Shown one piece after another: positions 1-64,000 of a DNA stretch of 64,000 bases. The stretch spans positions 1 to 64,000 of the forward strand of contig WRAH01000008.1 in assembly GCA_009780315.1 (NCBI GenBank), in the 5' to 3' direction. The notes under the pieces are model-generated. The model was given only the letters and a program-made list of their open reading frames with translations, was not told the origin of the DNA and searched no databases. Position 1 is the first letter of the stretch; each line of letters starts with the position of its first letter. This DNA is from Defluviitaleaceae bacterium (lineage in GTDB: Bacteria; Bacillota; Clostridia; Lachnospirales; WQUN01). Position numbers and translations under genes: made by a program.

Positions 1-1
1 G

Positions 2-130
2 GTAAGAGGATTAAACCAATGTGAAAGCCATGTAGACTTTATGATTGGTTCACCCTGTTTACAAGTCACAGGCAAAACCCATGACGGGCAACACGTTCAA
101 GTTTTTTCTAATGGTGAATGGGCTATTTAA
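2..130 (+). CDS. M29-family aminopeptidase, C-terminal end only
   Basis: An open frame enters at the left edge and stops at TAA 128-130. The visible 42 residues include HVDFMIGSP and end in FSNGEWAI. This matches the C-terminal pattern of M29 (AmpS/aminopeptidase T) metallopeptidases, where an HVDFMIG segment precedes a final glycine- and tryptophan-containing strand. These enzymes release N-terminal amino acids from peptides in the cytoplasm. The histidine in HVD is usually a metal ligand. The start and most of the protein lie outside the window, so completeness cannot be judged. A hairpin terminator follows within 30 bases. Confidence 0.75.
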   Translation, partial: VRGLNQCESHVDFMIGSPCLQVTGKTHDGQHVQVFSNGEWAI

Positions 131-152
131 TGACATATCCTCCTTTTCCCAC

Positions 153-192
153 AAAAAAACAGTGTGAGTTTTTATGCTCACACTGTTTTTTT
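153..192. terminator. Bidirectional intrinsic terminator
   Basis: A perfect 10-bp stem (159-168 with 176-185) is flanked by an A-run on the left and a T-run on the right. It sits between the converging aminopeptidase and SHOCT-like genes and can serve both. Confidence 0.85.
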
Positions 193-196
193 CATA

Positions 197-586
197 TTAG
201 TTTGGAATGGGGGTATCATCTTTCTTTTCTTCGCCACCGCATGTACACGCTTCTTCACCACAGCATTCAGCTTTTTCCATGGATTCATTGATACTTGATG
301 CCAAGTTATCCAATGCATGTGCCGCTTTTTCTAGTGCATTTTGGCTGGCTTTTTTTACTTTTGGCTCTACCTCACGATAGAACTCTTGCATTTTACAGCC
401 TACTTCTTTAGCAAACTTGTTCACGTCTTTAGCAAACTGTTGCACTTTTTCTTCAACATTGTCGCGGTTTTCTTTGGACATAAAGCGTGGGCCTGCACCC
501 AAAACTTCAAGTAATTTCGCAGCTTCGTCTGCACTAATTTTTCCAGACTCTAATAAATCGAGTACGCGCATTTTTTCATTGTTCAT
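197..586 (-). CDS. SHOCT-like domain protein with Cys-rich tail
   Basis: 129 residues. Residues 6-28 (LDLLESGKISADEAAKLLEVL) form a SHOCT-like helical hairpin, as at the N-terminus of YvlB-type proteins, where it is thought to mediate oligomerisation or binding. Residues 38-104 are charged and predicted helical, with VEEKVQQFAKDVNKFAKEV suggesting an amphipathic or coiled-coil stretch. The tail has four Cys in a short space (ECCGEEACTC), which could bind metal; that is inference. The start is supported by AGGAGG seven bases upstream. No enzyme motif is present and the function is unknown. Confidence 0.7.
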   Translation of the reverse strand: MNNEKMRVLDLLESGKISADEAAKLLEVLGAGPRFMSKENRDNVEEKVQQFAKDVNKFAKEVGCKMQEFYREVEPKVKKASQNALEKAAHALDNLASSINESMEKAECCGEEACTCGGEEKKDDTPIPN

Positions 587-646
587 GTTAAAAACCTCCT
601 ACAAAATATAGTCTTTCCAATACATACGCCAATATTCTTAAATTGT

Positions 647-2485
647 TTACTGTACCATATCCAGTGAAAAAATATTAACTGTATCTTGATTGCGATGGTC
701 AAGGGTATAAATATTGATTTCATGCATCCACACATAACTTGCCCAATGTGTGCTTGACAGTGTGTGAAACCGCCCTGTGTCCATGTTGTAAGCCCGCGGC
801 ACATGGCGGCCATCTTCTGTAAACACAATCCATTGAAAAAATACATCAAAGGTGCGCACGTTCGTGGGCGCGTGTACAGCAATGTGCCGCCCATCCTTTG
901 TCATACTGCGAATATGCCCATCCATATCGAGATAATAAATAATATTGTTGAACACACGCAAGCCCTGTTGAACACCGCCCACAAGTCCTGTAACAGTAAT
1001 ATCTTCTAAGTTCAGCATATATATTCCAGAGTTTTGCGTTCCCTGCTCACCAGCCATGACAAAAAGTCGCTCTTCCATGATGGCTTCCATAAAATTATCA
1101 TGAGTGTATGGAGAAATTGCAAAAACAGGCATTTCCCAAAGCAATTGATGTTCTCCTGTTTCAATGTCCATGCGGAATAAATAATTATTAAAATCGGGTC
1201 TTGTATAGAATAATCCGTTGCCAAGTACAGTTAAATTTAATGCAGGAAAATTAGTGACACGGGTTAAATCATTGCCAGTGACATTTGCACGGTAAATCGC
1301 GCCCTCTGCCTTTGCGTTTGTAAAATAAATATAAGTGCCGTGCCCTACAATAAATGATGGACGAACATCCTCAACAATCAGCATATCCTCTGCCGCACCC
1401 AATACGCCCGCCGCACCAGGAATCATCACAACATCTGAAACACGGCGACGCATAAGCCCATCAGGACTGCGGAAAAACACAAACCCGTAAAAATATGAAA
1501 ATGTACCGTCCACAGGGTCGTCAACACTTCTTGGGTGGGTCATTGTAAATGCAGAAAAATCATTTTGGGGCGGCGGCAAAGGCTCTGAATTTGCAAAAAC
1601 CGCTGGGTTCGCCCAAAAATAACTGGCGTGATAGGCTTGAATGCCACGATTCACCATCAACCCAACCGCCAGAATAACCACCACAATAAGGGCGGCGATA
1701 ACGCTTTGTAAAATCTTTTTCAGTCTTTTCCCTGCATTAGGGTCAACATTCCCACTGATATCATCAATGGTTGATTTAAAACGCTTATAAAAATCGTCAA
1801 TAGAACCAAATAAAACATCCCCATTGACGATTTCTATGATGATGTTTTCAATCCGCGTTGGAATGTCTAATCCATAAAAACTAAAACCAACAGCATTTTG
1901 TTCAGCCGCTTCAACACCTGTGACAAGGCGATAGTACAACCTTGCCAATTGCACAAGTGCCGCCTGAAAATTGGTTTCCCACACAGGCGGCGCACAAACC
2001 ACCAACTGTCTAAATTTATTGACACGAAAATCTTGGGGGGATACATTAAAAGTCGTGCCTGTTTCAGCCGCTTGTGCCATTGACAAAATAGCAGGTTTAA
2101 TAAAATGGAATGCCTCCATATAGTCCATTTGCTGGTTGCCCATGTATTGCTCAACTGTAATCATTCCACAGGCGCGCCGTACAATATACGCTGTGTTGTT
2201 GCTCTCAAAAACTTCTACAATCGGGTGCAGGCTTACATCATGAATCCCCTCAAGTGCCGTGGCACGCTGAATAAACGCTTCACAATCACGGGCGTACTCC
2301 TTTGCAAATTGCTCTGTAGCACTCAGCGTTCCATCGTCTTCCCTTTGTGACATGTATGTTGGATAAAATTCTGTAATAACAAAATCTTCGCCGCTTTCGC
2401 CTGTTGCTTTATAATGCGTAAAGTAATTATCACTTGTGATGATACCCCCAAGGGAATATGGCTGTACGTCTATAGGCAGTGGCAT
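647..2485 (-). CDS. Membrane pseudokinase with extracellular propeller-like domain
   Basis: 612 residues. Residues 10-240 resemble a Ser/Thr kinase fold of the Clostridia type (FVITEFYP, an IVRR hinge, FNVSPQDFRV), but the ATP-binding Lys of the usual VIKEFYP is Thr and the HRD/DFG catalytic motifs are absent, so it should be a pseudokinase. A transmembrane helix lies at about 258-278. The outer 330 residues contain repeated strand patterns such as FVFFRSPDGLMRR, YIYFTNAKAEGAIYR and GLFYTRPDFNNYLFRMD, like DUF5050 or beta-propeller repeats. The gene lies just downstream of a PASTA penicillin-binding protein on the same strand, which hints at a cell-wall sensing role. The target is unknown. 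Confidence 0.6.
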   Translation of the reverse strand: MPLPIDVQPYSLGGIITSDNYFTHYKATGESGEDFVITEFYPTYMSQREDDGTLSATEQFAKEYARDCEAFIQRATALEGIHDVSLHPIVEVFESNNTAYIVRRACGMITVEQYMGNQQMDYMEAFHFIKPAILSMAQAAETGTTFNVSPQDFRVNKFRQLVVCAPPVWETNFQAALVQLARLYYRLVTGVEAAEQNAVGFSFYGLDIPTRIENIIIEIVNGDVLFGSIDDFYKRFKSTIDDISGNVDPNAGKRLKKILQSVIAALIVVVILAVGLMVNRGIQAYHASYFWANPAVFANSEPLPPPQNDFSAFTMTHPRSVDDPVDGTFSYFYGFVFFRSPDGLMRRRVSDVVMIPGAAGVLGAAEDMLIVEDVRPSFIVGHGTYIYFTNAKAEGAIYRANVTGNDLTRVTNFPALNLTVLGNGLFYTRPDFNNYLFRMDIETGEHQLLWEMPVFAISPYTHDNFMEAIMEERLFVMAGEQGTQNSGIYMLNLEDITVTGLVGGVQQGLRVFNNIIYYLDMDGHIRSMTKDGRHIAVHAPTNVRTFDVFFQWIVFTEDGRHVPRAYNMDTGRFHTLSSTHWASYVWMHEINIYTLDHRNQDTVNIFSLDMVQ

Positions 2486-2556
2486 GACTACTTCACCCCT
2501 GATATTCTAAGATATAGTCATTCATAGTATATCATCTTTTGGGGCAAAATAAAAAT

Positions 2557-4494
2557 CTATTTTATCCTAAGCAAAATCCGTTCGCCCGGATTCACCATTT
2601 CCCCTGGAATTGGAAACTGGTCGATAATAATATCCCCTTGACCAATAAAGTCGTGTCCAAGCCCTGATTCCCTTAGTAGTTCGAGGGCTTCATTTTTTGG
2701 CAATCCGCGTAAGTTTGGTATTGCCACTGGGGCAGATTCTAGCTCTGTCTCGGTTACATACAATGGGGTTACGCCCAAGTGGGGAAGCACGTTTTCCAAT
2801 AAAATTTGCATAATTGGCCCTGTAACTTGCCCGCCGTAGTACGTGCCTTGGGGTTCGTCAACCAGCACCAGTGCCACCACAGCAGGCGCGTCCGCAGGGG
2901 CAAATGCCATAATGGATGAAATATACTTTCCACTGCCGCGGGGAAGCTTTTGACTTGTTGCCGTTTTAGCACCTACACGATAACCAGGGATATATGTGCG
3001 GTTGCCTGTGCCTATAGATACAACGGTTTCTAATACAAAGCGCATAGAATCGCTGACTTCGGTTGGCAAAATTTGTTCGCCCAGTTCAGGCATGAGTTCT
3101 TGGGTGATATTTCCGTCATTGTCGATTAAGCGCATTCCAATGTGGGGGGTTACACGGTATCCGCCATTGATAACCGTAGCCGCCGCACTAACCAATTGCA
3201 ATGGCGTAATGGTTAAACTCTGTCCAAATGCCATGGTGGCAAGTTCTACAGGCCCCATGTTTTCAGGCTGGTACATAATCCCTGCCGCTTCTCCAGGCAA
3301 GTCTATTCCTGTTTTTTCATGAAAACCAAACCTGAGTAAATAGTCATGAAAAAGCTCTGCACCAAGCATTTCTCCAATTTGCATAAATACAGGGTTACAA
3401 GAATGTTGCACCCCTTGGATAAAAGTCATTCCCCCATGGCTTCGCGGCGCACGCCAGCATTTTATTTGCCGCCCACCCACAGTCATGTATCCTGTACAAG
3501 AAAATGGTGTGTCAAGGGTAATCAAACCCTCCGCCATTCCAGCGGCTGCTGTTACAATTTTAAAAGTCGAACCAGGTTCATATGTATCGTTGATTGCAAA
3601 GTTTCGCCACATTCTATTGAGTTCATTCATTTGCTGTTCTTGGTTAAATGTGTTCCAAATGGCGGCAAGTTCTGGGTCTTGTATGGTGAATGGGTCGTTC
3701 AGGTCAAAATCGGGCTTGTTTGCCAATGCATAAATTGCCCCTGTGTTTGGATTCATGAGAATAATTACGCCACGCTGGGCATCTTTTTGGTCTACCAACA
3801 TTTCAATGGCTTGTTCTGCATAAGATTGCAAAATTGCATCAATGGTCAGCACTAAATTATACCCGTCTACAGGTGGGACACGATACTGCCGCGCACCGTC
3901 AAGTAAGCGTCCTGCCACATCTGTTTCTGTTAAAATCCGCCCAGGCGAACCCATTAAGTATGAATCGTATCGCGACTCCAGCCCAATAATGCCTTGGTTA
4001 TCACTACCCACAAAACCTATCACTTGGGATGCCAATGACCCAAATGGATATATCCGCCGAATATCCTCGTCCACAACAACCCCAGGGAAATCACGTTCAC
4101 GGATTCTATCTGCCACGTCCATATCTACTTGGTCTGCCACTCGCACCAGTGCCACCCGCCGCGAAATTTTTTCTAATAACTCGGCTTCATCAAGTTCCAA
4201 CTCTTGTGCAAGCATTGCCGCGGTTCTGGGTAAATCTCTAATTTGTGCATAAATTACGCTGATGGTTGCTACGCCTTCTGTTGTGGCAAGCCCCACCATA
4301 TTGCGGTCATAAATACTGCCGCGGTTTGGGCGGATGAGTCTGTCACGGGTCTGCTGTTCAAAGGCTTTTGCTTGCAAGTCCTCCCCTTGTGCCACTTGTA
4401 AAAAAAGTACACGTCCTGCCAAGAGTGCCAATATCACTTGAATCAATATCATGGTATAAAATGCCCGCTTACGAATATTTAACGGCGTTTTCAT
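2557..4494 (-). CDS. PASTA-domain penicillin-binding protein, SpoVD/PbpB type
   Basis: 645 residues from an ATG preceded by AAAGGGGT; a GTG four codons upstream is less likely. An N-terminal membrane anchor (about 12-32) is followed by a PBP dimerisation domain (GSIYDRN, YPFGSLASQVIGFVG) and a transpeptidase domain. The active-site motif is S309-T-F-K312, the second motif S365-C-N367. The third motif, normally K-T-G-T/S, reads K510-T-A-T513. A C-terminal PASTA domain (about 590-645) follows. This layout is that of SpoVD (spore cortex) or the division PBP; sporulation genes nearby (gpr) favour SpoVD, but this is not decisive. It cross-links peptidoglycan outside the membrane. Confidence 0.85.
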   Translation of the reverse strand: MKTPLNIRKRAFYTMILIQVILALLAGRVLFLQVAQGEDLQAKAFEQQTRDRLIRPNRGSIYDRNMVGLATTEGVATISVIYAQIRDLPRTAAMLAQELELDEAELLEKISRRVALVRVADQVDMDVADRIRERDFPGVVVDEDIRRIYPFGSLASQVIGFVGSDNQGIIGLESRYDSYLMGSPGRILTETDVAGRLLDGARQYRVPPVDGYNLVLTIDAILQSYAEQAIEMLVDQKDAQRGVIILMNPNTGAIYALANKPDFDLNDPFTIQDPELAAIWNTFNQEQQMNELNRMWRNFAINDTYEPGSTFKIVTAAAGMAEGLITLDTPFSCTGYMTVGGRQIKCWRAPRSHGGMTFIQGVQHSCNPVFMQIGEMLGAELFHDYLLRFGFHEKTGIDLPGEAAGIMYQPENMGPVELATMAFGQSLTITPLQLVSAAATVINGGYRVTPHIGMRLIDNDGNITQELMPELGEQILPTEVSDSMRFVLETVVSIGTGNRTYIPGYRVGAKTATSQKLPRGSGKYISSIMAFAPADAPAVVALVLVDEPQGTYYGGQVTGPIMQILLENVLPHLGVTPLYVTETELESAPVAIPNLRGLPKNEALELLRESGLGHDFIGQGDIIIDQFPIPGEMVNPGERILLRIK

Positions 4495-4559
4495 AAAATA
4501 AACCACCCCTTTATAGTTAATTTATGAAAAACAAGGGCATACTATGACTGGTGATAAAT

Positions 4560-5534
4560 ATGATGAATTTCAGAACAGACTTGGCCCTTGAATCAAGGGA
4601 ATATTTACGCGATGCCAGCGGCGAAGAAATTAGCGGTGTAGAAATAACAGTAGAAGAAGACAACGCCCTTGGGATAACGGTAACATGGGTTAGTGTCACT
4701 GACCAACAAGGCGCAGATGTAATGGGAAAACCCATAGGCAATTACATTACATTAGAATCCAGCACAATGAAGGACGCAGACCCAGAAGCCCATGAGGAAA
4801 TTGCAAAAATATTAGCCCAAAAACTAGGGCAACTGCACAAGCTGAATAAAGACGCAGTCATTCTCATTGTAGGGCTGGGCAATCGCCAAGTCACACCTGA
4901 CGCGTTGGGACCAAAGGTATGCGAGGGTATACTTGTCACCCGTCACTTAGGTGAAAATGTACCAACAGACCTACAAGGCAGACTGCGTGCAGTATCTGCC
5001 CTATCCCCCGGGGTCATGGGCATCACAGGCATTGAAACCGCAGAAATCGTAAAAGGTGTGGCAGAAAAAATTAAACCAGATTTAATCATTGCTATTGATG
5101 CCCTAGCCGCACGAAAAACAAGCAGAATAAACGCCACCATACAAATTTCTGACGCAGGCGTAAACCCTGGTGCAGGTTTAGGGAACAGACGCACCCCAAT
5201 AAACCGCGACAGCATGGGCGTGCCAGTCATTGCAGTAGGCGTGCCAACGGTTGTAGATGCCGCAACATTAGTCAATGACACAATGGATAAAATGCTTGAC
5301 GCACTGGCGGCCTCTATGCCCGAAGGTGGCACTTTTTTTGATATGTTAAATTCTCTTGAAGAAGGCGAACGATACGCCCTGATTACAGAGATTCTTTCCA
5401 GCGGGAACATGTTTGTTACACCCAAAGAAGTGGACGCAGTCATTGGACGGCTTTCGCACATTATTGCCAACATGCTAAATATTGCACTACACCCAGGCAT
5501 TACCCAAGAAGATGTCAATAGATATTTGTTGTAA
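4560..5534 (+). CDS. gpr: Germination protease (GPR endopeptidase)
   Basis: Gpr degrades small acid-soluble spore proteins (SASPs) at germination, freeing amino acids and exposing the DNA. The 324 residues start NFRTDLALE, the usual N-terminal motif, and carry IVGLGNRQVTPDALGP and DLIIAIDALAARK, which hold the Asp residues linked to catalysis in this A25 aspartic family. Length fits the family (about 320-370). A GTG at 4551 and an ATG at 4563 are alternative starts; GGTGA about eight bases before 4560 favours 4560. The gene diverges from the PASTA PBP and is followed by tmRNA. Confidence 0.93.
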   Translation: MMNFRTDLALESREYLRDASGEEISGVEITVEEDNALGITVTWVSVTDQQGADVMGKPIGNYITLESSTMKDADPEAHEEIAKILAQKLGQLHKLNKDAVILIVGLGNRQVTPDALGPKVCEGILVTRHLGENVPTDLQGRLRAVSALSPGVMGITGIETAEIVKGVAEKIKPDLIIAIDALAARKTSRINATIQISDAGVNPGAGLGNRRTPINRDSMGVPVIAVGVPTVVDAATLVNDTMDKMLDALAASMPEGGTFFDMLNSLEEGERYALITEILSSGNMFVTPKEVDAVIGRLSHIIANMLNIALHPGITQEDVNRYLL

Positions 5535-5572
5535 AAGAATTAGAAGTGTTTTATAATAACTTATGTAACCGC

Positions 5573-5939
5573 GGGGCTGTAATGGTTTCGACGGGGATTC
5601 AGAAAATAGGGATAGCCATCCGCAGGCGGGAACTGCGTCATCAAGTCCAAACCTTAAAAAAGAAACGACAATAATAATTACGCATTCGCGGCTTAATTAA
5701 GCCGCCGTCGGCCCTGGGAGACTTGCATACCAGCCAGCTGGCGTCGATTATGCAAGGCACTTTTCCGCTAGTCGCTTTGTAACGGAAAAAGAACTAAAAG
5801 CTACCAAGGTCTACAGCGTGTTGGCTCGCGCAGTCCAAGGGAACGCGCTGGGTAACGCCCAGCATAAATAAACCAACTATGATGGTAGAAATCCTTATCG
5901 AAGGGTCTTCGGACAGGGGTTCGACTCCCCTCAGCTCCA
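5573..5939 (+). ncRNA. ssrA: Transfer-messenger RNA (tmRNA)
   Basis: The 5' end GGGGCUGUAAUGGUUUCGACGG and the 3' end GGGGUUCGACUCCCC (T arm) followed by CAGCUCC are hallmark tmRNA sequences; 5573-5579 pairs with 5932-5938 as the acceptor stem. CCA is not fully encoded after the discriminator A at 5939. The tag-coding part (about 5660-5694) reads ...RNDNNNYAFAA then TAA, ending in the degradation signal AA. tmRNA rescues stalled ribosomes and tags their products for proteolysis. The mobile element to the right begins directly after it. Confidence 0.95.
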
Positions 5940-6011
5940 CTATACGAGTATTACACGAACTCACCTACTTTTTCAAAGGCGGCTTTGCCGTTACGGTGTG
6001 GTTGTGATACT

Positions 6012-6056
6012 AATAAAGCATACAGCTTTGGTTTATCCATCACTGTATGCTTTATT
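6012..6056. terminator. Terminator-like hairpin
   Basis: A perfect 14-bp stem (6012-6025 with 6043-6056) with a 17-base loop, followed by TTGCAG rather than a long T-run. It may end ssrA transcription or mark the left part of the mobile element. Confidence 0.5.
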
Positions 6057-6058
6057 TT

Positions 6059-6172
6059 GCAGTAAAAGAAAAATGCCATCAGAAGAACCATTGCGCTACG
6101 GCGCAATAACCGCCCTGCGGCGTAGCTTCAAGTTTGTACACAGAAAGTCATAAAGTTTTCTTTTTTATTGCC
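6059..6172. repeat. Paired-motif repeat, copy 1 (with TACG-loop hairpin)
   Basis: GCAGTAAAAGAAAA at 6059-6072 and its inverted counterpart TTTTCTTTTTTATTGC at 6156-6171 bracket about 84 bases. Inside is the hairpin ATTGCGC-TACG-GCGCAAT (6090-6107). A similar unit, including a 7-bp hairpin with the same TACG loop, lies at 13829-13938, which suggests a dispersed palindromic repeat family in this element. Confidence 0.5.
6110..6170 (+). repeat. Left terminal inverted repeat of HEPN cassette
   Basis: This 61-base segment is repeated in inverted orientation at 7801-7860. Shared blocks are CCGCCCTGCGG, then TTTGTACACAGAAAGTCATA (20 identical bases), then a TTTTC...TTTTTATTG end. The two copies differ mainly in a 12-base middle block. 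Confidence 0.8.
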
Positions 6173-6260
6173 GTTTTTTGTGGTTGCGGAGATTTTTGTA
6201 CTCAAAACGTGCTCACATTTTTACAGTGCCTGCCAACGATACTCATAATGCAAGTTTGCT

Positions 6261-7736
6261 TTAGAGTTGACTTGTATTGAAGCATCGGATGTGTGGCTTT
6301 ACAAGAGCAATTAATGATGAACTAATCTTATATGTAGCATCAATCTCTAATGAGTTTATGAATTTTTCGATTTCAAATGATTTCTTAATTTTTTCTTTCG
6401 CATCATTCTCACTGATGAAGTCTATTATCCCATTTACCGCATCTTCTTCTACACCCATCTCTTTAAGTAAAGAAGGGGTAAAGGAATCTATATCGAAAGT
6501 ATCTCCTTTTAACATGCAGTATGCAAAAGGAATAATCGTATAATTTAAGGTAACTTCCCAAATCTCAGGCAAATTAACAACTAATTTTATATGAAAATGA
6601 TTTAGTCGTACATATCTTTCGAATACGCTATTTAATGAGCCGTTTTTATATGAATTGCTCCCAAGTAAATAAATATCATTAGCTTGCAGACCTCTTTTAA
6701 GTAATGACATCAAATCTCCATTAACATACAGAAGCTCTGCATATGAATCGACATTTTCATCAATATAAGAACAGACGTAATCATCATCGGTAATAATCAA
6801 GTCATTTAATATTGTTTCCGAATTATACTTGTCACCAAGAGTTGTGTAGTCAAAGACGGAATTAATTTTATTTTTTTCCCAATTGAGAACGGCGTTTGCT
6901 GCAAATGAGTAACAGAAATTTGCATCTTCTTTTTCCCATGCTCGTTGTAAAACAGTATTGCCATTCCAATCTGCACAATACTCTTTAGGAAGATGTTGAA
7001 TGTATCTATAGAAATGTTTGTAATGGGCTAAATTAATCCCTGATGTGCTTATATCCAAGTTTTTGTCAATTTCAGCTAAATAGTAGTATAAATCATTGTC
7101 TATATTTTTCAATTTCGAAAATAGCGGTGCTCTAGCAATCCGTTGACTCGATTCCCTGCTATTCAAGAAATAAGCATATTCAAATATATTCCTACAATTT
7201 GCTATTGCTTCGAGATAACTACCATTATCAATTTGCTTTTCAGCATCAACAAGCATTTGTTTCAAGACATCATTTTCTATAAGTGTCGAAAACTGTATCT
7301 CATTAACACTTATACCGAAAAACTTACTCAAGCATGTTTCAAAGAATTTTTCCCCGTAAACAAGGTATGTTTTCAACTCTGCCACTGGCAATATCATAGC
7401 ATGTTGTACTAAATTTCGGAGTTCTCGAATCTTCTTAATTTCCATGACATATGACAGATTGGCATTAGTATTATCTTTGAGAAATTTTTGAATATCCCCA
7501 ACCAAGACTGAGAGTTCACAAGAGTTAATTGTTTTTCCAGTAATATTTTCTATATCAAGATGCCTAATAAGTATTCGCAACATGTATTCTATAGCATTGT
7601 CTAAGTTATGAATTGAAATCATAACATCGAACTCCCCACCTAAAAGGTAGTGATGCCTTGAATGTTCCAAAAACCCTTTTGCTTTGATGAGCGTTTTCAT
7701 TGTTTCTTCTGCGGGAAGCTGTGGCAGAATAATCAT
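6261..7736 (-). CDS. HEPN-like protein, candidate RNase/defence effector
   Basis: 491 residues, start supported by GAGGTGA upstream. Residues 20-130 are helical and carry R107-N-L-V-Q-H112, the Rx4H motif of HEPN ribonucleases, inside KKIRELRNLVQHAMI. A second helical unit at about 155-200 (GSYLEAIANCRNIFEYAYF) looks like another HEPN-type helix pair without the motif. The C-terminal 290 residues are unrecognised. It is the only gene between two 61-bp inverted repeats and is visibly richer in A+T than its neighbours, a sign of separate acquisition. HEPN proteins often cleave RNA in toxin-antitoxin or abortive-infection systems; no partner antitoxin is obvious. The assignment rests on one short motif plus helical context. 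Confidence 0.45.
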   Translation of the reverse strand: MIILPQLPAEETMKTLIKAKGFLEHSRHHYLLGGEFDVMISIHNLDNAIEYMLRILIRHLDIENITGKTINSCELSVLVGDIQKFLKDNTNANLSYVMEIKKIRELRNLVQHAMILPVAELKTYLVYGEKFFETCLSKFFGISVNEIQFSTLIENDVLKQMLVDAEKQIDNGSYLEAIANCRNIFEYAYFLNSRESSQRIARAPLFSKLKNIDNDLYYYLAEIDKNLDISTSGINLAHYKHFYRYIQHLPKEYCADWNGNTVLQRAWEKEDANFCYSFAANAVLNWEKNKINSVFDYTTLGDKYNSETILNDLIITDDDYVCSYIDENVDSYAELLYVNGDLMSLLKRGLQANDIYLLGSNSYKNGSLNSVFERYVRLNHFHIKLVVNLPEIWEVTLNYTIIPFAYCMLKGDTFDIDSFTPSLLKEMGVEEDAVNGIIDFISENDAKEKIKKSFEIEKFINSLEIDATYKISSSLIALVKPHIRCFNTSQL

Positions 7737-7800
7737 CGTAAGGTCACCTCACCTACTATCAATTTAGTTTTCTATCATCAGCTGTAGAGCACACAAACAA

Positions 7801-7860
7801 CAATAAAAAGAAAATCTATGACTTTCTGTGTACAAAACTCAAAATCACACCGCAGGGCGG
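7801..7860 (-). repeat. Right terminal inverted repeat of HEPN cassette
   Basis: Inverted partner of 6110-6170, with the 20-base block complementary to TTTGTACACAGAAAGTCATA and the same CCGCAGGGCGG outer end. Together they bound a 1751-bp cassette holding one gene. No matching short target duplication was seen outside the ends. Confidence 0.8.
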
Positions 7861-7874
7861 CTGTAGAAACACCC

Positions 7875-8447
7875 TTATGGCAGGTACTTTTTCCTTAAAT
7901 ATACATCTATATAATTTATTGATGGGCGAGGATTTACCTCTACACATTCTTTCACAGATGTGATGATTGTATCGGCTGACAAATCGTATCTGTGCAACCA
8001 TCTATCTACGATAAGAACGTTATAATGCGATATGCTTTTTCCTGTGATTTTTGTTATCTCGTCAACGCATTCCAGCAGTAAATCTTTGTCACTTCTTATG
8101 CCAATATTTTTGTTATTAAATCTAATGAACCCTATGCCTGTAAAGTCGGTTTCTGGAATGTCGCTAAAATCAATATCCGAATCATCATCGCTTTTCCAAG
8201 CTATATCGTTATGGCTGACGGTTTCACCGTTGACATACTCTTGTTCGGCTAGAGTAATGTGATTTAGGTCGTTGTCTGACAGTTCATCATCATTCCAATT
8301 TTCACACTCATCTATCGCCCAGTGTTTCACGGCTTCTAACGCATCAAAAGCCGATTGTCTATCACCAAATCGCCCATCTTGCGCTTGACCTACCAATCTA
8401 TTTATTTCATCAAGTAGCAGTCTTTGATTTACCGTTTTTCCCATCAT
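7875..8447 (-). CDS. Hypothetical protein of the mobile element, DnaD-like tail possible
   Basis: 190 residues with a good ribosome site (AAGGAGTAATG). The middle (about 60-110) is very acidic (DDELSDNDLNH, KSDDDSDIDFSDI). The last 55 residues (YNVLIVDRWLHRYDLSADTIITS...INYIDVYLRKKYL) resemble in pattern the C-terminal helices of DnaD/DnaB-like replication proteins, where a conserved NYI segment precedes the final helix. This likeness is weak. It is the last of a run of small genes in the same direction that includes the toxin-antitoxin pair. Confidence 0.5.
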   Translation of the reverse strand: MMGKTVNQRLLLDEINRLVGQAQDGRFGDRQSAFDALEAVKHWAIDECENWNDDELSDNDLNHITLAEQEYVNGETVSHNDIAWKSDDDSDIDFSDIPETDFTGIGFIRFNNKNIGIRSDKDLLLECVDEITKITGKSISHYNVLIVDRWLHRYDLSADTIITSVKECVEVNPRPSINYIDVYLRKKYLP

Positions 8448-8484
8448 TACTCCTTAAAATTTGTCGCTTCAATGAAATTGTCAA

Positions 8485-8568
8485 TTATTTCAAAATCAAT
8501 ATTTTTTGTTCATCACTCAAATATTGCGCTTTTTCTTCTACTTGCGAAATAAAGTCCTTATCGGTCAT
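8485..8568 (-). CDS. Small 27-residue peptide
   Basis: A short frame starting ATG at 8568, preceded by GAGGGGGA eight bases upstream, and located two bases past the stop of the preceding gene, which suggests translational coupling. The product (MTDKDFISQVEEKAQ...) is acidic at the start and ends ILILK. It may be a real small protein or the front remnant of a longer, decayed one. No family is recognised. Confidence 0.35.
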   Translation of the reverse strand: MTDKDFISQVEEKAQYLSDEQKILILK

Positions 8569-8570
8569 AA

Positions 8571-8837
8571 TCAATCCCCCTCGGAGTGTATTACTGTTTG
8601 GGTTTTCTGTGCTTTTCTTTTATCGCCCATTCTCTTTGCATACTCTTCTCTCATTTGGCGTTGCCGCTCTCTGCTTTCTTCGGTCGTGATGGTGTAGCCG
8701 CCGATGGGGAATAGCTTTTGTTTCTCGTCCTCTGAAACAAGCCCCTGTTTTTCTCTTTCGGCAAAGTCTAAAAATTCTGCTGAATACTTGACACCATCTA
8801 TCCGAATATCGCCAATCAGATATTTCTTGTCGTTCAT
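8571..8837 (-). CDS. Hypothetical mobile-element protein (88 residues)
   Basis: Starts two bases after the stop of its upstream neighbour, with GGAGAGGGTG as ribosome site. The N-terminal half (IGDIRIDGVKYSAEFLDFA) looks like a small beta-alpha unit; the C-terminal half (EESRERQRQMREEYAKRMGDKRKAQK) is a charged, probably helical stretch. No known family is recognised. Tight packing with the neighbouring small genes indicates one operon. Confidence 0.55.
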   Translation of the reverse strand: MNDKKYLIGDIRIDGVKYSAEFLDFAEREKQGLVSEDEKQKLFPIGGYTITTEESRERQRQMREEYAKRMGDKRKAQKTQTVIHSEGD

Positions 8838-8839
8838 GT

Positions 8840-9208
8840 CTACACCCTCTCCAATACATTGCTATAATAAAGGTTTCTGCTTGCGTATTCAGAGGGTGCG
8901 TTATCCCTCAAAAATTCTTGGTATTCTGGATTTTTTGTATTGTGCGCATATACAGGATAAGGCATAGTGTATATAGAGTTATATACCCAATCAGGAACAT
9001 CAAGCCCATAGTCATTTGATAACTTATGAGCCGCCGCCGCCAAAATGCAGACATTTAACATATCAGAATTGTTTTCTGCTTGCGGTGGACTGCTAATCAT
9101 TTCATGCCTCACTGCATCAGTCGCTCGATAAAATACGTCCAAAAAAGTGCCTAAAGCAATTTCAAAGTCATGGTAATTTATAACGTCCGTCAGATTGTAG
9201 TTTGCCAC
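8840..9208 (-). CDS. Hypothetical protein downstream of YafQ toxin
   Basis: 122 residues from a GTG at 9208 preceded by AAGGGGGAG; a longer frame would run into the toxin gene and is rejected. The first half is helical (LTDVINYHDFEIALGTFLDVFYRAT). The second half (LSNDYGLDVPDWVYNSIYTM... LRDNAPSEYASRNLYYSNVLERV) resembles a C-terminal motif found in several bacterial hypothetical proteins, with a short-chain sP.ef..RN.fys..vL.Rv pattern. I do not know its function. It sits directly after yafQ and may be co-transcribed with the toxin-antitoxin pair. Confidence 0.5.
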   Translation of the reverse strand: MANYNLTDVINYHDFEIALGTFLDVFYRATDAVRHEMISSPPQAENNSDMLNVCILAAAAHKLSNDYGLDVPDWVYNSIYTMPYPVYAHNTKNPEYQEFLRDNAPSEYASRNLYYSNVLERV

Positions 9209-9219
9209 GTTGCTCCCCC

Positions 9220-9492
9220 TTAAAACAAATCGGAGTGTGTGCCTGTTCGGGTTAGATACAGATACAGTGTATCGTCCTTTTTCCTGTAAACGAGCAACCA
9301 ATCTGGCGTGATGTGGCACTCTCTACAGCCGATATAATCACCTTTCAATGCGTGGTCTTTATACTTCTCTGGCAACTGCTCACCTTTCTTCAAGATTGCA
9401 AGCACTTCTGTAAGCAACGACAAGTCGTAACCACGCTTTTCAACTCGCTTCAAGTCTTTTTGAAATTTTGTTGTTGGCTTGACCGTGTACAT
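9220..9492 (-). CDS. yafQ: YafQ-family mRNA interferase toxin
   Basis: 90 residues, full family length. YafQ toxins bind ribosomes and cut mRNA at in-frame codons until held by DinJ. The residues implicated in E. coli YafQ catalysis or binding have counterparts here: H47, H60, D64 followed by Trp, and H86 near the C-terminus (TRTGTHSDLF). The N-terminal helices (KFQKDLKRVEKRGYD) are typical. Its ATG overlaps the stop codon of the antitoxin gene (TAATG), as usual for this operon type. Confidence 0.9.
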   Translation of the reverse strand: MYTVKPTTKFQKDLKRVEKRGYDLSLLTEVLAILKKGEQLPEKYKDHALKGDYIGCRECHITPDWLLVYRKKDDTLYLYLTRTGTHSDLF

Positions 9493-9767
9493 TAAGCAAG
9501 CAACTCCTTCATCATCTCGTCAATGTCGGTGTAACTCTTGCCAAGTGTCGGGTCTTTTATCATAGCTTCAACTTCCTCAATTGCGGCTATGGTTTCAGCA
9601 TTGGGAATGTTTTTGGACACTCTAAAAGGTATTCCTTGCTGTCTTACAACAGTTCTTGCAAATACAGTAAACGCCGCTGTCATTGACAATCCTAAATCAT
9701 TGCAAGTGTCGTCAAAGTCACGCTTCAAATCTTCGTCCATTCGGATATTGATACTTGTTTGAGCCAT
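9492..9767 (-). CDS. dinJ: RelB/DinJ-family antitoxin
   Basis: 91 residues from an ATG three codons inside the longest frame, chosen because AGGAAGTG lies upstream of it. TSINIRMDEDLKRDFDDTCNDLGLSMTAAFTVFARTVVRQQGIPF is the classic ribbon-helix-helix start of RelB/DinJ antitoxins, which bind the operon promoter and, through the C-terminal tail, the toxin. It should autoregulate the dinJ-yafQ operon with YafQ. Confidence 0.92.
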   Translation of the reverse strand: MAQTSINIRMDEDLKRDFDDTCNDLGLSMTAAFTVFARTVVRQQGIPFRVSKNIPNAETIAAIEEVEAMIKDPTLGKSYTDIDEMMKELLA

Positions 9768-9902
9768 AAAAAGCACTTCCTTTCTGCTCTTAGTATAACC
9801 ATTATATCATAAACGTATTTACATTGTCATCAAATTTGTGTGCAATTTTTGAATGAGGTCACAAAGAAGTTTGCGTTTCCGCTGTTTTGCGGTGTAACTT
9901 GA

Positions 9903-10010
9903 TTTTCTTTTTTACTGCTTACACAGGGGCTTAACGGTATTGTGTTGCCGATACAATACTGCTAACTTTGCCAAGTCAAGCTGTATCGGCAATCATTTCT
10001 TTTTTATTGC
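9903..10010. repeat. Paired-motif repeat, copy 2, with competing hairpins
   Basis: TTTTCTTTTTTACTGC (9903-9918) and TTTCTTTTTTATTGC (9996-10010) bracket two hairpins: GTATTGT (9937-9943) with ACAATAC (9953-9959), and TTGCCGATACA (9945-9955) with TGTATCGGCAA (9982-9992). The two hairpins share bases 9953-9955, so they cannot both form fully. Confidence 0.5.
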
Positions 10011-10238
10011 TGTTCACCATCAGCATCTTCTCTCACTCGGCACATAACATCTTGCACCTCGCAATCCAAGTAATCGCAAGTAATCGCAAAGCATAGATAT
10101 AGTGTTCGTAGAAACAGGCAAGCCCTCTTTGAGCCTGTTATATGTACCGCCGCCGATTTTCAGTTTGTGTTTAAGTGCGTATGTGGAAACGCCTTTGGCT
10201 TCCATTGTTTTCCATAACGGAGAATATGAGATTGACAA
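10004..10238 (-). pseudogene. XRE-type regulator broken by a 10-bp tandem duplication
   Basis: The N-terminal 52 residues (LWKTMEAKGVSTYALKHKL...NTISMLCDYL) are a typical single-domain Cro/CI helix-turn-helix. The copies CAAGTAATCG at 10067-10076 and 10077-10086 are a perfect tandem duplication. With one copy the frame would continue as DYLDCEVQDVMCRVREDADG to a stop at 10004-10006, the normal C-terminus of this family. As it stands the frame shifts and ends at 10020 with an unrelated tail. The start is probably TTG 10238. It is divergent from the zinc-ribbon gene, whose promoter carries two CCAATATTGG palindromes it may have bound. Confidence 0.75.
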
Positions 10239-10277
10239 GGAAAAGCACCGCCTTTGCTACTTTTCCTCTAATTATGC

Positions 10278-10316
10278 GCCAATATTGGTCAAGAGTGTGA
10301 TTGGCCAATATTGGTC
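10278..10316. promoter_or_regulatory. Twin CCAATATTGG operator
   Basis: GCCAATATTGGTC occurs at 10278-10290 and again at 10304-10316, 26 bases apart. CCAATATTGG is a perfect palindrome. The second copy overlaps the -35 region of the promoter for the zinc-ribbon gene. Confidence 0.5.
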
Positions 10317-10329
10317 TATATGTTATAAT
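10301..10329 (+). promoter_or_regulatory. SigA-type promoter for zinc-ribbon membrane gene
   Basis: TTGGCC (10301-10306), a 17-base spacer and a perfect TATAAT (10324-10329), about 134 bases before the start codon. The -35 element is weak, consistent with regulation at the overlapping palindromes. Confidence 0.5.
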
Positions 10330-10351
10330 GGGCTAATGTGTGCTTCGTATT

Positions 10352-10374
10352 GTATTGTGTTAGCAACACAATAC
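10352..10374. promoter_or_regulatory. Perfect 10-bp inverted repeat in leader
   Basis: GTATTGTGTT and AACACAATAC flank AGC. The same GTATTGTGTT block starts the hairpin at 9937, so it recurs within this element. It lies downstream of the promoter and may be an operator or an RNA hairpin in the leader. Confidence 0.45.
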
Positions 10375-10382
10375 GGGTCAAA

Positions 10383-10397
10383 TCCTCACCGTGAGGA
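10383..10397. promoter_or_regulatory. CTCACCGTGAG palindrome, site 1
   Basis: TCCTCAC-C-GTGAGGA, a perfect 7-bp inverted repeat about 66 bases before the zinc-ribbon gene. The same core occurs upstream of mobC and upstream of the DUF3592-like gene. Confidence 0.55.
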
Positions 10398-10462
10398 AAT
10401 AAAATCCACTGGCAAGCAATTAGCGATTTTCGCTGTAAATATATTAAAAAAGGGGAGTTTTT

Positions 10463-10960
10463 ATGGCACTAATGAAATGTTCGGAATGCTCAAAGGAAAT
10501 GAGCGACAAAGCCGAATCTTGCCCGAATTGTGGCAATCCGAATGAAATTCAGCAACTTGTCGCAAAAGAAGCTGACCGACAATCAAAGTTATCTAGTCTT
10601 ATAGTAGACAAAATGTCAAATATCATAGCGGCTATGGTGATAAAATCCGTCATCGCTGTTATAGCAATAGTGCTTCTGTCTGGCGAATCATGGGGCATAG
10701 GTACATACTTGATGACTTTTCTTCTGATTTATTGGGCGACTTCATTTTTCCCATTTGCGTTAAGAATAACAGGCAACTGGATTTTAGCGATAATCGCATG
10801 GGCTCTTATTCTTCTCGGCTTGGCGTGGGTTTTTGATTCGATAGTAGACCCAAGCATGGACGGTAGCTTGATTTATGATATTCTGATATATCTGTTTTTC
10901 GCTCTGGCTATAGCTTTTGATGCTTTTCGGGTCGTGCGATTGGCTAAAAAACAAAGGTGA
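10463..10960 (+). CDS. Zinc-ribbon membrane protein
   Basis: 165 residues. C6-x2-C9 and C20-x2-C23 (MKCSECSKEM...CPNCGNP) form an N-terminal zinc ribbon. Residues 53-150 hold about four hydrophobic segments (MVIKSVIAVIAIVLL, GTYLMTFLLIYWATSFF, WILAIIAWALILLGLAWVF, ILIYLFFALAIAFDAF). AAGGGGAG precedes the ATG. Such proteins are common in Firmicute mobile elements but have no established role. The gene is divergent from the broken XRE gene. Confidence 0.65.
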   Translation: MALMKCSECSKEMSDKAESCPNCGNPNEIQQLVAKEADRQSKLSSLIVDKMSNIIAAMVIKSVIAVIAIVLLSGESWGIGTYLMTFLLIYWATSFFPFALRITGNWILAIIAWALILLGLAWVFDSIVDPSMDGSLIYDILIYLFFALAIAFDAFRVVRLAKKQR

Positions 10961-10986
10961 GTTAATAAATCGCCATCATACTAAAC

Positions 10987-11016
10987 AAGGAGCGTTATGA
11001 CAATCCAACGCTCCTT
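10987..11016. terminator. Bidirectional terminator between converging genes
   Basis: A perfect 10-bp stem AAGGAGCGTT / AACGCTCCTT with T-rich sequence (GCTCTTTTCATTTT) on the right. It lies between the zinc-ribbon gene and the end of the relaxase gene. Confidence 0.75.
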
Positions 11017-11023
11017 GCTCTTT

Positions 11024-13198
11024 TCATTTTACATATCCTCTGTTTTGCCCTGCTATACCCTCTGATAGCCCCTCATTCATTGCGTTCTTGATAGCACTCT
11101 TACTGTAATCTCTTTGGTTGTCACTCATGCTCTCGCCCCATTGTGCGCCCTCTAATGCGGCTCTGGCGGCGTGGCGGTCGGCAGGGTCTATATTTCTCAT
11201 AGCATGGATAAACTCTGCTCGAAGCTCCCTGTTGCCACGATTCACGGCATATCTTCTTTGCAAATCCAAAAGATGTGCGAAGTCGGGCGGTGACGGCTGC
11301 TGCTTTGGTGTTTCTATTTTGGGCTGTGGTGCTTTTCTCTCCGCTACACGTTGTTTTGACACTTCAACCGCCATTTCCATTTGCTCTCTGGTGGATAAAA
11401 ACGAACTCGATATATCGGCGTACATAGCCCTATCGTCCGTAGCCATTTTGGAAATTACCCCTATGCAATTTTCGTAGTCGATAAGCCTTTCTTTAGTCTT
11501 GAATAGCTGTTCTTTCAGCATTTCGATTTTTATTTCAGCGTTTGCGATTCTTTCTCTCATTTCAGAAACGCCGCTTGCTGTAGTTAAGCCGTATTTCGCC
11601 AAGACCGCTTTTGACTTATCAAGCCTATCCTTATCAGCCGTATACTCAAATTGCATATAATCGGCACTGCCCTTGTTGCGTGTTATTCTGTCCTCAATCT
11701 GCTCAACCTTTGGAATCGTATCAAGCATTGTGTTGATTTGCCCCACAGTGGTTTCCAAACGTTCCATTTCATGTATAGAAGCTGTGTAATTCCTTGAAAG
11801 GTTAGAATACATATCATTGATTTGCTCAAAGCTATAAATGCCGTTACGCTCCATAAATTCAAGACCACGAAAACTATCCTGAATCTCTTTCACCAAGACG
11901 GCTTCACGCCGCTTTGCCGCTCCCTGTCTGCCCGACATATCTTCACGCCGTTTTTGCTCTATGAGAGCGTTTATTGTAGTGAGGTCAAGGGCATCTTTAA
12001 TTTCAACGTCCAACTGTTTAATAACCTTAACAGTGTCTTTTTCAATCTGCGCTCTCGGTACAACCTCAAAATCCCCTGCATCGGTTTTTACCGCCCTGTA
12101 ATTATCATCAAGCTCTTGCGGGTCAACACTGGCGTAATCGTAAGTTTCAAAATAGCGCACACCATCTTTGCCGACAAACATATCCTTTGGCACAGCGTAT
12201 TTTTCGGCTTCGATTTCAGCCTGTTTATCCTTGATGTACTCTGTTAGGTTCTCACGCTTGTAAAAATCTCGCTCCTTATCTGTGTTGCCGATATAACCAT
12301 CACGGACAGGCTTATCGGCAATCGGCGGCTTAAAGGAAACGTGCTTTAGCCAATCACCGTTCTTTTTCTTGGCATTTATGATGTAGCCTAAATCTCTAAG
12401 GCGGTCAAGCAAATCATCATAAGACACAACCACAGGCAAAAGAGCGTCTATATCGCATTTGACTACATCACGATTACGCATTTTTTCCTGAACCACGTTC
12501 AAGTGTGCAGGGGTGTTCCTGTAATCATTTATGTTCCCTGCAATCTCGCCACGCTCCCTAGCTTTGATTAAATCATTCTTCCTATCGGTTGGCTCATAGT
12601 AACGCACAACATTATCTTTGTCCGTATATTTGTACAGCTTCATATCCTGTGTATGCTCTAAGACTTTTAAGCCGTATTCTCGGCACAATTTATCGGAAGT
12701 GCGGCGTATTTCTTTGTATGTATCAAGGCAATTATTATACTTTCTTCCATCGTTACCAAAAGCGGAAAAAACAATATGATTATGAATGTCCTCTGTGTTG
12801 GTATGAGTGCCGATAACGCACGGATATTTACTGAACAATTCTTCCGCAAGCCGCCGCCCAATTTCATTTGCAGTTATAGGGTCAACCTCGTACCCCTCGA
12901 AGCTCTGAATCAAGTGCCACGCAACATTTTCTTCGCCATCATTTCTTAGTGGCGTTGCCTTAGAAGTCGTAGCCTTATAATTGGCTTCTGCTCTCGCAAA
13001 ATCTTGCTGAACATAACTATAATCGGTATTTACAAAACTCTTAATCGTTTCGTAAGTAACCTCGCCAGTTTTATCATCTATGGCATAGTTTACACCCGCA
13101 ATAATATCATCACGGTACTCGTCAACTTTATCGCCAATAGCGTAATCAATCGTCCTGTTCGGAGTGCTTGTAATAGCATGAATATGTGTAATCGCCAT
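11024..13198 (-). CDS. Relaxase/mobilization nuclease (VirD2/MobP type)
   Basis: 724 residues. The start MAITHIHAITSTPNRTIDYA resembles relaxases of Tn1549-like elements, with a candidate catalytic tyrosine (Y19). The metal-binding motif is H132-x6-H139-x-H141 in THTNTEDIHNHIVFSAF. A long helical region (about 380-640) follows. The enzyme would nick one strand at oriT and stay bound to the 5' end while DNA is passed to a recipient. mobC lies immediately upstream in the same direction, ten bases away. Its ATG is preceded by AGGAGTG. No coupling protein gene is present, so transfer would need a helper. Confidence 0.9.
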   Translation of the reverse strand: MAITHIHAITSTPNRTIDYAIGDKVDEYRDDIIAGVNYAIDDKTGEVTYETIKSFVNTDYSYVQQDFARAEANYKATTSKATPLRNDGEENVAWHLIQSFEGYEVDPITANEIGRRLAEELFSKYPCVIGTHTNTEDIHNHIVFSAFGNDGRKYNNCLDTYKEIRRTSDKLCREYGLKVLEHTQDMKLYKYTDKDNVVRYYEPTDRKNDLIKARERGEIAGNINDYRNTPAHLNVVQEKMRNRDVVKCDIDALLPVVVSYDDLLDRLRDLGYIINAKKKNGDWLKHVSFKPPIADKPVRDGYIGNTDKERDFYKRENLTEYIKDKQAEIEAEKYAVPKDMFVGKDGVRYFETYDYASVDPQELDDNYRAVKTDAGDFEVVPRAQIEKDTVKVIKQLDVEIKDALDLTTINALIEQKRREDMSGRQGAAKRREAVLVKEIQDSFRGLEFMERNGIYSFEQINDMYSNLSRNYTASIHEMERLETTVGQINTMLDTIPKVEQIEDRITRNKGSADYMQFEYTADKDRLDKSKAVLAKYGLTTASGVSEMRERIANAEIKIEMLKEQLFKTKERLIDYENCIGVISKMATDDRAMYADISSSFLSTREQMEMAVEVSKQRVAERKAPQPKIETPKQQPSPPDFAHLLDLQRRYAVNRGNRELRAEFIHAMRNIDPADRHAARAALEGAQWGESMSDNQRDYSKSAIKNAMNEGLSEGIAGQNRGYVK

Positions 13199-13208
13199 GT
13201 CATCACTC

Positions 13209-13568
13209 CTAAGCGTTTATATGTTCATTGTACAAGAGCAATAACGCCTTGAAGCTATCGTCAATTTCTTGCACAACAGTTTCAAAATCAAGCCCTAATC
13301 CCTGTGCGTTTACCATCGTGTTAAGCCTGTAAGTTATCTGATTTATGTTGTTCCCGATATGGTTAATTTCCTTTCGCAAAACCGCCACTTGCTCATCGGT
13401 ATAATTTTTTCGGTTGTCACCTAATACGCCACCAAGAACTATACATGACCGTAAATAGTCAGAACGATTTATCTTGTACAATTTTGCTTTATCGTTCAAA
13501 ATGTCAAGTTCTTCATCAAGCAAAGTTAGCTCAACTCTATTCGGTCTAAATCTATCTTCCCTCGCCGT
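13209..13568 (-). CDS. mobC: MobC-type relaxosome accessory protein, start codon unusual
   Basis: MobC proteins help the relaxase melt and nick oriT. The region VELTLLDEELDILNDKAKLYKINRSDYLRSCIVLG followed by LRKEINHIGNNINQITYRLN is the typical ribbon-helix-helix plus MobC pattern. The coding pattern extends upstream of the first standard start (TTG 13523) as AREDRFRPNRVELT. An ideal AAGGAG lies seven bases before an ACG codon (13566-13568) in this frame. I therefore place the start at ACG; it may be a near-cognate start or a T-to-C mutation of ATG. A CTCACCGTGAG palindrome lies 22 bases upstream. Confidence 0.75.
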   Translation of the reverse strand, partial: TAREDRFRPNRVELTLLDEELDILNDKAKLYKINRSDYLRSCIVLGGVLGDNRKNYTDEQVAVLRKEINHIGNNINQITYRLNTMVNAQGLGLDFETVVQEIDDSFKALLLLYNEHINA

Positions 13569-13589
13569 AACATCACTCCTTAAATTGTT

Positions 13590-13600
13590 CTCACCGTGAG
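13590..13600. promoter_or_regulatory. CTCACCGTGAG palindrome, site 2
   Basis: Same core as 10383-10397 and 16495-16511, placed just upstream of the mobC ribosome site, where a bound regulator could block mobC-relaxase transcription. Confidence 0.5.
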
Positions 13601-13604
13601 TAGA

Positions 13605-13705
13605 TTTTGAAGTTGTGCGCCGTCACACTTCGGCGGCAAAGTACATCGTGGTGCGATGCACCTTCGGGGGTATTAGGGGGATTTATCACCCTAACAAGCG
13701 GCGTG
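13605..13705. other. Possible origin of transfer (oriT)
   Basis: Directly upstream of mobC-relaxase, the usual oriT position. It holds small inverted repeats (GCCG...CGGC at about 13620-13636; CATCG-TGGTG-CGATG at about 13651-13665) next to a conserved-looking run GGGGGTATTAGGGGG. No match to a known nick site could be confirmed by eye. Confidence 0.35.
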
Positions 13706-13828
13706 TGCGGAAACGAAGTGTACGGACACAGCCAATGCTTGCTAGTAAATTTCATGCACAGAATCTTACTGCCCTGCGTGGTCTTTTATTTTCAACTCCA
13801 TACTTTTGTGACTTCGCTAATCGCATGA

Positions 13829-13938
13829 GCAGTAAAAGAAAAAATATCAATGCCAAGTGCAAATATTTTGCCGCCTACTTCACGCAACGGTACGCCGTTG
13901 CTTAGACGATTCCACCGAAATTATTTTTCTTTTATTGC
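13829..13938. repeat. Paired-motif repeat, copy 3 (with TACG-loop hairpin)
   Basis: GCAGTAAAAGAAAA (13829-13842) and TTTTCTTTTATTGC (13925-13938) bracket the hairpin GCAACGG-TACG-CCGTTGC. Orientation and size match copy 1 at 6059-6172, though the filler sequence differs. Confidence 0.5.
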
Positions 13939-13947
13939 AAAGAAGTT

Positions 13948-15156
13948 CTAATCTTCTCCGACCTCTTTTATCTCGTTATGCTTGCGGTAAACGATTACTC
14001 CAACCAAGCCGCCAAAGACAACAATAAGCAAAAGTATGGTAAACCAATTTGCGCTTAATCGGGCAATCGTTCTATCCCAAATATTAGCTTCATATTCGAC
14101 ATCATCAGCACCTAACGGTACTGGCAATTCGTCTAAAAATTCTTGTATCTCGCTCTGTATAATCCTATCCTCGTCTGCGGCTCTTTCTTCACTTATTTCT
14201 ATCGGGTCAAACGAAAATGGCTCACCTGTTTCGCCCCTCATGCTGTCACGATGATTTACGCCTGTGATGAAGTTAAAAACGGTTGAGTTGGCACGGATAT
14301 AATCGTACTGCCACATCATCAATTCTTCGTAAGCCGCCGCCGTTTCTTGACACGTTCTGCCGATGTTTATAGCAATCTGCCCGATTGCTCTTGACCGATA
14401 ATTTTCTGCCGAACCAAAGAATGTATCAAACTCTCCCATGTGCAACATATCTACAATTCGGACGTAGGTGGAATCCCACAAAAAACGCTCGAACAAACTC
14501 ATTGCGATAAAGTCATCAGCCGTGCGGTGAGTAAAGCGTTCAAAGTTCTGGCTCATGGTAACGTGGTGCATATGATAAGCGTTAAATATAAGGCGGTTAT
14601 CGTTATCATTTGCCATTGTAATTGCAAGCGTTAAAAAGCGATTCCAAAGCCTGTGTGCTTCGATATAAACATCTTCAAGGTCTGTAGGTATATCTGCTTC
14701 CACTTGTCCAATATCAGCCCCAGTGTCGCCGCTAATAACGGCGTTTACATCTCGCAACACCCACACGGCTTCATAGCCACTTGCAGTGATGTGTAGCCTG
14801 TTCACAGGCAAGTTTCGTTTGTCTAGGATTACATATCCTGCCCTATCAAATCTGAAAGCTACGGTGTATGTTGTGTTAGCTGTTATGGTGCGCTCGTAGG
14901 GGATTTCCAAAAGCACATTTGATAATCCCAAGTCAAATGAAAACTGTCGCTCACTGGCAATGCAAGTTAATGATACATTGATATTCCCTGTGTATTCGCC
15001 GTCTGTTTTGTTAATGATAACGATGCTCAAATCACCCTCTATGGCAACATCGCCAGTCGGCGGCGTGTCGGGGTCGGCATAAGCAGTAAAAGGAAAAGAT
15101 ACTGCCAAGATGACGGTTAAAACCCCTACAAATAGACCTTTGCTAAACTTTTTCAT
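13948..15156 (-). CDS. Secreted, membrane-anchored protein of the mobile element
   Basis: 402 residues. A signal peptide (MKKFSKGLFVGVLTVILAVSFPFTAYA, cut after about residue 27) is followed by an Ig-like or carbohydrate-binding-like beta region (about 40-135, with INKTDGEYTGNINVSLTC). Then comes a mostly helical domain (160-340), and a C-terminal membrane anchor (about 368-390, WFTILLLIVVFGGLVGVIVY) with a charged tail. It is the third gene of a set with a DUF3592-like protein and a VirB6-like protein, which suggests a cell-envelope part of DNA transfer or mating. No enzyme motif was seen and no family is recognised. Confidence 0.6.
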   Translation of the reverse strand: MKKFSKGLFVGVLTVILAVSFPFTAYADPDTPPTGDVAIEGDLSIVIINKTDGEYTGNINVSLTCIASERQFSFDLGLSNVLLEIPYERTITANTTYTVAFRFDRAGYVILDKRNLPVNRLHITASGYEAVWVLRDVNAVISGDTGADIGQVEADIPTDLEDVYIEAHRLWNRFLTLAITMANDNDNRLIFNAYHMHHVTMSQNFERFTHRTADDFIAMSLFERFLWDSTYVRIVDMLHMGEFDTFFGSAENYRSRAIGQIAINIGRTCQETAAAYEELMMWQYDYIRANSTVFNFITGVNHRDSMRGETGEPFSFDPIEISEERAADEDRIIQSEIQEFLDELPVPLGADDVEYEANIWDRTIARLSANWFTILLLIVVFGGLVGVIVYRKHNEIKEVGED

Positions 15157-15178
15157 AGTGAACCCCTTTCTAATTTGC

Positions 15179-16033
15179 CTAATTTGCGTCCAAGATGGAT
15201 TTCACCCAACTACCACTTTTGACAACGGACATTACAAGCACTATTGAGCCTAAAAGCATTGTGTACATCAGTTCGTTTACTTGCACCGATGCTTCAAGCC
15301 CTGCGGAAGCTATAATGGCATCGTTCATAACGTCAACCATAATAACGCCAAAGACACGAATACAAATCAACATCAACACACCTTGCAAGCAAATTGCCGC
15401 AAATGCTCGTAAAAATTTAGCCGTAATTCTGCTAAATCCACCGCCTGTACCATCACCTAAAGGGAAGAAAGCCATAGGTAAGGGCGCAACAGCAAGGTAT
15501 ACATACAGTTCAAACATTCGTGCAAATGCGATAACAGCAATTATCAATCCGCATAACTGCACAGCAATCAGTAATATCACTGTAGTCATAAACAAGCCTA
15601 GTGTAGCCCATATTCCAGAGACCCCAGTGACAAGAGGCTCTACGATAGTTGCAATATCACCACCAAAGGCACTGCCACCACCAAGAGCACCTGCCGAGAT
15701 AATCCAAGCCGCCGCCTGTGCGTACATAGCTTCTAAAAACACAGGCGCAATATCTATCGCTACAACGGAAAGCACCATTTTGACGCATAGCTTCAAACCA
15801 TGCTCCCACTTAACGAGGTCAACCTTAGCCGCCACTTGTCCTATCTCTATCAGCAAACAAATGCCTATAATCATCAGTGCAAATGGGCGAATAACCATTG
15901 TCGCAAAATTAACTATCTCGCTCCATGCAGATAAACCGCCGCCCAAAACATTAACTGCATTAGCCATCATGTTATCAAAGCTATTTAACGCTCTCACTAT
16001 CAGCGAAGCCAATAAATCTCTTAATGCACCCAT
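15179..16033 (-). CDS. VirB6/TrbL-like conjugative membrane protein
   Basis: 284 residues with five to six hydrophobic segments (about 40-65, 82-105, 125-150, 155-190, 205-230, 250-270). The pattern LLIEIGQVAAKVDLVKWEHGLKLCVKMVLSVVAIDIAPVFLEAMY and the glycine-rich loop ALGGGSAFGG match the TrbL/VirB6-like inner-membrane proteins of Tn1549-type elements. In a type IV secretion channel this protein lines the DNA path. It is odd to find it without VirB4 or a coupling protein nearby; it may be a remnant or may dock with a helper system. Confidence 0.7.
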   Translation of the reverse strand: MGALRDLLASLIVRALNSFDNMMANAVNVLGGGLSAWSEIVNFATMVIRPFALMIIGICLLIEIGQVAAKVDLVKWEHGLKLCVKMVLSVVAIDIAPVFLEAMYAQAAAWIISAGALGGGSAFGGDIATIVEPLVTGVSGIWATLGLFMTTVILLIAVQLCGLIIAVIAFARMFELYVYLAVAPLPMAFFPLGDGTGGGFSRITAKFLRAFAAICLQGVLMLICIRVFGVIMVDVMNDAIIASAGLEASVQVNELMYTMLLGSIVLVMSVVKSGSWVKSILDAN

Positions 16034-16043
16034 AAAATCACCC

Positions 16044-16472
16044 CTAACTTGTCAATAATAAATGTGCGATGGAAAATGCAACGAACAGCACAACTGGTAT
16101 CAGTAGCCGCCCAATTATCTGACGCTTCAATAGCGGCAAATCATCTTTAGCCCATATAAGCCCTGCGCTCTCGGCATAAAGCAAGACAACAGAACTATTA
16201 ACTTCTATATTTGCTTTCTTTACCTTGCTGATGTAGTCAAGCGTTGTTTCGCCGTAATCGGCAATATATCTTGGGAACGATATAGTAACCATTTTTCCGT
16301 TGACATTCCGCACCTTTTTTTCTAAGAGTTCTGCGACAGTGCCGCTACACTCTATGTAGTTCCCTTGAAGTTCGGCTTGCTTACATCGTCTATAAAATTG
16401 ATACAGCTTGAAGCTGTAGATGAAAACATAGGCTGATGAAACACCTAATAGAATAAATAACAAATCACTCAT
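16044..16472 (-). CDS. Two-helix membrane protein, DUF3592-like
   Basis: 142 residues. A membrane helix at about 4-24, a soluble beta-rich middle (GTVAELLEKKVRNVNGKMVTISFPRYIADYGETTLDYIS), and a second helix at about 120-140. The pattern of an N-terminal helix, a strand-rich part that begins with GtV and a final helix resembles DUF3592 proteins; this is by eye only. It is the first gene of the envelope set, 10 bases before the VirB6-like gene, and its promoter region has a CTCACGGTGAG palindrome. Confidence 0.5.
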   Translation of the reverse strand: MSDLLFILLGVSSAYVFIYSFKLYQFYRRCKQAELQGNYIECSGTVAELLEKKVRNVNGKMVTISFPRYIADYGETTLDYISKVKKANIEVNSSVVLLYAESAGLIWAKDDLPLLKRQIIGRLLIPVVLFVAFSIAHLLLTS

Positions 16473-16494
16473 GTTCTTGCTCCTTTTTTATTTA

Positions 16495-16511
16495 TTCCTC
16501 ACGGTGAGGAA
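16495..16511. promoter_or_regulatory. CTCACGGTGAG palindrome, site 3
   Basis: TTCCTCAC-G-GTGAGGAA, a perfect 8-bp inverted repeat about 23 bases upstream of the DUF3592-like gene; third member of the shared operator set in this element. Confidence 0.55.
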
Positions 16512-16517
16512 TAACAG

Positions 16518-16560
16518 TCTCATAGCTTGTGATACCGATGGGTCTCATAGCTTGTGATAC
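16518..16560. repeat. Two 18-bp direct repeats (iteron-like)
   Basis: TCTCATAGCTTGTGATAC occurs at 16518-16535 and again at 16543-16560, a 25-base period. They lie about 140 bases downstream of the RepL-like gene. Iterons bind plasmid replication proteins, so this may be an origin; an operator is the alternative. Confidence 0.5.
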
Positions 16561-16700
16561 TCTGAAACTCTATGGAAATGTCCAGAAAACCCCATAAATT
16601 CGGCATTTGCACCTACTAAATAGCGGCTTGCCCTCTTACATCTTCAAATTCTGTCGTGTGGACTATGATAGACAAAGAAAAAACGCCTAGTTGTCGAGTG

Positions 16701-17243
16701 CTAATCATCTTGAACAAGTGTTATTTCCTTGTGCTTGACTGACTTTGTTTTTGCGAGTTTTTCCTGTTCTGTTTCGCTGATTAGAACTTTTGCGTCAAAC
16801 TTTGCATACTTATAATTTGTTCCCCAGCTGCGCCATGCAACGGTTTTGTTCACTGTATAAAGGCTCGTTGTGCCACTCTTATAGACGGCAATAAAGTTTG
16901 TGTCCTTTAATGCCTTTATAGCCCTAGCTACTGTAGCTCGGCTCATTCCAAGTGCTTCTTGCAACACCTTATATGAGCAGACAACGGCATTATACATATC
17001 CATTTCGTCAAGCAAGAATAAAAGGACAATGTGAGCATTTGGATAGTTACGTGCTAATATGCGTAAGTTCTCTAACTGCTCACAGTTGAATTGAATAAAG
17101 CGGCTGTAAGGGCTATTTCTCTCCCTTTTTCGGGCTTGCGCTTCTCGCTTTTCAATTTCCGCAAGCTCTCTTTCACGCTCATCGAATGTTCTGTCATTAG
17201 GGTTCATGATGTTTCTCTCATGACCCACTGTAATAGTTGGCAT
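16701..17243 (-). CDS. RepL-like replication/winged-helix protein
   Basis: 180 residues from an ATG preceded by AGGGGGTGTGAT; a longer frame would overlap the upstream gene. After a charged helical N-terminus, residues 55-140 read SRFIQFNCEQLENLRILARNYPNAHIVLLFLLDEMD then YKVLQEALGMSRATVARAIKAL, a winged helix-turn-helix of the RepL plasmid-replication family. The C-terminal WRSWGTNYKYAKFDAKVLIS is also typical of this group. It may start replication of the excised circle. Direct repeats lie downstream at 16518-16560. It is the third gene of an operon led by the XRE regulator at 17659. Confidence 0.65.
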   Translation of the reverse strand: MPTITVGHERNIMNPNDRTFDERERELAEIEKREAQARKRERNSPYSRFIQFNCEQLENLRILARNYPNAHIVLLFLLDEMDMYNAVVCSYKVLQEALGMSRATVARAIKALKDTNFIAVYKSGTTSLYTVNKTVAWRSWGTNYKYAKFDAKVLISETEQEKLAKTKSVKHKEITLVQDD

Positions 17244-17244
17244 A

Positions 17245-17445
17245 TCACACCCCCTGCTCTCGCTTAACGACAGCGTTAGTAAGGTTAGGACATTTGCTTT
17301 CGGCATCTAAAGCAATGCTATATTCAGCCCTATACCATGCTTCATATTTCGCCCTATTCTGCTCGATGTATGCCTTTATCTGAGGTCTAACGGCGGTGGC
17401 AATTATTCGGGCAGAATCAGCACTAATAACGATTGTACTATTCAT
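17245..17445 (-). CDS. Small mobile-element protein (66 residues)
   Basis: Residues 8-45 are predicted helical (ADSARIIATAVRPQIKAYIEQNRAKYEAWYRAEYSIAL). Its start overlaps the end of the upstream XRE gene by eight bases and its stop lies one base before the RepL-like ATG, so the three are translationally coupled. I do not recognise a family. Confidence 0.55.
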   Translation of the reverse strand: MNSTIVISADSARIIATAVRPQIKAYIEQNRAKYEAWYRAEYSIALDAESKCPNLTNAVVKREQGV

Positions 17446-17659
17446 TTTTTATACCCTCGATGTGTTGTTGCTCAAGCAACTGCTCAACAGGAACTTGCAG
17501 TGTCATGGCTATTTTTTCTATTGTGCCTTTAGCAACAGATTTTCCACCACGTATTGCCGAGATAGTGGAGCGTGACACCCCAGACAGCTCCGCAAGGCGA
17601 ATATCTCGCATTTCTCGCCGTGTCATTTCGGCGGCAAATGTTATTCTGTCGATTCTCAT
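17438..17659 (-). CDS. XRE-family regulator, leader gene of the rep operon
   Basis: 73 residues forming a single helix-turn-helix (MTRREMRDIRLAELSGVSRSTISAIRGGKSVAKGTIEKIAMTLQVPVEQLL). It is read leftward from a strong promoter (17729-17758) that contains two GAGCWTAWGCTC palindromes, so autoregulation is likely. The divergent gene on the other side is a second XRE protein with an adjoining recombinase, a layout like a phage or element lysogeny switch. Confidence 0.8.
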   Translation of the reverse strand: MRIDRITFAAEMTRREMRDIRLAELSGVSRSTISAIRGGKSVAKGTIEKIAMTLQVPVEQLLEQQHIEGIKNE

Positions 17660-17715
17660 TTTCTAACACCTTCCTTTTGGCAGAGCCAACGCTCCTGTAT
17701 TTTGCATAGCAATAA

Positions 17716-17751
17716 GAGCTTATGCTCTATTGTAATATGGAGCATAAGCTC
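17716..17751. promoter_or_regulatory. Twin palindromic operator between divergent XRE genes
   Basis: GAGCTTATGCTC (17716-17727) and GAGCATAAGCTC (17740-17751) are each perfect palindromes and together form a 14-bp inverted repeat. One lies between the -35 and -10 of the leftward promoter, the other just past its -10. Confidence 0.65.
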
Positions 17752-17758
17752 TTGTCAA
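17729..17758 (-). promoter_or_regulatory. SigA-type promoter for XRE-rep operon
   Basis: On the minus strand: TTGACA (17753-17758), an 18-base spacer and TACAAT (17729-17734). It drives the XRE gene starting at 17659. Confidence 0.65.
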
Positions 17759-17846
17759 GATGAAAATAAAGAATAAAATTTGAACAATAGCTTTTATTTT
17801 TGTTTGAGATATGATATAATGCTCGTAAGGTAGGTGAAATGGTATT

Positions 17847-18296
17847 ATGAACACAGGGGAACTCATACGCAGAGCTAGAAAATCTGCCAAAATTACACAA
17901 CAAGCTCTGGCTGATAGACTTTCTGTGAATTACACGTTAATCAGCCAGTATGAGCGTGGAATTAGAAAGCCCAAAATTGATACACTTCTCCGAATCGCAA
18001 CTGCGCTTGACGTTGGAGTAACCGCACTTCTAGGCGATGATATACCGATTGTTGCAGGGGATATACCTGAAGGAGCAACTATAACAGTAGAGCATAAAGT
18101 AATTGATTTAGAGGGCAACGCTTTGCATACTGTAATTAACGATAAGGGGCTTTATGAGATAATTGAGGATTATTTGAATGATGACGGAAAACAAAGAGTG
18201 GTTGACTTTGTTAGAGATTTAATAAGAATAGAGGACTATTGTAAAAAAACAGTGCCGTGTACCTCCGAAGTGTATGGTGATAAAAAACGAGGATGA
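17847..18296 (+). CDS. XRE-family regulator with C-terminal extension
   Basis: 149 residues. Residues 5-62 are a Cro/CI helix-turn-helix (IRRARKSAKITQQALADRLSVNYTLISQYERGIRKPKIDTLLRIATALDV). The C-terminal 80 residues (EHKVIDLEGNALHTVINDKGLYEIIEDYLNDDGKQRVVDFVRDL) are acidic and unassigned, perhaps for dimerisation. It is divergent from the other XRE gene and three bases upstream of the recombinase gene, so it may control integration and excision. Confidence 0.8.
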   Translation: MNTGELIRRARKSAKITQQALADRLSVNYTLISQYERGIRKPKIDTLLRIATALDVGVTALLGDDIPIVAGDIPEGATITVEHKVIDLEGNALHTVINDKGLYEIIEDYLNDDGKQRVVDFVRDLIRIEDYCKKTVPCTSEVYGDKKRG

Positions 18297-18299
18297 CGT

Positions 18300-19814
18300 A
18301 TGACAAATCAACTTTCATGCAAACCTATACCTGCTGTCATATATGCCCGATTTAGTAGTCACAGCCAAAACGAGCAATCCATTGAGGGGCAATTAAAAGC
18401 CTGTTACGAGTACGCAGAGCGGCAAGGATATAAAGTAATAGGGGAATATATAGACCGAGCTTTATCAGGAACGACTGATAACCGCCCAGAGTTCCTACGT
18501 ATGATAGAGGATAGTTCCAAACGTCGTTTTGAGGTCATTATCGTGTATCAGCTTGACCGCTTTGCACGAAACAGGTACGATTCCGCAACTTACAAGGCTA
18601 GGCTTAAAAAGAACGGTGTCAAGGTTGTATCAGCAAGGGAAAACATCAGCGATGATGCAAGCGGCGTGTTAATGGAAGCCCTCTTAGAGGGAATGGCAGA
18701 ATATTATTCAGTCGAACTCGGACAAAAAATACGGCGAGGAATGGATATAAATGCTTCCAAGTGCCTTGCTACAGGCAGCAATCCTGGTCTTGGCTTCAAA
18801 GTAGACAGCGACAGACGTTATTATATAGACGAACAGGAAGCCGTTGTTGTACGCCGCATTTTTGAAATGTACGCCGCAGGGCAGACCGTGAAAGAGATAA
18901 CCGATTATCTTAATCGACAGCAGATAAAAACTTCAAAGGGTGGCGAATTTAATAAAAACAGTTTGCGCTCGATGTTGAGAAACAAGCGATATATCGGCAC
19001 ATATATGTATAGGGGCATAGAAACTCCAAATGGAATGCCACGAATAATAAGCGATGAACTTTTTGAAAAGGTGCAGGATATTATGAATAAAAACAAAAAA
19101 GCTCCTGCAAGAGCAAGAGCGAAAGAAGAATATTTGCTTACAACCAAGCTGTTCTGTGGTCATTGCCGAGAAATGATGACTGGTATTTCTGGCACATCAA
19201 AAACAGGGGCAATCCATAATTACTATACTTGCAACGGGCGCAAAAAGAAGCAATGCGACAAAAAGAACGTCCAAAAGGATTATATTGAGGATATGGTTGT
19301 CAATTTGGCAAGGAATCAACTTACAGACGAGAATATTAACGCTATCGCCAGTGCCGTTGCTACACTTTGCGAGAAAGAAAAGGACAGCCCCAACATGATG
19401 CGGCTTACGGGCTTGATTCGTGAGAACGACAAGGCTGTAAATAATCTCCTTAACGCATTAGAGCAAGGGCAAGCCGCAGACTTGATAACACAGAGATTAG
19501 AGAAAAAGCGTGTCGAAAAGGAAATGCTTGAAGAAGAAGTATATCGTGAATCAGCCAACTTTGTAGATTTAACCGCACCCGAAATACGCTTTTTCCTTAC
19601 ACAAATGCGTGATGGTGACGTAAACGATGAAACCAACAGACGATTGCTGATAACGGTACTAATAAATGCAGTTTATTTGTACGATAATAAATATACCGTG
19701 ATATTCAATGCGGCTGACAAGCCAGTAGAGGTGACGCACTCGCTGATAGACGAGATTGAAGCGGCTACAGAAAAGTTCGTTTATGAGCAAGACTGCTCCA
19801 TAAAAAAGCCTTGA
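18300..19814 (+). CDS. Large serine recombinase (integrase)
   Basis: 504 residues. The resolvase domain (10-150) has catalytic S19 in VIYARFSSHSQ, with YQLDRFARNRYD and the E helix ALLEGMAEYYS. A recombinase domain follows (GLGFKVDSDRRYYIDEQEAVVVRRIFEMYAAGQT), then a zinc ribbon (CGHC at about 285 and C...C in YYTCNGRKKKQC), and a coiled-coil-rich C-terminus. The size and order fit the TnpX/TndX group that moves Firmicute elements through a circular form. GAGGATGACGT precedes the ATG. It is the last gene before the element's right end; no tyrosine integrase or separate excisionase is seen. Confidence 0.93.
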   Translation: MTNQLSCKPIPAVIYARFSSHSQNEQSIEGQLKACYEYAERQGYKVIGEYIDRALSGTTDNRPEFLRMIEDSSKRRFEVIIVYQLDRFARNRYDSATYKARLKKNGVKVVSARENISDDASGVLMEALLEGMAEYYSVELGQKIRRGMDINASKCLATGSNPGLGFKVDSDRRYYIDEQEAVVVRRIFEMYAAGQTVKEITDYLNRQQIKTSKGGEFNKNSLRSMLRNKRYIGTYMYRGIETPNGMPRIISDELFEKVQDIMNKNKKAPARARAKEEYLLTTKLFCGHCREMMTGISGTSKTGAIHNYYTCNGRKKKQCDKKNVQKDYIEDMVVNLARNQLTDENINAIASAVATLCEKEKDSPNMMRLTGLIRENDKAVNNLLNALEQGQAADLITQRLEKKRVEKEMLEEEVYRESANFVDLTAPEIRFFLTQMRDGDVNDETNRRLLITVLINAVYLYDNKYTVIFNAADKPVEVTHSLIDEIEAATEKFVYEQDCSIKKP

Positions 19815-19840
19815 AAACGTAAAGTTTTCAAGGCTTTTTT
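19802..19840. terminator. Strong bidirectional terminator
   Basis: A perfect 17-bp stem (19802-19818 with 19824-19840) and a 5-base loop, with an A-run at one end and a T-run at the other. It overlaps the recombinase stop codon and lies 14 bases from the end of pepP, so it can end both converging genes. Confidence 0.9.
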
Positions 19841-19853
19841 GTTATATTTCTTA

Positions 19854-21626
19854 TTAAAACGTTGCTGTTTTGGTCTTTAACCATGTTTTTTCTTCATCAT
19901 TTAGATGTGGGGCTAGGGTTTCATAGGTGCGGCTGTGGTAATTATTAAGCCAGTCCCGTTCTATTTCTGTTAGCATGGCTACATCTATTGCGCGGGTATC
20001 AATTGGGCAATGGGTTAGGGTTTCAAAGGATAAAAATGTGCCAGCGGAGGTTTTTTGGTTTTCAACTACAAGAATGACGTTTTCTGTGCGAATGCCATAA
20101 TGTCCTTCTTTGTATATGCCGGGTTCATTGGACAGCAACATGCCTGCTTCCAGTCCAACTGTAGTTGAACGGGAAGAAATACCCTGGGGCCCTTCGTGGA
20201 CACTTAAACAATAACCAATGCCATGCCCTGTGCCATGTTTATAGTCTAAACCATTTTCCCACATGCTTTGGCGTGCTATTGCGTCAAGGGCGATGCCTAA
20301 TGTTTTATTTGGAAAAATGGTACGTGAAAGGGCGATAACGCCTTTTAGCACCAGTGTATAATCCCGTTTCATTTCTTCGGTTGGTTCGCATAAGGCAAAG
20401 GTACGGGATGTGTCTGTTGTGCCGTCAAGATAATTTCCGCCTGTATCAAGCAAGTAGAAGTTATCGGGCTTGATAGATGAGCCTTCTGCGCCAGAGTTAT
20501 AATGGGCTTGGGCGGCATTTGCGCCGTGGGCAGAAATTGTTGAAAAACTGTCAGAAATATAATGTGCTTGTTCTGCTCGGAATTTTTGTAAAGTGCGCAC
20601 AACATCACCCTCAATAAGGGGCTTTCCTGTTGCAATTGTTTCTTCCAGCCATTTTATCGTTTTGACCAGTACAACGCCTTCCTTTACAAAGGCGTTTCTT
20701 ATATTAGCGATTTCAACTTCAGTTTTGATACACTTGAGGTTGCGCACAATATCTTGGGTTGCATTATTTGATATTTGTATATCTTGAGGAATTGCTTCTG
20801 TCAAGAGGACATTTGTATTTGTTGGATTATAATAAAGCTGTGTTGTTTTTAGCTCATTTAAAAATGCGGGTAAAGTATCATATCCGTGCATTGTGAAGCC
20901 TTGGAATGTTAGTTTTGCATAAAGGTCTGGAATTTTTGTAGGGTCGATAAACACGTGAGCCTCTGTGTCTGTGATGAGTACATAGGAATAAACAACAGGC
21001 AACCCAAAAGTATCACGCCCGCGAATATTTAACAACCACGCAATATCATCTAGTGCAGGAAGAAGGTATGCAGTAATGTTTTTTTCCTTCATCTTTGCGC
21101 GGACAGTTGCCAGCTTTTCTGTTGCAGATTTTCCTGCAAAGTTTGGTGCATGTTCAAATGCTGGTGCTGTCGGCAAGGCAGGACGGTCTTGCCATATTTT
21201 TTCGATAAGGTCTTCTTTGTAAAAATAGGTGACAGATTTTTTATTTAAGGCAGTTTTTATTTTTTCAAAATTTTCTGCCGTTACAATACGTCCGTCAAAA
21301 CCTACTGTTCCGCCTTGGGGAAGATTGTCTGCCAAAAATTCTGTGAATGAAGGAACATTTGGCTCACCTTCCTTATACAAGTCAAAACCTGTACCTTTCA
21401 GCTCTTTTTCAGCTTGAATGAAATATCGTCCATCTGTCCATACCCCTGCTTTTTCTGTGGTAATTACAGCTGTGCCTGACGAACCATTAAAACCTGAAAT
21501 CCACGGGCGCGTCCGCCAATAATCTGCGGTGTACTCACTGGCGTGAGCATCTCCGCTGGGTACTACATATGCATCAATATTGTTGTCGCGCATGAGTTTG
21601 CGCAAACTTTCTAACTTATCCAGCAT
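19854..21626 (-). CDS. pepP: Xaa-Pro aminopeptidase (M24B, aminopeptidase P)
   Basis: 590 residues from an ATG preceded by GAGGGAGACG; a longer frame is rejected because it would start within zapA. It removes the N-terminal residue from peptides with proline second. Two creatinase-like N-terminal domains (MLDKLESLRKLMRDNNIDAYVVPSGDAH; then about 155-300) precede the M24 pita-bread catalytic domain, with metal ligands in LLDTGGNYLDGTTDTSRTF, HGTGHGIGY, VHEGPQG, SNEPGIY and GIRTENV. The length is usual for the three-domain eukaryote/Firmicute type. It overlaps the end of zapA by about 11 bases. Confidence 0.93.
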   Translation of the reverse strand: MLDKLESLRKLMRDNNIDAYVVPSGDAHASEYTADYWRTRPWISGFNGSSGTAVITTEKAGVWTDGRYFIQAEKELKGTGFDLYKEGEPNVPSFTEFLADNLPQGGTVGFDGRIVTAENFEKIKTALNKKSVTYFYKEDLIEKIWQDRPALPTAPAFEHAPNFAGKSATEKLATVRAKMKEKNITAYLLPALDDIAWLLNIRGRDTFGLPVVYSYVLITDTEAHVFIDPTKIPDLYAKLTFQGFTMHGYDTLPAFLNELKTTQLYYNPTNTNVLLTEAIPQDIQISNNATQDIVRNLKCIKTEVEIANIRNAFVKEGVVLVKTIKWLEETIATGKPLIEGDVVRTLQKFRAEQAHYISDSFSTISAHGANAAQAHYNSGAEGSSIKPDNFYLLDTGGNYLDGTTDTSRTFALCEPTEEMKRDYTLVLKGVIALSRTIFPNKTLGIALDAIARQSMWENGLDYKHGTGHGIGYCLSVHEGPQGISSRSTTVGLEAGMLLSNEPGIYKEGHYGIRTENVILVVENQKTSAGTFLSFETLTHCPIDTRAIDVAMLTEIERDWLNNYHSRTYETLAPHLNDEEKTWLKTKTATF

Positions 21627-22035
21627 TATTTCGTCTCCCTCTGCGTTGTTTTGGTGTAAGCATGGATAATACATTATCGTGTTCGTAACTATCTTCTTCA
21701 TCCTCTTCAACAGGCGGGTTTTTCAATGCTTCAATTTCTTTTTTTAGCCGCTCATTTTCTTCTTTTGTATGACGTGATTCTAATACATATCTTGTATGAA
21801 GGTCGTCCAGCTGACGGTATGCGTCTGCGGTTTTGATATAGTCATCTGCAATGTTAAACGCGATGATTAGTGTGCGCATTTTCTCGTCTAGTGTGGCAGT
21901 TATGCTTTTGTTTAATACATCCTTCATTTTGTCATCTACATACCGCGCCAAGCGTTGCAAGTATTCAGGATTTTCAGCGGAGTTTAGGGTAATTACCTCG
22001 CCGTTAATGATTACATTTACCTTTTGTTTTTCCAT
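21616..22035 (-). CDS. zapA: Cell division protein ZapA
   Basis: 139 residues. The N-terminal half (KVNVIINGEVITLNSAENPEYLQRLARYVDDKMKDV) is the ZapA fold that binds FtsZ and bundles filaments at the division ring. A coiled coil at about 70-108 drives dimerisation, and an acidic then basic tail follows (PVEEDEEDSYEH...KQRRGRRNNAG), longer than in the shortest family members. It is the middle of a tight run with the JetD-like gene and pepP. Confidence 0.85.
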   Translation of the reverse strand: MEKQKVNVIINGEVITLNSAENPEYLQRLARYVDDKMKDVLNKSITATLDEKMRTLIIAFNIADDYIKTADAYRQLDDLHTRYVLESRHTKEENERLKKEIEALKNPPVEEDEEDSYEHDNVLSMLTPKQRRGRRNNAG

Positions 22036-23324
22036 CAGATTATCCTCCTTATATCATCTACTAAAAAATCTACTAATGGCATGGATGATGCTGTTTTTCC
22101 TACTTTGCGCATGTGTGAAAGCAGGGATGCTAATGTTTCATTGTGCATGGCTAATCCTTTTTTTTCATCTGGCAGCAGTGATTCACTTTGACTAATGATT
22201 CGCTCGTAATCATCGCGGCTATATCGCCATGGGATAAAGTTTTTGCCTAGCTCTAAATAAAGTTTATCGGCTGTAATAAGTCCCTTGTAATCCATATTGC
22301 CTGCATAGTAAAACTTTGTGCTGCTTTTTTTTAAAAGCCTTAACAGATACAAAAATGTAGACATTCCATCACACATTGGGCATATCAATGTGCATTTTTT
22401 ACCACGCAAACGTTCATATACCCCAGCATATACTTGCGGATTTTCTACGATAAAAACACTGTCACTGTAAGCTTTCACTTGAGATATATGACATAAATTT
22501 TCTAGCGTAAGTACATAGGCTTGACTTATATCATGGCAATAGGGTTCGTCTACGCACAAGCCATATACTGTCACATGACTGAGAACACCCTCTGCCAACA
22601 AGCCTGCGCGAAGATATAAGCATAAGCTTTCTTCAACATTTGGTGGAATCCCTACACCAAAATGATAGGCAAGTGCCCGTAAAAAAAGCTGTCCATACTC
22701 TGCATTGGAATAGTTAAATACATAGGGAGAGCCTGTGTATTGTTGTGAAAAATCTATAAGGCGTATTAAGGTATCAGAGTTTTTGGGTAAATTGTTCAAA
22801 GCTTCGGCAACGGACGTTATCATGGTCATAACGGTTGCGGGTTTTTCTTGATACATGTCCACCCAAAAACGGTATGTACGGCGCATGTGCGCAATAATTT
22901 CTGTAATCCAATCATAAGCAGGGGTGTTCTCATAAAGCGGTGCAAGCCCTGACAATAGCCCCGATGTAAACTCATCGGAGTTTTTTCCAGTGCGCCCGTC
23001 TGTTTTGATATGGAGTGAGCGGCCTACATATGCTTCTAAAAGTGTGACGAGTTGTGTATCTATTTCAAACATTTTTTGCATTTGACGTTCAAAGTCTGCA
23101 AGACCAATACGAATCAATGCTTGATTATAATAATCACGCTTAAAAAATATAGAAATGGCTGTTTCTTCTTCAGAAGATGGGCGCGCTAACCGAACCGCAC
23201 CAAAAGACCGCCCATGACGGGAATATATTTCAAACATTGATTTTAATAATCTGTCAAAGCCTTTATCATTTGTGAAATAATGCAGTGCTTTTTTAAGACC
23301 CAGCTTAGATTCAGCGTCACCCAC
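22035..23324 (-). CDS. Solo JetD-like protein (TIGR02679/DUF2399 TOPRIM fold)
   Basis: 429 residues from a GTG preceded by GAGGGTG; a TTG six codons upstream is the alternative. The C-terminal third carries a TOPRIM-like set: VFIVENPQVY (acidic E294), LICPMCDGMS, and YYAGNMDYKGL (D345 and the usual G at +3), as in DUF2399/JetD proteins. The N-terminal part (residues 40-200) fits DUF3323 in pattern. JetD is the nuclease-like subunit of the Wadjet anti-plasmid system, but JetA, JetB and the SMC-like JetC are absent here. It is in a housekeeping block with zapA, pepP and a degenerate kinase gene, so the job may be DNA maintenance rather than defence. Confidence 0.6.
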   Translation of the reverse strand: MGDAESKLGLKKALHYFTNDKGFDRLLKSMFEIYSRHGRSFGAVRLARPSSEEETAISIFFKRDYYNQALIRIGLADFERQMQKMFEIDTQLVTLLEAYVGRSLHIKTDGRTGKNSDEFTSGLLSGLAPLYENTPAYDWITEIIAHMRRTYRFWVDMYQEKPATVMTMITSVAEALNNLPKNSDTLIRLIDFSQQYTGSPYVFNYSNAEYGQLFLRALAYHFGVGIPPNVEESLCLYLRAGLLAEGVLSHVTVYGLCVDEPYCHDISQAYVLTLENLCHISQVKAYSDSVFIVENPQVYAGVYERLRGKKCTLICPMCDGMSTFLYLLRLLKKSSTKFYYAGNMDYKGLITADKLYLELGKNFIPWRYSRDDYERIISQSESLLPDEKKGLAMHNETLASLLSHMRKVGKTASSMPLVDFLVDDIRRII

Positions 23325-23383
23325 GACTACACCCTCTTCCAAACCTTAGAATATGTCAATCATAGCGAAAAAGCGTGGCTTCG

Positions 23384-24136
23384 TCAATGTGATGGATTTC
23401 CAAAAACTAGCTTTGCATTGATGGCTTGGGAAAGCAAAAGTTCATGTTCAAGGGCGCAGATTCTTTCTGCAAAGGAGTTTTTTGGCTTGGCGGCCGAAGA
23501 CCCCCACAGCATAAGCGGAATATCTACACCGCGTAAGTTGTCACTATTGCCATAGATACCCTCTATAATAAGTACTTTTACGGCACGGCAGCTTTTTGCT
23601 TCATACCATGTGGAGCTTTCATCATGCCCAATACGTTTTAGATAAACTTCATCTGCACCATTTTTGAAGCGCATGATAATGTCGGAAAGCTCTTGAAAAT
23701 CAACTTCCCGCTGTGTGCCTAAATAACTACGTAAGCCGCCGTCACCGCCCTTGTGATAGGCAACAAGCCAGGGATGTGTTTTAACCAAACTAGCGTCTGC
23801 GTCAGTCATTGTTCTTTTCAGCTTTGCTAAATCGTCACGCAAAGCCTCGGTATATATTCCGCGCACCAGCAATTCCCGCATACCTTCTGTACGGAAAACA
23901 TTGCGCCGCTCTACATCATTGTACATGGGAATCCTGTGAAAATAGTCCATCTCGGATAGTATAAAGCTATCTATGCCTGCCTTGCGAAGTTCAAGCATAA
24001 GCCCAGCTGTTATTTCTGCATTGTTCGAGCCACTCTCACCGCTGAGGGATACCACCGCACGACGATATCTGTTTTCTTCCAATGCATCCGTTAAAATCGG
24101 CTCTAGTGCAGTGAATATACTTTCTGAAATTCCCAT
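23384..24136 (-). CDS. Degenerate P-loop kinase-like protein
   Basis: 250 residues with GGAGGTG seven bases before the ATG. The strand-loop SLSGESGSNNAEI (30-42) sits where a Walker A (GxxGxGKS) belongs, but the GKS is replaced by NNA, so ATP should not be bound normally. Later VLIIEGIYGNSDNLRGVDIPLML resembles the uridine kinase/phosphoribulokinase fold. No substrate can be assigned. It is 59 bases upstream of the JetD-like gene on the same strand; the two may act together. Confidence 0.5.
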   Translation of the reverse strand: MGISESIFTALEPILTDALEENRYRRAVVSLSGESGSNNAEITAGLMLELRKAGIDSFILSEMDYFHRIPMYNDVERRNVFRTEGMRELLVRGIYTEALRDDLAKLKRTMTDADASLVKTHPWLVAYHKGGDGGLRSYLGTQREVDFQELSDIIMRFKNGADEVYLKRIGHDESSTWYEAKSCRAVKVLIIEGIYGNSDNLRGVDIPLMLWGSSAAKPKNSFAERICALEHELLLSQAINAKLVFGNPSH

Positions 24137-24271
24137 AGGAACACCTCCATTGATGAGTTCTACTTAGTATATCACTTTTACAGAAACAACGTAAGTGCAA
24201 TCGTGAGATATTTGACACGTATCCTTAATATTAGGCTTTCTTTTTTGTAGAAATTTGCTTACAATACAATC

Positions 24272-26563
24272 ATGGAAAACTTTGAAAATGTCCATGCTCA
24301 AAACGGTGAAGTGTTTGAGGGCATGATGGAAAGCATTATTTATCATAATGAAGAAAACGGTTATACCGTATTTACTTTGCGCAGGGCAAGCGACGAGCCT
24401 TTGACAGAAGCGATGACCTGTACAGGGCATTTGTCTGACCCTTATGAAGGGGAGTCTTTGCGTGTTGAAGGTAAATATGTAGAAAATCCGCGGTATGGGC
24501 GACAGCTTGCTGTAACCAAGGCAGAGCGAATACAGCCAAGCACCTTGGCAGGCATTGAAAAATATCTTGCATCAGGTGTGATAAAAGGCATTGGCGCAAA
24601 AACCGCAAAGCAAATCGTTGCACGTTTTGGCGAAGATACCTTTGAAGTGATTGAAAATCATCCGGAAAGACTTGCGCGTATTCGCGGCATTAGTGAAAAG
24701 CGGGCAATGCAGCTTTCAGAGAGTTTTCACGCCCAGCGCGACCAACGCAGGGCGATGTTGTTCTTGCATGAATATGGAATTTCTCCCGGCGCAGCAATGA
24801 AAATCTACAAACGATATAAAGATGAAACTGTAGAACTCGTGCGGATGAACCCATATCGCCTTGCGGATGACATTGATGGCATTGGTTTTAAAACAGCAGA
24901 TGCCATAGCCCACCGTCTTGGTGTATCTCGTGATGCACAAGAGCGAATTGGCGCAGGGGTGCGCTTTTGTCTATGGGAAGCCACCAATGAAGGACATACT
25001 TTCATGCCGGCAAGTGTGCTGGTTAGCCAAGTGGCAGAGCTTTTATTTGCAGACAAAGCCTTGATTGAAAATGAAATCGTGCGTATGCAAATGGAGCGCG
25101 CAATTATTCGGGAAAAAATTGAAGGGGAAGAAGAACCTCTTGTCTTTGTAAGCCCGCTATATTATGCAGAGCTTTCTGTTGCAAGAAAGTTAATTGCCCT
25201 TGCTATACGCGGGAAAAAAGCCCAAGAAAAAGACGATAAACACCGCAATAAGATAGCGGACCTTGAGCGCGAAAATAAGATACAGCTTTCAGATGGACAA
25301 AAGGAAGCTGTATTGGCAGCCATGACCCAAGGTGTTTTAATCGTCACAGGTGGACCTGGTACAGGAAAAACCACTGCCATCAATACAATCATTGGTCTAT
25401 TGGAATCTATGCATTTAGATATTACTTTGTGTGCCCCTACAGGGCGTGCCGCAAAGCGTATGTCTGAAGCCACAGGGCGCGAAGCAAAAACCATTCACCG
25501 CCTGTTGGAAGTGACATTTATATCCGAAGATGCAAGACGGCAAGTTTTCAACCGCAACGAGGATAATCCCATTGAAACCGATGTGCTTATTGTAGATGAA
25601 TCATCCATGATGGATATTTTACTGACACGCAGTTTACTGGAAGCCGTTGCCGAAGGGACACGGCTCATTTTAGTGGGTGATGTTGACCAGCTTCCGTCTG
25701 TTGGTGCAGGCAATGTGTTAAAGGATTTAATCAGTTCAGAATGCTTGCCTGTGGCACGTCTGACAGAAATTTTCCGCCAAGCTGCTGAAAGCGCAATCAT
25801 TATGAACGCCCACCGCATAAACAAAGGTGAATATCCAGAGTTAAACCACAAAGAAAAAGATTTCTTTTTTGTACGGCGTGGCAACCCTGATGAAGTGGTG
25901 CATACGGTTTTAGACCTTGTTTCGTCACGACTTCCTTCATATAAAGGACTAGACAGTGTCAACGATATTCAAGTCCTAACACCCATGAGAAAATCCACCC
26001 TTGGTGTGACCCATTTAAACACATTGCTTCAAGCCCGTTTAAATCCCCCTACAGCGCAAAAAAATGAACGCGAATATGGCGCAACAGTTTTTCGTGTAGG
26101 GGATAAAGTGATGCAAATTCGCAATAACTATGACGCAACTTGGGAACTATACAATAAACAGGGGATGCGGGTGGACTTTGGCGAAGGTGTTTTTAATGGT
26201 GATATGGGTATTGTCTACTCTATTGATGATAATAAAGGCATGTGCGTACAATTCGATGACGGACGGCGCGTGATGTATGATTTTTCTCAACTAGAGGAAC
26301 TGGAATTAGCTTATGCCGTCACTGTCCACAAATCCCAAGGCAGTGAGTACCGTGTTGTGGTGATTCCTGTATACAATGGCCCACCCATGCTGCTTACCCG
26401 CAATCTCCTTTACACTGCCGTCACCCGTGCGCGGGAACTTGCCGTACTGGTTGGCGACCCTTCAACCCTCCACAGAATGATAGATAACAACCGTGTCACC
26501 CGCAGATACACCGCATTAGCCCGCCGCTTGCAGGATATATATGATGTGTCAAATAATGCGTAA
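24272..26563 (+). CDS. recD2: ATP-dependent DNA helicase RecD2
   Basis: 763 residues. RecD2 is a 5'-3' superfamily 1B helicase acting in repair without RecBC. An N-terminal OB-like part and HhH region (GVIKGIGAKTAKQIVARFG, IRGISEKRAMQLSE) lead to Walker A GGPGTGKTTAINTI (about 352), DESSMMD (Walker B), GDVDQLPSVGAGNVLKDL, and LAYAVTVHKSQGSEY motif VI. All motifs are intact. comF follows, overlapping by 23 bases. Confidence 0.95.
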   Translation: MENFENVHAQNGEVFEGMMESIIYHNEENGYTVFTLRRASDEPLTEAMTCTGHLSDPYEGESLRVEGKYVENPRYGRQLAVTKAERIQPSTLAGIEKYLASGVIKGIGAKTAKQIVARFGEDTFEVIENHPERLARIRGISEKRAMQLSESFHAQRDQRRAMLFLHEYGISPGAAMKIYKRYKDETVELVRMNPYRLADDIDGIGFKTADAIAHRLGVSRDAQERIGAGVRFCLWEATNEGHTFMPASVLVSQVAELLFADKALIENEIVRMQMERAIIREKIEGEEEPLVFVSPLYYAELSVARKLIALAIRGKKAQEKDDKHRNKIADLERENKIQLSDGQKEAVLAAMTQGVLIVTGGPGTGKTTAINTIIGLLESMHLDITLCAPTGRAAKRMSEATGREAKTIHRLLEVTFISEDARRQVFNRNEDNPIETDVLIVDESSMMDILLTRSLLEAVAEGTRLILVGDVDQLPSVGAGNVLKDLISSECLPVARLTEIFRQAAESAIIMNAHRINKGEYPELNHKEKDFFFVRRGNPDEVVHTVLDLVSSRLPSYKGLDSVNDIQVLTPMRKSTLGVTHLNTLLQARLNPPTAQKNEREYGATVFRVGDKVMQIRNNYDATWELYNKQGMRVDFGEGVFNGDMGIVYSIDDNKGMCVQFDDGRRVMYDFSQLEELELAYAVTVHKSQGSEYRVVVIPVYNGPPMLLTRNLLYTAVTRARELAVLVGDPSTLHRMIDNNRVTRRYTALARRLQDIYDVSNNA

Positions 26564-27296
26564 TTTCTTGACAAAGGGAATTTCAACAGCTTTGGACTGG
26601 ATATATCCGCCAACATGTATTGCCTGCCGAAGCTTATTGCCGCTTAATTTTCCTGAGCGGTTTATTTGTGAAGCCTGCATGAGGCTTTTTGAAACGGTTG
26701 TACCGCCTATATGTAAGCAATGCGGTGTAACTGTTTCAGGGGATACACCCCTTTGCGCCTCATGTTATGGCAAAAATTTTCATTTTACATATAATCGTGC
26801 TACTTTTCCTTATGATGAGGTGATTCGCGATATGATGCATGAAATAAAATTCCGCAAGAAAAAACGTGTGGCGCAGGGACTTGGAGAACTGTGGGCGGCT
26901 TCTGTAGTAAAAAAATCCTTTCCCCAAGATGGGATACTTGTGCCTGTGCCTATGCATCCTGCCAAGAAACGCGAACGCGGGTTTAATCAAGCAGAAGTGC
27001 TATGCCGCGCACTTTCCCAAAAATTTAACATTCCCATGGATGAATTGCTTATACGCACAGCGGACACCCCTCCGCAAGCGGGCTTACATCCCAAACTTCG
27101 TGTGGAAAACGTACAAGGCGTTTTTTCTGTTCGTCCCCATGCGGATATAAAAGGAAGCACTTACATCATCATTGATGATATTTATACTACAGGTGCAAGT
27201 TTAAATGAATGTGCTAAAACCATCAAAAATTCAGGTGCGAAACAAATTTTATGCATGACTTTTGCGATTACGGTAAAAAATAACGACAAAGTCTAA
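26541..27296 (+). CDS. comF: ComF-family phosphoribosyltransferase-like protein
   Basis: 251 residues. Paired Cys motifs near the N-terminus (CIACRSLLP, CEACMRLF, CKQCG, CASC) form a zinc-binding region; the phosphoribosyltransferase fold follows with VPVPMHPAKKRERGFNQAEVL and the PRPP loop YIIIDDIYTTGASLNECAKTI. ComF is required for DNA uptake in competent bacteria, probably as part of the ssDNA import machinery. GCAGGA lies upstream, inside recD2. It is the last gene before the flagellar operon. Confidence 0.9.
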   Translation: MMCQIMRNFLTKGISTALDWIYPPTCIACRSLLPLNFPERFICEACMRLFETVVPPICKQCGVTVSGDTPLCASCYGKNFHFTYNRATFPYDEVIRDMMHEIKFRKKKRVAQGLGELWAASVVKKSFPQDGILVPVPMHPAKKRERGFNQAEVLCRALSQKFNIPMDELLIRTADTPPQAGLHPKLRVENVQGVFSVRPHADIKGSTYIIIDDIYTTGASLNECAKTIKNSGAKQILCMTFAITVKNNDKV

Positions 27297-27380
27297 GGGA
27301 AACAGCAAGTCATGACGATAAGTTAATTACAAGAGAAAATCTTAGACGAAATATTATAGGTGAAAGGGGTCGAAACGATT

Positions 27381-27656
27381 ATGGACATGAGAGTGACTAG
27401 CGCGTATAGTGCTTATGCTTTACAGCCAGTACGTAGCACTGCACCAGCCCAAAAAACGGAGCGAGTAAAAGCCAACATGGACAAAGTGTCCATATCGGCC
27501 GAAGCGGGGGGGTATCAGGCAGCACTAGCCGCAGCACGCAGCGCACCTGATGTAAGGGCTGATTTGGTAGGTAACATACGTTCTATGCTGGATGCAGGAA
27601 CGTATAACGTATCAGCAACAGATGTAGCATCTCGTATTTTCCAAGGACTGGCATAA
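27381..27656 (+). CDS. flgM: Anti-sigma-28 factor FlgM
   Basis: 91 residues from an ATG preceded by GAAAGGGGT (longer frame rejected). The pattern DKVSISAEAGGYQAALAAARSAPDVRADLVGNIRSMLDAGTYNVSATDVASRIFQGL is the C-terminal SigD/FliA-binding half of FlgM. FlgM holds back late flagellar genes until the hook is complete and is then exported. It is first in the operon flgM-flgN-flgK-flgK-flgL-flgL-fliW-csrA. Confidence 0.9.
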   Translation: MDMRVTSAYSAYALQPVRSTAPAQKTERVKANMDKVSISAEAGGYQAALAAARSAPDVRADLVGNIRSMLDAGTYNVSATDVASRIFQGLA

Positions 27657-27762
27657 ACGAGAAGTGAAAAACACACGGATGTTATAAGGAGAGACTCTTC
27701 CAAGACCAAGGCAGATTTGCAAGGTAGGGAGAGTCTTTACTACGCCAAGGAGAGAAAACATA

Positions 27763-28266
27763 ATGGCAGGCATGATAACCCAACTTATTGATGTGATGAA
27801 AGAACAGGTAGCGCGTCATACTGAACTTTACGGACTTTCTGTAGAGGAAAAAGACGCAATTGTTAAAAACGACATTGACGAATTACAGAAGCTTGTTAAT
27901 TTGAAAAACATGGTGATTTCACAAAACAATCGGCTGGAAAAACAGCGCATGTCGTTAACGGGGGATATTGCCGAAGTAATGGGGCTACCCGATAAGGATT
28001 TAACATTTTCTCAATTGATTGAAATGATGGAAGGCAAACCCGAAGAAGCCGAGCTTCGCAAGGTGGGTACAAGCCTTCGTGAAATAGTAGAAAAATTAAA
28101 AGAAGCAAACGACCTGAATAAAGAGCTTTTAGACAGCGCGGTAGAATTTGTAGAATATTCCTTAAACGCACTGCGTTCAACAATAGACCCCGAACCACCA
28201 GAATATCCAATGGTAAAAAAGGCAGACGGCAGTGGGGGCACAGGTTCATTTAATGCGACAAGATAA
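27763..28266 (+). CDS. flgN: Flagellar chaperone FlgN
   Basis: 167 residues, largely helical, with AGMITQLIDVMKEQVARHTELYGLSVEEKDAIVKNDIDELQKLV matching FlgN. It is the export chaperone for the hook-filament junction proteins FlgK and FlgL, whose genes follow directly. AAGGAGAG lies upstream. The hydrophilic C-terminal tail (EPPEYPMVKKADGSGGTG) is disordered-looking. Confidence 0.88.
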   Translation: MAGMITQLIDVMKEQVARHTELYGLSVEEKDAIVKNDIDELQKLVNLKNMVISQNNRLEKQRMSLTGDIAEVMGLPDKDLTFSQLIEMMEGKPEEAELRKVGTSLREIVEKLKEANDLNKELLDSAVEFVEYSLNALRSTIDPEPPEYPMVKKADGSGGTGSFNATR

Positions 28267-28368
28267 AATTCCATCCATCGCGCAAAGTACGATGTAGCAG
28301 GGTTTATTCCCATGGAACAAGGGATTTAGGGGCGTAACCCCCACTGAAATGAAAAGGGGATATGTAAT

Positions 28369-30339
28369 ATGGGTTTTGGAGGACTTAATATAGCCACAAG
28401 CGGTATTCGTGCCGCACAAACAAATTTGGCAGTGACAGGTCATAATATTTCCAATTCGGAAATACCGGGCTTTTCCCGTCAGCGGATTGTACAAACGACT
28501 GCATTTGCACGCAATATAGGCATGAGCAATGCCAATGTACCCATGTCTTTCAACATGGGTACAGACTGGACTGCTGTACATCAAATCCGTAATGAATTTT
28601 TGGATGTTTCTTATCGTCAAAATATTGGAAGACTTACATTTTACTCCACTGTGGTTCAAGCGGGTATGGTGGTTGAAAATCTGCTTGGTGAACTTCATGG
28701 CTCATATAACTTCCAATCTGTACTTAATGATATGTGGAGCAGTATTCAAGAGCTTTCCGCAAATCCTGGGGGCATTGATACGCGGCATTTGTTTCTTGCC
28801 ACGACAAATTCCCTACTTAACAAGGCACAGGATGTCATGGATGGGCTTATAGATTATCAGCATAATCTTGACCAGCAAATTCGTGCAATGGTTGATGAAA
28901 TCAATCGTACTGCCAGTGAAATTAACCGTTTAAACAACCATATTCGTGCAGAAGAAGCAGTTGGAGACAACGCCAATGATGCTCGCGATGAGCGTAACCG
29001 TTTGATTGACCGTATGGCAGAAATGATACCTATTGATGTTTTCACCGCGCCGGATGGTGATGTGATTATTATTTCTCAAGGGCATACGATTGTAAGCCAA
29101 GGTTTTGTCAATCAATTGGGCTTGCGCTTCCTTTCTAACGAATCTTCTTTTGTAGAGCCTGTATTCACACGCTCCAGAGATATTCTCTCCGCAGGAACAC
29201 CGCCTCATGAGTTTATTCCTTTTACAAACTACAGGCGACCAATTAACAATGAAAATGCCAATGATTTAGGGCAACTCAATGGGTTACTGATGGCAAGGGG
29301 TACTGCACCTGCAAATCATATGACTGGGGACACACCTTCACCGACAGCAGAACTTGCGGCACTCATGACCGAATTAGGCGGTTTAACCCTTGCTGGCGCG
29401 GTCACTGCCCGCGATACAGCACAATCGAATTTAACTGCCGCAGAAACCGCGCTAGCAGCAACAACTCCTGGTACACCTGCCCATGATGCTGCCTTAATTG
29501 TACGGGACAACGCACGTGCAGACCTTACCACTGCCATCCGCGAATTAAATGACGTGCTGCGCCGTGATGCACTTTTAGACCCGGACACAATGGCGGCGGA
29601 CACCCACAACTGGAACGCCCTCATGTGGTCTATCCAAAACGCAAAAATTCCTGGTGTGCAAATGAATCTTGACCGCATTGTCAATAGCGTTGTCACAATG
29701 ATAAACGATGCACTCACAGGCAACTTGCGTACCGTAGACGCAAATGGAGTGGAGCATTACGTCTTTAGAGATGCTTCCGGTAACCCAATCATTCCTCGTG
29801 ATATGAACGGTGACCCTGGCATTCCCTTATTCATCCGCAAAACAGATGATGAAAATGCAACATGGCCGTTTACGGATGTAAACCCAAACCAATTTAATAC
29901 GATTTTTACAATCAATAATATTCAAATAAATCCTGCGTTTCTTGAAGCCAATGGACATAACTTCTTGGCATTGTCCAACTCTGGCGCACCAGATGACAAT
30001 ACACTTTTACTGGCACTGCAAACCGTTTGGCTTGCAAACTCAGGGCCTTATGCCGTAAACATTGGCGGACGGTACTTTGGTGTACAAGATGCCTACATTC
30101 GCTTTACAGGAGACATTGCGACCCGCATTAGCGAAGCAAACAGCTTTGTTTCAGCACAAACGATTCAAGTTCAGCAAGCCGATGCTTTACGGCAATCTGT
30201 CAAGGGTGTTTCCATGGATGAAGAGCTTAACAACATGCTCCGTTTCCAATTTGCTTTCCAAGCCGCATCCCGTGTGTTTAATATGGTTGACAGTATGATA
30301 GACCAAGTGGTTAACCGCACAGGGCGGGTCGGACTTTAA
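28369..30339 (+). CDS. flgK: Flagellar hook-associated protein FlgK, copy 1
   Basis: 656 residues. N-terminal GFGGLNIATSGIRAAQTNLAVTGHNISNSEIPGFSRQ and the C-terminal VKGVSMDEELNNMLRFQFAFQAASR are the conserved D0/D1 helices that stack at the hook-filament junction. Residues about 325-400 hold an Ala- and Thr-rich coiled-coil-like insertion (AARDTAQSNLTAAETALAATTPG). FlgK is exported through the flagellar secretion system. A second FlgK gene follows 18 bases on. RBS AAAAGGGGAT. Confidence 0.93.
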   Translation: MGFGGLNIATSGIRAAQTNLAVTGHNISNSEIPGFSRQRIVQTTAFARNIGMSNANVPMSFNMGTDWTAVHQIRNEFLDVSYRQNIGRLTFYSTVVQAGMVVENLLGELHGSYNFQSVLNDMWSSIQELSANPGGIDTRHLFLATTNSLLNKAQDVMDGLIDYQHNLDQQIRAMVDEINRTASEINRLNNHIRAEEAVGDNANDARDERNRLIDRMAEMIPIDVFTAPDGDVIIISQGHTIVSQGFVNQLGLRFLSNESSFVEPVFTRSRDILSAGTPPHEFIPFTNYRRPINNENANDLGQLNGLLMARGTAPANHMTGDTPSPTAELAALMTELGGLTLAGAVTARDTAQSNLTAAETALAATTPGTPAHDAALIVRDNARADLTTAIRELNDVLRRDALLDPDTMAADTHNWNALMWSIQNAKIPGVQMNLDRIVNSVVTMINDALTGNLRTVDANGVEHYVFRDASGNPIIPRDMNGDPGIPLFIRKTDDENATWPFTDVNPNQFNTIFTINNIQINPAFLEANGHNFLALSNSGAPDDNTLLLALQTVWLANSGPYAVNIGGRYFGVQDAYIRFTGDIATRISEANSFVSAQTIQVQQADALRQSVKGVSMDEELNNMLRFQFAFQAASRVFNMVDSMIDQVVNRTGRVGL

Positions 30340-30357
30340 TTAGGAGGTAACTTACAC

Positions 30358-32442
30358 ATGCGTTCAGCATTTTTCGGTTTTCACGTAGCATCAACAGGGT
30401 TGCATACAGCCCGCGCTATGATAAATGTTACATCTCATAACATTGCCAATTCAGAAATTCCGGGATTTTCTCGCCAAGTGGCAACAGCACGGGCAAATAC
30501 TCCACTTAATTTACTTGACGGACGCGGTATGTATGGCACAGGTTCGCAAGTGACGGGTATCAACCAAATCCGTGACCGTTTTTTAGATAGTAAATTTTGG
30601 GGACAGCGTGCCGTTCATGGACGGCATACTGTCACCAACTCTCATTTGAATTTTGTAGAAACTGTATTTAATCAATTGCCTGACGCAGGTGTACTTAGGA
30701 TTTTCGGCGACTTTTTTGGGCGTATGAGCTATTTAACCACCCGCGCCCAAGATGCCACATTCCGCACAAATGTTATTTCTGGTGCAGACGCACTGGCCAA
30801 TGAAATCAGACACAATGCCGCGGCACTACAACGTCAGCAAATGGATGTTAACCGTGAAGTGGCTGATGTTGTGCATATTATGAATAGCCTTGGCTCACAA
30901 ATTGCCACATTAAATGAACAAATCAGCATTTTTGAGCGAGACGGCTCAAGGGCCAATGACCTTCGTGACCAGCGTAATCTTTTGATTGATAATCTCTCTC
31001 AATTTGTCAATGTACAGGTGGAAGAACGCGACCATTCAAACCCGCCTATGAATCCCCATGACATGCGTTTGACCGTTATGATTAACGGGTATGACTTTGT
31101 CAACCACAGTGTTTTTAATCGTTTGGAACTGGTTGCCCGCAATAATCCTCATGACCCAACATCAGGGTCAAGCCGCAATGAAATGGATGTTCCTGGGCTT
31201 TATGATATTCGTTTTGCAGGAACAGGCTCGCCTTTTAATATATACAGTCCATCTTTAAGCGGACAGCTTCGCGGGCTCATTGATATTCGTGACGGCAATG
31301 GGGGCTTTGCAACTGTGGATACCCCTGTTATGGGTGGCACTTTTGACCTATCCAATCCAAATACATGGCCGCCCAATTTTGAACCTGGTTTATCTGGCAC
31401 TTGGCCTCCCGGCTTTGACATTCGCAACCCACATACATGGACGAATGTATTGTTTCCCAGTGGTGGTGTGTTTGACCCTACCAATGCAGCAACCTGGCCA
31501 ACGGGTGCAAGCATACACTGGCCCCACCCTGGTCTTGACATCACCAATCCTACAACATGGCCATCCAGCGGCGTACAGCTTGATGCCAGTGGTAATCCTG
31601 TCACCCGTCCAGCAACCACCAACCGTTTCAAAGGTATTCCCTTCTACATGAATCAACTGAACGAACTGGTTAGAACTTTTGCAAGGGCAATGAATGAAGG
31701 ACGCAATGCCAACGGTGAAAAAATGGATGGCGTAACAGGACATATCTTTGGCTATGATGCTAATGGTGACAATTTAAACACAATGTTTTTCACGTTTACA
31801 CATCCAAACACTGGTGTTGCTGCCAGTGTAGAGTGTGACATCATGGCGGCTCATGGTTTGCGCCGCTGGATATTTGAGCCTATTCCACCGGCAACAGGCC
31901 CAAATGTTGTGCAAGACCACTTTCTACCCGGTGTACCCGGTGAAGGTGGTATGCCTGCACCGCCTGCGGGATTCCGTGTAGCCCGTGACGCAACAGGAAA
32001 TCCGATGTTTACACTAGACTATAGCCAAATGAACGCTTTTAACTTCAAAATAAACCCTGCGCTAACAGAAGCAGGAGGGCAGAACCTTCTTGCCGCATCA
32101 TCAAATCCCAATACTGGTGAAGCAAATAACGATGTTGTTTTTGGTTTCCTTGCAGTAGGCAATGACCGTACGCTTTTCAGCGAAGGCCGCTTATTGGATT
32201 TTATCATTGCCACAAGCAATCACCTTGCCGTTGACAATCAACAAGCAAACCGTTTCCGTTTAAGTTATGAAGAAATAACAATGCAAACCCATAATCACCG
32301 TTTATCAATCAAAGGCGTTGACACCAACGAAGAAATGATGAACCTTGTTCGTTTCCAGACATTGTTCACCGCATCATCACGGCTTGTCAACGTACTGGAT
32401 TCAATTTATGACACGCTAATCAACCGTCTAGGTAATTTCTAG
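30358..32442 (+). CDS. flgK: Flagellar hook-associated protein FlgK, copy 2, with repeats
   Basis: 694 residues with the same ends as copy 1 (GLHTARAMINVTSHNIANSEIPGFSRQ; IKGVDTNEEMMNLVRFQTLF). The mid region, residues about 329-405, is an insertion made of four related units: FDLSNPNTWP, FDIRNPHTW, FDPTNAATWP and LDITNPTTWP, separated by Gly/Pro-rich links. The insertion sits in the surface-exposed domain. Two FlgK types may form distinct junction layers or be used alternatively. AGGAGGTAA precedes the ATG. Confidence 0.9.
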   Translation: MRSAFFGFHVASTGLHTARAMINVTSHNIANSEIPGFSRQVATARANTPLNLLDGRGMYGTGSQVTGINQIRDRFLDSKFWGQRAVHGRHTVTNSHLNFVETVFNQLPDAGVLRIFGDFFGRMSYLTTRAQDATFRTNVISGADALANEIRHNAAALQRQQMDVNREVADVVHIMNSLGSQIATLNEQISIFERDGSRANDLRDQRNLLIDNLSQFVNVQVEERDHSNPPMNPHDMRLTVMINGYDFVNHSVFNRLELVARNNPHDPTSGSSRNEMDVPGLYDIRFAGTGSPFNIYSPSLSGQLRGLIDIRDGNGGFATVDTPVMGGTFDLSNPNTWPPNFEPGLSGTWPPGFDIRNPHTWTNVLFPSGGVFDPTNAATWPTGASIHWPHPGLDITNPTTWPSSGVQLDASGNPVTRPATTNRFKGIPFYMNQLNELVRTFARAMNEGRNANGEKMDGVTGHIFGYDANGDNLNTMFFTFTHPNTGVAASVECDIMAAHGLRRWIFEPIPPATGPNVVQDHFLPGVPGEGGMPAPPAGFRVARDATGNPMFTLDYSQMNAFNFKINPALTEAGGQNLLAASSNPNTGEANNDVVFGFLAVGNDRTLFSEGRLLDFIIATSNHLAVDNQQANRFRLSYEEITMQTHNHRLSIKGVDTNEEMMNLVRFQTLFTASSRLVNVLDSIYDTLINRLGNF

Positions 32443-32467
32443 GCATCCAATTGGAGGTAATATTACT

Positions 32468-33943
32468 ATGCGCGTTACAAATGCAATGGTTTTTAACTCT
32501 TCACTCAATAATATATGGCGCAATGCGCGGCATTTGAATAACTTGGTTACACAAATTGAAACCACACAGCGGATTCAACGCCCATCGGAAGACCCTATGA
32601 TGGCTAACCGTGCCCTGCGTTACCGCACAATTTTGTCTGAAGCAGAGCAGTTTAAAAGTAACAACGACCGCGGACTTGCATGGATGGAAGTGACAGAGTC
32701 TTCATTCCTAAACCTTCTTGTAGGCACACCAAGCAATCCAAGTATCTTCCAACGCTTGCATGACCGCTTGCTTCAATCCTCATCAACAGGTATAAACCAC
32801 CCTGACAATCAACGGGGCATGATTGATGAAATGCGGCAGTTTCTATATCAAATGACCCGCATTGAAATGAATCAATCGTATATGGGGCGGTATGTCTTTT
32901 CAGGTTTCCATACAGATGAACCGCCTGTACTTCACCAAGCACGTCCAAACGCAAGTTATGTGGTACAGCAAACATTTAACCGTCGTGATATGGCTTCGGC
33001 ACTTGCTTTTCACAGACCTGCACCTCCTGAACGTCCTGTAGTTTTTGAAGATACACACATTCTAAAACTGCCTTTTACCCATGTACAATTCCCTGGCGGC
33101 CCGCCAATTGGCGGTGGTGTACCGCCCTTTGGTATTGACTGTCCAATAGGTACAAACTTCACCATTGTTTCAATGACTTCCACAGATGCGGCGGCATTTA
33201 ACCCGCCGAATGGAGGCCCTCCTTATGTGATTCACCATATTATTGACACAGGTGAGCTGGTTTTAAGTAACGATGCAGCTGAAGCATTCCGTGACGGCAC
33301 AACGATTACATTCCAAACCCCGTCAGAAGGATTACAAGCAGGCGACCTTAACCCACGCATATACTTTCCATCATGGGATTTGAACGATGGTAATCGTCAT
33401 TTCAATGCGGCACAGCAAAATATTCAATTGGAAGTTTCAGCAAATTCCCATGTAACAGTTAACTCACACGCCAGCAATGTAGTGACAGATAAATTGGTGG
33501 CAGAACTTAGACGGCTGATTGACTTTGCAGATAGCTTAGAACTTACAGACCCTCTGGTCTTGCGTGAGCATTATAGCCAAATTTACACAGGAGACGACTT
33601 AGAACGTGCTATTTCAGACTTTCAAGCCTTTGAAGTGTCTTTATTTGCAGACGCATTGCACAACCGTATTGATAATTTGATAAGGACACTTTCAGAACAT
33701 CATATGCCAGATGCTCAAGCACAGCATACAAATCTTGGCTCACGTATGAGCCGTATGGACATGATTCAAATTAGACTGGAAGAAGATGAAGTTGCATACA
33801 CCCAGCTTCTTTCGGACACGATAGATACAGATATTGCAGGTACAATTGCACGTAGAGACGGCGCGCAAGCTGCCTTTTCAAACGCACTGCTTGCCGTATC
33901 TCGTGCAACACAGCTTTCTTTGGCTGATTTCATCAATAGATAG
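32468..33943 (+). CDS. flgL: Flagellar hook-associated protein FlgL, copy 1
   Basis: 491 residues. N-terminal MRVTNAMVFNSSLNNIWRNARHLNNLVTQIETTQRIQRPSEDP and C-terminal helices ending AAFSNALLAVSRATQLSLADF are typical of FlgL (HAP3). The central domain is large (about 150 residues beyond the core). GGAGGTAAT precedes the ATG. It is followed after 11 bases by a second flgL. Confidence 0.9.
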   Translation: MRVTNAMVFNSSLNNIWRNARHLNNLVTQIETTQRIQRPSEDPMMANRALRYRTILSEAEQFKSNNDRGLAWMEVTESSFLNLLVGTPSNPSIFQRLHDRLLQSSSTGINHPDNQRGMIDEMRQFLYQMTRIEMNQSYMGRYVFSGFHTDEPPVLHQARPNASYVVQQTFNRRDMASALAFHRPAPPERPVVFEDTHILKLPFTHVQFPGGPPIGGGVPPFGIDCPIGTNFTIVSMTSTDAAAFNPPNGGPPYVIHHIIDTGELVLSNDAAEAFRDGTTITFQTPSEGLQAGDLNPRIYFPSWDLNDGNRHFNAAQQNIQLEVSANSHVTVNSHASNVVTDKLVAELRRLIDFADSLELTDPLVLREHYSQIYTGDDLERAISDFQAFEVSLFADALHNRIDNLIRTLSEHHMPDAQAQHTNLGSRMSRMDMIQIRLEEDEVAYTQLLSDTIDTDIAGTIARRDGAQAAFSNALLAVSRATQLSLADFINR

Positions 33944-33954
33944 GGGGCTTTCAC

Positions 33955-35937
33955 TTGAGACTAACCAATGCAATGATGACCAATACAACACTTATGCATA
34001 TCCAACGCAACATGCGTCAGCTTGACAGTATTATCAGGCAAATTGAAACAGGGCAAAGGGCAAGCCGTCCTTCTGACAATCCTTTGGTTGCAAGCCGCGC
34101 ACTGCAATTTCGTACAAGTGTGCGTGAAAATGAGCAGTTCCGCAATAATGTTGACCAAGGCATGGCATGGATGAATATTACAGAAGCAACATTTACCAAT
34201 ATCAATTCACAGCTTATGTCACAACTTCGTGACCTTGCTGTGAATGGTGCAAGCGGGCAAAACAATCTGTCAAATAAGCAAACGATTGTAGAACAAATGC
34301 GTTCAATTTTTCAGCAAATGGGTAATGCCGTCAATAATACTTTTGCAGGGCAATACCTTTTCAGCGGTTTCCGTACCAATGAACCGCCGACATTTAAAAC
34401 AGATAATAACCGCTCCTTTGTTATCACCCAGCATTTCCAATTGCGCGATATTTCACGTGAGCAAAGTTTCCAGCGGCTTGCAGACCCTTCCAATAATAAT
34501 CTTGTGTCACCTAGGCTTACAGATGTTAACGTGCTTAGACTTGCTTTTGGACAACTTGACACTACACCTCTTCGTCCCCCAGCAGGTTCAACGCCCCTAG
34601 ACAATTTTCCACGACATATTGACAATCCCGCAGGTATTAACATTGCAGGTTTTCATGTGCGTAAAGTAAGCATTCACGACCCGCAAGCTTATGCCCCGCC
34701 TCATATGACCAGTGACGCAGCCTTTGGTGCAGGTGAATATCCAGCGGGTGCATTGCCAAGTCCCGCCCTTCCTGTGCTTCATCTTATTGCAGAAACAGGA
34801 GAGCTTGTCATGCACGCTGACACAGCCGAAAATTTCCCGCGGGAAGGTCTTAGCGTAACATATCAACGCACAGGCTTTAGAAAAGGCGACATCAATCCAG
34901 CGGTGTATTTTACCTCCCGTGAAATTCTTAACACTGCAAACCCTGGGGGTATGATTACCCCCGGCTTCCCATTAGGGGGAACGATTCCCAACGTAAACAC
35001 CGTCTACAGTATCACACAGTATCTTTCAAGGGCATCAGGTGTACAGTTTCCACCTTTACCGGCAACGGCAACGCATTTTGATTTTCCATTGGTGCATACT
35101 GTGTATATGCCTACAAATGCAGAAGCGTTACTTCCTCAATTTCCACCAGGTTCAACCTTTGACCCAGCCACAAATACTGTGCGTATACCCGCTCAAATTT
35201 TTGACCTAAATAATCATGTATCCGTCACGTACAGCACTGCAAATCCTCACACGAATCTGGGCGGCTTTGCTGGTGGTACACCGCCTTGGTCACACATTAA
35301 GGAAGACACGCGGATTCAAGGTGTATCCCTTGTACGGGCAATAGACCCTGCAACAGGGTTGCCTGTTCGTCTTGAAACGGTGGATTTAAACAATTCATTT
35401 GACATGAACGACCAAGCCATCACCTACGAAGTGTCCACCAGAACACAAGTGCAAGTAAACTCACTGGCAAAGAATATTTTGACAGACAAAATGTTTGCAG
35501 ATTTTCGTAGGTTTTTCCAGTTTGCAGATTCATTGCATGTGACCTCAGAAGCGGAACTGACACAGTTCTTCAGTGCTTTAGGTTATGAGGGTGAAGGCTT
35601 AACCCGTGTAGTAGGGGAAACCCTCGTCAGTCAAGAGTCCCAAGCTGTGGCAGCATTGCAAACGCAATTTGACAATATGTTATTACTCATTGACCGTCAT
35701 GCACAGCAGTCTAACCGTGAGCAAACCCAATTGGGTGCGCGTATGGTACGTATGGAGCTAATCCAAGACCGTTTGGAGCAAGACGAGGTGGCGTACAATC
35801 GCTTAATGAGCGAAAACGAAAATACAGACCTTGTGCGTGCAACCATTTTACGCATGTCTGCGGAAGCCGCATTTATGGCATCCCTTCAAGCCAATAGTGG
35901 AATCGTACAGATGTCACTAGCTAATTTCATGAGATAG
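33955..35937 (+). CDS. flgL: Flagellar hook-associated protein FlgL, copy 2
   Basis: 660 residues from TTG 33955 with TAGGGGG upstream. MRLTNAMMTNTTLMHIQRNMRQLDSIIRQIETGQRASRPSDNPLVASRALQ and the C-terminal AAFMASLQANSGIVQMSLANFM are FlgL termini. It is much longer than usual FlgL (about 300-500) because of a large variable middle domain (about 150-520). With copy 1 it gives two FlgL types to pair with two FlgK types. Confidence 0.88.
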   Translation: MRLTNAMMTNTTLMHIQRNMRQLDSIIRQIETGQRASRPSDNPLVASRALQFRTSVRENEQFRNNVDQGMAWMNITEATFTNINSQLMSQLRDLAVNGASGQNNLSNKQTIVEQMRSIFQQMGNAVNNTFAGQYLFSGFRTNEPPTFKTDNNRSFVITQHFQLRDISREQSFQRLADPSNNNLVSPRLTDVNVLRLAFGQLDTTPLRPPAGSTPLDNFPRHIDNPAGINIAGFHVRKVSIHDPQAYAPPHMTSDAAFGAGEYPAGALPSPALPVLHLIAETGELVMHADTAENFPREGLSVTYQRTGFRKGDINPAVYFTSREILNTANPGGMITPGFPLGGTIPNVNTVYSITQYLSRASGVQFPPLPATATHFDFPLVHTVYMPTNAEALLPQFPPGSTFDPATNTVRIPAQIFDLNNHVSVTYSTANPHTNLGGFAGGTPPWSHIKEDTRIQGVSLVRAIDPATGLPVRLETVDLNNSFDMNDQAITYEVSTRTQVQVNSLAKNILTDKMFADFRRFFQFADSLHVTSEAELTQFFSALGYEGEGLTRVVGETLVSQESQAVAALQTQFDNMLLLIDRHAQQSNREQTQLGARMVRMELIQDRLEQDEVAYNRLMSENENTDLVRATILRMSAEAAFMASLQANSGIVQMSLANFMR

Positions 35938-35978
35938 CGTCAACGCAAAGCCATATACTTTCAAGGAGGTTTTGAACC

Positions 35979-36455
35979 TTGCAAAAATTAGTAACCCGTC
36001 ATTTTGGAGAAATAGAATATGACCCCGCACGGGTGATTACATTCCCCCACGGCATTCCTGGTTTTCCAAATAACCACCGCTATTTGTTAATGTCTGAAAA
36101 CGATGATGAAGACACTTATTTTTGGTTGCAATCTTTGGATGATGGAAATATAGCATTTACTTTAATGAATGTGTACAAGTTTCTACCAGACTATGACCCT
36201 AAAGTAGACAAAGAGGAACTAGAAGAACTAGGGGATGTAACCGAAAGCCCCCTTGAGGTTTTCAATATTGCAGTAATCCCTGAATATGTAAGGCAAATGA
36301 GAGTAAATTTGCGCGCCCCAATAGTCATCAACAACAAAACAGGCTTGGGAAAACAAGTCATCTGCACCAATGATGATTACCCAATTCGTTGTATGATTTT
36401 TGAGGAGTTGGAGCGTAAAAAGAAAGGGTCTTCCAATGCTGGCACTAACACGTAA
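35979..36455 (+). CDS. fliW: Flagellar assembly factor FliW
   Basis: 158 residues from TTG 35979 with AAGGAGG upstream. The motif [19 protein letters not shown] and the acidic C-terminal half are FliW. FliW binds CsrA and flagellin, releasing CsrA repression of flagellin mRNA when free flagellin is low. It overlaps csrA by 20 bases, so the partners are coupled. Confidence 0.93.
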
Positions 36456-36660
36456 AAAAGGTGAATCCATTGTGGTGGGTGACAATATTGAAGTTGTGGT
36501 GCTTGGTATCACAGGCGAGCAAGTGCGCCTTGGCGTTATTGCCCCAAAGACTGTATCCGTCCACCGTAAGGAAGTTTATGAGCAAATTCAACTAGAAAAC
36601 CAACAGGCACAACAAAGCATCAATGTTTCTGCATTAAGGGATTTTAACAAGAAAGCATAG
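36436..36660 (+). CDS. csrA: Carbon storage/flagellin regulator CsrA
   Basis: 74 residues; the ATG is inside the fliW reading region. [24 protein letters not shown]...[25 protein letters not shown] is the CsrA fold, an RNA-binding dimer that blocks ribosome sites. In Firmicutes it controls flagellin translation through FliW. It ends the flagellar operon, just before a terminator. Confidence 0.95.
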
Positions 36661-36673
36661 TAAACATATAAAG

Positions 36674-36719
36674 AAACCCCCTGATATCCCATTTGCTTTT
36701 GAGGATAATCAGGGGGTTT
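36674..36719. terminator. Terminator of flagellar operon
   Basis: A perfect 12-bp stem AAACCCCCTGAT / ATCAGGGGGTTT followed by TTTTGTGG. It also lies downstream of ctpA on the other strand. Confidence 0.9.
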
Positions 36720-36727
36720 TTGTGGTT

Positions 36728-37939
36728 TTATGGCAGAATCTTATCAATAATCACATCCAAGGCGGCTTGCAATTGTATATCTTCTTCCAACATCAGGTTG
36801 CCTATTCTTCTGCTTAGGCTTTCTTCCATTTCTACTATGATGTGAGGGGTAATGCCTGTGCCATGGATGGATTCCCCTGCGGGGGTAAAGTATTTGGCAA
36901 TGGTCATTTTTATCGCCGTGCCGTCAGAAAGGGGGAATAGACTTTGCACGATGCCTTTTCCAAAGGTGGTGGTGCCAACCAAAGTGCCTACTTGGGTGTC
37001 TCGCACTGCACCGCTTAACACTTCGGACGCACTTGCACTGCGTTCGTTTACCAGTACGACAAGGGGCAGACCCAGATATGTTGCATTTGAATAGTGGTTA
37101 ATACGGTTGCCTTGTGCGTCTTCTGTATAAAGGACTATGCCTTCTGGAATCAGCATGTTGGTGATATGGTGTACTGTGTCCAGTGAACCGCCAGGATTGT
37201 TACGTACATCCACGATTAAGCCGTCTATTTCCGCGGCGTAAAGTTCACTTAGGGCGGTGGTAAATTGCTCTAGCGTTACACGGTCAAAGCCTTCTATGCG
37301 AATATAACCTATGGTTTCCCCATAGTGGTAAATTGTGTTGTGAAACACTGTAGGTATTTCCACACGTTGGCGATTGATACTTACATCAAAGCGGGTATTT
37401 TCATATGGGCGGAAGATTGTAAGGGTGGTGACAGAGTTTTCTGGGCCGCGCACCAGCCCTACAACTTCTTCAAGGGTGCGCCCGCTTACATCAATGCCAT
37501 CAACACCCACAATTTGGTCACCCGGTAAAATGCCTGCAAGGGAAGCTGGTGAGCCACTAAATGCCACGCCTACGGTCACTGCCCTAGTGTCTGGGTCTAG
37601 GGAAACCAATACGCCAATGCCTACATATGCACCATCCATCCGCTCACGGAAGGATTCAAGAGCAGAGGTGTCAAAGTATTGGGTATATGGGTCGCCCACC
37701 CCAATAAGTAAGCCGCGGTACATGGTTTCCAGCATTTCTTCACGGTCGAAGGGCAAAATTGAATGCCGTTCCAGCAAGGTGAATATTTCAATTATCTTGC
37801 TATTAGGGTCTGCTCCGCCCCACCGTACACGGCTTTCATATTCACGAAAGCCCACGATACCTGCTGCCATGATTAAGATACCTATTGCAATTCCTGTAAG
37901 GAATATGCCTAATTGGCGTGGTTTTCTATTATCTGTCAT
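36728..37939 (-). CDS. C-terminal processing peptidase (S41, CtpA/CtpB type)
   Basis: 403 residues. A membrane anchor at about 12-30 (IFLTGIAIGILIMAAGIVGF) leads to a PDZ domain (GIGVLVSLDPDTRAVTVGVAFSGSPASLAGILPGDQIVGVDG) and the S41 catalytic domain with VNERSASASEVLSGA (Ser) and TFGKGIVQS (Lys). In sporulating bacteria such proteases cut SpoIVFA to free SpoIVFB; a spoIVFAB pair occurs in this window, but that link is inference. It is divergent from the lipid kinase gene. Confidence 0.92.
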   Translation of the reverse strand: MTDNRKPRQLGIFLTGIAIGILIMAAGIVGFREYESRVRWGGADPNSKIIEIFTLLERHSILPFDREEMLETMYRGLLIGVGDPYTQYFDTSALESFRERMDGAYVGIGVLVSLDPDTRAVTVGVAFSGSPASLAGILPGDQIVGVDGIDVSGRTLEEVVGLVRGPENSVTTLTIFRPYENTRFDVSINRQRVEIPTVFHNTIYHYGETIGYIRIEGFDRVTLEQFTTALSELYAAEIDGLIVDVRNNPGGSLDTVHHITNMLIPEGIVLYTEDAQGNRINHYSNATYLGLPLVVLVNERSASASEVLSGAVRDTQVGTLVGTTTFGKGIVQSLFPLSDGTAIKMTIAKYFTPAGESIHGTGITPHIIVEMEESLSRRIGNLMLEEDIQLQAALDVIIDKILP

Positions 37940-38082
37940 TTTTAAAGTATTCCTTTCGCGGCTATAAATGATTTTATTTTAAAGCCTGTAAATTGTGGTT
38001 GTTCATATATATATGTCCGTGGATTGTAATTTATTTGCGGTTTAGCTTATTTTACCTTAAAATATGTATGGAGGGAATGATA

Positions 38083-38994
38083 ATGTCTTTAAAGCGGAAA
38101 TTGCTTCTTATATTTAACCCCAAATCGGGGGTGCAAAGATTCACGCCCTATCTCTTTGAAATTATTGACAAACTTACGGCGGCGGGCTTTCTTGTGACAG
38201 CCTATCCAACCCAAGCGGCAGGAGAAGTGCGCCAAATGATTGCCCAATATGCAGAAGGGTTTGATTATCTTGTTTGCTCTGGCGGGGACGGCACAATCAG
38301 TGAAGCCATTGACGCGCTGATGAGACTTAAAAAGCGTCCTGCTTTTGGCATTATTCCATCAGGCACGGTCAATGATTTTGCTGTGTCACTGGATATTCCT
38401 AAGGATGTTTTAACGGCGGCAGATGTCATTACAGGTGCTGTACCGCGGCCTGTAGATGTTGGGCGATTTGGGGATAAACATTTTTCTTATGTGGCTGCTT
38501 TTGGTATGTTTACAGATGTCTCCTATTCTACACCGCAAAATACAAAAAATATGATTGGTAAGCTGGCGTATTTTGTTGAGGGTATCAAGCGTATTGGGGC
38601 AGTAAGCCCCACCTATTGCGAAGTTATGCTGGATGATGAGATGGTGCGGGGCGAATTTTCCCTAGGTGTTGTGGGCAATGCACATTCTATTGCAGGCTTT
38701 AAGATTCCAGAGGAAATAGGTGTACACATGGATGACGGTTTATTTGAAGTGTTGCTGGTTCGTGAACTTCACACCATTAAAGACCGTCAAGAACTGATTT
38801 CATACTTACTTAACCAAGATACCAAAACAAACTCGGCAATTCTTCGCAAGGTGCGCAAGGCAAGTTTTCATTTTGCAACGCCTACAGCGTGGACACTGGA
38901 TGGTGATTTTGGCGGGCAAGTTGAAAAAATTTATATTGAAAATCAGCATCATGCCATAGAGGTTTTGATGCCATTCATAGGAGGTAATACATGA
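38083..38994 (+). CDS. Diacylglycerol/lipid kinase family protein (YegS/BmrU type)
   Basis: 303 residues from an ATG preceded by GGAGGGAATG; a longer frame is rejected. IFNPKSGVQ and the nucleotide-binding GGDGTISEAIDAL are DAGK-catalytic motifs, with PSGTVNDFA following. The C-terminal half has the YegS beta-sandwich. It phosphorylates a lipid such as diacylglycerol at the membrane. Its stop overlaps the next start (ATGA). Confidence 0.85.
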   Translation: MSLKRKLLLIFNPKSGVQRFTPYLFEIIDKLTAAGFLVTAYPTQAAGEVRQMIAQYAEGFDYLVCSGGDGTISEAIDALMRLKKRPAFGIIPSGTVNDFAVSLDIPKDVLTAADVITGAVPRPVDVGRFGDKHFSYVAAFGMFTDVSYSTPQNTKNMIGKLAYFVEGIKRIGAVSPTYCEVMLDDEMVRGEFSLGVVGNAHSIAGFKIPEEIGVHMDDGLFEVLLVRELHTIKDRQELISYLLNQDTKTNSAILRKVRKASFHFATPTAWTLDGDFGGQVEKIYIENQHHAIEVLMPFIGGNT

Positions 38995-39344
38995 TGTGTA
39001 CCCATTGCGGCAAGATGATTACACCCACCGGCTTGTGCCTAGATTGCGGAACCATGCACAGAAAATTTGATTGGCTTATAACCTGTATAGGCATGGGCGC
39101 AATATTGTTATATCCCTTGTTGGGGTTTGTGGCAAACATCATCATATCATTGTTGAATATGGGCGCAACCGCGGTCTTTTTCATTTCATGGGCGGCCATT
39201 ATTATACCCATTTCCACTGGGGCTGATGTTGTTTTTATGGCACGCAAACGGGCAAAAACGCACAAAACAACGGTTGGACTTATACTGGGTATTGTTGGCA
39301 TTGGTATTGGTCTTATATTTGCAGTGGTACGGCTATTCTTTTGA
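38991..39344 (+). CDS. Small zinc-ribbon membrane protein
   Basis: 117 residues with C3-x2-C6 and C17-x2-C20 (CTHCGKMITPTGLCLDCG). Three hydrophobic segments follow: about 30-50, 53-75 and 90-115. AGGAGGTAATAC precedes the ATG, which overlaps the previous stop. No family can be named; function unknown. Confidence 0.6.
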   Translation: MMCTHCGKMITPTGLCLDCGTMHRKFDWLITCIGMGAILLYPLLGFVANIIISLLNMGATAVFFISWAAIIIPISTGADVVFMARKRAKTHKTTVGLILGIVGIGIGLIFAVVRLFF

Positions 39345-39411
39345 TTGGCATAAATCTCCCTCTATAGCATAGTATATTGTATCCATACAATTTCAGAAGG
39401 GAGATTTAACA

Positions 39412-40890
39412 ATGGATTATCACAATCTTTACAAGGACATATCAGAACGCACAGGGGGCGATATTTATATTGGTGTAGTAGGCCCAGTGCGTACAGGAAA
39501 ATCTACATTTATTAAGCGTTTCATGGACTTACTTGTCATTCCCAACATTGAAAATAACTATAGTAAAGAACGGGCAAAGGATGAATTGCCACAAAGTGCG
39601 GCGGGCAAAACCAACATGACTACCGAGCCTAAATTTGTACCCAATGAAGCCATTGAAATTCATATGGATGATGTGGCTTCATTTAAAGTGCGCATGATTG
39701 ACTGTGTAGGCTATCTTGTGCCAGGTGCATCAGGTCACTTGGATGGTGATATGCCGCGCATGGTATCCACCCCATGGGCAGAAGACAAAATGCCATTTGC
39801 CGAAGCCGCAGAAATGGGAACACGCAAAGTCATTACCGACCACTCTACCATTGGCATAGTCATTACAACCGACGGCAGTATTGCGGAGATTCCAAGGGAA
39901 GATTACATAGAAGCAGAAGAGCGGGTTGTCAGAGAGCTTAAAGCAATCAATAAGCCTTTTGTCATGTTGCTAAACACCCAAACCCCATTTTCCCCAGACA
40001 CTGACCGCTTGCGGGAAGAACTTGCCGAACGACACAGTGCGCCAGTCATTGCAATCAACTGTGCGCAACTAAAAATTGAGGACATTCATGCTGTCATTGA
40101 AAAGGTACTTTATGAGTTCCCTGTTCAGGAAATCCGCCTAAATTATCCAAAATGGATTGAGACTTTGCCTATTGACCACTGGCTAAAACAAAGCTTCATT
40201 GGTGCAGTCAAGCAAATGGTATCTGGTGTAGGCAAACTTAGGGAAATGCGTAACCACATGAATATACTTGAAGAAAATGAATATGTAAAAAAGGCTTTCC
40301 TAGAGAAAATTGCCCTTGGTGAAGGCACAGCCCACATAGAACTCAGTGTAGATGAAACACTGTTCTACCAAATTTTAAGTGAAACCACAGGCATGGACAT
40401 TGCTGGAGAATATCAACTTATCTCTACAATAAAAATCCTAGCCGAAGCTAAAAAAGAATATGATAAAATTAAATATGCGCTGGAAGAAGTCCACCGCAAG
40501 GGCTACGGCATCGTAACCCCTGCCACAGACGAAATGAAACTAGACCCTCCTGTACTCGTAAAACATGGCGCGAAATATGGCGTGAAAATTCGCGCCAGTG
40601 CGCCAAGTATTCACTTGATACGTGCGGATATAGAAACCGAGGTAAGCCCATTAGTGGGCAGTGAAAAACAAAGTGAGGATTTAATAACATACATTAACCA
40701 AGAGATGAGCGAAGACCCAAGCAAAATATGGGATTTAAACATGTTTGGAAAATCTATGCATGAGATGGTGCGGGATGGGTTGCAAAACAAACTCTTCCGT
40801 ATGCCGGAAGATGCGCAGATGAAATTTCAGGATACATTACAGCGCATTATCAATGAAGGCTCTGGTGGGTTAATTTGTATTATATTGTAG
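39412..40890 (+). CDS. spoIVA: Stage IV sporulation protein A
   Basis: 492 residues, the usual length. The Walker A motif VGPVRTGKST (about 24-33) and ADVIP-like following segments define the ATPase that polymerises on the forespore and forms the base of the spore coat. The C-terminal SGGLICIIL ends in the hydrophobic tail typical of SpoIVA. GAAGGGAG lies upstream. It is a sporulation marker for the organism. Confidence 0.97.
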   Translation: MDYHNLYKDISERTGGDIYIGVVGPVRTGKSTFIKRFMDLLVIPNIENNYSKERAKDELPQSAAGKTNMTTEPKFVPNEAIEIHMDDVASFKVRMIDCVGYLVPGASGHLDGDMPRMVSTPWAEDKMPFAEAAEMGTRKVITDHSTIGIVITTDGSIAEIPREDYIEAEERVVRELKAINKPFVMLLNTQTPFSPDTDRLREELAERHSAPVIAINCAQLKIEDIHAVIEKVLYEFPVQEIRLNYPKWIETLPIDHWLKQSFIGAVKQMVSGVGKLREMRNHMNILEENEYVKKAFLEKIALGEGTAHIELSVDETLFYQILSETTGMDIAGEYQLISTIKILAEAKKEYDKIKYALEEVHRKGYGIVTPATDEMKLDPPVLVKHGAKYGVKIRASAPSIHLIRADIETEVSPLVGSEKQSEDLITYINQEMSEDPSKIWDLNMFGKSMHEMVRDGLQNKLFRMPEDAQMKFQDTLQRIINEGSGGLICIIL

Positions 40891-40989
40891 ATATGCATAA
40901 TTTACCTCCCTTAGAATCGTTCATACTATCTTGACATCTGTTCGTATATTTGTTTAAATGAATGAAGTTAAAAATGGGAGGGATTTTCC

Positions 40990-41376
40990 ATGGCATCAAA
41001 AGCCGATATGTATCTTATGTCGTACAATGAGTATTTTCCAGCAGAACGTATGTTAGAAATCCAAGACAGACTAGGGAAACTTACAGATGAGCAGTTCAAC
41101 TACTTGCACACTGCAAAATTGCATAACCCTACCACCATCCTAATTATGTCTATTATACTTGGGGAGCTTGGTGTTGACCGCTTCATGCTTGGTGATATTG
41201 GTCTTGGTATTGGTAAGTTATTGACACTGGGTGGCTGTGGTATCTGGTGGATTATCGACATGTTTCTTGTAAGAGACAGAGCAAGAACTAAAAACTATGA
41301 AACCCTTATAGGTATGCTAAATTACTTGGACGCACAAGGTGGCGGCATGGGTGGCTATGGTCAGCAGCACCAGTAG
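40990..41376 (+). CDS. TM2-domain membrane protein
   Basis: 128 residues. Two helices with the loop ILGELGVDRFMLGDIGLGIGKLLTLGGCGIWWIIDMFLV match the TM2 domain (short helix pair with a DRF motif in between). The C-terminal tail is Gly/Gln-rich (AQGGGMGGYGQQHQ). GGGAGGG precedes the ATG. TM2 proteins have no agreed function in bacteria. Confidence 0.8.
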   Translation: MASKADMYLMSYNEYFPAERMLEIQDRLGKLTDEQFNYLHTAKLHNPTTILIMSIILGELGVDRFMLGDIGLGIGKLLTLGGCGIWWIIDMFLVRDRARTKNYETLIGMLNYLDAQGGGMGGYGQQHQ

Positions 41377-41746
41377 TAGAGTTTTAATTGCCTTTGGTAT
41401 AGGCGTAGCGGTGATTATTGTTTTCGCCACTACGCCTATTTCTATACCCTGCATTTTTAAGCTGATTTTTGGCATACCCTGCCCTGCTTGTGGGTTAACA
41501 AGGGCTTTTATTTATCTGCTTCAATTCAATTTATCTGCGGCTTTGCGCATGAATATTTTGTTAATTCCTTTGCTTATTGGCGGAACAGCCTTCTTTGTAT
41601 GCGCATTCGTAGAGCAAGTCACAAAAAGACCTGCATTAAATCGCTTCAATGCCTTTTTGGCTAAAAAATGGATTATTGCCATTGCAATTGCTTTGATGTT
41701 GGCATCTTGGTATTATAATATAACCGTAGCATGTATAACATGCTAA
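41351..41746 (+). CDS. DUF2752-family membrane protein
   Basis: The frame opens at GTG 41339; a start at GTG 41351 has AAGGTGG at suitable spacing, and ATG 41357 is also possible. The segment FGIPCPACGLTRAFIYLLQFNLSAALRMN is the DUF2752 signature. Three membrane helices surround it. The start overlaps the end of the TM2 gene by 26 bases, suggesting coupling. Confidence 0.75.
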   Translation: MAMVSSTSSRVLIAFGIGVAVIIVFATTPISIPCIFKLIFGIPCPACGLTRAFIYLLQFNLSAALRMNILLIPLLIGGTAFFVCAFVEQVTKRPALNRFNAFLAKKWIIAIAIALMLASWYYNITVACITC

Positions 41747-41771
41747 CTCAATTGAAAAAGGATGATTGTCA

Positions 41772-42593
41772 ATGAACACAACAGACATGATGAATGTGGC
41801 ACTTAAACTAGCAAACCTTGATAAAATGCCCAATGACTGCGGCATTGTTGTGCCAGGTGAGGGTATTAAAAATGTACTTATGGGCGTAGATATGGATACG
41901 GCAGAGCTATTGCTGGCAAAAGAATTGGGTTTTGACTGTGTTGTATCACACCACCCCCGCAATACCTGCCCTGATATGCTAGATGTGTTAAATGAGCATA
42001 TTATTAAACTGGAAAAATTGGGTGTGCCGCGAAATAAGACACAAAAAGCCTTAGCCGCACAAAAGGATACATTAAGCTTTAACCGACATGTATCAAACTC
42101 ACGTCGCAGTGAGTCTGCCGCAAAACTTTTAAACATGCCTTACATCTCTTTGCACACCCCCGCGGACCTTATTGGTGAAGCCATTGTTCAAAAATTCTTG
42201 GATGAAAAATTTGGAAATAAGCCTGAAACCACACTGGAAGAAGTTACAGCCGCTTTAGAGGAAATTCCAGAATATAAAAACTCAAGCCGCAAACCTGTCA
42301 TTCGTGTAGGCAATAAAGATAGTTATGCAGGCAAAATTTATGTACTCATGTCTGGATTAACAGGGCCAGGAGCTGATGTATTAAAGGCTTATTTTGATGG
42401 GGGCGTTGGTACTTTGATTAAGATGCATATTCCAGAAAAAGACGCAAAAGAATTAAAAGAGCAAAACATCGGTAACGTCATTGTTGCAGGGCATATGTCA
42501 AGTGATTCAATAGGCATGAATGTCATTGCAGACAAGTGGCGCGAAAGTGGAGTAAAAGTGACAATGATGTCTGGTGTTATAGATAGCAAATAA
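41772..42593 (+). CDS. NIF3-like dinuclear metal-centre protein
   Basis: 273 residues, start at ATG 41772 with AAAGGATG upstream. VVSHHPRNT and the C-terminal VIVAGHMSSDSIGMN fit the two halves of the NIF3 fold, which bind two metal ions by His and acidic residues. NIF3/YqfO proteins are widespread and poorly understood; some act as GTP cyclohydrolase-like or regulators. It follows the DUF2752 gene by 25 bases. Confidence 0.75.
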   Translation: MNTTDMMNVALKLANLDKMPNDCGIVVPGEGIKNVLMGVDMDTAELLLAKELGFDCVVSHHPRNTCPDMLDVLNEHIIKLEKLGVPRNKTQKALAAQKDTLSFNRHVSNSRRSESAAKLLNMPYISLHTPADLIGEAIVQKFLDEKFGNKPETTLEEVTAALEEIPEYKNSSRKPVIRVGNKDSYAGKIYVLMSGLTGPGADVLKAYFDGGVGTLIKMHIPEKDAKELKEQNIGNVIVAGHMSSDSIGMNVIADKWRESGVKVTMMSGVIDSK

Positions 42594-42605
42594 AGGCGAT
42601 TGATT

Positions 42606-42655
42606 AAAAAACCGACACAGAACCAAGTGATTATTGGTTTTGTGTCGGTTTTTTT
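42606..42655. terminator. Strong terminator after NIF3-like gene
   Basis: A stem of about 19 bp (AAAAACCGACACA...AACCAA with TTGGTT...TGTGTCGGTTTTT) with one G-U or bulged position, followed by a T-run. Confidence 0.85.
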
Positions 42656-42815
42656 GTTTATATCCAAAAAAGGCATTGTAGAACAAGCAAAGCAAACCCC
42701 ACCTTGATATAATCATTTCAGAATTATTCAAGGAGTAACAAATTGAAAAAAATATTGAAATATGGTCAAAAGGATTTGATATTAGGGAAGACTATAAAAA
42801 TATATGGAGGTTGAC

Positions 42816-44192
42816 ATGCACGCATGGGAATCAATACAAAAGGTTGTAGATTATATCGAAGAAAATTTAACTAATCATCATTCACCTGAGGAGTTATCAA
42901 AAATTGCCGTCCTTTCGCCATTTTACTTTCAGCGTTTATTTGCTCGCCTTGTGAAGCGGCCTGTTAATGAATATGTAAAAATGCGTAAACTGGCAAGGGC
43001 TTGTAAAACCCTAGAAGACAAAAGCAAGCGTATACTGGATATTGCTCTTGAACATGGCTTTAACAGTCATGAGCATTTTACAAAAACATTCAAAAGTGCG
43101 TTTAAAATGACACCAGAAGCATACCGCAATAATCCTGTTCGGTTAAATCAAGTCATGAAGCCTGATTTATTACTTGGTTACACAATAATTGATGAAGATG
43201 TACCCCTTATTACTGACAGTATCGTTTTGGAAATATCACGCAAAACAATAAATGTACCCGAGTATTACATTGGATTTTCTGCAACCGTTTCAGTGTCGGA
43301 ACAGACCCCACTTGGAAAAACCACAGGAATAGATGTACCTGGTCTATTGTGGGATAAATTTCATAAGCAAAAGGATGAACTAAAAGGGATTATACCTAAT
43401 GGTATAGCCTTTGGAGTTTCAACCTTTGGAGATGATGAAGATGGCACTTTTAACTATTTTGCAGGGGCTTCTGCCACACCCCACGCAACGGTATATGATG
43501 ATGTCACAACTTGGGCACTTCCTGCCGCCGAATATATTGTATGTTCTTTTGAGGCTGAAAATATGACTGAATTAACAACTTCTGCATTGGGCAAAAGCAT
43601 GAACTATCTGTTTGGCACTTGGCTTCCTAAACATAATTTATCAACACAGCCATTTTCAGCAGAAAAGTATGTGACGGTAAGCCCTGAAATATGTAAGATG
43701 GAATTATGGGTAATACCAGTACCAATCAATGACAAAGACATAAATAGTCACCGCTTACAATGGAGCGAATGCTTTGACAGTGTCAATGAACCGTCAAAAA
43801 GCCAAATAAGCACATTTGTTGACACACCTTTATGGGATGATTTTTCTGGTTATTTGCAAGAGACATATGATGTAAAGCCTAAATTGTTCTATAGTCATTG
43901 TTCCATGCATGAGGGCATTTGGAAGGGATGGAACATCAAATATAAAAAAAGCAACAAAGCATTATGTACACTTTACCCCAAATCGGGATACTTTGTCGCA
44001 TTGATAGCCATAGGAATACGCGAGATGAACGAAGCCGAATTACTAATGCCTTCATGTACTGAATACACACGAAAACTATTTGAACAGACTGTTTTGGGGC
44101 ATAGTGGTAAATCCTTGGCGTTTGATGTGAAAAATGCAAAAATTCTTGATGATGTGAAAAAATTAGTCTCATTGCGTGTGGTTAAGCCATAG
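42816..44192 (+). CDS. AraC-family regulator fused to GyrI-like and DUF3788-like domains
   Basis: 458 residues from an ATG preceded by TGGAGGTTGAC. An AraC helix-turn-helix pair at about 4-105 (WESIQKVVDYIEENLTNHHSPEELSKIAVLSPFYFQRLFARL and the second helix with FNSHEHFTKTFKSAFKMTPEAYR) is followed by a GyrI-like effector-binding fold (about 130-300). The last 130 residues (PLWDDFSGYLQETYDVKPKLFYS...WNIKYKKSNKALCTLYPKSGYFVALIAIG) resemble DUF3788. It may sense a small molecule. The flavodoxin gene downstream is a possible target. Confidence 0.75.
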   Translation: MHAWESIQKVVDYIEENLTNHHSPEELSKIAVLSPFYFQRLFARLVKRPVNEYVKMRKLARACKTLEDKSKRILDIALEHGFNSHEHFTKTFKSAFKMTPEAYRNNPVRLNQVMKPDLLLGYTIIDEDVPLITDSIVLEISRKTINVPEYYIGFSATVSVSEQTPLGKTTGIDVPGLLWDKFHKQKDELKGIIPNGIAFGVSTFGDDEDGTFNYFAGASATPHATVYDDVTTWALPAAEYIVCSFEAENMTELTTSALGKSMNYLFGTWLPKHNLSTQPFSAEKYVTVSPEICKMELWVIPVPINDKDINSHRLQWSECFDSVNEPSKSQISTFVDTPLWDDFSGYLQETYDVKPKLFYSHCSMHEGIWKGWNIKYKKSNKALCTLYPKSGYFVALIAIGIREMNEAELLMPSCTEYTRKLFEQTVLGHSGKSLAFDVKNAKILDDVKKLVSLRVVKP

Positions 44193-44244
44193 TCTTATTG
44201 TTAAAAAATATGAAGGATATCGTAATATTCAAAAAATATTACAC

Positions 44245-44273
44245 TTGACATCAGAATATAATCAGAATAAAAT
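44245..44273 (+). promoter_or_regulatory. SigA-type promoter for flavodoxin gene
   Basis: Perfect TTGACA (44245-44250), 17-base spacer, TAAAAT (44268-44273), about 100 bases before the flavodoxin start. Confidence 0.6.
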
Positions 44274-44375
44274 AACAATGTTAAATTATATAGCATTGTT
44301 ATTAAATATGTTTTAGTTTAAGTCCATTAAAAGGGATAAAAAATACTCTAAACACTCACTGGGAGGAATAGGGAT

Positions 44376-44846
44376 ATGAAAACATTAGTTGTCTATGCAA
44401 GCAAATATGGGTGTACAGCAGACTGTGCAAGTTACTTAAAAACCAAAATATCGGGAGATGTAACACTGGTTGATATCAACAAAGCCCCTAAGCAAATTGA
44501 ACTTCATTCATTTGATACAATTGTCATTGGAGGGTCTGTGTATATTGGCAAAATTTCAAAAAAACTTCGTACATTCTGCGAAAATAACCTTGATGTGCTT
44601 ACAAAAAAGAGCATTGGTATTTTCCTTTGTGCCGCACTTTCTGAACAATTTAATGAAACGTTGAAAACCAACTTTCCAGCCCTATTATTAAAATCCGCAA
44701 AAATCACAGCGTTATTCGGAAGTGAGGCGCGGTTAGAAAAGTTGACATTTCTTGATAAGACTATAATAAAAGCCGTTACCAAAGGGGATTATAGTCAGTT
44801 TAAGATTAAAAAAGAGACGATGGATACATTCGCCAACGCAATTTAA
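44376..44846 (+). CDS. Flavodoxin domain protein (HemG-like)
   Basis: 156 residues. KTLVVYASKYGCTADCASYL is the phosphate-binding loop of FMN-binding flavodoxin, with VIGGSVYIGKISKKLRTFC and IGIFLCAAL later. The type matches menaquinone-dependent protoporphyrinogen oxidase-like flavodoxins (Flavodoxin_5). Its partner is unknown. GGGAGGAATAGG precedes the ATG. Confidence 0.8.
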   Translation: MKTLVVYASKYGCTADCASYLKTKISGDVTLVDINKAPKQIELHSFDTIVIGGSVYIGKISKKLRTFCENNLDVLTKKSIGIFLCAALSEQFNETLKTNFPALLLKSAKITALFGSEARLEKLTFLDKTIIKAVTKGDYSQFKIKKETMDTFANAI

Positions 44847-44849
44847 AAT

Positions 44850-44882
44850 ACCAACCTCGAGGCAAATGAACCTGAGGTGGTA
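44850..44882. terminator. Weak hairpin between converging genes
   Basis: CCAACCTCGAGG pairs imperfectly with CCTGAGGTGG, between the flavodoxin gene and gerBC. It is a likely but imperfect terminator. Confidence 0.35.
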
Positions 44883-44902
44883 AAAGATGTGTTTTAAACT
44901 GT

Positions 44903-47059
44903 CTAAACAACCAAAACATTCACTCGTGGAGTAATGTCTAGGCTTTCAAAGATTTTCTGCCAATTATCTGTATGGGCTTTGTATAAGGGATAGTTTGTTT
45001 TTCGCAAATGGTCTTGAAGATTGAGTGCGTCTATTTTGTATTCTCGTTGAAGCTTGGTGAGTACATGGGTTATTTCTGACGCTATTTCGGCGGATAGGGC
45101 GTGTTCTTGATTGGTTTTGGTAGATTCTTTTGTGTTGCCTGTTGCGGTTACTTTGATGACAACATGGAGGTTTTCATCAAAGATGATTTCTACCTCATGA
45201 GATTCTACTTTCATGGGGACTTGATTTGCAGTTACTACCGCCCCATCATTTCCTTGTGGAATGCACCATAGAAAGCCCCGCAGTTCTTCAGGGGTTAGTT
45301 TTCCAACCAAATTGCTATCTTTTACAACAACTGCGCCAATGAGTTCCAGCTCATCATCATTTGTACATATTTGAGGGATTATTGCGCTATTTATTTCAGT
45401 GCTGAATCCCTCGAAATCTAAAGCAAAAGCTGTACCGCCTAATTTGTTTTTATGGCTAAAAAGTTCTGATACATACAACCCTGGTAAAGTTTCACCTGGA
45501 GGTTTGGCTTCTAATATTTCTGTTGGGTCATCTGCCGCAAGCATGTATATACTGGCACAAATTTGCGGCATTTTGCTTACAACATTGATTACACCGTTGA
45601 TATGGCGGGGACTTTCTAATAAGTCTGTACCCAGAATCAGCAGTTTTGCTTGCCCATAGTAAAGTTGTTTATCTGTTTTTGCATCCAGCTTTTTTAGGGC
45701 TTCGGTAATAGTTTCGCCTTCGGCAGTTTTAATATTTTGCTCTGCTTCTTCATCGCTTTTGCCTAAAATGGGAACACTAAGGGACACAATATAGTTATCA
45801 TCTTCACATTTATCAATGCCCATAGCAACAACAAAAGCACGGTCTTCCATCTCTACCCTATCCCAGCAGGCTGTGAAAGTGAAGGATACAATGGCTAAAA
45901 TGAAAGTAAAAGCTGCGGTTTTAAGTTTACCCTTACCCCATGTGCTTATTTTTGCCGCAATAATGAGTAAAATTGGCAGTACAATGAGAAAGAATACCCC
46001 TGTAGTTAAATACAAGTAGTCTAAATATTGATAAATTTCCCTTTGGGAAAAGGGAATATTGCTTATAGCAAAAACCCCAACAGCAGTCAATAAAACACCT
46101 TTAAGCAAGCGATTTTTTTTAAATTGTAAAATGTCCCTTGCCAATATACCGCCAAAGAATAACATTGCATTACCCAGTACAAATGCAGTAATTATCCAAA
46201 AACTAAACATGAGTGCTTCTTGACGCTCAATAAAAGAGCCAGGAATATTTATCATATCCATCATTCGCAAAACGGGCCAAGCTTCGTTTGCCACACCACG
46301 CCCAAAAGCTACAATGGTTGCCATTGTAATCAGCGTAATGATACCACCTGCCACAGCAACTGCACCTACAACAGGGCGAACCAGCGGTTTTTTTCGCGGC
46401 AAAAATGGCGACACAAGTAACAGCATTTCCATCCCTGTAAAAATAAAGCCAAGACGTAGTATACTGGTTATCAATGTTTGGGGCGGTGTAACCAATACAG
46501 GTTGCAAATTTGAAAAGTTAGCATCCACAGCCGCACATATAAATAAGAAAATACTTGGCAAAATCATCACTAAAATCAAAACTTCTGCAACTCTTGCACG
46601 GGTTTCAATACCTTTGGCAGCGGCATAGGCACACACAGCCAGCATGATGGCACTAACGACAGGCATGGGTGTATTTGGAAGTAATATTTCTCGTACAATT
46701 TCCATAAACACACGCATTTCAAGCCCTGCCGCTAGTACCAATTTTGCCCACAATGCCACACCAATAAAATACGCCAAGGGCTTAGTCAATAAAATGCCTG
46801 TAGACTCAATGAAGGTTTTTGGCGGTGTGTCTTCACCTTCTGCTGTTGCTTTTGCCACAGCTTTTATTGCAAAGCATATTAGCGCACCAATAATCATTGC
46901 AACCACTGTAAGCCCCAGTGCAATCAGCCACCCATCCTGCCATGTACTGCCAAGAAGATTAGCCGCGCGGCGGGGCAGTACAATAACCCCTGTACCCATC
47001 GCACCTAGGATGATTAGAATTTGAAGTTGTCGCATTGTAATTTTTTCATTAGATGCCAT
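44903..47059 (-). CDS. Fused spore germination protein GerB-GerC
   Basis: 718 residues. Residues 8-370 are an APC-type permease (GerB/spore permease) with about ten membrane helices, starting ITMRQLQILIILGAMGTGVIVLPRR. Residues 381-718 are the Ger(x)C lipoprotein: a hydrophobic segment with a lipobox-like FTFTAC (C398), then DRVEMEDRAFVVAMGIDK and the GerC tail. In known gerA operons B and C are separate genes; here no start codon lies in frame at the junction, so they are one polypeptide, with the former signal peptide as an extra helix. The product would sit in the inner spore membrane and help sense germinants. It is 18 bases downstream of gerA. Confidence 0.85.
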   Translation of the reverse strand: MASNEKITMRQLQILIILGAMGTGVIVLPRRAANLLGSTWQDGWLIALGLTVVAMIIGALICFAIKAVAKATAEGEDTPPKTFIESTGILLTKPLAYFIGVALWAKLVLAAGLEMRVFMEIVREILLPNTPMPVVSAIMLAVCAYAAAKGIETRARVAEVLILVMILPSIFLFICAAVDANFSNLQPVLVTPPQTLITSILRLGFIFTGMEMLLLVSPFLPRKKPLVRPVVGAVAVAGGIITLITMATIVAFGRGVANEAWPVLRMMDMINIPGSFIERQEALMFSFWIITAFVLGNAMLFFGGILARDILQFKKNRLLKGVLLTAVGVFAISNIPFSQREIYQYLDYLYLTTGVFFLIVLPILLIIAAKISTWGKGKLKTAAFTFILAIVSFTFTACWDRVEMEDRAFVVAMGIDKCEDDNYIVSLSVPILGKSDEEAEQNIKTAEGETITEALKKLDAKTDKQLYYGQAKLLILGTDLLESPRHINGVINVVSKMPQICASIYMLAADDPTEILEAKPPGETLPGLYVSELFSHKNKLGGTAFALDFEGFSTEINSAIIPQICTNDDELELIGAVVVKDSNLVGKLTPEELRGFLWCIPQGNDGAVVTANQVPMKVESHEVEIIFDENLHVVIKVTATGNTKESTKTNQEHALSAEIASEITHVLTKLQREYKIDALNLQDHLRKTNYPLYKAHTDNWQKIFESLDITPRVNVLVV

Positions 47060-47077
47060 GGTTTTACCTCTTTGGAA

Positions 47078-48604
47078 TTAAGATTTTTTTGAAGGGTTGG
47101 ACTGCATTCTAATATCTTGGTCTTTTCGTGCAAAAAAAGGTCTACGTCTCAAGCTAAATAAGGGAAAGCGGAACAAACTGTCTTTCAGGTCTTCCCATTT
47201 ATTCATTTCAGAAGCGGCAAAAGGCATAAGATAGGGGAAGCCAAAGCTTTTCATGGACGCAAGATGCACTAAAGTAATCAGCAAGCCTAACCACAGCCCT
47301 AGGAAGCCAAACGTTGCAGCTAAAAATAAGATACCGTACTTTACTAATCTAAAACTGTATACCAGCGAGATACTTGGGATTGCAAAAGTTGCAATGCCTG
47401 TCATGGCAACGATGATGACAACAATGGGACTGACCAATCCTGCTTCTACAGCGGCTTGCCCTATGATTAACCCCCCCACAATGCCAATTGTTCCGCCAGA
47501 AGCATTTTTAAGACGAATGCCCGCTTCCCGTAGAAGTTCAAAAGCAGAGTCCAGTAATATGATTTCCATAACCACTGGGAAAGGAACCGCTTGACTTGCT
47601 TCGGCGAGTTTAGAAGCCATTAGTAAGGGAATCATTGACGGGTGGTAAAGGGCTATTGCAATATAAATGCCCGGCAGGGCAACGGCAATGAATGCGCCAA
47701 TAAAGCGCAAAAAACGTGTGGCACTCATGACTTGCCAACGGCTGTAATAGTCCTCTGACGCTTGGAAAAAGGCATTTAAGGTCACGGGAACGATGATGAC
47801 AAAGGGGGAGTTGTCTACAATGATAGCAATGCGCCCTTCCAATAAAGCTGACGCGGCTTTGTCAGGGCGTTCTGTTAGCTGGGCTTGGGGGAAAGGGCTT
47901 AACCAGCTTTCTTCGATAAGCTGTTCTACACTGCCGCTATCCATGATTGCGTCAATTTCTATGGATTGCAGACGTTTTTCTACTTCTGCCAACACTTCTG
48001 GGCGAACAATACCTTCCACATACATGAGTGCAATGTCGGTTAGACTACGTGTACCTAGTTTGGATTGTTTTACTTTGAGTCCTGTGTCGCGGATTCTTCG
48101 GCGGATTAGGGCAGTATTAAAGCGCATGACTTCGCTAAAGGCTTCTCGTGAGCCTTGCACAACCACTTCTGTCTCGGCAGATTGTACTCCGCGGTTGGGA
48201 AAGCCTCGTGTGGCAATGATGATAACTTTTGTAGAATTTTCTACAAAAACGGCTGTGTCCCCTGCCATGATAAAATAAAGTACATCTTCCATCTTTTCTG
48301 CTTCGGAAAGGTCGGACGTGGCTATGCCTCGGTCGCGCAAGGCTTCGTACAGTCCTGCGGATTTTTCATCTGGAGTTAAGGCTGACCAGTCCATGTCAAA
48401 AATCCGTCTTATAACGGTTAAATCCATAAGGTCGCGTTGGGTCATTGCGTCAATATATGCCATATAAAGGGATGGCGCACCTTCACCGCCAGGGGTTAGT
48501 TTTCTCCCGATATAGTCTGTGCTGTCGGAAAAAAGTTCAGTTAACAGTTCGATATTGTCGTCCAAATTTATGCTTGGGTTTTCTGGAATTGTGGATTGCG
48601 TCAT
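47078..48604 (-). CDS. gerA: Spore germination protein GerA family
   Basis: 508 residues from an ATG preceded by GAGGTG. The soluble N-terminal half (about 1-270) and membrane half (about 280-430) match GerA-type A subunits; ELLREAGIRLKNASGGTIGIVGGLIIGQAAVEAGLVSP is a strong signature. The A subunit forms part of the germinant receptor with B and C. The C-terminal tail is basic. The gene is divergent from msmK. Confidence 0.95.
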   Translation of the reverse strand: MTQSTIPENPSINLDDNIELLTELFSDSTDYIGRKLTPGGEGAPSLYMAYIDAMTQRDLMDLTVIRRIFDMDWSALTPDEKSAGLYEALRDRGIATSDLSEAEKMEDVLYFIMAGDTAVFVENSTKVIIIATRGFPNRGVQSAETEVVVQGSREAFSEVMRFNTALIRRRIRDTGLKVKQSKLGTRSLTDIALMYVEGIVRPEVLAEVEKRLQSIEIDAIMDSGSVEQLIEESWLSPFPQAQLTERPDKAASALLEGRIAIIVDNSPFVIIVPVTLNAFFQASEDYYSRWQVMSATRFLRFIGAFIAVALPGIYIAIALYHPSMIPLLMASKLAEASQAVPFPVVMEIILLDSAFELLREAGIRLKNASGGTIGIVGGLIIGQAAVEAGLVSPIVVIIVAMTGIATFAIPSISLVYSFRLVKYGILFLAATFGFLGLWLGLLITLVHLASMKSFGFPYLMPFAASEMNKWEDLKDSLFRFPLFSLRRRPFFARKDQDIRMQSNPSKKS

Positions 48605-48802
48605 AAATTTCACCTCAATAGCCACATTTTGCTTCAATAGTTCTAAAATTATGCATATGACATTTGTGTGATATCACATAAGCAGGGTATAAAATTTGGT
48701 ATATTAGCTAATGACAATGTTTGTATAAATATTGTAATATGTCAATTAGATTACACGCGGGTGTGAAACCTTTATTCACCGCATATCTTAGGAGGTAATT
48801 TT

Positions 48803-49915
48803 ATGGCTGGATTAAAGCTTAAAAACATTGTGAAAAAGTACCCTAACGGATTTGTTGCCGTTAATGACTTCAATATGGACATTGCAGACAAGGAGTTTAT
48901 CATTTTTGTAGGGCCTTCTGGCTGTGGAAAAACCACGACTTTACGTATGATTGCAGGACTTGAAGAAATTACCGAAGGTGAATTACACATTGGCGACAAA
49001 ATTATGAACGATGTTGCGCCAAAAGACCGTGACATTGCTATGGTTTTCCAAAACTACGCCCTTTATCCCCACATGAGTGTCTATGATAATATGGCGTTTG
49101 GTTTGAAACTTCGCAAAACACCCAAAGCTGAAATTGAAAAAAGAGTGCATGAAGCTGCCAGAATCCTTGACATAGAACATTTGCTAGACCGTAAGCCAAA
49201 GGCACTTTCCGGTGGACAACGCCAACGTGTTGCGATGGGGCGCGCTATTGTTCGTGAGCCAAAAGTTTTCCTTATGGACGAACCTTTATCAAACCTAGAC
49301 GCAAAACTTCGTGTACAAATGCGTACAGAAATTACAAAACTCCACCAAAAATTACAAACCACTTTTATATATGTAACCCATGACCAAACAGAAGCGATGA
49401 CACTAGGTACACGCATTGTTGTTATGAAAGACGGCGTTGCCCAACAAGTTGACTCACCTGCAAACCTATACAATAAACCTGTTAATTTATTTGTGGCTGG
49501 CTTTATCGGTTCGCCTCAAATGAACCTTGTAGAGGTTAGTGTAGAGAAAAAAGGCAGTGACATTTGCCTTATGTTTGGAGAGTTTTCAATCAAATTACCC
49601 GCAACCAAAGCAAAGGTAGTTGAAGAAGGCGGCTATGTAGGCAAAACTGTCATTATGGGCATTCGTCCTGAAGACCTTAAAGATGAAGAAATGTTTATCA
49701 GCCAATCTCCAGACTCCATCATTAAAACAGAAGTTGAAGTTACCGAACTTTTGGGTGCAGAAGTTTACCTTTACCTCATGTGTGCAGGGCAACAAATGGT
49801 TGCCCGTGTAAACCCAAGAAGCACAGCCAAAAGCGGAGACACCATAACCATGGCACTTGATGTACAACGTATTCATGTTTTTGATAAAGAAACCGAGCAA
49901 GTGATTACAAACTAA
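48803..49915 (+). CDS. ugpC: Sugar ABC transporter ATP-binding protein, MsmK/UgpC type
   Basis: 370 residues. Walker A GPSGCGKTTTLRMIAG, signature LSGGQRQRVAMGRA, Walker B VFLMDEPLSNLDA and a switch His (YVTHDQTEAMT) are all present, followed by a C-terminal OB-type regulatory domain (about 240-370). Such ATPases serve several carbohydrate permeases, whose genes are not here. AGGAGG precedes the ATG. Confidence 0.93.
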   Translation: MAGLKLKNIVKKYPNGFVAVNDFNMDIADKEFIIFVGPSGCGKTTTLRMIAGLEEITEGELHIGDKIMNDVAPKDRDIAMVFQNYALYPHMSVYDNMAFGLKLRKTPKAEIEKRVHEAARILDIEHLLDRKPKALSGGQRQRVAMGRAIVREPKVFLMDEPLSNLDAKLRVQMRTEITKLHQKLQTTFIYVTHDQTEAMTLGTRIVVMKDGVAQQVDSPANLYNKPVNLFVAGFIGSPQMNLVEVSVEKKGSDICLMFGEFSIKLPATKAKVVEEGGYVGKTVIMGIRPEDLKDEEMFISQSPDSIIKTEVEVTELLGAEVYLYLMCAGQQMVARVNPRSTAKSGDTITMALDVQRIHVFDKETEQVITN

Positions 49916-49951
49916 GATAAATTTTAATAATAAAAAAAGAAAGTTAATAGA

Positions 49952-49991
49952 AATGCACCTATCATCTGATTTTCAAGATGATAGGTGCATT
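49952..49991. terminator. Terminator after ugpC
   Basis: A perfect 16-bp stem (49952-49967 with 49976-49991) followed by TTGTTAATG. It sits between converging ugpC and the B12 radical SAM gene. Confidence 0.85.
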
Positions 49992-50032
49992 TTGTTAATG
50001 CGTTAGAGAGAATAATGGTTAAATACTTTCTA

Positions 50033-51925
50033 TCACACAGGCGTAGCTGCTTGTTTAGTAGATGGCTGAAATGCAATAGGTTTAATTTGATTTCTAGCTT
50101 CACCAGATAATGCTTTAAGCAATCCAGCTGGCGATAAAACGCCTTGCTTAAATATTTTATTTTTCTTGTAAAATCGAATATATTGCTCTGTTTTGACAAG
50201 GGTTTTGCTTCGATAAGCTTCAGTAATATCAAAGTCTGTTTTCACTACCAAAGACTCTGTGCTATTGCTTCTTGCATAATCATAAAAAGCTTTTTCATAA
50301 CTAAAAACCATAGCCAGCAAACCATTATAATCGGTACCAATCTCACGCCTGCATAAGTCAATAAAAAACTGAGCTGCCCGGTCATCATCTTCATAATTTA
50401 TAAAAGTGCTGTCAATTACGAAATTTTCAGACGCGTTTCTTTCATTATGAATATCCGTTATGATATCTTCCATCATCGTGTATAGCGTCAACAAACCATA
50501 CTTGCCTATCACATGCTTTACAGAAAGTTTAAAACAAGAAAAGAGTGCTGAAAAACATATAACAAGTGTATCAAAAAATGGGTATTGAAGCCTCACTTCT
50601 GTATCAAAGACGTAGCAGTGAGAAAACATGTCGGGATATGCTTTAACAAGAGAAACAGAGATTTCATCCATTTTGTTATGATATAGTGTAGGCTTTGACT
50701 TCTCAGGTGAGTAGTACATAATATCCTTTACTTTCTCATATTCAAATGTCATAGGGTATAATTGAAAACAATGCATCTGTATCACAATAGGTCTTGTCAG
50801 TTCCTTGAAAAGGGATTCAATAAACATCACAGTTTCCTTAAAATCATCTATTGTTTCATCTGGAAAACCATAAATAAATGAAGCCGTAATGTTAATCTTA
50901 ACGAGCATACATTCTCTTATTACATTAAGAGCGGTCTCTAGATTTAAGTTTTTCTTGATAATTTTTTGCATTCTAGGCGATGCAGTTTCTATCCCTAGGT
51001 AGATATTCCTACACCCTGCTTTTTTTAAGTGCTTCAGCATTTCTATCTTTAAAACATCAGTTCTTGATGAACAACCCCACGTAAAGGGCCGATTACTTTC
51101 AATGAGCTTATTACAAAATTCCATCAAACGCTCATGGTCAGCTGTAAACAAATCATGCATTATAGAAAAATGGCTGATTTTGAACTTGTCGTAGTAATAT
51201 ATAAACTCATTAAATAGGTCATCTATGTTTTTTAGCCTAAAATTTCGCTCCCAAAAAATACTTGTTGCGCAGAATGTGCAATTGAAAGGACAACCACGTC
51301 CCCCCTCTAGTGGAATTGACAACGCTTCATCAGCAGCAATTGTAGGAAAGGTATATGGAGAATAGTCTTGAATGCTATACTTTACTAATTCCGTTCCTGC
51401 TAACCGCTTAGGTGATTCATTTCTTATGATAGAAGCATCGCCCGCCCTATATGCTATCCCTGGAACATCTTTTATATCCTTATATCCTATAAGCGACTGC
51501 ATCAAATCCACTGCCGTAAATTCTGATTCGCCTAAAGCAATTGCGTCAACAAAATCGAAAGCAGTCAAACAACTTTTGTACGTATGTGTGGCCTGTGGAC
51601 CTCCAAACACGATTTTTATACTACTATCATTATTTTTTACATGTTGGGCAACTCTTACAGACACATCAAAAGAGCAGGACATTGTGTAGAACCCAACTAT
51701 TTTCGGCTTCTTTAATGTAATATATTGAGCAATGTTTTTAACATTTACCTCATAATCATTTTCGTAACTAAATTTATCTGTAGAATAAAGATAATCAAAG
51801 TCAATAATATCAACACTAAAATGTGGCTTTAGCACTTCACGCAAAGTTAGCAATCCTAAATGTATGTGATTTTGCCAGTGAGTGCGCTTCGTAAACTCAA
51901 CACTTCCCACAAGGATAATATCCAT
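50033..51925 (-). CDS. B12-binding radical SAM enzyme of RiPP cluster
   Basis: 630 residues from ATG 51925 (a TTG four codons upstream has no spaced ribosome site). A Rossmann-like B12-binding part (MDIILVGSV...VGFYTMSC...IVFGGPQATHTY...ALGESEF) precedes the radical SAM core with C212-x3-C216-x2-C219 (GGRGCPFNCTFCATS). A helical C-terminal part of about 200 residues follows. The layout fits RiPP C-methyltransferases of the type that act on Nif11-like or similar precursor peptides. It is the last gene of a three-gene set with the precursor and a second radical SAM gene. It would methylate or otherwise modify unactivated carbons in the core peptide. Confidence 0.75.
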   Translation of the reverse strand: MDIILVGSVEFTKRTHWQNHIHLGLLTLREVLKPHFSVDIIDFDYLYSTDKFSYENDYEVNVKNIAQYITLKKPKIVGFYTMSCSFDVSVRVAQHVKNNDSSIKIVFGGPQATHTYKSCLTAFDFVDAIALGESEFTAVDLMQSLIGYKDIKDVPGIAYRAGDASIIRNESPKRLAGTELVKYSIQDYSPYTFPTIAADEALSIPLEGGRGCPFNCTFCATSIFWERNFRLKNIDDLFNEFIYYYDKFKISHFSIMHDLFTADHERLMEFCNKLIESNRPFTWGCSSRTDVLKIEMLKHLKKAGCRNIYLGIETASPRMQKIIKKNLNLETALNVIRECMLVKINITASFIYGFPDETIDDFKETVMFIESLFKELTRPIVIQMHCFQLYPMTFEYEKVKDIMYYSPEKSKPTLYHNKMDEISVSLVKAYPDMFSHCYVFDTEVRLQYPFFDTLVICFSALFSCFKLSVKHVIGKYGLLTLYTMMEDIITDIHNERNASENFVIDSTFINYEDDDRAAQFFIDLCRREIGTDYNGLLAMVFSYEKAFYDYARSNSTESLVVKTDFDITEAYRSKTLVKTEQYIRFYKKNKIFKQGVLSPAGLLKALSGEARNQIKPIAFQPSTKQAATPV

Positions 51926-51986
51926 AGTATATAACAACTCTCTTTCTTAGTCGAATACACATATCTAAAGTCATTTATTAAAAGAT

Positions 51987-52020
51987 GGGGTGAAAAATAA
52001 GGTGCGGTATACTACAGTTT
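51987..52020. repeat. Left repeat pair flanking RiPP precursor
   Basis: GGGGTGAAAAATAA (51987-52000) and TACTACAGTTT (52010-52020) each have a perfect inverted copy on the other side of the precursor gene, at 52363-52376 and 52379-52389. Confidence 0.8.
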
Positions 52021-52053
52021 TTTACTTAGGCTTTCAGTGGATAGACTAGATGA

Positions 52054-52075
52054 CAAATAACTACATTGTTATTTG
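52054..52075. promoter_or_regulatory. Hairpin at the 3' end of the precursor gene
   Basis: CAAATAAC / GTTATTTG, a perfect 8-bp stem with loop TACATT. It overlaps the last four codons and stop of the precursor. There is no T-run, so it may stabilise the mRNA or slow transcription rather than terminate it. Confidence 0.45.
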
Positions 52076-52342
52076 GTATTTTTGACCAGCATGGTCTGTC
52101 TGTGTAATTGCGCCACCAGCTACCATTTCGAGATCATTGTCTTCTAAATCAATTTCGATTTCTGACATTCCATTAAAAGCTTCTGCAAACTCATCTTCAG
52201 TCACACCTTTGAGATGGTCTTTGCAGACTTCATAAAATGGTGAAAGATTACCTTTTGAAACTTGAGCCTCAATAGACTTTATATGCTCTATTATTTCTGG
52301 TTTTTTGAATAAATCTGTTATTTTTTCTCTCAGATTACTCAT
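52061..52342 (-). CDS. RiPP precursor peptide with VAGG leader
   Basis: 93 residues. The leader (1-77) is acidic and helical, with LEDNDLEMVAGG ending at G76-G77, the usual double-glycine cleavage site of Nif11-like and similar RiPP leaders. The core is AITQTDHAGQKYQITM (78-93), with no Cys, two Thr in ITQT and a Tyr, Gln and Lys that radical SAM enzymes could modify. AGGAGGTGAC lies upstream. It is between a SPASM-type radical SAM gene and the B12 radical SAM gene, all in one direction. The cluster has no visible transporter or peptidase. Confidence 0.75.
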   Translation of the reverse strand: MSNLREKITDLFKKPEIIEHIKSIEAQVSKGNLSPFYEVCKDHLKGVTEDEFAEAFNGMSEIEIDLEDNDLEMVAGGAITQTDHAGQKYQITM

Positions 52343-52362
52343 TAAGTCACCTCCTATTTTAT

Positions 52363-52389
52363 TTATTTTTCACCCCATAAACTGTAGTA
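52363..52389. repeat. Right repeat pair flanking RiPP precursor
   Basis: TTATTTTTCACCCC (52363-52376) and AAACTGTAGTA (52379-52389) are the exact reverse complements of the two left blocks, but in swapped order. Confidence 0.8.
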
Positions 52390-52393
52390 CTCA

Positions 52394-53323
52394 TTAGAGT
52401 TTTTTAACATAATCATATACAAATGGTAATAATAAGTAATAATTTTCTTTTGAAAATAGTATGGAACACAACTCACAAGAAATGACTAGTTTCTCAGGAA
52501 TAGTGATATCTAATGAATTGTTTTCTACTATATCCAAAAAACAATCAAATCCATAATTACGTAAAAGGTATAAGAAGGGATTATTTTTTAACTTAATCAG
52601 GCTTTGTGGCACATCAAGTTCACACATGTTTCCAACTATAAGTTCAGTTTCATATATATATGGATTGCAGCAAGGTCTTATGGTTCCGTCATAGTCCACT
52701 GGAAACGAACCTTTTTTTCCGCAAAATAAACCTCTAGGTAAAGTTTCCCGAATAAATCTATCTGGGTTGATATTTTTTGCAGCATTGCCAACGTTGGAAC
52801 ATGGTACAAATTGAATGTCGATACATGATAAGTCAGCACCTATTTTATTTATTATATCGCCAACGTTTGAATCATTTAATATAACAGCTTGAATAGTTGC
52901 CCTAATATCTAATTTTTTAGCAGCACGAATTAGATTCTTTATATTGTGAGCAGGAACAAACTTAGCATGGAACTCATCATAACTCATACCCAGCACAGTT
53001 AAACCAGCTTTTTTGAGTTCCACGACACGTTTTTCAACCTTTTCATAATCATCAGCCCAAAAGCCATTTGTGATGACTGATGTAGATTTTCCCAAAGAAC
53101 TAGATATAGAGATTAATTCTTTAAGTAAATCAAAATGCAAAAAAGCTTCGCCGCCAGAAAATCCTATCCATTCTATGGGCGTATCTTTAGAGCTTACAAT
53201 GTATCTTTTTGAATTTTCATAATTCATTGTAATTGATGGACAAGATTCCGAATAATCACAGCACATAGAGCAGGATAAATCGCAATCATTTGTAATTCTT
53301 AAACCTAAAGTTTTGTACCTCAC
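52394..53323 (-). CDS. Radical SAM protein with SPASM-like C-terminus
   Basis: 309 residues. C14-x3-C18-x2-C21 (NDCDLSCSMCCDY) binds the 4Fe-4S cluster; WIGFSGGEAFLHF follows as the SAM-binding GGE motif. From about residue 195, CGKKGSFPVDYDGTIRPCCNP and later Cys pairs resemble a twitch/SPASM auxiliary-cluster domain, which marks peptide-modifying enzymes. It is upstream of the precursor gene in the same direction and probably modifies its core, for example by cross-linking. The exact chemistry is unknown. Confidence 0.75.
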   Translation of the reverse strand: MRYKTLGLRITNDCDLSCSMCCDYSESCPSITMNYENSKRYIVSSKDTPIEWIGFSGGEAFLHFDLLKELISISSSLGKSTSVITNGFWADDYEKVEKRVVELKKAGLTVLGMSYDEFHAKFVPAHNIKNLIRAAKKLDIRATIQAVILNDSNVGDIINKIGADLSCIDIQFVPCSNVGNAAKNINPDRFIRETLPRGLFCGKKGSFPVDYDGTIRPCCNPYIYETELIVGNMCELDVPQSLIKLKNNPFLYLLRNYGFDCFLDIVENNSLDITIPEKLVISCELCSILFSKENYYLLLPFVYDYVKKL

Positions 53324-53409
53324 ATTGAATCCCCCTCACGCATCGACTGCTATGTAAATAAGTTATATGATGAAACTATACGTAAAGTAATACATTTATC
53401 AATGAGTTT

Positions 53410-53438
53410 TTGTACCTCATATAGCTTAATAATATAAT
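53410..53438 (+). promoter_or_regulatory. Possible SigA-type promoter
   Basis: TTGTAC, 17-base spacer, perfect TATAAT (53433-53438). It lies 219 bases before the spoIVFA start. Confidence 0.4.
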
Positions 53439-53603
53439 ATTGTCATATTACGTCTTAAAAACGCGATTCGTAATAACTAACCTATATCATTGCAGTAACT
53501 TAAATATAGATTTATGTTTAAGTGCCGTTTAATTATAACCCTATACATTATTGGATTCGTCTTTATAAATAAGGATAGTCAACAGAATCCTTGTTTTTAT
53601 GTA

Positions 53604-53632
53604 CATATTTTATCCTTTCCCTGCATAGATAT
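53604..53632 (+). promoter_or_regulatory. Possible sigma-E promoter of spoIVFA
   Basis: ACATATT (53604-53610), 14-base spacer and CATAGATA (53625-53632) are a fair match to the mother-cell sigma-E consensus, at the correct spacing and 25 bases before the start codon. Confidence 0.35.
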
Positions 53633-53656
53633 TTAGATGTGAAAGGGGTGGGCATA

Positions 53657-54142
53657 TTGGAGAGAGTACCCTATAGGCGCGTTGCGCCATCGCGGAATGT
53701 CCATGGGCGGCAACGATATGAAAGATATGAGCAACGGGAAAACCGAGAGATAACTGCCAGTGAGTCAGTGATTGTGCAGTGTATCATCTGCGGGATTTTG
53801 ATTGTAGCTGTTTTGATAATTACCATGGTAGATATTGCACCGACCCAGCAGTTGCGTGAAGGATTGCGTCAAGCCCTTGCAGGGGCTCATACAGTGGAAG
53901 AACTCGTAACTGATGTGCGAAATTTCAGCGAAATATGGCTTGGAACAGCAGAACATTTACCCGAGCCAATGCCTGAACAAACCATGCCGCCATCAGAACT
54001 TCCGCTTAGTTATGGCATTCCACCAATCGTCATACCGCCCCAAGCAACATCACCTGAATATTATTATCCCATGACGTCCGCCCCAGAAGCGTCAAACCCA
54101 CAGAACCCGGGGACGTCATTAGCTCCGGGACTGTGGGAATAA
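53657..54142 (+). CDS. spoIVFA: SpoIVFA, N-terminal part (membrane anchor), frame ends early
   Basis: 161 residues from TTG 53657 with GAAAGGGG upstream. A basic N-terminus (RVPYRRVAPSRNVHGRQRYERYE) is followed by one membrane helix (VIVQCIICGILIVAVLIITMV), a short helical part and a Pro-rich linker. The frame ends at 54142, ten bases into the start of a second frame that holds an M23 domain. SpoIVFA normally has both parts in one chain and holds the protease SpoIVFB in check. The frame change is at CCCGGGG (54106-54112), where a -1 slip joins the two parts. Confidence 0.6.
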   Translation: MERVPYRRVAPSRNVHGRQRYERYEQRENREITASESVIVQCIICGILIVAVLIITMVDIAPTQQLREGLRQALAGAHTVEELVTDVRNFSEIWLGTAEHLPEPMPEQTMPPSELPLSYGIPPIVIPPQATSPEYYYPMTSAPEASNPQNPGTSLAPGLWE

Positions 54143-54591
54143 CCGAAGGGCTTTCGGTCATTGACTATCCTGAATATTTTTATAATGATGAATTGCCCCT
54201 GTGGATAAACCCTGTCACAGGGCGTATTTCATCCCCTGCGGGAATGCGAGATAATCCAATTACAGGACTTCGTGAATTTCATGATGGGGTAGACATTGCT
54301 ATTCCAACAGGCACACCCATTGTTGCCCCTAAGGATGGCACTGTTGTTGCAGCAGGGTTTTCTCCAAGCTTCGGATACTTTATGAGAATTGCTCATGATA
54401 ACAGCTTATATACTACTTTTTATGCCCATTTGAGCAGACCTTGGGCTGTCATTGGCGATATTGTGACCCAGGGTACACTTATTGCCTATTCGGGTAATAC
54501 AGGCATGTCCACTGGCCCACATCTGCATTTTAGCATTTTTTATGATGGTCAGTTTATAGACCCAATGACAAGATTGGATTTTGTGTCATGA
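54133..54591 (+). CDS. spoIVFA: SpoIVFA, C-terminal M23/LytM domain
   Basis: 152 residues if started at GTG 54133. It holds a LytM/M23 domain with H50-x3-D54 (HDGVDIA), H99 and H130-L-H132 (PHLHF), the full zinc and catalytic set, so it could be active. With a -1 slip at 54106-54112 it is continuous with the upstream membrane anchor, giving a protein of about 310 residues. Its stop overlaps the spoIVFB start (ATGA), and the operon order is that of spoIVFA-spoIVFB. The alternative is a separate M23 endopeptidase. Confidence 0.65.
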   Translation: MGITEGLSVIDYPEYFYNDELPLWINPVTGRISSPAGMRDNPITGLREFHDGVDIAIPTGTPIVAPKDGTVVAAGFSPSFGYFMRIAHDNSLYTTFYAHLSRPWAVIGDIVTQGTLIAYSGNTGMSTGPHLHFSIFYDGQFIDPMTRLDFVS

Positions 54592-55388
54592 TTTTTGTGA
54601 GGATTTTATTTGCACTAGCGTCCATTTTTATACATGAATGGGCGCATGTGCTGGTTATACGTTTCTTAGGCGGGCGTGTAGATAAGGTCGGTTTTTTTCC
54701 GCTGGGTATGTTGGCAAAAGCAAGAAGGCTGGAATACCTTAACACATGGGAAAGATATATCATTTATGCCGCAGGCCCCTTGGCCAATCTATTGATTGCA
54801 ATGTGGGCATTTTTGACTTCTCATATGTCATACATTGGCGTGGTATGGCTGGACGAGTTGGCTTTTGTAAATTTGACATTGGCATTATTTAATTTACTGC
54901 CTGCATTGCCGCTGGACGGGGGACGGTTGGCTTTACAATTTTTAGGTAACTCAATGGGTATTTTACGGGCTGGACGTATTGTACTGCGTATAGGGTGGGG
55001 GATGAGTATTGGGTTAATATTGTTAGGCATTGTGCAGGTTGTACTTTTTCCGCCCAATATTACATTATTATGTGCAGGAGAATTTTTACGGCGCAAGACC
55101 CGCAATTTTCAACCAGAGTTGCAAGCAGAGTTTCACCGTGCAATAGAGGGCAAACATACTCCCCAAAGGGCAAGGCTTCTACCGACAAAAAAAAGAAATT
55201 TACTGTCAAATATCACAGTGAAACAGGCAATGGAATACTTACAGTTTGACAGCTTCATGATATTTTATGTCAATGCAAAAAAAGAGTATCCTCTGACAGA
55301 GAAGACACTCTTAAAATATGCTTTTGAAGGTGGTATGCATATATCCGTTGGAGATATATTGTCTAATACCTGCGATACAAACCTATAA
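54588..55388 (+). CDS. spoIVFB: Stage IV sporulation intramembrane protease SpoIVFB (M50)
   Basis: 266 residues. H16-E-W-A-H20 in the first helix and LPLDGGRL (D110) are the zinc ligands of site-2 proteases. Four to six membrane helices in the first 180 residues are followed by a soluble CBS-like tail (about 200-266). SpoIVFB cuts pro-sigma-K in the mother cell. The 3' end overlaps the convergent end of lexA by 26 bases. Confidence 0.88.
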   Translation: MIFVRILFALASIFIHEWAHVLVIRFLGGRVDKVGFFPLGMLAKARRLEYLNTWERYIIYAAGPLANLLIAMWAFLTSHMSYIGVVWLDELAFVNLTLALFNLLPALPLDGGRLALQFLGNSMGILRAGRIVLRIGWGMSIGLILLGIVQVVLFPPNITLLCAGEFLRRKTRNFQPELQAEFHRAIEGKHTPQRARLLPTKKRNLLSNITVKQAMEYLQFDSFMIFYVNAKKEYPLTEKTLLKYAFEGGMHISVGDILSNTCDTNL

Positions 55389-55977
55389 CCTTACCAAGAA
55401 TATCACATTCTCGTGTTCTAATGGGTTCAAATGCATTGTTTGCAGGGTCTAGGCGAACAAACTCACCATCACGATAAAAAGTTTTTACTGTAGCTGAATC
55501 ATCAAGTAAGGCAATGACAATGTCACCATCAGCGGCATCTTGTTGTTGACGCACAAGCACTAAGTCGCCGTCAAAAATACCCTCGTCAATCATACTTTCC
55601 CCTTTAACATGCAACATAAAGCAAGTATCATTTTTTACATAGTCTATGGGAATTGGGAAAGTATCTTCAATATTTTCTTCTGCAAGAATTGGCACACCAG
55701 CCGCTACGCGCCCTACAATGGGCACATTCACAAGCTCTCGTGTGTTGGCGTAAAAATCTTCTTCTAAAATTTCCGTAGAACGATTTTTCGCAGGGGAACG
55801 CCGAATAAAACCTTTGCGCTCCAAAGTTTCTAAATGGGCATGAACTGTGGATGTTGAACTTAATCCAACAGCATCACAAATTTCACGCACGGTAGGTGGG
55901 TATCCGTTTTGCCGTATTTCAGCCTTTAAAAAATCAAGAATCAATTGTTGCTTTGCAGTTAAAGCTGCTTTTGCCAT
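55363..55977 (-). CDS. lexA: SOS repressor LexA
   Basis: 204 residues. A winged helix at 1-65 (VREICDAVGLSSTSTVHAHLETLERKGFIRR), a cleavage site A93-G94 (GRVAAGVPI), and the S24 protease domain with S128 (VKGESMID) and K165 (SATVKTF). It represses SOS genes until RecA triggers self-cleavage. A LexA-box-like palindrome lies at 56038-56051, upstream of its start, so autoregulation is likely. It follows dnaB in the same direction. Confidence 0.95.
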   Translation of the reverse strand: MAKAALTAKQQLILDFLKAEIRQNGYPPTVREICDAVGLSSTSTVHAHLETLERKGFIRRSPAKNRSTEILEEDFYANTRELVNVPIVGRVAAGVPILAEENIEDTFPIPIDYVKNDTCFMLHVKGESMIDEGIFDGDLVLVRQQQDAADGDIVIALLDDSATVKTFYRDGEFVRLDPANNAFEPIRTRECDILGKVIGLYRRY

Positions 55978-56037
55978 GCTAAAAACTCCTCACGTCAAAA
56001 TCTTAGATTGAATCATAACACAAGATGAAAATATTTG

Positions 56038-56051
56038 CAAACATATGTGCG
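56038..56051. promoter_or_regulatory. Candidate LexA box
   Basis: CAAACATATGTGCG agrees with the Gram-positive consensus CGAACRNRYGTTCG at 12 of 14 positions. It lies 61 bases upstream of the lexA start. Confidence 0.5.
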
Positions 56052-56065
56052 TGGTTGTCATGAGA

Positions 56066-57418
56066 TTACATCATGCGATGGTCTATATTTACGAATTTTG
56101 TTTGTGACCCAAGGTACATAAGCTCTACTGTGCCTGTTGGGCCATTTCTTTGTTTTGCAATAATGACTTCGGCATGTCCCTTTTTTAAAGTGTCAGGATT
56201 ATAGTATTCATCACGGTAGAGGAATGCCACCACATCGGCATCCTGCTCTATTGCGCCTGATTCGCGCAGGTCACTAAGCATTGGGCGATGGTCTTTGCGG
56301 GCTTCCACGGCGCGGGAAAGCTGTGCTGCAACCAACATAGGAATATTAAGCTCCTTGCCAATGCCTTTAAGCGAGCGGGAAATTTCAGAAATTTCAAGCT
56401 GGCGCGATTCGGAACTGCCGCTAGTGGTCATCAGCTGCAAATAATCAATAACAACCAACCCAAGATTTTTTTCGGTTTTAAGCCGACGGCATTTTGCCCG
56501 CATTTCTTGTATAGAAAGACCGGGGGTATCGTCAATGTAAATGGGTGCATTAGAAAGCCGTCCCATTGAGCCAGAAATTTGGTCCCAATCTGTATCGGAC
56601 AAACTGCCTGTGCGTAATTTTTGTGCGTCTACACCAGATTCCATCGCCAGCATACGGTTGCCCAAGAGTTCCTTGGACATCTCTAAACTAAAAATAGCCG
56701 TAGGTACCCCTTTTTTAACTGCCGCATGTTGTGCAATGTTTAGCAAAAAAGCGGTTTTTCCCATGGAAGGACGTGCGCCCACTAAAATCAAGTCTGCCGG
56801 TTGCAATCCTGCGGTTTTCTTATCAAAGTCAATGAAGCCTGTTTCAACGCCTATGATACTGCCTTGATTTTCGTATAGTTCTTCCAGCTTGTTCATTGCA
56901 GAAACAAGGACACTTTCAATATGGGCAAAGTCTCGGGTGCTTCCCCCTTGTGAAATTTCAAAAATACTTTTTTCTGCCCGCTCTAGTATTGCGGCGGCTT
57001 CCTCCTTGCCTTCATACCCTGCATTGGTGATATTGGTTGAGGCTTTAATTAGCTTACGCATGAGGGATTTTTCCCATACGATTTTGGCATGGTGGCGGAT
57101 ATTTGCCGATGTGTAATAGGCTGACGCAATGTCTGCCATCCGCTCCCGTCCGCCAATTTGCTCTAAGATACCTTTTTCCAAAAGTTTATCCCCAAGGGTA
57201 ACAATATCTACAGGCACACTTTTTGAAAAAAGTTCTATCATAGTTTCGTAAATGGCTTGATTGCCAGGGTTGTAAAAATCCTCGCCGATTAAGGTTTCAT
57301 AGGCAGATGCAATGGCTTCCCTGTCAAAAAGCATTCCAGAAAGCACCGCAAGTTCCGCCTCTTGGTCGTTGGGCGGGATTCGCGGTGCAAATTGTTGATG
57401 ATTTGGTGGTTCTAACAT
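56066..57418 (-). CDS. dnaB: Replicative DNA helicase DnaB/DnaC
   Basis: 450 residues. The N-terminal helical domain (PPNDQEAELAVLSGML) leads to a RecA-like ATPase with GARPSMGKTAFLLNIAQ (Walker A), GLVVIDYLQLM (Walker B) and an arginine-containing SDLRESGAIEQDADVV segment. It unwinds DNA ahead of the replisome as a hexamer. It starts immediately at the end of rplI, as in many Firmicutes. Confidence 0.96.
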   Translation of the reverse strand: MLEPPNHQQFAPRIPPNDQEAELAVLSGMLFDREAIASAYETLIGEDFYNPGNQAIYETMIELFSKSVPVDIVTLGDKLLEKGILEQIGGRERMADIASAYYTSANIRHHAKIVWEKSLMRKLIKASTNITNAGYEGKEEAAAILERAEKSIFEISQGGSTRDFAHIESVLVSAMNKLEELYENQGSIIGVETGFIDFDKKTAGLQPADLILVGARPSMGKTAFLLNIAQHAAVKKGVPTAIFSLEMSKELLGNRMLAMESGVDAQKLRTGSLSDTDWDQISGSMGRLSNAPIYIDDTPGLSIQEMRAKCRRLKTEKNLGLVVIDYLQLMTTSGSSESRQLEISEISRSLKGIGKELNIPMLVAAQLSRAVEARKDHRPMLSDLRESGAIEQDADVVAFLYRDEYYNPDTLKKGHAEVIIAKQRNGPTGTVELMYLGSQTKFVNIDHRMM

Positions 57419-57862
57419 TTAGTCTGCTACCAATTCAAATTTTAGTGAAACACTTACTTTAGGGTGGAGTTTAAGGGTGGCGGTATGTTCCCCCGTGGTT
57501 TTGATGGGTTGTAGGGAGATTTTTTTCTTGTCTATGGCAATACCTGACGCAGACCCTATGGCTTCTGCAACTTCTTTGTTGGAAATTGAACCAAACATTT
57601 TACCCCCTGCGCCTACCTTGACTGGGATTTTCACATGGATATCTTTGAGCTTATCAGCAATAGCACGTGCGGCTTCAAGTTCTTCTTTCTGCTGTAACTC
57701 AACCTTTTTCTTTTGGGCTTCAAGATGTGCCATATTTTCCTTCGTTGCTTCTGCTGCCAGTTTACGGGGAAACAAAAAATTGCGTGCGTGTCCGTCAGAC
57801 GCATTAACAACTTGCCCTTTTTTTCCTATGCCTTTTACATCCTCAAGTAAGATTACTTGCAT
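57419..57862 (-). CDS. rplI: 50S ribosomal protein L9
   Basis: 147 residues. [36 protein letters not shown] is the L9 N-terminal domain; a long helix and the C-terminal RNA-binding domain follow. L9 binds 23S rRNA near the L1 stalk. It is preceded by the histidine kinase gene by 12 bases and followed by dnaB at once. Confidence 0.97.
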
Positions 57863-57874
57863 ATAATCAACTCC

Positions 57875-60022
57875 TCATTTGAGATATTTTTTCAAACTTT
57901 CTATTAAAGCATCAAGGTCTATTGGTTTGCCTAAGTGTCCGTTCATTCCTACGGCAAGACAGTTTTCAATGTCCTCTTTAAACACATTGGCAGTCATTGC
58001 TAAAATGGGTATATCTATAGCACGCACATGGTTGACACCACGTATGGCTTTTGTCGCTTGATACCCGTCCATTTCTGGCATTTGGATATCCATGAGAATC
58101 AGGTCGTACTTTGTGATATCGTTTATAAATGCTTCAACGGCGTAAATACCGTTTTGTGCAATGTCTATTTGAACGCCAGTGTTTTCAAGCAATGTGATTA
58201 CAATTTCCCGATTGATATCTACATCTTCTACTAAAAGAATTTTTTTGCCTGCAAAAACCCCATTGATTCCAGCTTCGTATGAGATATTTTCGTCTGCTGT
58301 ATCTATATCATCATCTATAGATTCCATCAAAATGGTGAAAGAAAATGTAGTCCCTTTACCAATGGCAGATTTTACTTCTATTGTACCACCCATCAGCTTG
58401 ATAATTTGCTGTGATATGCTTAATCCAAGCCCTGTGCCGCCAAAGCGGCGGGTGGTACTGGATTCAGCTTGGGCAAAATCATCAAAAATTCTACTTTGCT
58501 GTTCAGGTGAAATGCCAATACCTGTATCTTTGACTTGAAAATAAATGGTGTGCTTCCCATCTTTATTCTTGTCAAAATATCCTATGGATAAGCTTACTTT
58601 TCCGTTTTCGGGGGTAAATTTTATGGCATTCATCAATAAGTTGGTTAAAACTTGGGTGAGGCGAAGCTCGTCAAACAGTACTTTACTTGGCACTTTAGGG
58701 TCAATACTTAACTTAAACTCCTGTTGCTTTTCTTCAGCCCTAAATTTGCATATATTTGCAACCTGATGAATCACTTTTTTAAGATTTGATTCAAAAATAA
58801 AGAGTTCTAGTTTATTTGCTTCAATTTTTGAAATGTCAAGAATATCGTTGATTAAGCCTAAAAGATGACGGCTTGCGGTTTCTATCTTGGTCAGACAGTA
58901 ATTTTTGCGGTCTGTATCTTCCGTGCCTTTTCCTATCATTGTCATGCCGATGATTGCGTTAATGGGTGTACGAATTTCATGGCTCATATTTGCCAAAAAC
59001 ACGGTCTTGTGATGGCTTCTTTTGTCGGCACGGGTTCTTTGTTCATCTATATAAATGAAGCTTACAATCAGTATGAGCCACAATATAGTTGCCAAAGCAA
59101 TGATGGCGTACATCATGTCGCGTAAAGGCCCAAAATAATCGTCGCTAGGGACAAGTATCCCCCATACCCAGCCATTATAAAGGACGCGTGAAAACAAAAG
59201 ATATTCTATGCCCTCATAAATCAGCTCATGCCCAAATATCTGTTGCTCACCATGCTCTAAAAGTGCGACTAATCCTTGAAATTCATTCTCATGCTGCCAC
59301 ACTAAAGTGCCTAAAAGTTGGGTATCATGAAAGGCGATGATATACATGTTATTGTCAAGGACAATGCCTATAGAGTTTTCACTGCCCCCAAGACCATCGG
59401 TTGCAATGAGTTCAGATAAGCCGCTGGGCTTTATATCCAGTGCAACCGCACCAATCCGTTCACCATTGGGTGCATGAATGTTTCTTATGAGTGATAGCAT
59501 TGAGTTTTCAGTCACAATGTCGATGTAAGACGGCCCCACCATTACACCAGTGTAATAGGGGTTTTGAAGGGCATGTAAATACCAAGGACGTTCTGATGGC
59601 ACAAAACACGCTGGAAGGGGAACTTCAACCCCTGTGGTAAAAAAGACAGATTCATCATCAAAATGCAAATAACCAAAAAATCCACTGCCGCTACTTACAA
59701 GTGAGTAATTTCTGGGGAATGCATAATAATAAACTTGTCTAATGCCGTGCAAAATCTCATCTTGTGTGTGTCCTGATTCAAACATTAAACTTATGGTATC
59801 TGCAAACACTTCCACTGCTTGCCAGGATTCTTCCAGCCCAGCTTCTAACTGTGTTTGACCAAAATCAAGAAGCACACTGGTGGTGCTAGACATGTAATCT
59901 TCTACAATATTAAAAACATAGTTGTAGCTGAGTATAACCAAGAGTGAAAAGGCGATGGCTGTAAAAAATATTTGAAACACTAAAGTACGTTTATTATTAA
60001 CTATCTGTAGTATTTTCCTCAT
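57875..60022 (-). CDS. Hybrid sensor histidine kinase with Cache sensor
   Basis: 715 residues. Two membrane helices (about 15-37 and 308-330) flank an outer Cache-type domain (about 45-300). Inside are HisKA with H353-type motif FLANMSHEIRTPINAIIGM, HATPase (DTGIGISPEQ, GTGLGLSISQQII) and a C-terminal receiver with DLILMDIQMPEMDGY and its Lys near the end (GHLGKP). No HPt domain or partner response regulator is near. It lies upstream of rplI-dnaB in the same direction. Confidence 0.92.
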   Translation of the reverse strand: MRKILQIVNNKRTLVFQIFFTAIAFSLLVILSYNYVFNIVEDYMSSTTSVLLDFGQTQLEAGLEESWQAVEVFADTISLMFESGHTQDEILHGIRQVYYYAFPRNYSLVSSGSGFFGYLHFDDESVFFTTGVEVPLPACFVPSERPWYLHALQNPYYTGVMVGPSYIDIVTENSMLSLIRNIHAPNGERIGAVALDIKPSGLSELIATDGLGGSENSIGIVLDNNMYIIAFHDTQLLGTLVWQHENEFQGLVALLEHGEQQIFGHELIYEGIEYLLFSRVLYNGWVWGILVPSDDYFGPLRDMMYAIIALATILWLILIVSFIYIDEQRTRADKRSHHKTVFLANMSHEIRTPINAIIGMTMIGKGTEDTDRKNYCLTKIETASRHLLGLINDILDISKIEANKLELFIFESNLKKVIHQVANICKFRAEEKQQEFKLSIDPKVPSKVLFDELRLTQVLTNLLMNAIKFTPENGKVSLSIGYFDKNKDGKHTIYFQVKDTGIGISPEQQSRIFDDFAQAESSTTRRFGGTGLGLSISQQIIKLMGGTIEVKSAIGKGTTFSFTILMESIDDDIDTADENISYEAGINGVFAGKKILLVEDVDINREIVITLLENTGVQIDIAQNGIYAVEAFINDITKYDLILMDIQMPEMDGYQATKAIRGVNHVRAIDIPILAMTANVFKEDIENCLAVGMNGHLGKPIDLDALIESLKKYLK

Positions 60023-60189
60023 AATTCACCCTCTTTAGACAAACCTGTAGGACACTTTTCCAAGATACTATAAATTACCACACGCCTAAATGCAATGGGA
60101 ACATTCATTTGTGGAAAATATTTTCGTAAATAATTGCACTTTTGTGCAGAATGTAGTAAGCTTGTGACAGAAGGTGAGGGCATTATCTA

Positions 60190-60245
60190 ATGGATAAAAT
60201 TATTATAATAGTGAGGACAGGCACTCATGGATAAAATCATTATAA
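60190..60245 (+). repeat. Duplicated uvrA start region
   Basis: ATGGATAAAATTATTATAA (60190-60208) and ATGGATAAAATCATTATAA (60227-60245) are 18/19 identical, 37 bases apart. The first opens a 14-codon frame ending at 60234, overlapping the uvrA start codon by eight bases. Confidence 0.6.
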
Positions 60246-63091
60246 AGGGCGCACGGGGAAACAATTTGAAAAATGTCAATTTAGAAATTCCGCGTAATAA
60301 AATGGTTGTTTTCACAGGACTTAGCGGGTCAGGTAAAACTTCGCTTGCTTTTGACACCATATATGCGGAAGGACAACGAAGATATGTAGAATCCCTTTCT
60401 GCCTATGCGCGGCAGTTTTTGGGACAGATGGAAAAGCCCGATGTTGACTTTATTGAAGGGTTAAGCCCTGCAATTTCTATTGACCAGAAGACAACAAATC
60501 AAAACCCCCGTTCGACAGTGGGTACAGTTACAGAAATTTATGACTATTTACGTCTGCTTTACGCCCGCATAGGCATACCCCATTGCCCAAAATGTGGGAA
60601 AGTTGTAGAAAAGCAAACGATTGACCAAATTGTTGACCAAATTTTAATGTTGCCAGAAGGCACACGTTTGCAAGTTTTAGCCCCTGTGGTGCGTGCGCGC
60701 AAAGGTGAACACACAAAACTTATTGAAGATGCAAGGCGCAATGGCTATGTACGAGCAAGAATTGACGGTGAAGTCATCGAACTTAGTGAAGAAATTAGCC
60801 TTGATAAAAAGAAGAAACACACCATAGAAATTGTAATTGATAGACTCATGGTGCGAGAGGGCATACAAAAACGCTTGTCAGAATCAATAGAAGCTGCCAT
60901 GACATTAACAGGTGGATTGCTTGTGATGAATACTTCTGGGGCTGGTCGGTCGCCTGACGACGAACTGCGCACCCATACATCAGAAGCGGATGACATCACA
61001 TTTAGTCAGCACTTTGCTTGCGCAGAATGTGGCATATCCTTGCCAGAAATTGAACCCCGTATGTTTTCCTTCAACAATCCATCAGGGGCTTGCCCAGATT
61101 GTGCAGGACTAGGGCGCAAGCTGATTTTTGACCCTGAACTTGTTGTGCCAAATCCCGCCTTATCACTTAATGGCGGTGCAATTGCCGCGCCAGGCTGGAA
61201 TGCTGTTCGTTCGGAAAGCAGTATGGGACATGCCATATTTGAAGCCTTGTGCGAAAAACATAAGTTTAGTTTGGATACGCCGTATTCCGCGCTACCTGCC
61301 AGTATTCATGAGTTGCTCATGAATGGCACTGGAGAAAAGTTGAATATCACTTATATAGGGCAAGACAACCGCAAACGTACGTATCCTTACACATTTGAAG
61401 GTATCGTAAACAACTTGTGGCGGCGATATAATGAAACGTCGTCTGTTTCATCAAGGCAAGAGTATGAAAGTTTTATGACAAGTATCACCTGTCCAGCGTG
61501 TAAGGGTAAACGATTAAAACCTGAAATCCTAGCGGTTACGGTAGGGGAAAAATCCATTGCGGCTGTTACAGAAATGACCATTGCCCAAGTACAGGTATTT
61601 TTTGGTAAATTAGAACTTTCTCCAACACAACTTATCATCGCCAGTGCGATTTTAAAAGAAATTCATGCCCGTACAGGTTTTTTAATTGATGTAGGCTTAA
61701 ATTATTTAACGTTAGCCCGCAATGCAGGTTCACTTTCTGGCGGAGAAGCCCAAAGAATCCGCCTTGCCACGCAAATTGGCTCTGGGCTTGTGGGTGTTGT
61801 TTATATTTTAGACGAGCCAAGCATAGGTCTACACCAGCGTGATAATGACCGCTTGCTAAAAACCTTGCGTCACTTGACGGATATTGGAAATACTTTAATT
61901 GTTGTTGAACATGATACTGACACCATGATGGCATCTGACCATATTGTAGACATTGGCCCAAGGGCGGGCATAGGCGGCGGTGAAGTGATTTTTTCAGGGC
62001 ATGTGGAGGATTTGCTCAATTGCCCAGATAGTATTACAGGACAATATTTAAGCGGAAAGATAAAAATAGAAACCCCAACCACTCGCCGCCCCATTGGTGA
62101 TAAAATTTTAAAAATCACTGGTGCAACAGAAAATAACTTGAGAGATGTCAGTGTGGAATTTCCGCTAGGTACACTCACATGTGTTACCGGGGTGAGCGGC
62201 TCGGGCAAAAGTTCACTGGTGAATCAAATTTTATATAAACGCTTGGCACGTGACCTTAACCGCGCCCGTGTAAAACCAGGGGCACACAAGGATATACAAG
62301 GGTTGGAGCATTTGGACAAGATTATAAACATTGACCAAAGCCCAATTGGACGTACGCCCCGTTCAAACCCAGCCACATATACAGGGCTTTTTGACCTAGT
62401 GCGTGATGTTTTTTCTCAAACACCAGAGGCAAAAATCCGCGGATACCAAAAGGGGCGGTTTAGTTTTAATGTAAAAGGCGGGCGTTGTGAGGCGTGTTCA
62501 GGGGATGGTATTCTTAAAATAGAAATGCACTTTTTACCAGATGTATATGTTCCCTGTGAAGTATGCGGAGGCAAACGCTATAATCGTGAAACACTGGAGG
62601 TTAAATATAAAGGCAAGTCTATTTCTGAAGTATTGGATATGACTGTAGAAACTGCCCTTGAATTTTTTGACAACTTACCGCGTTTACGAGATAAACTTCA
62701 AACCCTTTATGATGTAGGCTTGACTTATGTAAAACTTGGACAATCATCAACGACTCTTTCAGGTGGTGAAGCCCAACGGGTAAAACTTGCCACAGAACTT
62801 TCCCGCCGCTCTACTGGTAAAACAGTGTATGTGCTGGACGAACCCACAACAGGTTTACACGCTGCGGATGTTCACAAGTTGATAGGCATTTTACAACAGT
62901 TGACTGATGGTGGAAATACTGTAATTGTTATCGAACACAACCTAGATGTAATAAAAACCGCTGACTACATCATAGACCTAGGCCCAGAAGGCGGAAGCGG
63001 TGGCGGTGAAATTGTAGTGTGCGGCACACCAGAAAAAGTTGCAAAACACAAAGGTTCATTTACTGGGTTGTTTTTGAAAGATGTGCTTTAG
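60227..63091 (+). CDS. uvrA: Excinuclease ABC subunit UvrA
   Basis: 954 residues, usual length. Two ABC ATPase halves with Walker [10 protein letters not shown] and GVSGSGKSS, signature motifs [16 protein letters not shown] and [16 protein letters not shown], and zinc fingers (CPKCGK, CAECGIS...[18 protein letters not shown]...CEVCGG). UvrA2 finds bulky DNA damage for UvrB. GAGGACAGG lies before the ATG. In many bacteria it is SOS-controlled; no clear LexA box was found upstream here. Confidence 0.97.
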
Positions 63092-63133
63092 GGTATATAT
63101 CCTAGTACTTTCGCTTATTGACCTTAAACTATA

Positions 63134-63190
63134 AAATAACCACCTACGTTTTGTGAAAGTTTGAATCTCACAAAGTATAGGTGGTTATTT
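63134..63190. terminator. Bidirectional terminator between converging genes
   Basis: A perfect 13-bp stem (63134-63146 with 63178-63190), with an inner TTGTGA/TCACAA helix and T-rich sequence on the right (CTATTTTTTAC). It ends uvrA and the regulator-like gene. Confidence 0.85.
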
Positions 63191-63589
63191 CTATTTTTTA
63201 CGTAAATCAGGATAACGGTTGTTAAGGTACATATTTGCAAAATCTAGTATCATTTTTTTATCTTCTTCTGAAGAAGTCGCCATCAGTGCTTTCATTTGAA
63301 GTATATAAGGGTCTTGTTTTTCTGGCATTTCTGTGATTTCGCCATATAAATATCCAAGTGTAACACCAAGGATTCGAGCAATTTTAAAAGTATCTTTCAG
63401 TACCTCAACTGGCACATCAGAATCAATGAATTTAGCGCGAAGGATTCTCATAATGAGATTATTGTGCATGGTCGCACGTATTATTTGTGCGTCAGGATAG
63501 TTTGGGCTATCTTCATCATCCAACGTATCTAAAGCTTTGTCGAACAGTACTAATGTTTTACTAAAGCTATGGTGATATCCAATTGCCAT
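63191..63589 (-). CDS. Regulator-like protein with XRE-type tail motif
   Basis: 132 residues. The segment NNLIMRILRAKFIDSDVPVEVLKDTFKIARILGVTLGYLYGE has the last-helix signature (iA.iLGVtlgYLyG) of Cro/CI-type regulators, but the usual start (R...R...LTQ.ELA) is weak, so it may be a degenerate or divergent helix-turn-helix. No good ribosome site was seen at the ATG. The target is unknown. Confidence 0.5.
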   Translation of the reverse strand: MAIGYHHSFSKTLVLFDKALDTLDDEDSPNYPDAQIIRATMHNNLIMRILRAKFIDSDVPVEVLKDTFKIARILGVTLGYLYGEITEMPEKQDPYILQMKALMATSSEEDKKMILDFANMYLNNRYPDLRKK

Positions 63590-63738
63590 TATAAATATTT
63601 GTGTAGTAACTCATGTCTAATTCATGAAGCGGGAAGTCAAAATAAAGATGTAGAAAGTTCAAGAAATTTCTAAGATTTATTTCATGGTTTACAGTAATAT
63701 GATATCCTAAGACAATATGTTGGAAGAGGAGCGGTTTT

Positions 63739-64000
63739 ATGCTTTTATATGAAACCCATATGCATACATCTACAGTCAGTGCATGTGCAATCAGTACGCC
63801 AGAAGTACAAGTACGTGCTTATAAAAAAAAGGGCTATACGGGTATCATCATCACCGACCACTTTGTCAATGGATACACACACACCATTACACATTTGCCA
63901 TGGATAGAAAAAATGCAATTCTTTGTATCGGGATATGAAAAAGCCGCACTAGAAGGGAAAAAGTGCGGCTTAGACGTATTTTTTGGTATAGAGTATTCGA
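63739..64000 (+). CDS. PHP-domain phosphatase, N-terminal part
   Basis: The frame opens at ATG 63739 with GAAGAGGAGCGG upstream and runs off the right edge. MLLYETHMHTSTVSACA begins with the HxH metal motif and IIITDHF follows, as in the PHP phosphoesterase family (histidinol phosphatase-like). About 87 residues are visible. Substrate cannot be told. Confidence 0.85.
   Translation, partial: MLLYETHMHTSTVSACAISTPEVQVRAYKKKGYTGIIITDHFVNGYTHTITHLPWIEKMQFFVSGYEKAALEGKKCGLDVFFGIEYS

Follow-up and report, generated by a model that had tools for sequence, protein, structure and literature searches.

A three-gene locus in the window, the 64,000-nt stretch of contig WRAH01000008.1 analysed here, encodes a precursor peptide and two radical SAM enzymes of different kinds, one resembling the epipeptide epimerase EpeE and the other, a B12-binding enzyme, resembling the peptide C-methyltransferase ApyD. 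We consider it probable, with real room for doubt, that the locus is a minimal RiPP cassette that combines EpeE-type epimerization with ApyD-like methylation, the leader being cut and the peptide exported in trans. The cluster appears to be a hybrid of epipeptide and proteusin systems, built from parts of known kinds in a combination that seems undescribed; the literature searched, which covered part of the field, contains no described cluster with an EpeE-like/ApyD-like pairing. D-residues and C-methylation occur together in polytheonamide, which is made by a large cluster; a cassette of three genes, whose epimerase belongs to a kind with solved structures (EpeE), would offer a far more compact setting in which to study how one core is shared by two radical enzymes.

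Organization of the locus

That this is a RiPP cluster, and that its two radical SAM enzymes differ in type, had been recognized in the initial annotation and stands: the minus strand carries all three ORFs, at the positions given there or within a very short distance of them, in the order epimerase-like radical SAM enzyme, precursor, and B12 radical SAM enzyme (Table 1). For the last of these genes, ATG 51925 is a preferable start to TTG 51937, because the corresponding gene of a sibling cluster elsewhere in this genome (contig C18) aligns from MDIVLV and because AGAGAG stands upstream at suitable spacing. The locus is flanked on one side by ugpC-like and gerA-like genes and on the other by genes for M23 and M50 peptidases (spoIVFA/B-like), and neither an RiPP-type exporter nor an RiPP-type protease adjoins it. 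A hairpin that the terminator scan missed is a probable bidirectional terminator closing the unit. One candidate promoter lies upstream of the epimerase gene, but overall the promoter-like sites of the region do not exceed chance.

Table 1. Features of the cluster and its borders (window coordinates).
Feature	Position	Strand	Remarks
EpeE/YydG-type radical SAM peptide epimerase (predicted)	52394..53323	-	309 aa, GTG start
Precursor peptide	52061..52342	-	93 aa; 77-residue leader + 16-residue core
B12-binding radical SAM enzyme, probable peptide C-methyltransferase (ApyD-like)	50033..51925	-	630 aa
Precursor ribosome binding site AGGAGG	52350..52355	-	read from sequence
Candidate promoter TTGATA-16-TATAGT, 5' of epimerase gene	53375..53402	-	consensus match 10/12
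17-bp perfect hairpin between convergent ugpC-like and B12 radical SAM gene ends	49951..49992	.	repeat search
Exact 16-nt inverted repeat bracketing precursor, left arm	51985..52000	+	
Exact 16-nt inverted repeat, right arm	52363..52378	-	just upstream of precursor ribosome binding site

The precursor peptide

The precursor has the core AITQTDHAGQKYQITM and the leader end LEDNDLEMVAGG, and the latter carries every element of a double-glycine, C39-type leader: L-12, L-7, a hydrophobic residue at -4 (V-4), and the Gly-Gly pair at -2 and -1. It is the only short ORF (at most 150 aa) with this motif among the 415 ORFs of at least 40 aa scanned across the window, and its codon-usage score is positive in the coding frame only (+0.21, against -0.64 and -0.70 in the others). 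The core, 1804.88 Da when unmodified, contains neither Cys nor Arg, and the earlier exclusion of classical thioethers, which had been argued from the missing Cys, is borne out.

No Pfam or NCBIfam family matches the precursor above its cut-off. TIGR03793 gives no hit, so the NHLP-type leader that would mark a proteusin is not found, and the leader body does not reach the cut-off of TIGR03793 or of TIGR03798. The initial annotation had named precursor homologues without such enzyme neighbours as evidence against its reading; none was found, yet there was no clear precursor homologue at all, since IMG/VR yielded none and a search of 391 genomes of the class returned weak matches only, mostly chance hits in long ORFs. 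The best of these (L073) was rejected, as it sits within a 145-aa zinc-ribbon-type protein.

An EpeE-like radical SAM enzyme

The radical SAM domains of both enzymes are confirmed by Pfam. The smaller enzyme had been labelled SPASM-like and proposed to form carbon-carbon cross-links, and on both points the evidence points elsewhere. Its best profile is TIGR04078 (YydG peptide epimerase), at 208 bits with the next family at 43 bits; the curated cut-off of 300 bits is not reached. The EpeE structures in the PDB (8ai1-8ai6) match it with an E-value of about 1e-40, and its AlphaFold2 model (pLDDT 91) superposes on EpeE with a TM-score of 0.91 and an rmsd of 2.4, the top nine matches of a fold search all being EpeE. 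In 10 homologues, the radical SAM cysteines C14, C18 and C21 (CxxxCxxC) are invariant, as are C201, C218, C219, C283 and C286, which comprise the auxiliary-cluster cysteines and the hydrogen-donor position. C219 aligns with Cys223 of EpeE, the proposed hydrogen donor of an enzyme whose targets are Val and Ile (PMC8326336, PMC5682303).

We therefore predict, from sequence and model, that this enzyme is a peptide epimerase of the EpeE/YydG type that changes L- to D-residues, and we expect no change in mass, because the profile match, the structure match, the predicted fold and the catalytic cysteine are all EpeE-like. It is best named EpeE-like rather than an EpeE ortholog, because Asp210 of EpeE is not conserved, being replaced by Ser206 in the window enzyme and by Ile in its sibling. 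A readout by mass shifts of +14 or -2 Da, as had been proposed, would be blind to epimerization, and the label "SPASM-like" on a small cluster-linked radical SAM enzyme can in this way mispredict the mass shift.

That the enzyme is nevertheless a SPASM-type maturase joining Tyr or Lys through a C-C bond, whether or not the B12 enzyme also methylates, strikes us as decidedly unlikely. Such a reading could draw on a SPASM match (17.0 bits against a threshold of 21.5), on the Lys-Tyr pair of the core, and on the second cluster, which cross-linking maturases also use; however, the YydG epimerase family is the best match by far, the EpeE structure and catalytic cysteine agree with it, and the core of the sibling cluster, GCSLSIFRMC, has neither Lys nor Tyr despite the same enzyme pair. 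A defence-system reading was likewise rejected, viperin-like profiles matching weakly (45 bits) and EpeE fitting far better. Scans of 85,000 genomes for the epimerase gave no confirmed hit, a weak negative given the narrow patterns used.

The B12 radical SAM enzyme

The larger enzyme matches PF02310 (B12-binding) and PF04055 (radical SAM) above cut-off, and its C212, C216 and C219 are invariant. Pfam recognizes no RRE domain, a further trait of ApyD-type enzymes, in either window enzyme. ApyD (NF050148) is its best family, at 274 bits against the equivalog cut-off of 750 bits, which is not reached, and the next family scores 135 bits. Its model (pLDDT 81) has OxsB as the top fold match and also matches MgmA, TsrM, CysS and TokK. 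ApyD methylates the C-beta of tyrosine (PMC11117315), and the profile ranking, together with a fold shared with mostly methylating B12 enzymes, supports the C-methylation that the initial annotation had thought likely. We regard the enzyme as probably a peptide C-methyltransferase, with methylation as a first guess from sequence and model.

Relatives among the B12 radical SAM enzymes also carry out ring contractions, cyclisations and dehydrations, and methylation is for this reason not certain. An epimerase as proposed could thus be paired with a B12 enzyme that performs some other radical reaction, like its relatives HpnJ, BchE, OxsB or AprD4. The HpnJ, BchE and AprD4 families do score 74-135 bits, and OxsB leads the fold matches; against this, ApyD has roughly double the score of every other family, and MgmA, TsrM, CysS and TokK, which also share the fold, are all methylating enzymes. 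We judge this variant rather unlikely, and keep methylation as the likelier reaction.

Sibling and remote clusters

The sibling cluster on C18 encodes an epimerase 60% and a B12 enzyme 51% identical to those of the window, beside a different precursor whose leader is of the NHLP type (TIGR03793, 55.2 against a cut-off of 50.9). It further carries two genes for radical SAM enzymes of the SPASM type and one for a protein that has three peptide-arginase motifs (FENHHSVLF, DSHHD and DIDCDFF), resembling those found in OspR, a peptide arginase (PMC10028609), and its core contains Cys and Arg; the window cluster has neither the SPASM enzymes nor the arginase-like protein. It is as if the modifying enzymes track the core residues, the sibling's extra enzymes fitting its extra Cys and Arg. 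The residue classes common to the two cores are Ile, Met, Gly, aromatic, basic and hydroxy, and from this comparison of two unlike cores, we infer that Ile would be the natural target of the epimerase and the aromatic residue that of the ApyD-like enzyme. Having one kind of enzyme pair beside two dissimilar precursors, the genome also offers a natural comparison, in which leader and core recognition are separable by swapping.

The pair is also kept in a genome of another family (G373), at about 38% identity, where a B12 gene and two EpeE-like genes, all belonging to the same groups, stand side by side, the B12 gene apparently interrupted by an IS30-type transposase. Window, C18 and G373 sequences group together in the epimerase tree (support 94/92), and the same three together with G113 in the B12 enzyme tree (support 82/94); the two trees are compatible. 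Recurrence of the pair on C18 and in G373 suggests that the two window enzymes are functionally linked. In G010, a separate EpeE-like (YydG-like)/B12 pair stands next to three VAGG precursors whose cores are rich in Val and Gly, and epipeptide-like canonical loci in the related genomes G648 and G677 and on C29 of the same genome as the window have transporters and no B12 enzyme.

As a tentative and somewhat doubtful generalization, EpeE-type and ApyD-type enzymes may form a transferable module that serves several unrelated leaders (the window type, the NHLP type of C18 and the VAGG type of G010), both within a single bacterial family and outside it, with one shared NHLP transporter acting in trans. 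Were this so, the module would be a convergent counterpart of the epimerase/C-methyltransferase pairing of proteusins.

Leader removal and export

The initial annotation had found no exporter, which holds locally; the genome does, however, have one NHLP-type C39 peptidase/exporter pair elsewhere. The only C39 peptidase domain of the whole genome lies on contig C6 within this pair (TIGR03796, 913 bits against a cut-off of 853, adjoining TIGR03797, 728 against 709), which has another NHLP precursor in its neighbourhood. The leader ends of the window (C8), C18 and C6 precursors have L-12, L-7, V-4 and GG in common. NHLP and Nif11 precursors are known to lie distant from their own modification and export genes (Haft et al. 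2010, PMC2887384). Judged by motif and uniqueness, the window peptide is probably exported in trans by the C6 pair.

PQQ and mycofactocin arise from short precursors, and the product might by analogy be a redox cofactor or a signal that stays inside the cell and is trimmed out of the Lys-Tyr region, a reading that would explain the absence of a local exporter and suits a short cluster with Tyr in the core. We give it very little chance, as the precursor has its C39-type double-glycine leader end in common with precursors found beside an NHLP exporter or sharing a genome with one, the sibling core has no Tyr, and neither a cofactor-type peptidase nor a dehydrogenase was found near the cluster.

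Proposed pathway

For the secreted peptide that we favour, the following course can be envisaged, in which the reactions, their order, the target residues, the trans export and the biological role are inferred from what the sequence itself shows: gene content, enzyme families, conserved catalytic residues, the sibling and remote pairs, and the presence of an exporter. The precursor would be translated with its 77-residue leader, and the EpeE-type enzyme would remove the hydrogen from the C-alpha of at least one core residue, with Ile2 and/or Ile14 the likeliest targets; Cys219 would then supply hydrogen in return, giving D-residues at unchanged mass. The ApyD-like enzyme would C-methylate the core (+14.016 Da for one methyl group), with an sp3 carbon of Tyr12, or of a residue next to it, as the likeliest site, and with Phe as the predicted site in the sibling core; methylation may come before, after or independently of epimerization. 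The NHLP-type C39 peptidase/ABC pair on C6 would then cut the leader after VAGG and export the product, presumably a linear, C-methylated peptide with D-residues, which may be membrane-active or serve in signalling by analogy with epipeptides and proteusins.

Comparison with known systems

The closest systems differ from the cluster as follows:

(i) Epipeptides (epeXEPAB / YydFGHIJ of Bacillus subtilis) have an epimerase of the same EpeE/YydG type, alike in fold and in the Cys223 position. Unlike them, the cluster has neither the EpeP protease nor the EpeAB transporter (none in 49.9-54 kb), its precursor is of a double-glycine type unrelated to EpeX, and a B12 radical SAM enzyme is added.

(ii) Proteusins (polytheonamide, landornamide) likewise have a long leader ending in Gly-Gly and a peptide epimerase; polytheonamide shares radical SAM C-methylation besides, and landornamide shares the peptide-arginase motifs with the sibling cluster, which also has a true NHLP leader. 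In contrast to proteusins, the window leader does not exceed the NHLP cut-off and the epimerase is of the EpeE type, a kind without significant homology to PoyD/OspD (PMC8326336); a PoyD/OspD-type epimerase with an RRE is not found.

(iii) The aminopyruvatide-type cluster (apy) of Burkholderia thailandensis contributes ApyD, the closest family of the B12 enzyme, whereas the cluster described here has no MNIO, P450 or methyltransferase, and its core lacks the GYLYD motif.

(iv) NHLP/Nif11 systems (PMC2887384) resemble the cluster in their long leader, VAGG site and precursor lying away from export genes, and an NHLP exporter pair is present in the genome; the leader body of the window precursor, by contrast, reaches the cut-off of neither of their leader families.

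Acquisition and an inverted repeat

The cluster is the most AT-rich segment of the window (GC 34.1% against 41.7%), and the epimerase is missing from 35 of the 38 genomes of the family, some of which are incomplete; on these grounds, the cluster was apparently acquired horizontally. Comparison with empty sites gave no direct sign of insertion, as a contig of the same genus (G001 C4) stops short of the site and the other genomes differ there.

The precursor is bracketed by an exact 16-nt inverted repeat, which is absent from the sibling cluster. It was rejected as a genome-wide motif, other matches having 1-2 mismatches and the best of them (C18:23137) lying inside a coding sequence. A stabilising role has been proposed for structure in the epeX mRNA (PMC12871923), and by analogy the repeat could stabilise the precursor mRNA; it could also mark an invertible or mobile cassette. 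About 0.03 inverted repeats of such length and spacing are expected per shuffled window, a second pair of 11 nt stands beside it in crossed order, and the 16-nt repeat forms the outer stem of a predicted mRNA fold (z -3.0).

Related loci in the same genome

The genome that carries the window holds a sibling cluster on contig C18, larger and richer than the window cluster, and we consider that it merits separate study. It encodes two SPASM radical SAM enzymes, an EpeE-like epimerase, a B12 radical SAM enzyme, an NHLP precursor with the core GCSLSIFRMC and, probably, a peptide arginase. The sole C39/NHLP exporter pair of the genome lies on contig C6, at a locus that includes an NHLP precursor (core INAYSDINGDCGAYACK), a SPASM radical SAM enzyme and, as assigned by eye, an AgrB-like protein and a two-component pair; the HlyD-like gene there is seemingly short (69 aa).

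Features and their coordinates
Feature	Coordinates	Location	Remark
Inverted repeat 1	51985-52000 / 52363-52378	window	brackets precursor gene
Inverted repeat 2	52010-52020 / 52379-52389	window	brackets precursor gene; crossed order with repeat 1
Sibling RiPP cluster	L010:8113-15371	G000, contig C18	
NHLP precursor/exporter locus	L059/L060, about 47-62 kb	G000, contig C6	
EpeE-like/B12 enzyme cluster	L013:551-5739	G010	
Two tandem EpeX-like precursors	L082:8327-8671	G677	
EpeE-like epimerase locus	L054:6576-10941	G389	

Repeats and loci in other genomes

The inverted repeats that bracket the precursor gene in crossed order make up the window's strongest inverted repeat at medium range and may represent an mRNA element, an invertible segment or a cassette end. 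The precursor's ribosome-site region (52343-52367) has a second copy within the epimerase gene (52829-52853; 92%, 23/25 bases), probably a chance match in AT-rich DNA.

In genome G010, direct repeats of 200 bp (174-372 and about 7947-8146, 92.5% identical) flank the cluster, which looks as though it were acquired or excisable; its three VAGG precursors have cores made nearly entirely of Val, Ile, Ala and Gly. At locus L038 of G373, an EpeE-like pair and a B12 radical SAM gene, the latter apparently split by an IS30-type transposase, adjoin cbiB- and cobQ-like genes that, by eye, look like cobalamin synthesis genes.

The EpeE-like locus of G677 resembles canonical epipeptide loci, with an ABC transporter and an EpeE-like gene downstream of the tandem precursors (core ...SMWYFIVATLKAVVGSKGH). 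The G389 epimerase adjoins a Val-rich putative precursor of 60 aa and a possible lanthipeptide synthetase of 854 aa; this cluster may be a hybrid.
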